Source: Acidimicrobiia bacterium (GTDB taxonomy: Bacteria > Actinomycetota > Acidimicrobiia > Acidimicrobiales > Poriferisodalaceae). Taken from it: DNA of 36,668 bases. The position numbers and the translations under genes were made by a program. Of this stretch, positions 1-36,668 are shown piece after piece; positions within the stretch are counted from its first letter, which is position 1; each line of letters begins with the position of its first letter. A model generated the notes under the pieces. That model searched no databases. It was not told the origin of the DNA and saw only the letters and a program-made list of their open reading frames with translations. The stretch is from NCBI GenBank assembly GCA_022828045.1, contig JAJEIW010000130.1, positions 1-36,668 of the forward strand. The letters are read 5' to 3'.

Positions 1-2
1 CA

Positions 3-521
3 TTGATGGCGGGACCGGCGGGCAACACTCACCGTCTGCTGACGGTCGTCAAGTCGGGCTCGATTCAAGACGTCAAGGCCTCCCCGGGCGACAAGGTGCA
101 CGTCTGGCCCCACCTGCTGGCCGCCGAGTTCGCCGCAGCGCTGTTCATCACGGCCTTCACGCTGGTGTTCTCGCTGTTCATCAACGCGCCGCTGCTCGAG
201 CTGGCCAACCACAACGAGACGCCCAACCCCTCCAAGGCGCCGTGGTACTTCCTGGGCCTGCAGGAGCTGCTCACGATGTTCGACCCGATGATCGCGGGCG
301 TGACGATTCCCGGCGTCGTGCTGGTGCTGCTGGGGTTTGCGCCCTACATCGACAAGAACCCGTCGCAGCGGCCCGAGGACCGCAAGTTCGCCATCTCCGT
401 CCAGACGATCCACCTCATGTTCTGGGCGGTGCTGGTCATCATCGGCTCGTTCTTCCGCGGGCAGGGATTCAACTTCACCTACCCGTGGGACACCGGTCTG
501 CACGGCATCTTCCACCTGTAG
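3..521 (+). CDS. Cytochrome b/b6 C-terminal domain protein (menaquinol-cytochrome c reductase cytochrome b subunit, C-terminal half; 5' end may lie outside the window)
   Basis: Translation contains HNETPNPSKAPWYFLGLQELL, typical of cytochrome b C-terminal/subunit IV, plus several TM segments; directly upstream of a Rieske gene. Frame is open to the window edge, so the true start is unknown. Confidence 0.85.
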   Translation: MMAGPAGNTHRLLTVVKSGSIQDVKASPGDKVHVWPHLLAAEFAAALFITAFTLVFSLFINAPLLELANHNETPNPSKAPWYFLGLQELLTMFDPMIAGVTIPGVVLVLLGFAPYIDKNPSQRPEDRKFAISVQTIHLMFWAVLVIIGSFFRGQGFNFTYPWDTGLHGIFHL

Positions 522-533
522 GAGCACGTCGGC

Positions 534-1418
534 ATGTCCACCGGAACCATCCTCGCGATTGCCATACCGGTCATCGTCGTGCTCGGTGCGGTGGTCGGCT
601 TCGTGTCCTTGCGTCGCCGTGACGTCTCGGGGCTGGGCTACCTGTCGCGTGAGACCCGCCGGCGTGACGAGATGGCGGCCGCCGGTGCAGGCGAGGCGCT
701 CCCCGACGACGCCGGCGCGTTCGGCGTGAGCTCAGAGGCACGCGAGCTCGAGCGCTCAGTGGCGCTCGAACGCCGCCCGCCGCCTGTCGCGGTCGACGAG
801 CCCGAACTGCCGCAGGACTGGGCGCCGCCGCCTGCCGAGGAAGTCGGGGTCACGCGCCGGCAGTTCCTGAACCGCTCGTCGGTCCTGCTGATGGCGACCG
901 GTCTGGGCACCTTCAACGCCGCCATGATCGCCTTCCTCTGGCCGCGCCCGATAGGCGGTTTCGGCTCGAAGATCAAGATCGGCACGGTCGATGCAGTGGA
1001 CGAGGCGATCGCGTCAGGGACTCCCGCGGAGAACTTCTCGTACTTCTCTGAGGCCCGGAGCTACATCCAGCCGTACCCGACCGACGCGGCGACGCTGTCC
1101 AACGCCGAGGCGACCTATGGCGGCGCTGTGCTCGAAGGCATGCAGCAGGGATACGTGGCGCTCTGGCAAGTGTGCCCGCACTTGGGCTGCAAGGTGCCGG
1201 TGTGCGGCAGCTCGCAGTGGTTCGAGTGCCCCTGCCATGGTTCGAAGTACAACCGTGTGGGCGAGAAGAAGTCGGGTCCGGCGCCGCGGGGCATGGACCG
1301 GTTCCCGTTGACGATCGAAGACGGGAGTGTCTTCGTCGATACCGGACGGGTGTCTCAGGGTCCCGCCATCGGCGTCGACACCACGGGCCAGGGCCTCGAG
1401 GGACCGCACTGTGCATGA
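534..1418 (+). CDS. Rieske [2Fe-2S] protein of the cytochrome bc complex
   Basis: Rieske cluster motifs CPHLGCKV and CPCHGSKY; TAT-like RRQFLNRSS followed by a TM segment. Confidence 0.95.
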   Translation: MSTGTILAIAIPVIVVLGAVVGFVSLRRRDVSGLGYLSRETRRRDEMAAAGAGEALPDDAGAFGVSSEARELERSVALERRPPPVAVDEPELPQDWAPPPAEEVGVTRRQFLNRSSVLLMATGLGTFNAAMIAFLWPRPIGGFGSKIKIGTVDAVDEAIASGTPAENFSYFSEARSYIQPYPTDAATLSNAEATYGGAVLEGMQQGYVALWQVCPHLGCKVPVCGSSQWFECPCHGSKYNRVGEKKSGPAPRGMDRFPLTIEDGSVFVDTGRVSQGPAIGVDTTGQGLEGPHCA

Positions 1419-2574
1419 AGTGAGCGCGAACGCGTCAGCCGGGCACGGAGCCCATCACTTGCTGGGTGTCAGCACCGAGCGCTCGATAGCGATCGTGCTG
1501 CTGGCCATCGTGGTGATCGGCTGGGCGATCTACGTCTTCATCAACATCCGTCAGGCCAAGGCCGAGGTCGGCAGCGAGATCGAGCTGGCGCCCAATCGCG
1601 GCAACCTGCCCGACGACGAGGAGCTGGAGGGCCGTCGGCTCGAGAAGGTGCAGGCGTTCGGTGTCCTGATGCTCTTGATCATGGCGCTGGTCTTGCCGGT
1701 GTACTGGATGCTCGAAGGCGGGCGCCGCTCCGGCGCCGAGACCTCGTTCTCCGAGGCGTCGATCGCCCGTGGCGCGGCGCTGGCCGCCGAGCAGGAATGC
1801 ACCGACTGCCACGGCGCCGACCTGGGAGGTGCGAGATTCGCGCCGGTGGTGCTCGACATCGGCAACCAAGTCGCCGACCGGGACTCATTCATCATCAACA
1901 CGACGTGGGAGGGTCCCTCGCTCGACGACGTGTTCACCCGGTTCGACACCGACGCCGAGACCGTGGACGAGGTCAGCGAGGTGCGGCAGATCCTCGTGTA
2001 CGGCCGGGGAGTCATGCCGTCGTGGGGGCTCGAAGGCGGTGGACCTCTCAATGATCAGGAGATCGACGATCTGGTGGCCTGGCTGTGGAGCGAGCGCGTC
2101 TCCGACGAGGAGGCACAGGCGCGCGCCCAGGCCCGCTTCGACGCCGCCCAAGCCTCCGAGGAGTACGTCGGCGCCTCTGACGGCAAGATCTTGTTCGACT
2201 TGCACTGTGCCCGCTGCCATACGCCCCGCTGGCCCGGCCGCGGTCCCGCCCAGCTGCCGAACAACGGCGGCACCATCGAGGTCCAGCCGGGGCCTGACGG
2301 CGCCGGCCGATACGGACCGCCGCTCAACAAGGTGAGCTTGGAGCGGCTGTTCCCCGACATTGCCGATCACCTCTCGTTCATCGAGAGCGGCGCGGCCGAC
2401 AACGTTCCCTTCGGTGAGTTCGCACGGCTCGGCAACTACGGCATGCCGGGCTTCGGACGGGTCCTCAGCGACGACCAGATCCGCCAGATAGCCGAGTACG
2501 AGCGCAGCCTCAACCCAGAGGATCAAGTGCTGCCCAGCTTCGAGCAGCTGCACCAGCCGGAGGACGCCGAATGA
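1411..2574 (+). CDS. Membrane-anchored di-haem cytochrome c
   Basis: Two CxxCH motifs (CTDCHG, CARCHT) and N-terminal TM segments. GTG start at 1411 overlaps the Rieske stop; the ORF track start at 1327 is probably too far upstream. Confidence 0.88.
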   Translation: MHEVSANASAGHGAHHLLGVSTERSIAIVLLAIVVIGWAIYVFINIRQAKAEVGSEIELAPNRGNLPDDEELEGRRLEKVQAFGVLMLLIMALVLPVYWMLEGGRRSGAETSFSEASIARGAALAAEQECTDCHGADLGGARFAPVVLDIGNQVADRDSFIINTTWEGPSLDDVFTRFDTDAETVDEVSEVRQILVYGRGVMPSWGLEGGGPLNDQEIDDLVAWLWSERVSDEEAQARAQARFDAAQASEEYVGASDGKILFDLHCARCHTPRWPGRGPAQLPNNGGTIEVQPGPDGAGRYGPPLNKVSLERLFPDIADHLSFIESGAADNVPFGEFARLGNYGMPGFGRVLSDDQIRQIAEYERSLNPEDQVLPSFEQLHQPEDAE

Positions 2575-3398
2575 GCACCGCGCACGTTCTCGGGATCGTC
2601 AGCTGGGACCCAGTTCTCACCGGCTACTTGGCCGTCATCATCGGTGTGTTGGTCTTGTGTGGGTCGGTGTACCTGCTGCTGGCGACCAACCTCGGCGCCC
2701 GCCTCGGCTTCCTCGTCGCGTGGACCGGCCTGTGGGGATGGATGCTGCTGATGGCGATCGTGTGGTGGGTGTTCGGCATCGGCTGGATCGGCAGCCAGCC
2801 GGGATGGAACGTGATTCAGGTTGCCACCGATCCCGCCGTTGTGCCTGTCGAAGAGATACAGCAGCTGTCGGGCCGCGGGGTGGACGGGCTGCCGTCTGAC
2901 TGGACCGAGGTCGATGAGGCCGATGCGCGCTCAGCGGCAGACAGCCATGTGGTCTGCGCCGATGCCGATCCGCGGCGACTGCTGGCCGTGAACTCGTGCC
3001 TGTTCACCGCGGCCACCGACTACTTCACGCACCGGGTGGTGGTCACCGGCGGTGAGCGCTATCGCCCGCTCGGCGTTCCCGACAATGTCATCACCCAGTA
3101 TTTCTTCCCGAGTCGTGGCCGCCCCAACTATGCGGTCGTGCAGATCCAGCCCTACGCACCGGTGGACGACATCGACCCGAACCTGCTCGACGATGAGGGC
3201 GCGCTGATCCTGCCGGTTGCCGAGATCGACGACGACGCCCCCGTGTATTCCGTCGTGATGGTGCGAGACCACGGCAGCGTCAGGCTTCGACCGGCCCTGC
3301 TGACGATCTTCTCGGCGTTGCTGTTCGGCTTGGGCTGCTATCACCTGCATCGCAGGGACCAGGCCATCTGGGCGGTACGCGAAGCTGCGGGCCAGTGA
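2571..3398 (+). CDS. Uncharacterised membrane protein linked to the cytochrome bc/nuo locus
   Basis: ATG overlaps the upstream stop (ATGA); two N-terminal TM segments, a soluble middle, and a C-terminal TM segment (LLTIFSALLFGLGCYHL). Family not recognised. Confidence 0.75.
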   Translation: MSTAHVLGIVSWDPVLTGYLAVIIGVLVLCGSVYLLLATNLGARLGFLVAWTGLWGWMLLMAIVWWVFGIGWIGSQPGWNVIQVATDPAVVPVEEIQQLSGRGVDGLPSDWTEVDEADARSAADSHVVCADADPRRLLAVNSCLFTAATDYFTHRVVVTGGERYRPLGVPDNVITQYFFPSRGRPNYAVVQIQPYAPVDDIDPNLLDDEGALILPVAEIDDDAPVYSVVMVRDHGSVRLRPALLTIFSALLFGLGCYHLHRRDQAIWAVREAAGQ

Positions 3399-3417
3399 AC
3401 CCAGAGGCTGAGCCCTG

Positions 3418-3517
3418 GGCCCGAGCGGCCCGTGAGCGCAGCGAACATGAGCGGGAAACACGGTGCGAAGCCGTGGCCCGAGCGGCCCGTGAGCGCAGCG
3501 AACATGAGCGGGAAACA
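3418..3517. repeat. Two exact 43-bp direct repeats (3418-3460 and 3475-3517, period 57) in the intergenic region before nuoA
   Basis: GGCCCGAGCGGCCCGTGAGCGCAGCGAACATGAGCGGGAAACA occurs twice; the linker contains a CACGG-tgcgaag-CCGTG hairpin. Confidence 0.95.
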
Positions 3518-3626
3518 ATTGGTGGGGCAGCAAGATGGTTGACCTAGCCGGGCGCCTTCCTGCGACCTCGCTTGGGCCAGACTGGGACCGGCATCTGATC
3601 GGCGACGCGCAGAGGGGGACCGGGTC

Positions 3627-4129
3627 ATGAACAGCGGCTTGGCGGAATACCTGCCAGTGCTGGTACTCGGCGTGCTCGCCGTGGTGTTCGTGCTGCTGAG
3701 CATCATCGCCTCGCGGCTGCTGGCTCCCCAGCGCACCACCGACGCCAAGCTGGCGTCGTACGAGTGCGGCATTGTCGACCAGGCGGCCATCCCCGAGCGA
3801 TTCCCGGTCCGCTTCTATCTCGTGGCGATGCTGTTCATCATGTTCGACATCGAGATTGTCTTCCTGTACCCGTGGGCGGTCGCGAACGCCGAATTGGGAC
3901 TCTTCGGGTTCATGGCGATGCTGATCTTCGTCGTGATCTTCTTCCTGTCGTTCGTCTATGAGATGGCGATGGGCGGACTGGAGTGGGGCCCGCGCAAGCG
4001 CCGCGTGGTGCCGTTGCCGCCGGCCACCCGCAGCGGCGTGGCCGGAGTGCGAACGGTCGGGCTGGCCGGACGCGAGTTCGTGCCCGCCACTGCGGACCAG
4101 CCCGGCGCGGCGATGGCGGAGGCGGGCTG

Positions 4130-4130
<1 letters not shown>
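3627..4130 (+). CDS. nuoA: NADH-quinone oxidoreductase subunit A
   Basis: LASYECGI...[24 protein letters not shown] signature of NuoA; first gene of the nuo operon. Confidence 0.97.
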
Positions 4131-4749
<619 letters not shown>

Positions 4750-4750
<1 letters not shown>

Positions 4751-5280
4751 TGGCCGACGCCGCCGCAGAGACCGACGATGCCGCGCCCGAAGGTGAGGCG
4801 AGCGATCAGCCGATGATGTTCGGCGTGCCATGCACGGACGAACGCGGCCAGACAGTGCTCTATCCGACCCGCGAGGAGTATCCCGATGTGCTCGCTCTGG
4901 CTGCGGCAGACGGCTTCGAGCTCTGCGTCGACCTGTGTGCCGTCGACGCGCTCACGAATCGCAGCCGGGTGGTGCCCGCCGGGGTCGAGCCGGAGCGCTT
5001 CGAGGTGGTGGTGAACCTGCTGGACATGCGAGGCCGGCGGCGGCTGCGCATCCGCACGCAGGTGCCCGCCGACGATCCGCAGGTGCCCTCGGCAGTGAGT
5101 CTGTACCCGGGCACCGAAGCGCCCGAGCGAGAAGCGGCCGACTTGTTCGGCATCAGCTTCAGCGATCACCCTGATCCGAGCCGGATTCTCATGCCGCCCG
5201 ACTGGGTCGGCCACCCGCTGCGGAAGGACTACGCGATCGGCGCGATCCCGGTGCAGTTCAAGGCGGTCGAAGGCCGATGA
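4750..5280 (+). CDS. nuoC: NADH-quinone oxidoreductase subunit C
   Basis: EREAADLFGISFSDHPDPSRILMPPDWVGHPLRKDY signature. Confidence 0.95.
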
Positions 5281-6596
5281 GCACCGCCACGACACCCGTG
5301 CGCCGGCCAGCCGATGCCGTGCTGCGCATTTCCGAGGAAGCAGCGCTCGCCGCCGCTGTCGTCGACGAAACCGAGGCGTCCACGGCGGCATCAGACACCG
5401 CCGATGTTCCATCGGCGCAATCAGACACCGCCGATGAGCCGATGCTCATCAACATGGGGCCCCAGCATCCCTCCACCCATGGCGTGCTGCGCATAGCGAT
5501 GGAACTGCAGGGTGAGACCGTGCTGCGGTCCAAGCCGATCATCGGGTACCTCCACACCGGCATGGAGAAGACCGCCGAGGATCTCACCTACCTGCAAGGG
5601 CCGACCAACGTCACCCGGATGGACTACGCCTCGCCGCTGTTCAACGAGCTGGTGTTCTGCTTGGCGGTCGAAGATCTGCTCGGCACCGAGATCCCGCCCC
5701 GTGCCACGTGGATCCGGATGCTCATGTGCGAGCTGAACCGCATGAGCTCGCATCTGCTGTTCCTGGCGACGAACGGCATGGACCTCGGCGCGGTCGGGAT
5801 GATGCTCTACGGGTGGAAGGAGCGCGAGGAGATCCTGCGTTTCTTCGAGAGCGTCACCGGCTTGCGAATGAACCACAACTACATCCGGCCGGGAGGCGTC
5901 GCTGCGGATCTGCCGGACGGGTGGCAGGCGGATGTGGAGCACATCTTGGCCGTGCTGCCGGACCGGCTGGAGCAGTTCGACACGCTGATGACCGGTCAAC
6001 CGATCTGGCGGGACCGAACCCAGGGTGTCGGTGTCATCACGGCTGACGAGGCCATCGCCATGTCGGCCACGGGGCCGCTGCTGCGCAGCACCGGAGAGGC
6101 GTGGGATCTGCGCCGCACCATGCCGTACCTGGTCTACGACGAGGTGGAGTTCGATGTCGTCGTCGGCGCGTACGGCGACACCTTCGACCGCTACGCGATC
6201 CGGCTGAACGAGATACGCGAGTCGATGCGCATCGTCTCCCAGTGCCTCGACAAGATGCCGAAGGGTCCCTACCGCACCGAGGACCGCAAGGTCACACCGC
6301 CGCCCCGGGCCCGCATCGACGAGTCCATGGAAGCCTTGATCCATCACTTCAAGATCTTCACGGAGGGATTCCGCGTGCCGCCCGGCGAGACCTACGTGGC
6401 GGTGGAGTCGCCGCGCGGCGAACTGGGCTGCTACCTCGTGTCCGACGGCGGCCCCAAGCCGCAGCGAGTGCACATCCGGGCGCCCTCGTTCGTCAACCTC
6501 CAGAGCCTGCCTCATCTGATGTACGGCGGCCTGATCGCCGACGCGATCGCCGTCATCTCCTCCGTCGACCCGATCATGGGGGAGGTAGACCGGTGA
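5277..6596 (+). CDS. nuoD: NADH-quinone oxidoreductase subunit D
   Basis: MGPQHPSTHGVLR...YLHTGMEKTAEDLTYLQ...DPIMGEVDR C-terminus. Confidence 0.97.
   Translation: MSTATTPVRRPADAVLRISEEAALAAAVVDETEASTAASDTADVPSAQSDTADEPMLINMGPQHPSTHGVLRIAMELQGETVLRSKPIIGYLHTGMEKTAEDLTYLQGPTNVTRMDYASPLFNELVFCLAVEDLLGTEIPPRATWIRMLMCELNRMSSHLLFLATNGMDLGAVGMMLYGWKEREEILRFFESVTGLRMNHNYIRPGGVAADLPDGWQADVEHILAVLPDRLEQFDTLMTGQPIWRDRTQGVGVITADEAIAMSATGPLLRSTGEAWDLRRTMPYLVYDEVEFDVVVGAYGDTFDRYAIRLNEIRESMRIVSQCLDKMPKGPYRTEDRKVTPPPRARIDESMEALIHHFKIFTEGFRVPPGETYVAVESPRGELGCYLVSDGGPKPQRVHIRAPSFVNLQSLPHLMYGGLIADAIAVISSVDPIMGEVDR
5390..5436 (+). repeat. In-frame two-copy repeat in the nuoD N-terminal extension (17 bp identical, period 30)
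   Basis: ATCAGACACCGCCGATG at 5390-5406 and 5420-5436, with GCCGATG-ttc-CATCGGC hairpin between; encodes SDTADVPSAQSDTAD. Confidence 0.9.
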
Positions 6597-6674
6597 GCGT
6601 TTGCAACCGCCGCGTTGATGTCCACTCCGCCCCGGACGGCGAAGGGGTAGACCGGTGAAGGGAGAGGCCGCCAA

Positions 6675-7304
6675 GTGAGCTTCTTCACCGAGGAGAACCG
6701 CGCGCTCGCGGGCGAGATCATCGGCCGCTACCCGAAGCGTCGTTCCGCGATGATCCCGCTGCTGCATGTCGCGCAAGGTCAGGCCGGCTGGGTCACGCCC
6801 GAGGCGATGACCGAGATCGCCGATCTCGTCGACACAACGCCCGCCGAGGTGCTCGGCACCTGCTCGTTCTACGAGATGTTCAAGCGTGAACCCGTCGGCA
6901 AGTACCTCGTGAACATCTGTGTCACCATGTCGTGCGCGCTCGCTGGGGCAGTCGAGCTGATGGAGCACGCCGAAGAGCGCCTCGGGGTCCGCGCCGGCGG
7001 CACGACGCCCGACGGCATGTTCACCCTGGCGTCCGCAGAATGCCAAGCCGCCTGCACCGAGGCGCCTTGCCTGCAGGTGAACTACCGGTATCGCTACCGG
7101 GTCGACACCGAGGGGTTCGATCGGCTCATCGACGATCTGGCATCGGGCAGCCTCGACGGCGAGATTCCTCAGCACGGCATCACTGCTCGCGTGCGCCAGC
7201 ACATTCCCGAAGACCGGGCGGTCGGTGCCGTTCCGCCCGACGAGGTGAACGAGGCACCCGTGTGGCTGGCAGCGTCGGCCCCCAACGGAGCAGGTTCGTC
7301 ATGA
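6675..7304 (+). CDS. nuoE: NADH-quinone oxidoreductase subunit E
   Basis: Thioredoxin-like [2Fe-2S] pattern: CVTMSC...CQAACTEAPCLQVN. Confidence 0.95.
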   Translation: MSFFTEENRALAGEIIGRYPKRRSAMIPLLHVAQGQAGWVTPEAMTEIADLVDTTPAEVLGTCSFYEMFKREPVGKYLVNICVTMSCALAGAVELMEHAEERLGVRAGGTTPDGMFTLASAECQAACTEAPCLQVNYRYRYRVDTEGFDRLIDDLASGSLDGEIPQHGITARVRQHIPEDRAVGAVPPDEVNEAPVWLAASAPNGAGSS

Positions 7305-7362
7305 GGGCTGGTAGCCGCCGCGTTGGCGTGCGGCCTGCGTCGGACGGCGGAAGGCTCGGCTG

Positions 7363-8787
7363 ATGGCGTCGTACACGATTCCCCATGCACCCGGATTCGT
7401 GGCGAACGACGCGCCGCGCATCGTCACCGAGCGATTCGACGATCCCGCCAGCTTCACGCTCGAGCGCTACCTGGCCACCGGCGGTTACGACGGCCTGCGG
7501 GCCGCGCTCGAGCGGCCGCCTGACGAGGTGCACAGCGAGGTGCGCGACGCGACACTGCTGGGCCGGGGCGGCGCCGGCTTTCCCGCCGGGGTGAAGTGGG
7601 GGTTCTGCCCGCCGGGAGTGTGGCCCCGCTATCTCGTCGTCAACGGCGACGAGTCCGAGCCAGGCACTTACAAGGATCGCCTCCTCATGGAGCTCGACCC
7701 GCACCAGCTCATCGAGGGGTGCCTCATTGCCTGCTACGCCGTGGGCCTGTCGCAGTGCTTCCTCTACATCCGCGGAGAGATGGCGCTGGCGCAGGAGCGT
7801 GTGGCCCAGGCGCTCAACGAGGCCTACGAGGCCGGCTGGGTGGGGCGCAACATCTGCGGCACTGACTTCTCGGTGGACATCGTGCTGCACTCCGGCGCCG
7901 GTGCGTATGTCGTCGGCGAGGAGACGGCGCTCATCGAGAGCCTCGAAGGCAACCGCGGCATGCCGCGCCTCAAGCCGCCCTACTTCCCCGCAGCGATCGG
8001 GCTGTACGGCCTGCCCACCATTGTCAACAACGTCGAGACGCTCTCGAACCTGCCGTGGATCATGCGCAACGGCGCTGAGGCGTTCACCGCCATCGGCACC
8101 TCCACCTCGCCGGGCACGCGCATGATCGCCGTCAGCGGCCACGTGCAGCGGCCCGGCGTGTACGAGATCACCAACGGCACCACCACATTCAGGGACCTCA
8201 TCTACGGCGAGGACTATTGCCGCGGCCCCCATCCGGGCCGCGAGCTGAAGGCCTTCGTGCCCGGCGGCGGCTCAGCGCCCTGGTTCACGCCCGCACAGCT
8301 CGACCTGCCCTTCGAGGCCTCCGAGGTGGGCCCGCAGGGGTCGATGCTGGGATCGGGAGCAGTGATGGTGATGGACGACACCACCGACATCCCTGCCGCG
8401 GCGCTGACCCTGACGAAGTTCTACGCGCACGAATCGTGCGGCAAGTGCGTGCCGTGCCGCGAAGGCGCCACTTGGCTGGAGCGCGTGCTGCGGCGCGTGT
8501 GCGGCGGCACCGGCACACCGCGTGACCTCGGCGTGCTGCTCGAGGTCGGCGCTTCGATCAGTCCGGGCGACTTCCCGCATGCAGCGGTGCCCGAGCGCGG
8601 ACTCGAGGCCAAGCCGTTCCCGTATCAGATGACGACGATCTGCTTCGTGGGTCCGTCGGCGTTCGCTCCGGTGCACTCGGCGTTGACGCTGTTCCCTGAA
8701 GAGTTCGAGGCCCGGGTGGCTGCGAACGCCCATCTCGACGCTGATCTGTCGGGAGATCCCGTCTCGGAGGTGCCGGTCAGTGTCTGA
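7363..8787 (+). CDS. nuoF: NADH-quinone oxidoreductase subunit F
   Basis: GRGGAGFPAGVKWGF...NGDESEPGTYKDR...ESCGKCVPCREG. Confidence 0.97.
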   Translation: MASYTIPHAPGFVANDAPRIVTERFDDPASFTLERYLATGGYDGLRAALERPPDEVHSEVRDATLLGRGGAGFPAGVKWGFCPPGVWPRYLVVNGDESEPGTYKDRLLMELDPHQLIEGCLIACYAVGLSQCFLYIRGEMALAQERVAQALNEAYEAGWVGRNICGTDFSVDIVLHSGAGAYVVGEETALIESLEGNRGMPRLKPPYFPAAIGLYGLPTIVNNVETLSNLPWIMRNGAEAFTAIGTSTSPGTRMIAVSGHVQRPGVYEITNGTTTFRDLIYGEDYCRGPHPGRELKAFVPGGGSAPWFTPAQLDLPFEASEVGPQGSMLGSGAVMVMDDTTDIPAAALTLTKFYAHESCGKCVPCREGATWLERVLRRVCGGTGTPRDLGVLLEVGASISPGDFPHAAVPERGLEAKPFPYQMTTICFVGPSAFAPVHSALTLFPEEFEARVAANAHLDADLSGDPVSEVPVSV

Positions 8788-11269
8788 CACGACTGCTGCG
8801 GAGGCGGCACCCAGCACGGTCGAGGTGATGATCGACGGCGTCGCCGTGGATGCACAGCCGGGTGAGCTGGTCATCGCGGCAGCCGAGCGTGCCGGGGTGC
8901 ACATCCCGCGCTTCTGTTACCACGAGCGGATGAGCTCGGTCGGCATGTGCCGCATGTGCCTCGTCGAGATCGACACCGGCCGCGGGCCGCAGCTGCAAGC
9001 CTCCTGCATGGTCCAGGTCTCGCCGCAGATGGTGGTGGACACCACCAGCGAGCGCACCCAGCGTGCCCAAGAGGGCGTGCTGGAGATGCTGCTCATCAAC
9101 CACCCGCTCGACTGCCCCGTGTGCGACAAGGGCGGCGAATGCCCCCTGCAGGACCAGACGATGGCGTACGGCCCGGGAGAGTCCCGCTTTGTCGAGGAGA
9201 AGCGGCATTTCCCCAAGCCGATCCCCATCTCGGAGTTGGTGCACCTCGACCGGGAACGCTGCATCCTGTGCGACCGCTGCACCCGCTTTGCGGACGAGAT
9301 CGCCGGCGACCCGCTCATCGACTTCACCGAGCGCGGCAACGAGACCCAGGTGCTGACCTTCCCCGGCGAACCGTTCTCGTCGTACTTCTCGGGCAACACG
9401 GTGCAGATCTGCCCGGTGGGGGCGCTCACCGCAGCGCCGTATCGCTTCAAGGCGCGGCCCTGGGACCTCGCCCAGACCGAGTCCACCTGTACGACGTGCG
9501 CGGTCGGGTGCCGGATCGCAGTGCAGTCGTCGCGCAACGAACTGGTGCGCTACTTGGGGGTCGACATCGATCCGGTCAACCATGGCTGGCTCTGCGACAA
9601 GGGCCGTTTCGCCTACGGATCGGTCGGCAGCCCAGAGCGCGTCACGAGGCCGATGCAAGCGCGCTCGAGCGGTCGGGTCGCCGATATCGCTGCAGTCGAG
9701 CCGATGCGCAACTTCGAGCCGTCGGACTGGGCCAGGGCGCTCGACGCGGTTGCCGCCGCCGTCAAGACCGCTCGGCCAGGGGCGATTGCCGTGCTCGGAG
9801 GCGCCCGCGGCACGAACGAGGACGCGTACTCCTGGTCCAAGCTGGCTCGCACCGTGCTGGGTACCAATCATGTCGACGCGCAGCTCGGCGACGGTCTGGC
9901 CGCAGACATCACCGTCGGCCTCGGAACCGCGACGATCGATGACGCCTGCACTGCCGACACCACGCTGCTGGTGTGCGGCGATCTGCGTGAAGAACTGCCG
10001 GTGCTGCATCTGCGCCTGCGGGGAGCGGCGCGGGCGGGCTCGACACGCTTGGTCGAGGTCTCCCCGACCGAGACCGGCCTCACCCGTGATGCCGCACGCA
10101 GCGAGCGGTGCGGGGGCGGCGAAGCCGCCGCGGTCCTGCGTGATCTGCTCGACGGCGATGACCCGCTGAGCGACGAGCTGGCCGGCGGATCAGTGGTGGT
10201 GGTGCTGGGGCGGTCCTCGGTTGCGGAGTCTGCTGACGCTGCCGCCGAGGTGGCATCGGTCCTGGCCGATCGCGTGCCTCACGCCAAGTTCCTGGTGGCC
10301 GCCCGGCGGGGGAACATCCGGGGAGCGCTCGACATGGGCCTCGCACCGGGCCTGCTGCCAGGGCGCTGCCTGAGCGCCGACCCGACGCCCGCGCTTGCAG
10401 CAGCGTGGGGTGAGCTGCCGCCCGAACCGGGACACGACGCGGCCGGGATCCTGGCAGCCGCCGCCGCGGGCGACATCGATGTGCTCTTCCTGCTCGGTGC
10501 CGATCCGCTGACAGATTTTCCCGACAGCGTGCTCGCACGGCTCGGCGTGGCGGGTGCGCGCACCGTCGTCGCGGTGGACACCTTCCTGAACCAGTCGACG
10601 ATCGAGGCCGATATCTTCCTGCCCGCTGCTGCATTCGGCGAGAAGTCCGGAACCACCACGAACTTCGAAGGCCGCGTCTCTGAGCTGAGCGAGTTGGTGA
10701 CCGCGCCCGGGTCGTCCCGCCCTGACTGGATGATTGCCGCCGAGTTGGCGATGCTCTGCGACGCCGACCTGGGATTCGTGTCGGTCTCTGAGATCACGGC
10801 CGAGATCGCTGCGGTCTGCGAGACACATGCCGAAGCGATGGGATCGCCCGTCGACGGCGACGGCGTGCTGGTGAGCGGTGCCGCGTTCGAGCCTGCATTG
10901 CCGCCCGCGCACGTGGCGCCGCCCCGAGACGCCTACGGCTTGCGCCTGGTGTGCAACCGCAAGCTCTACGACGGGGGTGTCACGGTCGCCCAGACACCGG
11001 CCCTGGCGTCGCTGCGGGCCGAGACCGCTTTGCGTGTGCACCCCATTGATCTCGAGCGGGTGGGCGTTGCATCGGGCACCGAGGTGGAGGTTCATTCCGA
11101 GCGCGGCGCCTTGCGTCTGCCGATCGTGGCGGATTCCGGTGTCGGCCGCCACAACGCCGTGCTGGCGTTCCCGTCGCCCGAGCTCGACGTGGGGGCGCTC
11201 ATCGATGCGACGGCGACCGTGACCGATGTCCGCATCGAGACCCGCGGCACCCAGGAGCCTGCGTCGTGA
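8780..11269 (+). CDS. nuoG: NADH-quinone oxidoreductase subunit G
   Basis: [2Fe-2S] CYHERMSSVGMCRMCLVEI; 4Fe-4S CPVCDKGGECPLQD and CILCDRCTRF; molybdopterin-oxidoreductase-like C-terminal half. Confidence 0.96.
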   Translation: MSDTTAAEAAPSTVEVMIDGVAVDAQPGELVIAAAERAGVHIPRFCYHERMSSVGMCRMCLVEIDTGRGPQLQASCMVQVSPQMVVDTTSERTQRAQEGVLEMLLINHPLDCPVCDKGGECPLQDQTMAYGPGESRFVEEKRHFPKPIPISELVHLDRERCILCDRCTRFADEIAGDPLIDFTERGNETQVLTFPGEPFSSYFSGNTVQICPVGALTAAPYRFKARPWDLAQTESTCTTCAVGCRIAVQSSRNELVRYLGVDIDPVNHGWLCDKGRFAYGSVGSPERVTRPMQARSSGRVADIAAVEPMRNFEPSDWARALDAVAAAVKTARPGAIAVLGGARGTNEDAYSWSKLARTVLGTNHVDAQLGDGLAADITVGLGTATIDDACTADTTLLVCGDLREELPVLHLRLRGAARAGSTRLVEVSPTETGLTRDAARSERCGGGEAAAVLRDLLDGDDPLSDELAGGSVVVVLGRSSVAESADAAAEVASVLADRVPHAKFLVAARRGNIRGALDMGLAPGLLPGRCLSADPTPALAAAWGELPPEPGHDAAGILAAAAAGDIDVLFLLGADPLTDFPDSVLARLGVAGARTVVAVDTFLNQSTIEADIFLPAAAFGEKSGTTTNFEGRVSELSELVTAPGSSRPDWMIAAELAMLCDADLGFVSVSEITAEIAAVCETHAEAMGSPVDGDGVLVSGAAFEPALPPAHVAPPRDAYGLRLVCNRKLYDGGVTVAQTPALASLRAETALRVHPIDLERVGVASGTEVEVHSERGALRLPIVADSGVGRHNAVLAFPSPELDVGALIDATATVTDVRIETRGTQEPAS

Positions 11270-11343
11270 CTGGCGACCCGCTTTTCGCGGACGGCCCCGA
11301 AGGGCAGGGCGACACCGCGGCCCCTGATGGGGCGTTGTCATGA
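11266..11343 (+). other. 25-codon mini-ORF created by a partial duplication of the nuoH start
   Basis: GTG at 11266 overlaps the nuoG stop and its TGA (11341-11343) overlaps the nuoH ATG at 11340. Peptide (GTG read as M) [25 protein letters not shown] versus NuoH start [20 protein letters not shown]. Confidence 0.55.
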
Positions 11344-12566
11344 CTGGCGACCCGCTCTTTGCCGACGGCGTCGACTGGGGCGACATCGCGGTCATGGGCG
11401 TCAAGGTCGTCGTGGCATTCGCCGCGCTGCTCGTCGCCACCATGTTCATGATCTGGTTCGAGCGCAAGCTGATCTCAGACATGCAGCATCGCATCGGCCC
11501 CAATGTGGCCGGGCCGTGGGGCCTGCTGCAGGCGTTCGCCGACGGGGTCAAGTTCTTCTTCAAGGAAGATCTGCGCCCCGCGAATGCCGATCCGCTGGTG
11601 TTCCGCCTGGCCCCGTACATCTCGGCAGTCACGGCGTTCGTGGCGTTCGCCATCGTTCCCGTCGGGGGCGTGTTCGCCGCCGAGCCGGGCCGTCAGGGCA
11701 CGGTCACGCTGTTCGGCAAGGAGACCATCCTGCAGGTGGCCGACCCGCCGGTCGGCATCCTGCTGCTGCTCGCGATGTCCTCGGTCGCCGTCTACGGCGT
11801 GATGCTGGCGGGCTGGTCGTCGGGCTCGAAGTACCCGCTGATCGGCTCGGTGCGCGCCTCTGCGCAGGCGATCTCCTACGAGGCAGCACTGGGCATGTCG
11901 GTGGTGGCGGTCGTGATCGTGGCGGGTTCGCTGTCCACCCAGAGCATCGTGGCGTCCCAAGCAGGCGGCGTGAACACCTGGCTGCTGCTGACCACGGGCA
12001 TCGTGCCGTTCCTGGTCTTCCTCATCTCTGCCACCGCCGAGCTGAACCGGCCGCCGTTCGACCTAGTGGAGGCCGAGCAGGAGCTGGTGGGCGGCTTCCA
12101 CACCGAGTACTCCTCGATCCGGTTCGCGCTGTTCTTCCTGGCCGAGTTCATGAACGTCATCACGATGTCGGCGATCATGGTCACGCTGTTCTTCGGCGGA
12201 CCGGCGGGCCCGGTGTTCTTCGGCTGGACGTGGCTGTGGCCGACGGTGTGGTTCTTGGCCAAGGTCGTCGCGTTCCTGTTCATGTTCGTCTGGTTCAGGG
12301 CGACGCTGCCAAGGCTGCGCTACGACCAGCTCATGTCGCTGGGATGGAAGGTGCTCATCCCGGTGATGCTGTTCTGGCTGATGTTCCTGGGTCTCGTGCA
12401 GTTGGCGGGCGTGCAGGGCTGGAACAGGATCTGGGTGTTCATCGCAGCAGCGATCGGTTTCGCCCTCGGCTGGGCACTGCTGGCGGCTGCGCTGCGTGCA
12501 GCCAAGCGCAACTCCGTCGATGACGACGTCGAAGCGCTCCCGACTCACACCGCAGGGAGGAGCTGA
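11340..12566 (+). CDS. nuoH: NADH-quinone oxidoreductase subunit H
   Basis: [27 protein letters not shown] and [25 protein letters not shown]. Confidence 0.97.
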
Positions 12567-13240
12567 TGGGCTACCTCGACGGATTCGTCGTCACCTTCGG
12601 CAAGCTCTTCGACGAGCGTGTCACCACCGAGTACCCCCACGACAAGCGACCGAAGCCGCCTCGCTTTCACGGGCGCCATGTGCTCAACCGCTATCCCGAC
12701 GGCATGGAGAAGTGCATCGGCTGCGAACTGTGTGCGGGGGTGTGCCCAGCGCGCTGCATCTACGTGCGCGGGGCGGACAACCCCCCCGACAGCCCGGTCG
12801 CGCCCGGGGAGCGCTACGGCTACGTCTACGAGATCAACTACCTGCGCTGCATCCACTGCGATCTGTGTGTGGAGGCCTGCCCAACCGAGGCCATCACCGA
12901 GACGAAGGTCTTCGAGTTCAGCTTCCCCACCCGGCGTGATGCCATCTACACCAAGGACGAACTCCTCACCGACGACGACGGCCAGCCCCGGCGCCAGCCG
13001 TGGGAGCTGTGGCACGACGGTGACGACGAGCACACCTCGGGCTGGATGCGGGCGACGTCGCCCTCCGGCCAGCCGGCCTATGAAGGGCGTGTCGCGTGGA
13101 GCGGTGAGCTGGGGTACGGCGTGCGGGCGCCCGAGCAGGGCCAGCATGCTGAGACCGACGACGACGAGCCCGAGGGCCAACCCGTCGGCGGCGATCACGG
13201 CGACGCCGGCGATGAGCACAGCCACGGGAGCGGCCGCTGA
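12566..13240 (+). CDS. nuoI: NADH-quinone oxidoreductase subunit I
   Basis: Two 4Fe-4S motifs: [12 protein letters not shown] and [12 protein letters not shown]. Confidence 0.97.
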
Positions 13241-13866
13241 TGGTCGAAGTTGCCGTCTTCGCGGTTGCCGCCGCCGCGTGCCTCGTCGGCGCGATCGGCG
13301 TGGTGCTCTCGCGCAATCCGGTGCACGCAGCGCTCATGCTGGTGATGACGCTGTTCGGCATAGCGGTGCTGTTCGTGGCCCAGCAGGCGCACTTCATCGC
13401 GGCCGTGCAGGTGATCGTCTATGCGGGCGCGATCGTCGTGCTGTTCCTGTTCGTCATCATGCTGCTGGGCGTCGACCGGGCCGCCGAGCTGTCCATGGGT
13501 GCGTTGCCGGCACAACGCTGGACCGCTGCTGCGTTCGGCCTCGGCGGTGCAGCCGTGCTGATCTGGCTGGTGGCGGCCGTCGACCGGCTGTTCAAGGGCG
13601 CCAAGTCGCTGGCACTCGAGACCGCCGGCCTCACAGACGCCGGTGCGGGCAGCGATCCGACGGACTACGTCGCGGATGTGAGCGCCCTCGCCCGGTCGCT
13701 GTTCTCCGACTACGTGTATGCGTTCGAGTTGACCTCGCTGCTGCTCATCGTTGCCGTCATCGGCACGGTGATCCTGGCCCGCCGCAGCGGTTACGGCGGC
13801 AGCCAGCACAACGGCAATGCGTCGGAGGCCGCCAAGGCTGAAACGTCGAGCGAGGCCGGCCAATGA
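13240..13866 (+). CDS. nuoJ: NADH-quinone oxidoreductase subunit J
   Basis: NPVHAALMLVMTLFGIAVLFVAQQAHFIAAVQVIVYAGAIVVLFLFVIMLL. Confidence 0.95.
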   Translation: MVEVAVFAVAAAACLVGAIGVVLSRNPVHAALMLVMTLFGIAVLFVAQQAHFIAAVQVIVYAGAIVVLFLFVIMLLGVDRAAELSMGALPAQRWTAAAFGLGGAAVLIWLVAAVDRLFKGAKSLALETAGLTDAGAGSDPTDYVADVSALARSLFSDYVYAFELTSLLLIVAVIGTVILARRSGYGGSQHNGNASEAAKAETSSEAGQ

Positions 13867-14177
13867 ACGGTCTCGAGGTGGTGACGAGCTGGTACCTCGT
13901 CCTCGGCGCGCTGCTGTTCATCATCGGCGGCACCGGGCTGCTGGTGCGGCGCAACCCGCTGATCATGCTGATGTGCGTCGAGCTGATGCTGAACGGCGTC
14001 AATCTCAGCTTCATCGCGTTCGCGGATCGCTTCGGCGATGTGCATGGACAGACGGTGGTGCTGTTCGTCCTGGTGGTTGCCGCCGCCGAGGTCGTGGTGG
14101 GCCTGGGCTTGGTGGTCGCGGTGCTGCGTGCCTCGCCACGCGCCACCGCGGACGACCTGTCTGCCTTGAAGGGCTGA
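13863..14177 (+). CDS. nuoK: NADH-quinone oxidoreductase subunit K
   Basis: RRNPLIMLMCVELMLNGVNLSFIAF...VLFVLVVAAAEVVVGLGLVVAVLR. Confidence 0.95.
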   Translation: MNGLEVVTSWYLVLGALLFIIGGTGLLVRRNPLIMLMCVELMLNGVNLSFIAFADRFGDVHGQTVVLFVLVVAAAEVVVGLGLVVAVLRASPRATADDLSALKG

Positions 14178-14181
14178 GTCG

Positions 14182-16083
14182 ATGGTGGAACTCGTTTGGC
14201 TCATCCCCGCGCTGCCGCTGGCCGGGTTCGCCATCCTCCTGTTGGCCGGTCCGCGGCTGGGCGAACCTCGCGCCGGCTGGCTGGCCACCGCAGCCAGCGC
14301 CGGCTCGTTCCTGTTCACGCTCATCACGTTCGGCGGGTTGCTGGGGCTCGAGTCGGTCACCAAAGGCGGTGCCGGAGGGCGCGGCGGTCGCTCGTTTGAG
14401 TCAACGCTGTTTGAGTGGATGCCGATCGGCGGCCTCGAGGTCGACGCCGCGCTGCTGGTGGACCCGCTGTCGATGACGATGGCGCTGTTCGTGACCGGCG
14501 TCGGGACGCTGATCCACCTCTATTCGGTCGGATACATGCATGGCGACCCGAAGTACTCGAAGTTCTTCCTGTACCTCAACCTGTTCCTCTTCTCGATGCT
14601 CATGCTGGTGCTGGGCGAGAACTTGGTGGTGACCTTCCTGGGCTGGGAAGGGGTCGGCACCTGCTCGTACCTGCTCATCTCGTTCTGGCACGAGCGGCCC
14701 ACCGCTGCCACCGCCGGCAAGAAGGCGTTCGTCACCAACCGCGTCGGCGACTTCGGCTTCATGGTGGCCACGTTCCTGCTGTGGACGGCGCTGGGCACGG
14801 TCTCCTACACCGGTATCGCTGCACTGTCGGGCGGCTTGGCAACCGGCACCGCCACGGCCGTGTCGCTGCTGCTGCTCCTGGCAGCCGCGGGCAAGTCAGC
14901 CCAGCTCCCGCTGTACGTCTGGCTGCCCGACGCCATGGAGGGCCCCACCCCGGTCTCGGCCATGGTGCATGCCGCCACGATGGTGACTGCCGGTGTGTAC
15001 CTGCTGGTGCGGCTCAACCCGGTGCTGACCGACACGGCACTGCTCATCATCGCCATCGTGGGTGCTGCCACTGCGCTCTTTGCGGCGCTGGCGGCCGTGG
15101 CTCAGCACGACATCAAGAAGGTGCTGGCGTACTCCACGATCAGCCAGCTCGGCTACATGTTCTTGGCCATCGGCTCGGGTGCGTACGTGGCGGCCATCTT
15201 CCACGTGATCACCCACGCGTTCTTCAAGGGCCTGCTGTTCCTCGGCGCCGGCTCGGTTATCCACGGGCTCGGCGACGAGCAGGACATGCGGCGCATGGGC
15301 GGTCTGCGGGCCGTCATGCCCATCACAGCGGTCACGTTCATCGTGGGCTGGCTGGCGATCGCCGGGGTGCCGCCGCTGTCGGGCTTCTGGTCCAAGGACG
15401 AGATCCTGCTCGCGGCGTGGGAGCAGTCCGACATCGGCCCGCTGCTGTGGGCCGTGGGCCTCGTCACTGCCCTGCTCACCGCCTACTACATGAGCCGCCA
15501 GACCTTCCTGGTGTTCTTCGGCGGCCAGCGGTGGGATGACAGCGCGCACCCGCACGAGTCGCCTGTCACGATGACCTTGCCCCTGATGGTGCTAGCCGGA
15601 GCAGCAGCCATCGGCGGAGTCATGAACCTGCCGCTGGTGGCTGACTGGCTGGTGCTTGAGCATTTCCTGGAACCCACCTTGGCGCACGCGCATCACTTCA
15701 CGACGCCTACCTGGCAGAAGCTGTTGCTTGCATTCGTCGCGGCGCTCGCGGCGCTGATCGGCATCACGGTGGCTGCCTTGGCGTGGCTGCGTTCGCGTAT
15801 CCCGACCGACAAGCTCGAACCAGCACTGCTGGAAAATTCGTTCTACGTCGACTCGATCATCTCCAACTTCGTGGGCGGCCCCGGCACCAAGGTATTCGAG
15901 GCTGCCGCTGCCGCTGACAGACGCTTCGTCGACGGCGCTGTCAACGGCGTGGCGAAGCTCGTCCGGATGCTCGGCGAAGCCGTGCGGCCCCTCCAGTCGG
16001 GCTATCTGCGGCACTACGCATCGGGCGTGGCTGTCGGTGCGATCGTCCTCGTCGTCTGGCTCGCGCTGCGGGGAGTCTCCTAG
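14182..16083 (+). CDS. nuoL: NADH-quinone oxidoreductase subunit L
   Basis: GWEGVGTCSYLLISFW, WLPDAMEGPTPVSAMVHAATMVTAGVYLLVR, VLAYSTISQLGYM. Confidence 0.97.
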   Translation: MVELVWLIPALPLAGFAILLLAGPRLGEPRAGWLATAASAGSFLFTLITFGGLLGLESVTKGGAGGRGGRSFESTLFEWMPIGGLEVDAALLVDPLSMTMALFVTGVGTLIHLYSVGYMHGDPKYSKFFLYLNLFLFSMLMLVLGENLVVTFLGWEGVGTCSYLLISFWHERPTAATAGKKAFVTNRVGDFGFMVATFLLWTALGTVSYTGIAALSGGLATGTATAVSLLLLLAAAGKSAQLPLYVWLPDAMEGPTPVSAMVHAATMVTAGVYLLVRLNPVLTDTALLIIAIVGAATALFAALAAVAQHDIKKVLAYSTISQLGYMFLAIGSGAYVAAIFHVITHAFFKGLLFLGAGSVIHGLGDEQDMRRMGGLRAVMPITAVTFIVGWLAIAGVPPLSGFWSKDEILLAAWEQSDIGPLLWAVGLVTALLTAYYMSRQTFLVFFGGQRWDDSAHPHESPVTMTLPLMVLAGAAAIGGVMNLPLVADWLVLEHFLEPTLAHAHHFTTPTWQKLLLAFVAALAALIGITVAALAWLRSRIPTDKLEPALLENSFYVDSIISNFVGGPGTKVFEAAAAADRRFVDGAVNGVAKLVRMLGEAVRPLQSGYLRHYASGVAVGAIVLVVWLALRGVS

Positions 16084-16085
16084 CC

Positions 16086-17746
<1,661 letters not shown>

Positions 17747-17747
<1 letters not shown>

Positions 17748-19363
17748 TGCCGCCGCTCGACGAGCTGTTCGACGAGACGTTCGCGTCGCCGGGCGTCGAC
17801 TGGTGGGTGCTCGTCCCGCAGATCATCCTTGTCGGCGCTGCGCTCGGGCTGCTGCTGGTGGCCTCGCTGGCGCCGCGAGCGCTGCCTGCCTGGGCGTCCA
17901 CGATCGTCACGATCTCAACCGGCGCTGCCACCGCCATCACCGCGGCAATCCAGTGGACCGACTGGGGCTCTGCGCCGCGTTCCACTTTGGCGGGCGCATT
18001 CGTCAGCGACGGCTTCAGCCTGCTCATCACCGTGCTCGTCGGCGCGGGTGTGGTGATGACCGCCTTGGTCGCGCACTCCGCCCTCGACCGCTACGCCATG
18101 GCGCCGCCCGAATTCGCGGCGTTGCTGCTGGCGTCCGCCGCGGGCGCCGTGGTGATGGCCGGCGCCAACGACCTCATCGTGCTGTTCCTGGGCCTCGAAT
18201 CGCTCTCGATCGCCCTGTACGTGCTGATCGCACTGGCGGGCCGGCGTGCGAGCGCCCGCGAGTCCGCCATGAAGTACTTCGTGCTGGGTGCATTCAGCTC
18301 GGCATTCTTCCTGTACGGCATCGCGCTGGTCTACGGAGCCACCGGCGGCACCAATCTCAGCGGGATCTCGGAGTTCCTCTTCGGGACGGTCCGCGACAAC
18401 GACTACCTGCTGCTGGCCGGCGTCGCGTTGCTGCTGGTGGGCTTGGGGTTCAAGATCGCCGCTGTCCCGTTCCACTTCTGGGCACCCGATGTGTACGAGG
18501 GCGCCCCGAGCCCGGTCACCGGCTACTTGGCGTCGATCGCCAAGGCCGCGGGCTTCGCGGCGCTGGCGCGGGTGCTGTACGTGGCGGTGTTCCAGCAGGG
18601 CACCGCCTGGTCGCCGATCATCGTGGCGCTGGCGTTCGCATCGCTGTCGGTCGGCGCGGTGATGGCCATCTGCCAGTCGGACGTGAAGCGCATGCTGGCG
18701 TTCAGCTCGATCAGCCACGCCGGCTTCGTCCTGGTCGGCTTGGCGGCTATCGATCCCGACATCGTGGACCGGCTCTGGGCGAACTTCGCCGGCTCGGTCG
18801 GCGGCGCCGCCGATCTCGGCGACGGTGTCTCGGGGGCCGTTTTCTACCTCGTCGTCTACTCGTTCATGGCGCTGGGCAGCTTCGCCGTGCTGTCGGCGGT
18901 CGTCGGATCGTCGACCGATCCCGATGACGGCACCAGCCGCCATGATCTCAGCCGCTACAGCGGGCTCGCCCGCCGCCGACCGGTGCTGGCGCTCGCCTTT
19001 GCCGTGCTCCTGCTGGCGCAAGCAGGGGTGCCGCTCACGGCGGGGTTCGTGGCGAAGTTCGAAGTCATCCGAGCAGCCGTCGGCGAGGGCGTCTATGTCC
19101 TGGCGGCCGTTGCGATGGTCACTGCGGTCGTGAGCGCCTTCGCCTACCTGCGCGTCGTGCTGGCGATGTACGCACCGGACGGCGCATCCGTGGCTGATGA
19201 CGATCCTCCGACCGCCCGTGTCAGCCGCCCGCGCTGGGGAGATCTGCCGCTGACGACAGTGCTGGCCATCGCCCTCGCGGTGGCGGTGACCTTCGTCGTC
19301 GGCGTCCTGCCGCAGACGCTCCTCGAATGGAGCGCCGACGCCGCCCTGTCGATCTTCCCCTGA
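17747..19363 (+). CDS. nuoN: NADH-quinone oxidoreductase subunit N
   Basis: FKIAAVPFHFWAPDVYEGAPSPVTGYLASIAKAAGFAAL, KRMLAFSSISHAGFVLVGL. Confidence 0.96.
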
Positions 19364-19379
19364 CGCGAGCCGTCGCGTC
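19362..19379 (+). terminator. Perfect 7-bp hairpin at the end of the nuo operon (possible terminator or 3' stabiliser)
   Basis: GACGCGA-gccg-TCGCGTC begins inside the nuoN stop codon; no following T-tract, so intrinsic termination is uncertain. Confidence 0.35.
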
Positions 19380-19411
19380 GCTCGGGAATAGTCTGGCGGC
19401 CCCGGGATTCT

Positions 19412-20065
19412 GTGACGATAATCGCCGCTCGACGAGTTGCCGCCCTGCTGGCTCTGCTTGCGTTGCCTGTAGCGCTCGTCGTGGTTGCGGCGAGTCCAGC
19501 CGGTGCGCATCCGCCCGAGCGCTGCTTCTTCGGATGGACCGAGGTGGACGGTGCGCCCGTGGACGGCGGTCCCGACAATCCCGTCCAAGTCTGTTTGGAT
19601 GAGCCGTGCCGCGCCTATCCGAGCATCCACTTCGTTGGAGACGCCCCTGACGATCACATCTGTGTCGCGTCCCATCGTCACCCGTGGCGCGACGGTCTCA
19701 TCCGCTTGGCTTCCTTCGCCGCGTTCTGCCCATTGCTCTATGCGTTGATCATCACGCCGGAGGCGCTGGCGCAGATGAAGGAGGCCCGGCACGTCGGCTG
19801 GCGCACGATCGCGCATCGTCGGCGGCTGTACGAGGCCCTGCCGCGGAGTCACTGGCTGGCGTGGTGGTGCGGATTCGCGCCTGCGTTCATCTTCAGCTCT
19901 GCGGCGTCACCTCTCCTGCTGGAGTGGCTGTTCCCGCCCGTCGGCACGGTCACGGTGGCGCTCTACGTTGTTGCTTGCAGTTTCGTCACCGTGGTCGGCT
20001 CGCGTGTATGGACGCGTAAACGGCGGGAAAGCGAGCGAGCGGTATTGCAGCATTCCCCAGCCTGA
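19412..20065 (+). CDS. Hypothetical secreted/membrane protein
   Basis: GTG start, N-terminal signal peptide-like segment (ALLALLALPVALVVVAASPAGAH), two C-terminal TM segments; no recognised family. Confidence 0.65.
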   Translation: MTIIAARRVAALLALLALPVALVVVAASPAGAHPPERCFFGWTEVDGAPVDGGPDNPVQVCLDEPCRAYPSIHFVGDAPDDHICVASHRHPWRDGLIRLASFAAFCPLLYALIITPEALAQMKEARHVGWRTIAHRRRLYEALPRSHWLAWWCGFAPAFIFSSAASPLLLEWLFPPVGTVTVALYVVACSFVTVVGSRVWTRKRRESERAVLQHSPA

Positions 20066-20108
20066 ACTCGCCGGGGCTGCGTCTCAGCATGTGGTGTATA
20101 GTCTGGGT

Positions 20109-20339
20109 ATGCGGCGTATACAGCTCTACATGGAACCTGACATCGACGACGCCTTGACAGTGGTGGCTTCGCAGCGAGGCGTCTCGCGCTCGGCCTTGAT
20201 GCGCGACGCCGTGCGTGCGCTGCTTGATACCCATGGTCCAACGGAACCCGATCCCATCGATGCTCTTGTGGGATGGCTGGACGTAGAACCTAGCGACGAT
20301 ATCGATGCTGTCGTCTATGGCTACGAAACGGACACGTGA
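20109..20339 (+). CDS. Ribbon-helix-helix antitoxin, VapB-like
   Basis: MRRIQLYMEPDIDDALTVVASQRGVSRSALMRDAVRALL is a CopG/RHH-type fold; directly upstream of and overlapping a PIN gene. TATAGT lies 6 nt before the ATG. Confidence 0.85.
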   Translation: MRRIQLYMEPDIDDALTVVASQRGVSRSALMRDAVRALLDTHGPTEPDPIDALVGWLDVEPSDDIDAVVYGYETDT

Positions 20340-20731
20340 GATTCGCTGATACTTCGTTCTGGATCGCGCTACAAGTCCGACGCGATCGCAACCACGCTTC
20401 CGCTGCGGCCCTGTGGCGCAGCAATCGGCGACCAGTGCGGACCTCGAACGTCGTGCTCGGCGAAACATGGACCTGGCTGCGAAGCCGTGCCGGTCATGCG
20501 GTCGCAGCACGGGCCATCGCCGAAGTGCGCCTCTCTGGGCGTGTCTCGGTCGCGCTGGTCGGGGAGTCGATTGACGAGCGGGCGTGGGAATGGCTTCGGC
20601 GGCATGACGAGCGCGCCTACTCCTACGTCGATGCCACCAGCTTCGAGATCATGCGTCGCGAGCGGATCACCGAGGCGCTTGCTTTCGACGGAGACTTCAG
20701 CGCAGCGGGCTTCGTGGAGCTGCGCCCGTAG
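20336..20731 (+). CDS. PIN-domain ribonuclease toxin, VapC-like
   Basis: Starts MRFADTSFWIAL; acidic residues spaced as in PIN domains (FADTS, LGETW, YVDATSFEIM, FDGDF); GTG start overlaps the antitoxin stop. Confidence 0.87.
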   Translation: MRFADTSFWIALQVRRDRNHASAAALWRSNRRPVRTSNVVLGETWTWLRSRAGHAVAARAIAEVRLSGRVSVALVGESIDERAWEWLRRHDERAYSYVDATSFEIMRRERITEALAFDGDFSAAGFVELRP

Positions 20732-20750
20732 CCCCCAACCGCCCGGTTTG

Positions 20751-20798
20751 CAAAGTTTTGAACGAGAAGTCAAATTCACAGCAAATTTCAAAACTTTG
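20751..20798. promoter_or_regulatory. 12-bp perfect inverted repeat with 24-nt spacer, AT-rich
   Basis: CAAAGTTTTGAA (20751-20762) and TTCAAAACTTTG (20787-20798). Confidence 0.7.
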
Positions 20799-20814
20799 AA
20801 TCTGCAACATCGCT

Positions 20815-21195
20815 CCGCGACACCGAGCGATGCGTCCGACAGCCCGACTTCACCCAAACGCCGCTGCCCGCCGCGACTTCCGATGACTTGGACCCACTGG
20901 AGATCCAGCGTTTCCGCGACATGGCCATCAGCGAGCACGGCGACGCAGTACTTGCGTCTCTGGATGACGAAGCGCTGCTGCGTGCACTGGAACTCGTCGA
21001 TCTCTCAGGCCAGATCTGCGTCGGCAGTGTGCTGCTGTTCGGCACACAGGCCGCAGTGCGCCGTCACATCCCCGTCGCCGAAGTCGCCTTCCAGCATGTC
21101 AGCCCCGCGCTGGATGTTCTGGCGAACGACATCAGCTGCGTGCCGCTTCTTCGGGCGATGTCGGAGCTGTTCGAGCGGGTGCAGGCGCGCAATTG
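20815..21195 (+). pseudogene. Remnant of an AlbA_2/Schlafen-type (putative DNA-binding, ATP-binding) protein
   Basis: TPLPAATSDDLDPLEIQRFRDMA...LVDLSGQICVGSVLLFGTQAAVRRHIPVAEVAFQHV...PLLRAMSELFERVQARN resembles the middle of AlbA_2-type proteins; N-terminal AlbA domain and C-terminus missing. Confidence 0.6.
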
Positions 21196-21269
21196 TGTTG
21201 CGTCTTGTCGGCGAGCGCCGCACGGCGCGCTATGTGGCCGCAGCAGCTCAGTCCGACGGGACAACAGAC

Positions 21270-21362
21270 GGCGATCCCGTCGATGCTCTCCTCGGCGGTC
21301 TCGATGTCGAACCCAGCGATGAACTCGACTCGGTCATCTATGGCTCCGACAGGGACTCATAA
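21270..21362 (+). pseudogene. Duplicated C-terminal tail of the VapB-like antitoxin
   Basis: GDPVDALLGGLDVEPSDELDSVIYGSDRDS* versus PDPIDALVGWLDVEPSDDIDAVVYGYETDT* of the intact antitoxin; no RHH domain in frame upstream. Confidence 0.7.
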
Positions 21363-21487
21363 GGATCGCGGGTGCATCGCGGGCTCATCGAGACTGGGGT
21401 GATCGCGCCGTAGAGTGAGCGGCGAGTTCTCTGAAGCAACCAAGACGCACAGTTCGCAGGCCCTCCAGAACGAGCGGGGATGCTTCG

Positions 21488-24400
21488 ATGCTTGAAGGAA
21501 AGCTCCACGAGCACGATTTCAACGCCGCGCTCGCCGAGGCGATGAAGCGGATGCACGCCGACGATCGCGTCATCTTCAGCCACGAGCGCGTCGGCGTGCT
21601 CAGGCCCGTCTCCGGCGGCGGCTCGCGCCGCGTGGACGTGTTGGTGAGGGCCAAGAATCTCCTGCCGGTTGCCGTGGAGGTCGAATACGACCGCCCGGGC
21701 GCCAAGCCCGACCGCGATGCCGAGGCACGGCTGGGCCTCGAATTCGTCGGCGACGGTCGGGTGATCTCCTCAGCGATCTCGGTGCTCGCGCCCCCGCTGG
21801 CTGAGCAGTGGACCGATCACGAAGACGCCGTGAGCCGCCTCGTCGGCGGAGCGCAACTGCGGTACGCCGTCCTCTCTCGATCAGACGATGCGGCAGAGTC
21901 CCTCCGCTGGCCTCGGGCGGGCTGGCTCACCGGCACGGCGCAGTCGCTGGCCGAGCTTGCGGTCATGGTCTCGGTTCCGCCGGGTCAACTGGAGCTGGTA
22001 GCCGCCGACGCTGCCGACAAGATGCGCGGCATTTCAGAAGACCTCGCCGCCGACCTCAGCGACGACGCCAAGCTCCGGCTGGCGGCTGCGATGGGGCGGC
22101 CGTCTGGCTCGGACAGCCTCAGCGTGGTCGGCGTGGTGTGGCTGAACGCGTTTTTGTTCCAGGATCGGATCGCGCAGGCGCACCCCGATGTGCCGGAGCG
22201 TTCGGAGGCAGCGCCGGATTACGACCCGATTCCCGAGTTGGTCGGAAAGGCCTGGCAGGCGATTCGCAGGATCGACTACCGATCAGTGTTCGACCCCGCG
22301 GAGGCTGCTCTGCGAATCGTCTATCGAGATCTCGGAACGGCGCGCACCGCTCGATTGCTGGGGCGGGCGGCGCTCATCGCCGGACGGGTCGAATCGGGTG
22401 TGCTCGGCGTGTTCGACATCGGCGGTGAGCTGTTCCAGCGCCTTATCTCCGACAGGTCCGAGGCAGCGAGCTATTACACGCGGCCAGAGGTCGCGGAGTT
22501 CCTCGCCCACCTCACGGTCAACGACAGTGTGCGGCTGCCGCGCTCGGCCCGCGCGGTGGCGCTGGGCGAGTCGGATCACCTGGGCGAGGTCTTTCGCATC
22601 GCCGACTTCGCCTGCGGCACGGGAACTCTGCTCCGTGCGGCCTATCGGAGAGTTCGCGCCCTTGCGCGAGCGGCGGGAGCGCAGCCAGAAGGCTTGTCCG
22701 CGTTGCATACGCACCTGATGGAGGAAGGCTTCTGCGGCGTCGACATCTCGCCGATAGCGGCTCACCTGACTGCATCGAGCCTCTCGAACATCGAGCCCGC
22801 TGCCGATTACCGCCACACCAACATCGGCGTCGCGCAGGCATGCGGACCGACGGGAGCAACCGGATCGGTCGAGTATCTCGAAACCGATTATCTCGCCGAC
22901 CTCTTCGGATATGAGGCGTCGTCGACAGGGTCGGCACCTCGCTCTGACGCAGAAGCAGACGCACGAGGCCTGTACGCGCCCAAAGAGCGTTTCGACATCG
23001 TGATGATGAACCCGCCGTACTCGCGTTCACGCGGCGGTCAGGCCCTCTTCGACATCGCCGGGGCGACAGAAGCCGAGCGCAAGCGCGCCCAGAAGCGGGC
23101 GCAGGCCTTGGTCCGAGACACGCCGGCCGATCTCAAGGCCGGGCTTGCGGCAGTCTTCTGTGAGCTCGCGCGCCGAAAGCTCAGCCCCGGCGGGCGCGTC
23201 GGCATGGTGCTTCCCATCACCGCTGCGGCCTCTCCCGCGTGGTCGCTCATCAGGGCCATGTTCGAGACACACTTCGACGACCTCTTGCTCGTCGCATTTC
23301 CCGGCGCGACACGCGGCGGAGACAAGACGCTCTCGGCCGACACCGCCATGGGTGAGATGATCATCGCCGGCACCAGGCGATCTGAGCCCCACGCTGACCT
23401 CTCCGAGGCCGACATCATGACGGTGGCGCTCGATGAACCCTTCGGCACCATCGCCGTTGCTGCCGAGACGGGACGCTCAGTCGACGCCGCGCTCCGCGGC
23501 CGGGAGGAACAGCGGGAGGGCAACGTCACCGTCGGAACCGCGGTGAGCGGCCGCTGGACCATGCTGCCTGCTTCCGGGGGTGGGCCGTGGGCAGCCGTCG
23601 GCGCGGCGAGCTTCGGCGCCGTCGCCGTTGCCGAGCGGCTGACGCGGCGCGGCGAGTTCATGCCCCTCGACGCACACGAACCCGTATGCCGGGTAGCCAT
23701 GACGACAATCGGCGAGCTGTTCGAGCTTGGCCCGACGCATCACCGCATCGGCCATGTCGCGGGCAATGAGCCAATTGGTGCCTTCGAGCTGTGGCCGATC
23801 GCTGACGATCAAGTACGCCCCGACACGTCGTTGTGGGCATCCGATGCTGAGGCTCAGACCACCTTGACCGTTGACCCCACGCATTACGGTCACGTCGTCG
23901 GTCCACGGTTCAGCGATGCACGTGAACGTGCTCTCGTCCAGTTGCAACGCAAGCTGTCACGGACGAGTGGCGGCAAACCCAGCGACGCAGCAATCGAGGA
24001 GGCCCAAGCAGAAGCCGAAGCCGCCGAACGCTCCCGGTCGCAGAGCGCACTCGACGAGATGCGACGCTGCCGGTCCACGCTCTTCTACCAGCGGGGCATC
24101 TTCTGGCCGTCACAGGTGGCGCTTGCCGCGGTCACCGACAAACCGGTCATGGGTGGACGGGCCTGGTGTGCGCTCTTGCACGACGACCCCGTCGTCCGTT
24201 TCGGCTTCGCGATCTGGGCGAACTCGACGCTTGGGATGGTCGTCCACTGGTCGCGTGCGCAGCGCCAACAGCATGGACGCAGCAGTACGCAACTGGAAGG
24301 CATCCGACAGATGCCCTGCCCAGAATTCAACGAGACTGCAACGTACGCCAAGGCATTGGAATTGTTGGAACACGAGTCGGAACTCCTTCGCATGACACTC

Positions 24401-24562
24401 ATGCCCGCTCGTGACGCCTACCGTGATCCGGCGCGCGCGGCACTGGACGACGCAGCCGCCGGCATGCTCGGAATCCCCGACACCGAGTCGCTACGCGATC
24501 TCGCCCGCAACTGGTGCTGCGAGCCATCCGTCCACGACGGAACCCCGCCAGTGTTCGAGTGA
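21488..24562 (+). CDS. Large N6-adenine DNA methyltransferase with N-terminal nuclease-like region (possible single-polypeptide RM/defence protein)
   Basis: SAM motif ADFACGTGTLL, catalytic IVMMNPPYSRS, 1024 aa; N-terminal RRVDVLVRAKNLLPVAVEVEYD resembles a PD-(D/E)xK-type core; long C-terminal region suitable for target recognition. Confidence 0.85.
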   Translation: MLEGKLHEHDFNAALAEAMKRMHADDRVIFSHERVGVLRPVSGGGSRRVDVLVRAKNLLPVAVEVEYDRPGAKPDRDAEARLGLEFVGDGRVISSAISVLAPPLAEQWTDHEDAVSRLVGGAQLRYAVLSRSDDAAESLRWPRAGWLTGTAQSLAELAVMVSVPPGQLELVAADAADKMRGISEDLAADLSDDAKLRLAAAMGRPSGSDSLSVVGVVWLNAFLFQDRIAQAHPDVPERSEAAPDYDPIPELVGKAWQAIRRIDYRSVFDPAEAALRIVYRDLGTARTARLLGRAALIAGRVESGVLGVFDIGGELFQRLISDRSEAASYYTRPEVAEFLAHLTVNDSVRLPRSARAVALGESDHLGEVFRIADFACGTGTLLRAAYRRVRALARAAGAQPEGLSALHTHLMEEGFCGVDISPIAAHLTASSLSNIEPAADYRHTNIGVAQACGPTGATGSVEYLETDYLADLFGYEASSTGSAPRSDAEADARGLYAPKERFDIVMMNPPYSRSRGGQALFDIAGATEAERKRAQKRAQALVRDTPADLKAGLAAVFCELARRKLSPGGRVGMVLPITAAASPAWSLIRAMFETHFDDLLLVAFPGATRGGDKTLSADTAMGEMIIAGTRRSEPHADLSEADIMTVALDEPFGTIAVAAETGRSVDAALRGREEQREGNVTVGTAVSGRWTMLPASGGGPWAAVGAASFGAVAVAERLTRRGEFMPLDAHEPVCRVAMTTIGELFELGPTHHRIGHVAGNEPIGAFELWPIADDQVRPDTSLWASDAEAQTTLTVDPTHYGHVVGPRFSDARERALVQLQRKLSRTSGGKPSDAAIEEAQAEAEAAERSRSQSALDEMRRCRSTLFYQRGIFWPSQVALAAVTDKPVMGGRAWCALLHDDPVVRFGFAIWANSTLGMVVHWSRAQRQQHGRSSTQLEGIRQMPCPEFNETATYAKALELLEHESELLRMTLMPARDAYRDPARAALDDAAAGMLGIPDTESLRDLARNWCCEPSVHDGTPPVFE

Positions 24563-24622
24563 CCGCAGGTCGGCTCAGCGCGTCTTCCGGGGTGTGCGAC
24601 GTGTGCGCCCGTATGGAGCCTG

Positions 24623-25933
24623 TTAGGGGCCGAGGGCAGTGAGGGGCACTACGGAGATGCCGTCGGGGCGTGTGTAGGCGTAGCCGACGGGTGTCACCAC
24701 CATGAGCGCTGCTGGGGAACCGGCTCGGTCAGTGTCGACGCTTTCGGCCATTCGGTGCAGCGATGCTGCGGCTGTGTCGATCGAGGCTGGGCTGGGCGAG
24801 AGCTTGACCTCGACGGCGATCCACTCCCCGCCGAATCGTCTGCTGACGACGGCATCTGCTTCGATGCCGCTGTCGAGGCGGTAGTGCGTGATGTCGCAGT
24901 CGGCTCCCTCGGCGTAGATGCGCAGGTCTCGCACCACGAGCGACTCGAACAGCAAACCGCAGGTCTCGAGGTCGCGCAGCAGGGCATCGGGGTCTGCGCG
25001 CAGGATCGCGGCGGCCAGCGACGGGTCGGTGAAGTGCCGCTTCGGCGACCTGGTGAGGCGCGACCGCGAGCGAAGATGCGTCGGCCACGGCGGCTGGTCT
25101 TCGATCACGAAGATCTGGTGCAGAGCGTCGAGGTAGGCAGTTGCGGTCTGGTGGTTCAGCGGGCGTTCGCCACCGCTGTCCGCGGCGAGCCGTGCGACCG
25201 GCACTGTCGCAGCCGAGTTGCGGGCAAGCGAGATCATGAGCCGCTCCACCAGCACCGGGTTACGGCTGCGCGCCGACTCGCCGTTGATCTGCACGTGCCT
25301 CACCTCGTCGAGGTACTCACGCAGCCGTCGTTGTGCCTCAGCCGGCGTGGCGGCGGCGAGCCACGGCCAGCCGCCGATGCACAGCGCGTCGAGCACGTCG
25401 CGGAACTCCGGTTCAACGGCCGCGGCCTGAGCGGTCTCGCCCGCGAGCAGCGCTGCGAGCGACACTTGGCCCGTAGAGAGGCCCGACTCGAAGAGCGACA
25501 TCGGCCGCAGCCGAGTCCGCGCGATGCGGCCTGCACCGGAGTGCCGCATCCGGTCATTCGCCGGCACGGCCGACCCGGTGAGCAGGAACTGACCCGGCTC
25601 GGACGCGCGGTCGCAGGCATGGCGAACGTGGTTCCAGATCGTCGGCGCGAGCTGCCATTCGTCGAGCAGCTTGGGACGGGCGCCGTCGAGCACTGCATCG
25701 GGGCTGATGGCGGTCAGATCGCGTGCCGATGCATCGGCATCGAAGCGGACGATGCTGCGGGCGTGCCGCAGCCCGGTCCACGTCTTGCCGCAACCCTTGG
25801 GTCCCTCGATGAGCACCGCGCCCATGATGCGGAGCAGCTCGTCCACCTGCGCATCCGCGACGCGCTGCCGGTATCCCTGCGGCGTCAACGTTGCGCTGGG
25901 GCCGCCTAGCGCGGACCCCGGCTCAGCCGGCAT
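24623..25933 (-). CDS. AAA ATPase with DUF4143-type C-terminus
   Basis: Walker A IEGPKGCGKT, LLDEWQLAPTIWNHVRHACD, LTGSAVP; C-terminal GLLFESLVVRDLRIYAE...DSGIEADAVV...WIAVEVKLSP. Confidence 0.9.
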   Translation of the reverse strand: MPAEPGSALGGPSATLTPQGYRQRVADAQVDELLRIMGAVLIEGPKGCGKTWTGLRHARSIVRFDADASARDLTAISPDAVLDGARPKLLDEWQLAPTIWNHVRHACDRASEPGQFLLTGSAVPANDRMRHSGAGRIARTRLRPMSLFESGLSTGQVSLAALLAGETAQAAAVEPEFRDVLDALCIGGWPWLAAATPAEAQRRLREYLDEVRHVQINGESARSRNPVLVERLMISLARNSAATVPVARLAADSGGERPLNHQTATAYLDALHQIFVIEDQPPWPTHLRSRSRLTRSPKRHFTDPSLAAAILRADPDALLRDLETCGLLFESLVVRDLRIYAEGADCDITHYRLDSGIEADAVVSRRFGGEWIAVEVKLSPSPASIDTAAASLHRMAESVDTDRAGSPAALMVVTPVGYAYTRPDGISVVPLTALGP

Positions 25934-25980
25934 CGTCCAGCCTGTGATCTCGTCGCGTTGGCACTCGCCAAGGGCGTAGA

Positions 25981-26040
25981 GAATTCATATCTGCAAATAT
26001 AGCAAATTTACCATCCTGACTGTAGGAAATCCGATATTCA
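25981..26040. promoter_or_regulatory. AT-rich island upstream of the AAA/DUF4143 gene (probable promoter/operator)
   Basis: GAATTCATATCTGCAAATATAGCAAATTTACC... in a GC-rich background; ATATCTGCAAATAT is a near-palindrome; GCAAAT repeated. Confidence 0.5.
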
Positions 26041-26157
26041 GAGCGTAGTGATCTTGATCTCCGGTAGCGGCGCCCCGCACTGGATGACGCAACAGCTCGT
26101 TTGTCCCGAATCAGCGACTCGTTGTTGCTTCCCGATCTCGTCCCCTATCGTGACGCC

Positions 26158-26388
26158 GTGATCACTCCGCTCGGATGTGAGATGCGCGATCTCGCGCGAC
26201 AGATCGCAGATGGGTCTTCGCAGATGGGCGATATCGAGCAGCAGCAGACGCTACGGCGCGAGCTGGAACGCAAGCTTGCGGATGCCGGTGGGACCATGAA
26301 GGAGATCGCCAAGGCAGCGGGCGTTTCGCGGCTCACGGTGTATGCGTGGAGTCGTCAAGCCCACAAGGGTCGGCATCCCACGCTCTAG
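26158..26388 (+). CDS. Small helix-turn-helix DNA-binding protein
   Basis: TMKEIAKAAGVSRLTVYAWSR is HTH-like. GTG at 26158 is 6 nt after TATCGT, with TTGTTG 18 nt further upstream, suggesting a leaderless start rather than the track start 26101. Confidence 0.6.
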   Translation: MITPLGCEMRDLARQIADGSSQMGDIEQQQTLRRELERKLADAGGTMKEIAKAAGVSRLTVYAWSRQAHKGRHPTL

Positions 26389-26501
26389 GGTCCACGCCGA
26401 CTGCGCGGCACGGCGGTTCACCAGTGGTCGATCCCGTCGACGTACTCGTAGGGCAATTCGGGCTTTCGATACCCCGGTCGCCCTGGCGGCCATCTTCAGC
26501 A

Positions 26502-26801
26502 CTAGCGATCAAGCCTGCTGATCGGTGGATTGATGCTGTGTCGTCGCAGCATGACCGTGGCGATGTCGCGTAGTTGCTTGTCGGTGATGCGCCGCGGCCA
26601 CCGCGCCGTCACGTAGGTGTGCGTGTCAGTAACGACGGCGGCGCTGCTGCGTCGAGGCCAACCCTCGATGCGCATGACAGGCCAGCACTGTCCTGAGCTG
26701 TCCTTGACGGTGCCGATATCGCGACCTGTCAGGTCTCGCTTCCCGCGACGAACTGTGCCGATCCATCCATACCCATTCAGTATTGGAACGTCAGCGCTCA
26801 C
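26502..26801 (-). CDS. Hypothetical small protein
   Basis: 99-aa ORF in a gap with no competing CDS on the other strand; no recognised domain. Confidence 0.4.
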   Translation of the reverse strand: MSADVPILNGYGWIGTVRRGKRDLTGRDIGTVKDSSGQCWPVMRIEGWPRRSSAAVVTDTHTYVTARWPRRITDKQLRDIATVMLRRHSINPPISRLDR

Positions 26802-26880
26802 GGCGTCCTCGAACGCGGAAGTACTGCCCGTAACGCTATGCCCTTCTGTCCGAGTGGCGCTCCATGGGTTTCACCGTGTG

Positions 26881-27020
26881 TTGATGTGACAGAAGTGATC
26901 AATCGCACCAGTTTGGCTTAACTGCCATCGGCCAAACTGCCGGTTGCGGCGAACCGGGCACCCGTGAACGATGGTGCCTGCGGAGCTTGGGGTTGAAGCT
27001 CCTGCAGGGAGGACCTGCCC
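26881..27020 (+). promoter_or_regulatory. Structured 5' region of the PTS operon with successive inverted repeats; the last places the SD in a loop
   Basis: TTGAT-N12-ATCAA (26881-26902); CAGTTTGGC-N13-GCCAAACTG (26909-26939); GGCACC-N10-GGTGCC (26957-26978); GAGCTT-N7-AAGCTC (26983-27001); GCAGG-gagga-CCTGC (27004-27018) before GTG 27021. Confidence 0.6.
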
Positions 27021-28787
27021 GTGACGGCGACCGGCGAGTGGTCATACGACCGATACCGAGAGGGCACGGCGCCCCTTCCGCGTCCGAATCTGGCATGGAA
27101 TAGCTACGGCAGAGGCGTCGAGAGCATCGGCCGCGACGGGCGCCCGGAACCGGTCGATGTGCCGGCGCTGGCGCCCGATCAACTGCTGGTGCGGGTCGAC
27201 GCTGTCGGGCTCTGCTTCTCCGACGTGAAGCTGATCCGTCTGGGCTCCGAGCATCCCAAGCTGTACGGACGCGATCTGTCGATTGACCCCATTCGCCTCG
27301 GCCACGAGGCGACGGTGACGGTCATCGAGGTGGGCGACGACCTCGCCGACACTTACCGCACCGGTGATCGTCTCGCCATCCAGCCGGACATCTACTTGAA
27401 CGGCCGCAGTGTGGCCTACGGCTACACCATCCCCGGCGGCCTGATCCAGTACCACCTGATCGGTCCCGAGATCCTCGCTGCAGACGGTGTCTCCTATGTG
27501 ATTCCGGTTGCTGAGGGCATCGGATACGCGGCAGCAGCGTTGTCTGAGCCCTGGGCATGCGTGGAAGCTGCATACACGCAGCGCCGACGGCTGTGGCCGC
27601 GCAGCGACGGCACGGCCTGGATCATCGGCCACCCCGACGACGAGCGCAGCTACGACTTCGGCGAGACGCTTCGCGACACCGCTCGCGTCGTGCTCACAGG
27701 TGTGAGCCCGAGCACCGTCACGGCCGTACTCAAGGCCACGGGTCCGCGTACCGAGACATCTGTCGTCGATGCCTTGGAGTTGGCGGAGTATTCCTCGCTT
27801 GTCGATCGTGAGACCGATGGAGAGGGCTTCGACGACATCATTCTCCTCGACCCGAGGTCTGCCTCCGAGGTGACCGAGATCGCGCGGCACATCGCGTTTC
27901 GCGGCACGCTCAATCTCGTCAGCGAACGCTCGCTGGACGGTCCGTCGTCTATCGACTTCGGTCGTTTGCACTACGACTACACGGCCTTTGTGGGCACACG
28001 CGGCCCGAAGATTGCGGCGGCATACGGCGAGCAGCGCAATCGCTGTGATCTCCGTCCCGGCGGTTTGGCGGTATTCGTCGGCGCAGGCGGACCGATGGGT
28101 CAGATGCACGTGCAGCGCGCGCTCGAGAAGGCCGATGGCCCCGCGGTTGTCATCGGCATCGACCCCGACCGCGGGCGCCTCGACGTGCTGGCCGACTCGC
28201 TCGGCCCGCTCGCGGAACGCTCTGGCTGCGAACTCATCGTGCTGAATGCCGACGCGTCCGATCCGGGCGTGCGTGAGCTTGTCGATCAGCGTTCAGCCGG
28301 AGCTGGTGCCGACGATGTCATCGTCACGGTGCCAGTGGCATCGGTGATGGCTTCGGCGGCGCAGTTGATGAGCCCCGACGGGATGCTGGTGTTCTTCGCT
28401 GGCGTCGCCAACGGCACCACTGGGCCGCTCGACATGAGCCCGGTGTATCTGAGCAATGCTCAATACACGGGCACGTCGGGTTCGACACTGGATGATCAGG
28501 CGCTGGTGCTCGACAAAACGGCACAGGGCTCCCTGTCGCCCGACTTGAATCTGGCCGCGGTCGGTGGAATCGAAGCCGGCCGGGACGGCGTGCAGGCGAT
28601 GCTCGATGGCCGGTTCGCCGGAAAGATCGTCATATTCCCCCAGGTCACCGGAATGCCGCTGCTCGGACTGGACGAGCTGGCCGACAAGTTCCCGGAGATC
28701 GGCAGCGCCTTGGGACCGCAGGGCCAGTGGACCTCCGAAGCCGAACGGCGGCTGCTCGAGATCTGCGGAGTCGTCGAGGACTCGTGA
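27021..28787 (+). CDS. Zinc-type MDR dehydrogenase (alcohol/sugar-phosphate dehydrogenase-like, SorE-like), 588 aa
   Basis: DQLLVRVDAVGLCFSDVKLIR...RLGHEATVTVIEVG (GroES-like N-terminus); Rossmann motif VFVGAGGPMGQMHVQRAL; first gene of a PTS operon. Confidence 0.8.
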   Translation: MTATGEWSYDRYREGTAPLPRPNLAWNSYGRGVESIGRDGRPEPVDVPALAPDQLLVRVDAVGLCFSDVKLIRLGSEHPKLYGRDLSIDPIRLGHEATVTVIEVGDDLADTYRTGDRLAIQPDIYLNGRSVAYGYTIPGGLIQYHLIGPEILAADGVSYVIPVAEGIGYAAAALSEPWACVEAAYTQRRRLWPRSDGTAWIIGHPDDERSYDFGETLRDTARVVLTGVSPSTVTAVLKATGPRTETSVVDALELAEYSSLVDRETDGEGFDDIILLDPRSASEVTEIARHIAFRGTLNLVSERSLDGPSSIDFGRLHYDYTAFVGTRGPKIAAAYGEQRNRCDLRPGGLAVFVGAGGPMGQMHVQRALEKADGPAVVIGIDPDRGRLDVLADSLGPLAERSGCELIVLNADASDPGVRELVDQRSAGAGADDVIVTVPVASVMASAAQLMSPDGMLVFFAGVANGTTGPLDMSPVYLSNAQYTGTSGSTLDDQALVLDKTAQGSLSPDLNLAAVGGIEAGRDGVQAMLDGRFAGKIVIFPQVTGMPLLGLDELADKFPEIGSALGPQGQWTSEAERRLLEICGVVEDS

Positions 28788-29710
28788 TCACAACGCTGAC
28801 GCCGAATCCGAGTTTCGACCGGACACTGCGCGTCAGTGCACTTCAGCGAGGCGAGGTGCACCGGGCATCACTCGTACGCGTCGAGTGCGCCGGCAAGGGA
28901 GTCAACGTCGCCCGCGCCCTCGCTGTCAACGAGCACCCGGCGAGGGCCGTGTTCCCGGCCAACGATGAAGACTTCGCAGCCTTTGATGCCGCGTTGACCG
29001 CAACCGGGGTGACGTCGCATGCGGTCCGGATTCGAGGGTCCATCCGGAGCAACATCACCGTGGTCGAGCCCGACGGCACGACCACGAAAGTCAACGAGCC
29101 GGGACCGGAACTCAATGGTGCTGAGGCTGCCGAGCTGATACGAGCCGCGGTGACGGCCTCGGATTGGCTGATTGCCAGCGGAAGCCTTGCACCTCGAACG
29201 CCCACGGACTTCTACGCTCAGCTCGCCGCGTCACTTCCCGACGCGGCGCATCGGCTCGCTGTCGATTCAAGTGGTCAACCGCTTCAACAGCTCGTCGGTA
29301 CACCGTGCGCAGTGGTGAAGCCAAACCTCAGTGAGCTGGCCGATCTCACACCCCGGCGCTTGTGCACCGTGGGCGATGTCGTCGACGCAGCCCGGGATCT
29401 GCACGACGGCGGCTGGGGTTCGGTGCTGGTCAGTCTCGGACGCTTCGGCGCGGTGCTGGTGAGTGACGAGATCTCCTACGGCACGGTCGCTGCGACCGAT
29501 GTACGCAACACGGTGGGAGCGGGCGATGCACTGCTGGCTGGTTTCATCTCTGCAGGCGGTCGGGGAGTGACAGCGCTCGCCGAGGGCCTTGCCTGGGCCG
29601 CGGCCGCGGTGAGATCGGTGGGCACGGCGGGCGCCCGCGTCAGCCTTGATGATCGATGTGCGGTCGTCGTGTCGCAGTGTGTGCCGCGAGATCTGCCCGT
29701 GGAGGAGTGA
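28784..29710 (+). CDS. PfkB-family sugar-phosphate kinase (1-phosphofructokinase/tagatose-6-phosphate kinase type)
   Basis: TLTPNPSFDRTL...GKGVNVARAL...KPNLSEL...NTVGAGDALLAGFI; GTG at 28784 overlaps the upstream stop. Confidence 0.92.
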   Translation: MITTLTPNPSFDRTLRVSALQRGEVHRASLVRVECAGKGVNVARALAVNEHPARAVFPANDEDFAAFDAALTATGVTSHAVRIRGSIRSNITVVEPDGTTTKVNEPGPELNGAEAAELIRAAVTASDWLIASGSLAPRTPTDFYAQLAASLPDAAHRLAVDSSGQPLQQLVGTPCAVVKPNLSELADLTPRRLCTVGDVVDAARDLHDGGWGSVLVSLGRFGAVLVSDEISYGTVAATDVRNTVGAGDALLAGFISAGGRGVTALAEGLAWAAAAVRSVGTAGARVSLDDRCAVVVSQCVPRDLPVEE

Positions 29711-29712
29711 GC

Positions 29713-30390
29713 ATGCGCGAACAGTTCCCGCTCCCGATCTCGGCGATGTTCCGCTCCGGAATCTCGGGGTACTTCAAGAACGTTGTCCCGCTGACCTCCG
29801 CCGCTGCGGTCACCATCGCAGTATTCGGCGTCTTCCGATTCTGGGCACAGGCTGCCACCAATGACGACAGGGTCTTTCAGTCGATCGTCTTTGATCTCGT
29901 CGGGCTCGTGCTGGCTGGCACGATTGCGCTGCCGTGGTTCGCGTATGCCCTTGATGCTGCTCGCGACAAGCCGATCGACGTTGGCGGGCCATGGCGCAGC
30001 GGCAAACAGTTCGCCGCCCAGTTCGTATGCGCAGTCTTCTTCTGGGCGGCTTTCTTGCTCGGATTGCGCTACTTGGCAGGAATCCCGTCGATTCTCGCCG
30101 CGCTGTTCTACGGGTTCTACGGCTACGTCGTCGCAGATCGGGCGGCGAAGGGAGGCCTGCGAGCACTGGGCACCAGCGTCCGCCTCGGCACCAAGCGACG
30201 GGTTGCACTCTTCGCGATATTGGCGCTGTTCGGAGCATTCAATCTGCTGGCCGCGATCCCGCTCGGTTATGCCGTATCAGTGCTGACGGTCGTGCTCACG
30301 CTTGCCTTGCTCACCGTCACCGCCAGCGTCACGCTCGTCGGGTGGGCATGCCTGTACGACGCCTTGACTGAGCGACTGGACGAGCAATGA
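29713..30390 (+). CDS. Uncharacterised multi-TM membrane protein in the PTS operon
   Basis: About five hydrophobic segments; ATG 2 nt after the PfkB stop; end overlaps the EI start. Family not recognised. Confidence 0.75.
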   Translation: MREQFPLPISAMFRSGISGYFKNVVPLTSAAAVTIAVFGVFRFWAQAATNDDRVFQSIVFDLVGLVLAGTIALPWFAYALDAARDKPIDVGGPWRSGKQFAAQFVCAVFFWAAFLLGLRYLAGIPSILAALFYGFYGYVVADRAAKGGLRALGTSVRLGTKRRVALFAILALFGAFNLLAAIPLGYAVSVLTVVLTLALLTVTASVTLVGWACLYDALTERLDEQ

Positions 30391-32093
30391 GCGAAGCACC
30401 AGAGATCAGGCTGGGCGGAACTCCAGCCTCGGCGGGCGTCGCCATCGGGCCGGCGATCGTCGTCGACCCGCAAGCAGCGGTGGTGCCGGATCTGGCAGAC
30501 CCTGCCGCTGCGTTCAGCGAAGCGAGCGCAGCGGTGAGTCGACAACTTGAATCGTTGTGCGAGACGGCTCGGGCGGCCGGGCGCTCCGAAGCGGGTGATG
30601 TCCTCGAAGCCCAGGCGCTGATGGCACAGGACCCGATGCTGGCCGACGCCGTTGCCACTGCGCTCGATGGCGGCGCCGGACTGGATGCCGCGCTGCATCA
30701 GGCGCGCCAGCAGATCGAGGAGCTGTTCGCGGCGATCGACGATCAGTACATCGCGGCACGAGCTCAGGACGTGATCGAAGTCACCGACCGGATCCGCCGA
30801 TCGCTCGCCGGCGTCGAGGTGCCCGACTTGGAGCAGATCGCTGAACCGTCGGTGCTCGTTGCGAGGGCGCTCACCGCGGCCGACACCGCCGCGCTCGACC
30901 CCGCATCGGTGCTCGGCTTCGCGACCGAAGCCGGCGGGCCCACCTCTCACGTTGCCATCATCGCTCGATCGCTGGGCGTCGCGGCCGTGGTGGGAGCCGC
31001 GGGCATCGTCGACCGCACGCGAGCAGGTGACCCGGTCGCCATCGACGGCGCGACGGGCGATCTCATCATCCACCCGACCGAGGCGACGCTCGACGATTTT
31101 GCGGCACGCCGCGAGGCGTTCGACGCCGCGGTTGCCGCCGCCGATCAGTTCAGGGGCATCAGCGTGGCCCTCGGCGAACATCAGGTCCAGGTGCCAGCCA
31201 ACGTGGGATCCCGCGATGACGTCGAGAGCGCCGTCGCCGCCGCGGCGGAGGGCATCGGCCTGCTTCGCACCGAGTTCCTGTTTCTCGACCGGTCTGATGC
31301 ACCCAGCGAGGACGAGCAATTCGATTTCTACGCGTTTGCCGGTTCCAGCTTCAGTGAACCCGTCGTGATCAGGACCTTCGACATCGGCGGCGACAAACCG
31401 GCGCCCTATCTCAGCATCGCACCAGAGGAGAATCCATTCCTCGGTGTGCGCGGCGCGCGGCTGTACAGCGAGTTCCCCGAGGTGTTCGAAACGCAGGTGA
31501 GAGCAATCCTGCGAGCTGCAATCGACTCCCCGATCTGTCTGATGCTTCCCATGGTGTCCACGGTGACCGAGATAGATGACCTGCGCAGCCGGATTGCCGA
31601 GATCTCGGCCGGGTTGACAGCAAGCGGAGTGCGCCATGAGATGCCGCCGATCGGGATCATGGTGGAAGTCCCCTCGGTGGCACTGGTGGCCGACGCCGTG
31701 GCACCCCATGTGGATTTCTTCTCGATCGGAACCAACGATCTCACGCAGTACGTCATGGCTGCTGACCGCACCAACTCCGGGCTCGACGAACTCCAGGATC
31801 CGCTCCATCCTGCGGTGCTGGCTCTGTGCGAGCGCACAGTGGCCGCGGCCAGGCGCAACGGCATCAGCGTGTCGGTGTGCGGTCTCGCTGCGGCCGACCC
31901 GCTCGGTGCTGCGGTATTCGCCGCCATGGGCGTCGACAAGCTCTCGGTCAGCCCGCGAGCGGTCAACATTGTGAAAGCGGCGGTCGCGGCAACAGATGCG
32001 TCGACGGCCGACTCGATGGTCCGGGCGGCCCTTGCAGCGGCGACCGCTGATGAAGCCCGCAGCATCATCGCCGACACGACTGGCAGCCCATGA
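30387..32093 (+). CDS. ptsI: Phosphoenolpyruvate-protein phosphotransferase (PTS enzyme I)
   Basis: Active-site GGPTSHVAIIARSLGVAAVVG; LRTEFLFLDR; FDIGGDKPAPYL; FFSIGTNDLTQY. Confidence 0.97.
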   Translation: MSEAPEIRLGGTPASAGVAIGPAIVVDPQAAVVPDLADPAAAFSEASAAVSRQLESLCETARAAGRSEAGDVLEAQALMAQDPMLADAVATALDGGAGLDAALHQARQQIEELFAAIDDQYIAARAQDVIEVTDRIRRSLAGVEVPDLEQIAEPSVLVARALTAADTAALDPASVLGFATEAGGPTSHVAIIARSLGVAAVVGAAGIVDRTRAGDPVAIDGATGDLIIHPTEATLDDFAARREAFDAAVAAADQFRGISVALGEHQVQVPANVGSRDDVESAVAAAAEGIGLLRTEFLFLDRSDAPSEDEQFDFYAFAGSSFSEPVVIRTFDIGGDKPAPYLSIAPEENPFLGVRGARLYSEFPEVFETQVRAILRAAIDSPICLMLPMVSTVTEIDDLRSRIAEISAGLTASGVRHEMPPIGIMVEVPSVALVADAVAPHVDFFSIGTNDLTQYVMAADRTNSGLDELQDPLHPAVLALCERTVAAARRNGISVSVCGLAAADPLGAAVFAAMGVDKLSVSPRAVNIVKAAVAATDASTADSMVRAALAAATADEARSIIADTTGSP

Positions 32094-33610
32094 CGGCCCT
32101 GCTCGACACCCGTGCCCTGCGCATCACTCGGTGGCTGCTGCAACAGGACCAACCCCGCAGCACTGCCGCGCTTGCCTCAGACCTCGGATTGAGCCAGCGC
32201 GTCGTCCGTTATCGACTCGACCAAGTCGAGCGGTTTCTCCAAGAATGCGGTGCTGAGCTGGCACGCAAACGGGGCCAAGGCCTGCTGGTCACTGCCACAT
32301 CCGATGTTCGTTCGAGAATCGCGGCCGGCATCCGGTCATTGCCAGAGGTGCCGCGGGTGTATGCCCCGCCTGAAAGGGCGCGGATTCTCCTCGCGGCACT
32401 GCTGTGGGAAGCGCCGGACGTGGTGTCCCTCGAGGAGCTCCACCTGGAACTGGAAGTCTCGAAGACATCGGCTCGCCGCGATCTGCAGAGGTGTGAGCCG
32501 TGGCTCGAACGCAATGGACTCCCGCTGGTGCGACGCGCCGGCCGAGGGATCTCGCTGGTCGGCACCGAACGACGCATCCGCCGCGTGACTGTGCAGCTCA
32601 TTCTCGAAGCAATCCCAGAAGAGGTACTGCACCTGCAGCTCGCTGAGGCACCGTCTGCAGCGCAACAGGCGACCGCGCGGGTGCCCATCGGCCTGCTGGA
32701 GCGGATCTTCACGCTTCCCTTGGCCGAGACCGCCGCGATCGTTCGGTCCAGCGCACTCGGCCAGACGCTCACCACAGGCCGCAGCGATGCGGTCTTCGCC
32801 CTGTATCTGGCAGTGTCGGTCGCCCGGATCCAAGCAGGACGCTGCGTCGCACTTGATGCTGGTTCGCATCGGTCGGCGATGGACCATCCCATTGCCCGCA
32901 GCGTCGCGACCATCGTTCCGAGCTTGGAGCAGCTTGCCGGCACCAGCCTCCCCGCGGCAGAGGTGGCGACGATCACCGAATATCTGCTCGGACTCGATGC
33001 CCTCGACACCGCACACTCGGGTTCGGAGGGCATCGGCGATGAACTCCTCGACGCGATCATGCAACTCGCCGGCGACAGGCTTCACACGGCACTCGTCGAC
33101 GACTCGGAGCTCAGGCGTGGGTTGGCGGCTCATCTCGAACGTCTCGGTGTTCGCCTGCGCTATGGGTTGCCGATTCACAATCCCCTGCTCGAAGAAGTGC
33201 GCGAGCGTTATCCCGACGTGTATGCCGTCGCCGGCGAGATGGCATCACTGATCGCCGAGACGATGCATGTGGCGGTCGCTGAGGACGAGATCGGCTTCAT
33301 CACCATGTACGTCTCGGGTGCGATGGAACGAGCGCGGCTCCGGCCGAGGCGCCGCGCCCTCGTCGTATGCCCCAGCGGGATGGCCACGGTCTGGGTGCTC
33401 GTGTCTCGGATCAAATCCGAGTTCCCCGAACTGGACCTTGTGGAAGTCCTGTCTGAGGGAGGATTCGAAGAACTCCCGCATGATGACTTCGACCTCGTCA
33501 TCTCGACGGTGCCACTGCGGGCAAGCGACGTACCGGTGGTGGTGGTCAGCCCTCTGCTGTCGACAACCGATGTCGCACAGGTCGCGCTATACGCCTTATC
33601 CCGCGCGTGA
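32090..33610 (+). CDS. PRD-containing transcriptional regulator (BglG/MtlR type) with EIIB-like C-terminus
   Basis: N-terminal HTH (STAALASDLGLSQRVVRYRLDQVE), second HTH-like block, PRD-like histidine regions, C-terminal ALVVCPSGMATVWVLVSRIKSEFPEL (EIIB-like). Confidence 0.88.
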   Translation: MTALLDTRALRITRWLLQQDQPRSTAALASDLGLSQRVVRYRLDQVERFLQECGAELARKRGQGLLVTATSDVRSRIAAGIRSLPEVPRVYAPPERARILLAALLWEAPDVVSLEELHLELEVSKTSARRDLQRCEPWLERNGLPLVRRAGRGISLVGTERRIRRVTVQLILEAIPEEVLHLQLAEAPSAAQQATARVPIGLLERIFTLPLAETAAIVRSSALGQTLTTGRSDAVFALYLAVSVARIQAGRCVALDAGSHRSAMDHPIARSVATIVPSLEQLAGTSLPAAEVATITEYLLGLDALDTAHSGSEGIGDELLDAIMQLAGDRLHTALVDDSELRRGLAAHLERLGVRLRYGLPIHNPLLEEVRERYPDVYAVAGEMASLIAETMHVAVAEDEIGFITMYVSGAMERARLRPRRRALVVCPSGMATVWVLVSRIKSEFPELDLVEVLSEGGFEELPHDDFDLVISTVPLRASDVPVVVVSPLLSTTDVAQVALYALSRA

Positions 33611-33612
33611 TA

Positions 33613-33628
33613 TTGGCTCATATGCCAT
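33613..33628. promoter_or_regulatory. Candidate operator TTGGCTCATATGCCAT upstream of EIIC
   Basis: TGGC-N6-GCCA dyad; 13 of 16 positions identical to TTGGCTTAACTGCCAT at 26913-26928 upstream of the operon's first gene. Confidence 0.5.
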
Positions 33629-33750
33629 TGAGACATGGTGCCGTGCGCGCACCGAATTGTCGTTACCGAAAGGTGCCGTATTGGCAGTAGATCCGGGTGG
33701 CTTCCAGGGGCAAGGATGATCCCATCGCCTGAAGCAAGGGGGTTCTACGC

Positions 33751-34887
33751 ATGCTTCAACGTGTCCAACGTTTCGGCGGCTTCTTGTCGAGCATGGTCAT
33801 ACCGAATATCGGTGCCTTCATGGCATGGGGTTTGATCACTGCTCTATTCATCCCGACAGGTTGGCTAGCCAAGACCAGCATTGACTGGGACTGGGATGCC
33901 ATCACCGGCAACATTGTCGGACCGACGATCGTGTATCTGCTGCCCGTTCTGGTCGCATACACAGGCGGCAAGCTGATCCACGGCCACCGCGGTGGCGTGC
34001 TCGGCGCAGTCGCTGTCCTCGGCGTCATCGGCGGTGCATCCTTCGAGTTGGCTTCTGGTGCCTCGGCCCAGAATGTGCCGCAGTTCCTCGGAGCAATGAT
34101 CGTTGGCCCGCTCGCGGGTTACGCGATGAGGGAGATCGACAAGTGGCTCGAGGACAAGCGTCCCGCCGGGTTCGAGATGCTCATCAACAACTTCTCTCAG
34201 GCCATCGCCGGGCTCTGCTTGGCCCTGCTCGGTTACGTGGTCATCGGACCGATCACATCGAGCATCGCCAACGCATTCGGCAACATGGTTGAGGGCATCA
34301 GCGATGCCGGATTGCTGCCGCTCATGGACCTGCCCATCGAAGTCGGCAAGGTGCTGTTCCTGAACAACGCCATCAACCACGGGGTGCTCACGCCGCTCGG
34401 CTCAACCGACGTGGCTGAGACAGGCCGCTCCATCTACTACATGCTCGAGTCGAACCCCGGACCTGGTCTGGGACTGCTGCTCGCGTACTGGTTTGCCGGC
34501 AAGGGGCTGGCCAAGCTGTCCGCCCCTGGCTCCATCGTCATCCACTTTTTCGGCGGGATCCACGAGGTGTACTTCCCGTATGTCCTGATGAACCCGGTGA
34601 TGATCGGTGCGATGTGGGCAGGCGGCATCACGGCCGACATTGTTTTCGTCATCTTCGATGCAGGCCTCACCGGGCCGCCGTCGCCAGGCAGCATCTTCGC
34701 CTACTTCTCGTTCTTGCCGTCCGACGGCGGTGCGGTCGCAGGCGTGCTGCTCGGTATTGCCGCAGGGGCCGCAGCCGCATTCATCGTCGGCTCGATCCTG
34801 TTGAGACTCTTCCCGGTTCCGGAGATAGACGACAGCGACGATGACACCTCGCTCGACGACGCCATGGAGGGTGTCCCGCTGAACTGA
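33751..34887 (+). CDS. PTS mannitol-type EIIC permease (MtlA-like, EIIC only)
   Basis: IPNIGAFMAWGLITALFIPTGW, NNAINHGVLTPLG, FFGGIHEVYFPYVLMNP, all characteristic of MtlA EIIC. Confidence 0.94.
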   Translation: MLQRVQRFGGFLSSMVIPNIGAFMAWGLITALFIPTGWLAKTSIDWDWDAITGNIVGPTIVYLLPVLVAYTGGKLIHGHRGGVLGAVAVLGVIGGASFELASGASAQNVPQFLGAMIVGPLAGYAMREIDKWLEDKRPAGFEMLINNFSQAIAGLCLALLGYVVIGPITSSIANAFGNMVEGISDAGLLPLMDLPIEVGKVLFLNNAINHGVLTPLGSTDVAETGRSIYYMLESNPGPGLGLLLAYWFAGKGLAKLSAPGSIVIHFFGGIHEVYFPYVLMNPVMIGAMWAGGITADIVFVIFDAGLTGPPSPGSIFAYFSFLPSDGGAVAGVLLGIAAGAAAAFIVGSILLRLFPVPEIDDSDDDTSLDDAMEGVPLN

Positions 34888-34930
34888 GCCACGACGGAGG
34901 TTGCGCCGAGCCCCAGATGAGCGCGGCCTG

Positions 34931-34975
34931 AGGAGGCCGGGGCGGCTCAGGATTGCTGACCGCCCCGGTCCTCCT
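34931..34975 (+). terminator. Strong hairpin between EIIC and EIIB genes (attenuator, processing or stability element)
   Basis: AGGAGG CCGGGGCGG (c) TCAG-gattg-CTGA CCGCCCCGG (t) CCTCCT: 19 pairs with two single-base bulges and a 5-nt loop; no T-tract follows. Confidence 0.6.
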
Positions 34976-35075
34976 AATCTCAGTGGCCCATATTCTTCGT
35001 GGCACCGCCATCCTGCGTATTGGTCGGTGGCGCAGGAGCGGCACCAGTATCCGAAAGACCGACCGGAGATCAAAT

Positions 35076-35405
35076 ATGACGGAGCGAGTCACCAAGACGG
35101 CCAGCGACGTGAAGTTGATTGTGTTCGCCTGCGAAGCGGGTATGGGCAGCAGCCTGATGGGCGCAAATCAACTGAAGAAGATGGTCAAGAAAGCCAAGCT
35201 CGACATCGCCGTCGTGCATCGACCGGTAGGTCAGCTGGCTGACGATGCCGACGTGATAGTTGTCCATCAAGGCCTCGCGAAGCAGGCGCGGGAGAAAGTC
35301 CCGACGGCGGCCATCGTGCCGTTCGTGCTCTTCATGAATGACCCATCAGTGAAACAACTGGTCGCGACGCTGAAGGCCGGTGAGCCGGTCGTGTCAAAGA
35401 TCTGA
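35076..35405 (+). CDS. PTS mannitol-type EIIB
   Basis: VFACEAGMGSSLMGANQLKKMVKKAKLDI, phospho-cysteine loop; ATG at 35076 (track start 34953 is upstream through the hairpin region). Confidence 0.92.
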   Translation: MTERVTKTASDVKLIVFACEAGMGSSLMGANQLKKMVKKAKLDIAVVHRPVGQLADDADVIVVHQGLAKQAREKVPTAAIVPFVLFMNDPSVKQLVATLKAGEPVVSKI

Positions 35406-35413
35406 GCTCTGAC

Positions 35414-35881
35414 GTGGACGACAGCGTGGACAACGGACTTGGGTCTGTGCTGACCCGAGCGGACGTTGTGCTCGGGTGCAGTGCGGATTCCATGGACGAA
35501 GCCATCGAATACTCGGGCAGCCTGCTCGTGAATCGCGGCTCGGTGACTCCGCCCTACGTCGAAGGGATGAAGAATCGCGAACGGGTTGTCTCCACCTACT
35601 TGGGCAATGGCGTGGCCCTGCCTCATGGGGTCAACGAGAGCAAGGAGTTCATCCGATCGACGGGGATCGTGGTCGCCCAGTATCCCGAGGGCGTCGACTG
35701 GGGGCCAGGAACCGCCTATCTGGTGGTCGGGCTTGCAGCGGTAGGCGACGATCACGTACGCGTCCTGTCGCAGCTTGCCGAGATACTGCAAGACGAGGAA
35801 TTATGCGAGCAGCTTGCGCAGACGGGTGATGCCGACTTCGTCTACGACCAGCTGAGCGCTGCGCCGTCGGACGACGATTGA
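35414..35881 (+). CDS. PTS EIIA (mannitol/fructose type)
   Basis: VTPPYVEGMKNRERVVSTYLGNGVALPHGVNES with the active-site histidine. Confidence 0.93.
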   Translation: MDDSVDNGLGSVLTRADVVLGCSADSMDEAIEYSGSLLVNRGSVTPPYVEGMKNRERVVSTYLGNGVALPHGVNESKEFIRSTGIVVAQYPEGVDWGPGTAYLVVGLAAVGDDHVRVLSQLAEILQDEELCEQLAQTGDADFVYDQLSAAPSDDD

Positions 35882-35902
35882 CCCCAGGAGTTGGAGATCT
35901 CG

Positions 35903-36166
35903 ATGGACCCGATGTTCGCCGAAGTGGTCATCACCAATCCGCATGGCCTTCACGCCCGGCCTGCCGCAGTCATGGTCGAGAAGTTGAAGGCATTCGATGC
36001 GGAGGTCAGGATCGAAGCCGGCCAGAAGACCGCCAATGCGGTGAGCATCATGAGCGTGCTCGCGCTCGGAGCGGGACCCGGTGACACTGCGCGAGTCCAC
36101 TCAGAGGGACCGCAAGCCGAAGCCGCGCTTGAGGCTGTCGTGGCCATTCTCACCGAGGAGGAATGA
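35903..36166 (+). CDS. ptsH: Phosphocarrier protein HPr
   Basis: ITNPHGLHARPAAVMVEKL (active-site His) and NAVSIMSVLALGA (Ser-46 region). ATG 35903 has GGAG about 6 nt upstream. Confidence 0.94.
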   Translation: MDPMFAEVVITNPHGLHARPAAVMVEKLKAFDAEVRIEAGQKTANAVSIMSVLALGAGPGDTARVHSEGPQAEAALEAVVAILTEEE

Positions 36167-36167
36167 C

Positions 36168-36470
36168 ATGAGCCGACTCGACCATGACGCGCTGACTGCA
36201 GCTGTGGCGGCAGCGGTTGGCGCGACTGCCGATGCTTCGGGCGCAGCCGATCTCGTGTTCGACAAGGGATCCATCGTCGTCGCGGCCAGCGTGGACGACC
36301 TCAAGGGTGCCTTCAAGCGTGTCAAGAAGATCGACGGCTACCGGTGGGTGGCCATCAACCGCGCCGATCTGTTCGGCGCGAACCCGCTCTCCCTTGGGTC
36401 TAAGGCCGGAATCATCGATGCTCACGGCGAGATTCTCAAGAACGCGGACATACCCCGCAGGAAGGTCTGA
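36168..36470 (+). CDS. Uncharacterised 100-aa protein, last gene of the PTS operon
   Basis: ATG 1 nt after the HPr stop; coherent soluble protein, no recognised family. Confidence 0.7.
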   Translation: MSRLDHDALTAAVAAAVGATADASGAADLVFDKGSIVVAASVDDLKGAFKRVKKIDGYRWVAINRADLFGANPLSLGSKAGIIDAHGEILKNADIPRRKV

Positions 36471-36569
36471 TCGCACGCCCCAAGCCTTCGCGATTCCGCT
36501 TGGACACGTTCGCCGCGGAACGTCGCAGATTCGGCGCAGGGTGGCGCGAAGTCGCTAGCGTTGCGGTCC

Positions 36570-36668
36570 GTGTCCGACCTCTTGCGGAGCTATCTGACCG
36601 TCGCAATCTTCGGCGCAGCGGCAGTCCTGATGGCCTTCACGATGTTCGGAGTCGCACGGGTCCTGCGG
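36570..36668 (+). CDS. Partial ORF, probable NuoA-like N-terminus (start of a second complex I locus?)
   Basis: VSDLLRSYLTVAIFGAAAVLMAFTMFGVARVLR resembles the first TM helix of NuoA (compare window Nuo[27 protein letters not shown]); TAGCGT lies 8 nt before the GTG. Confidence 0.5.
   Translation, partial: MSDLLRSYLTVAIFGAAAVLMAFTMFGVARVLR

Follow-up and report, generated by a model that had tools for sequence, protein, structure and literature searches.

The window, by which we mean the whole 36,668-nucleotide stretch analysed from contig JAJEIW010000130.1 of an Acidimicrobiia bacterium, carries at 21488–24562 on the forward strand an intact open reading frame with an ATG start. The encoded 1,024-residue protein is, from its orthologues, dN/dS, AlphaFold2 model and fold match, a predicted Type IIC/IIG-like restriction–modification enzyme. 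The genome, assembled in 314 contigs and 84% complete, contains a single copy of the gene, and full-length orthologues in three congeners are each exactly 1,024 residues long, 89–94% identical to it and alike in their start region, MxEGKLHEH. A codon alignment of the four gene copies is free of gaps and gives whole-gene dN/dS values of 0.10–0.13, so that the reading frame, reported in a preliminary description, is confirmed as a real and selected coding sequence; with dN/dS at about 0.1 relative to the three congeneric orthologues, the selection on the protein is purifying.

Upstream on the same strand lie an RHH antitoxin-like ORF of uncertain start (19968–20339; RHH_1, E = 2.4e-7) and the gene for a VapC-like toxin with a PIN domain (20336–20731; PIN, E = 2.3e-13); downstream, an AAA_14/DUF4143 ATPase is encoded on the reverse strand (24623–25933; DUF4143, E = 1.6e-27; PADLOC PDC-S01, E = 1.7e-61). 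The left flank is occupied by the respiratory complex I (nuo) operon and the right flank by alcohol dehydrogenase (ADH), PfkB kinase and PTS genes. The segment 20888–21362 appears to be the remains of a second, decayed antitoxin unit: its end resembles the RHH antitoxin tail (52% over 42 residues), and it overlaps an ORF with a 71% relative at the same site in another congener (L162).

The enzyme gene is carried at the site between nuoN and the next operon, with complex I genes on one side and sugar-metabolism genes on the other, by 4 of 11 congeners. This site is almost empty in G018 (the next matched gene lies less than 100 bp away), holds the toxin–antitoxin pair only in G020, the pair plus the enzyme gene in G021 and G022, the enzyme gene alone in G023, and other cargo in G016, G019 and G024; it is therefore a variable cargo site with some possible defence genes. 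Synonymous divergence in nuoN is 0.69 to G023 and 0.61 to G021, whereas in the N-terminal domain of the enzyme gene it is only 0.12–0.17, which suggests that the gene has been exchanged between species. Among congeners the insertion site (window 19360–30000; L035–L037, L159–L165) ranges from nearly empty to about 11 kb, with cargo comprising toxin–antitoxin genes, Schlafen/AlbA, an AAA/SMC-like ATPase plus phosphoesterase, and ADH/PfkB. At this site (L165 5047–7736 against window 27021–29710), ADH shares 99% and PfkB 91% identity with the G019 genes, whereas nuoN shares 80%, suggesting recent exchange between species. The toxin–antitoxin pair and the AAA/DUF4143 ATPase, on which the idea of a defence island had been based, are real, but they occupy a small cargo site flanked by housekeeping operons, which supports this idea weakly.

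AlphaFold2 modelled the protein from 76 homologues with a mean pLDDT of 87.4 and a pTM of 0.90. The predicted layout consists of a nuclease domain, a helical spacer, a gamma-class N6-adenine methyltransferase, a target-recognition region and C-terminal helices, all read from the forward strand. The nuclease-like domain (21488–21937) contains a helix (residues 8–23), three strands (28–40, 47–55 and 58–67), a second helix (74–81) and a further strand (95–101). The spacer, about residues 151–305 (21938–22402), is made up of helices spanning residues 151–304 and leads into the methyltransferase domain, about residues 306–650 (22403–23437), which is assigned from profile matches, AlphaFold2 and fold matches. 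Beyond it lie the predicted target-recognition region, about residues 651–900 (23438–24187), placed by low family conservation and orthologue divergence, and the C-terminal helical module seen in the model, about residues 901–1024 (24188–24559). The best solved-structure match of the whole model is the Type IIG enzyme BpuSI (E = 3e-20), with an alignment spanning its length, followed by CamA, DrdV and BrxX/PglX. When superposed as a whole, the model fits BpuSI poorly (TM 0.32, rmsd 18), possibly owing to a different domain orientation; the match therefore supports the local folds and their order more than their arrangement in space. The single-protein architecture of Type IIG/IIL kind proposed earlier is well supported by the predicted fold together with this match.

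The putative nuclease site lies in VDVLVRAKNLLPVAVEVEYD, residues 49–68. D50 (21635–21637), a predicted metal ligand on the strand 47–55, is present in all 99 homologues, as is E64; E66, which shares the strand 58–67 with E64, is kept in 93, so the E-x-E motif formed by E64-V65-E66 (21677–21685) is not a matter of chance. The other homologues have lysine (2), serine (2) or alanine (2) at position 66. E8, N12 and E33, the last an acidic residue on strand 1 (21584–21586), are each retained in 98 of the 99. Two profile alignments, one to an HSTV-4 viral protein annotated as Type IIG and one to six sister proteins, place RVDVLVRAKNLLPVAVEVEY on QPDFQIKVNGMTFVGEAKW and RPDVLIQMLGLRVAIEGKF, and E66 therefore matches the catalytic lysine of the PD...E-x-K site in those proteins. 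The viral alignment (hhalign probability 99.9, E = 7.5e-35, residues 4–652) sets the PD...E-x-E of the window family on PD...E-A-K. That to the six sister proteins, which bear PDVLIQMLGLRVAIEGK and include plasmid N-6 DNA methylases of Aminobacter and Sulfuricystis, covers 890 columns with E = 1e-106.

Compared by itself, the N-terminal domain drew nothing from Pfam or PDB sequence searches, no significant Foldseek match (best E = 0.034), and E = 0.15 in hhalign against the N-terminus of the viral Type IIG protein, support there coming from the full-length alignment. The Foldseek list is nevertheless rich in PD-(D/E)xK nucleases (MGME1, Cas4, AdnAB, RecU, McrC, SduA, EXO5, Card1 and EndoMS). 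The claim of a nuclease-like N-terminus with E-x-E in the preliminary description is supported by the fold, the invariant acidic residues and the alignment to canonical E-x-K proteins. The predicted fold and D50/E64 accord with a candidate PD-(D/E)xK active site in which E66 takes the place of the lysine.

In the METHYLTRANSFERASE region, the core residues of motif I (DFACGTG) and motif IV (NPPY) do not vary; both motifs are those of a gamma-class N6-adenine methyltransferase, and an N6-adenine methyltransferase core had first been noted from FACGTGTLL and NPPY. The SAM-binding motif DFACGTGTLL occupies residues 373–382 (22604–22633), with D373, C376, G377, T378, G379 and L381 invariant in the 76 homologues, and the methylation motif NPPY occupies residues 508–511 (23009–23020), with N508, P509 and P510 invariant. 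Pfam matches to Eco57I, N6_Mtase and MmeI_Mtase all fall below their curated cut-offs (for MmeI_Mtase, the Type IIL domain, 16.3 bits against 27), and the protein passes no Pfam cut-off. Conservation within the family is lowest over residues 701–860, where 8.7% of columns reach a conservation of 80% or more, compared with 27% for the methyltransferase; such low conservation is expected of a target-recognition region. Divergence among orthologues likewise peaks in the C-terminal part.

Several known systems resemble the protein. By their published description, the Thermus Type IIS/IIC/IIG enzymes TspDTI, Tth111II and TsoI likewise combine nuclease, helical, methyltransferase and specificity parts and a D-ExE site in one polypeptide, the layout of TspDTI being R-Mh-Mc-S with D-ExE (PMC3384240); they differ in their methyltransferase motifs, DPACGSG and NPPW instead of DFACGTG and NPPY. 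BpuSI (PDB 3s1s) shares the domain order and is the top full-length fold match, a likeness at the level of fold, with about 12% identity and another domain orientation in the model. The domain boundaries of the Type IIL enzyme MmeI (1–155/156–300/301–620/621–825/826–919; PMC4833311) are close to those found here, whereas its nuclease site is D70-E80-x-K82 rather than D50-E64-x-E66. DrdV, also Type IIL, is among the top fold matches and gives a weak sequence match (7lo5, E = 0.0014). The Aminobacter and Sulfuricystis methylases and the HSTV-4 protein are homologous over most of their length, including the N-terminal domain, but keep the canonical E-x-K. The earlier choice of Type IIG/IIL enzymes as precedents thus holds, while that of BREX PglX fits more poorly: the methyltransferase and target-recognition folds are alike, but no PglZ was found in the incomplete genome.

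An alignment-guided scan of GTDB genomes returned at least 305 related loci, of which the best 80 were kept. The matches listed come from Chloroflexota, Pseudomonadota, Acidimicrobiia, Poribacteria, Planctomycetota, Gemmatimonadota, Bacteroidota, Acidobacteriota and Cyanobacteriota, and the closest named records among them are Acidimicrobiia MAGs at 93% and 89% identity. Many relatives' records (for example, Synechococcus spongiarum and Palauibacter rhopaloidicola) resemble, to judge from their names, what we take to be sponge-metagenome series. Several genomes of the window's genus carry multiple diverged paralogues of about 1,000 residues, one with an in-frame TAG, and tandem pairs of the gene occur in several genomes (L061, L066, L115 and L131), possibly placing two specificities side by side. 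A scan of viral contigs (IMG/VR) with the single protein gave no match, and with the alignment as query eight relatives. A homologue with 27% identity over 90% is found on the Nitrosospira plasmid pNRS527-2 (L031/L034), which also carries type IV secretion genes; this homologue is not listed as a gene in PLSDB, and its ORF reaches the end of the record. It is followed by genes for an ATP-binding protein and an S8 peptidase, a pair not found to recur beside other homologues.

Neighbour clustering around about 99 homologues from many phyla revealed no recurrent partner. The commonest neighbour family (8 loci) was rejected as a candidate, its sequences being ABC-transporter-type ATPases, and so was a mad3-like match beside one paralogue (L038), which belongs to an ABC transporter operon. 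Directly downstream of another paralogue lies a KAP P-loop NTPase gene (L040 7087–8493; PADLOC PDC-S20, E = 5.8e-46), with relatives in L043 and L072. As described earlier, no separate specificity or restriction gene adjoins 21488–24562, and the window contains no BREX, DISARM or MADS partner gene. A search of the window's genome (84% complete) detected neither PglZ, which is also not encoded next to the enzyme, nor an MZB/DrmB-type domain of the kind sought as a sign of DISARM. These results support an enzyme that works alone and, on genomic evidence, agree with the partnerless organization of Type IIC/IIG systems. They also make it very unlikely that the protein is a BREX/DISARM/MADS-type methyltransferase requiring other proteins for restriction, as does the nuclease domain within the same chain. 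Structural resemblance to BrxX/PglX favours such a role, and so does the likeness of the methyltransferase core to mad2 (E = 1.5e-10, with all 13 members tested matching); the NCBIfam MAD2 model scores 19.5 bits against a cut-off of 720.

The main rival, which we judge unlikely, is a solitary N6-adenine methyltransferase whose nuclease-fold N-terminus has lost its cutting function and now has a structural or DNA-binding role. It would account for the exchange of the canonical lysine for glutamate in 93 of 99 homologues and for the N-terminal fold matches that stay short of significance. In the window's own ten-member clade, moreover, four members have serine or alanine at position 66; taken with the loss of the lysine, this means that nuclease activity might have been lost in part of the family. 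Against this rival, D50 and E64 are invariant, and E33 and E66 nearly so, across very divergent proteins from many phyla, which would be unexpected of a dead site. The D-ExE pattern, though atypical, is not new: it has been described in TspDTI, a Type IIC/IIG enzyme with experimentally demonstrated DNA cleavage, and in BamHI, so loss of the lysine is not evidence of inactivity; TspGWI, with PDx13ExK, has the same spacing as the window protein (PMC3384240). A methylation-dependent or otherwise conditional effector (Type IV-like or abortive), using the methyltransferase fold as a sensor, would suit a site that holds a toxin–antitoxin pair and a DUF4143 ATPase, yet the invariance of motifs I and IV argues for catalysis rather than sensing, and we regard this as the least probable reading of all.

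We therefore favour, as the probable explanation, a self-contained bifunctional Type IIC/IIG-like restriction–modification enzyme with a D-ExE nuclease site. This reading is based on the predicted domain order and fold, the conserved active-site residues, the E-x-K homologues and the lack of recurrent partners; nuclease, methyltransferase and specificity parts appear to be united in one polypeptide, as judged from predicted fold and homology to an annotated Type IIG protein. DNA cleavage, methylation, sequence specificity and an anti-phage role are what we infer for it. The C-terminal half would bind a short DNA sequence, in which the central gamma-class domain would methylate an adenine using SAM. 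At unmethylated sites the DNA would be cut by the N-terminal domain of PD-(D/E)xK fold, which the helical spacer keeps at a distance, with D50, E64 and E66 forming a cutting site of BamHI/TspDTI style (D-ExE) in place of D-ExK. Cutting would probably follow dimerization of the nuclease domain, as in other Type IIG/IIL enzymes.

The protein very probably both marks the DNA of its own cell and cuts foreign DNA that lacks the mark. Coming from a mostly unnamed family with an unusual cutting site of a type already described, it adds a good new member to a known kind of bacterial defence enzymes. A more far-reaching possibility, which we consider rather doubtful, is that this large unnamed single-chain family has nearly fixed its catalytic lysine as glutamate, so that the nuclease would use metal differently or be regulated in another way (for example, by a need for two sites or a second signal), and that it is common among bacteria of marine sponge metagenomes. 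The family is large and has no curated name of its own in the libraries searched, and if it were named as Type IIG-like, many large methylases that now lack annotation could be correctly recognized as restriction–modification enzymes. Because sister families keep the lysine and a few members have lost the glutamate, it forms a natural test set for the effect of the lysine-to-glutamate exchange on the nuclease site, as well as for the diversification of specificity regions.
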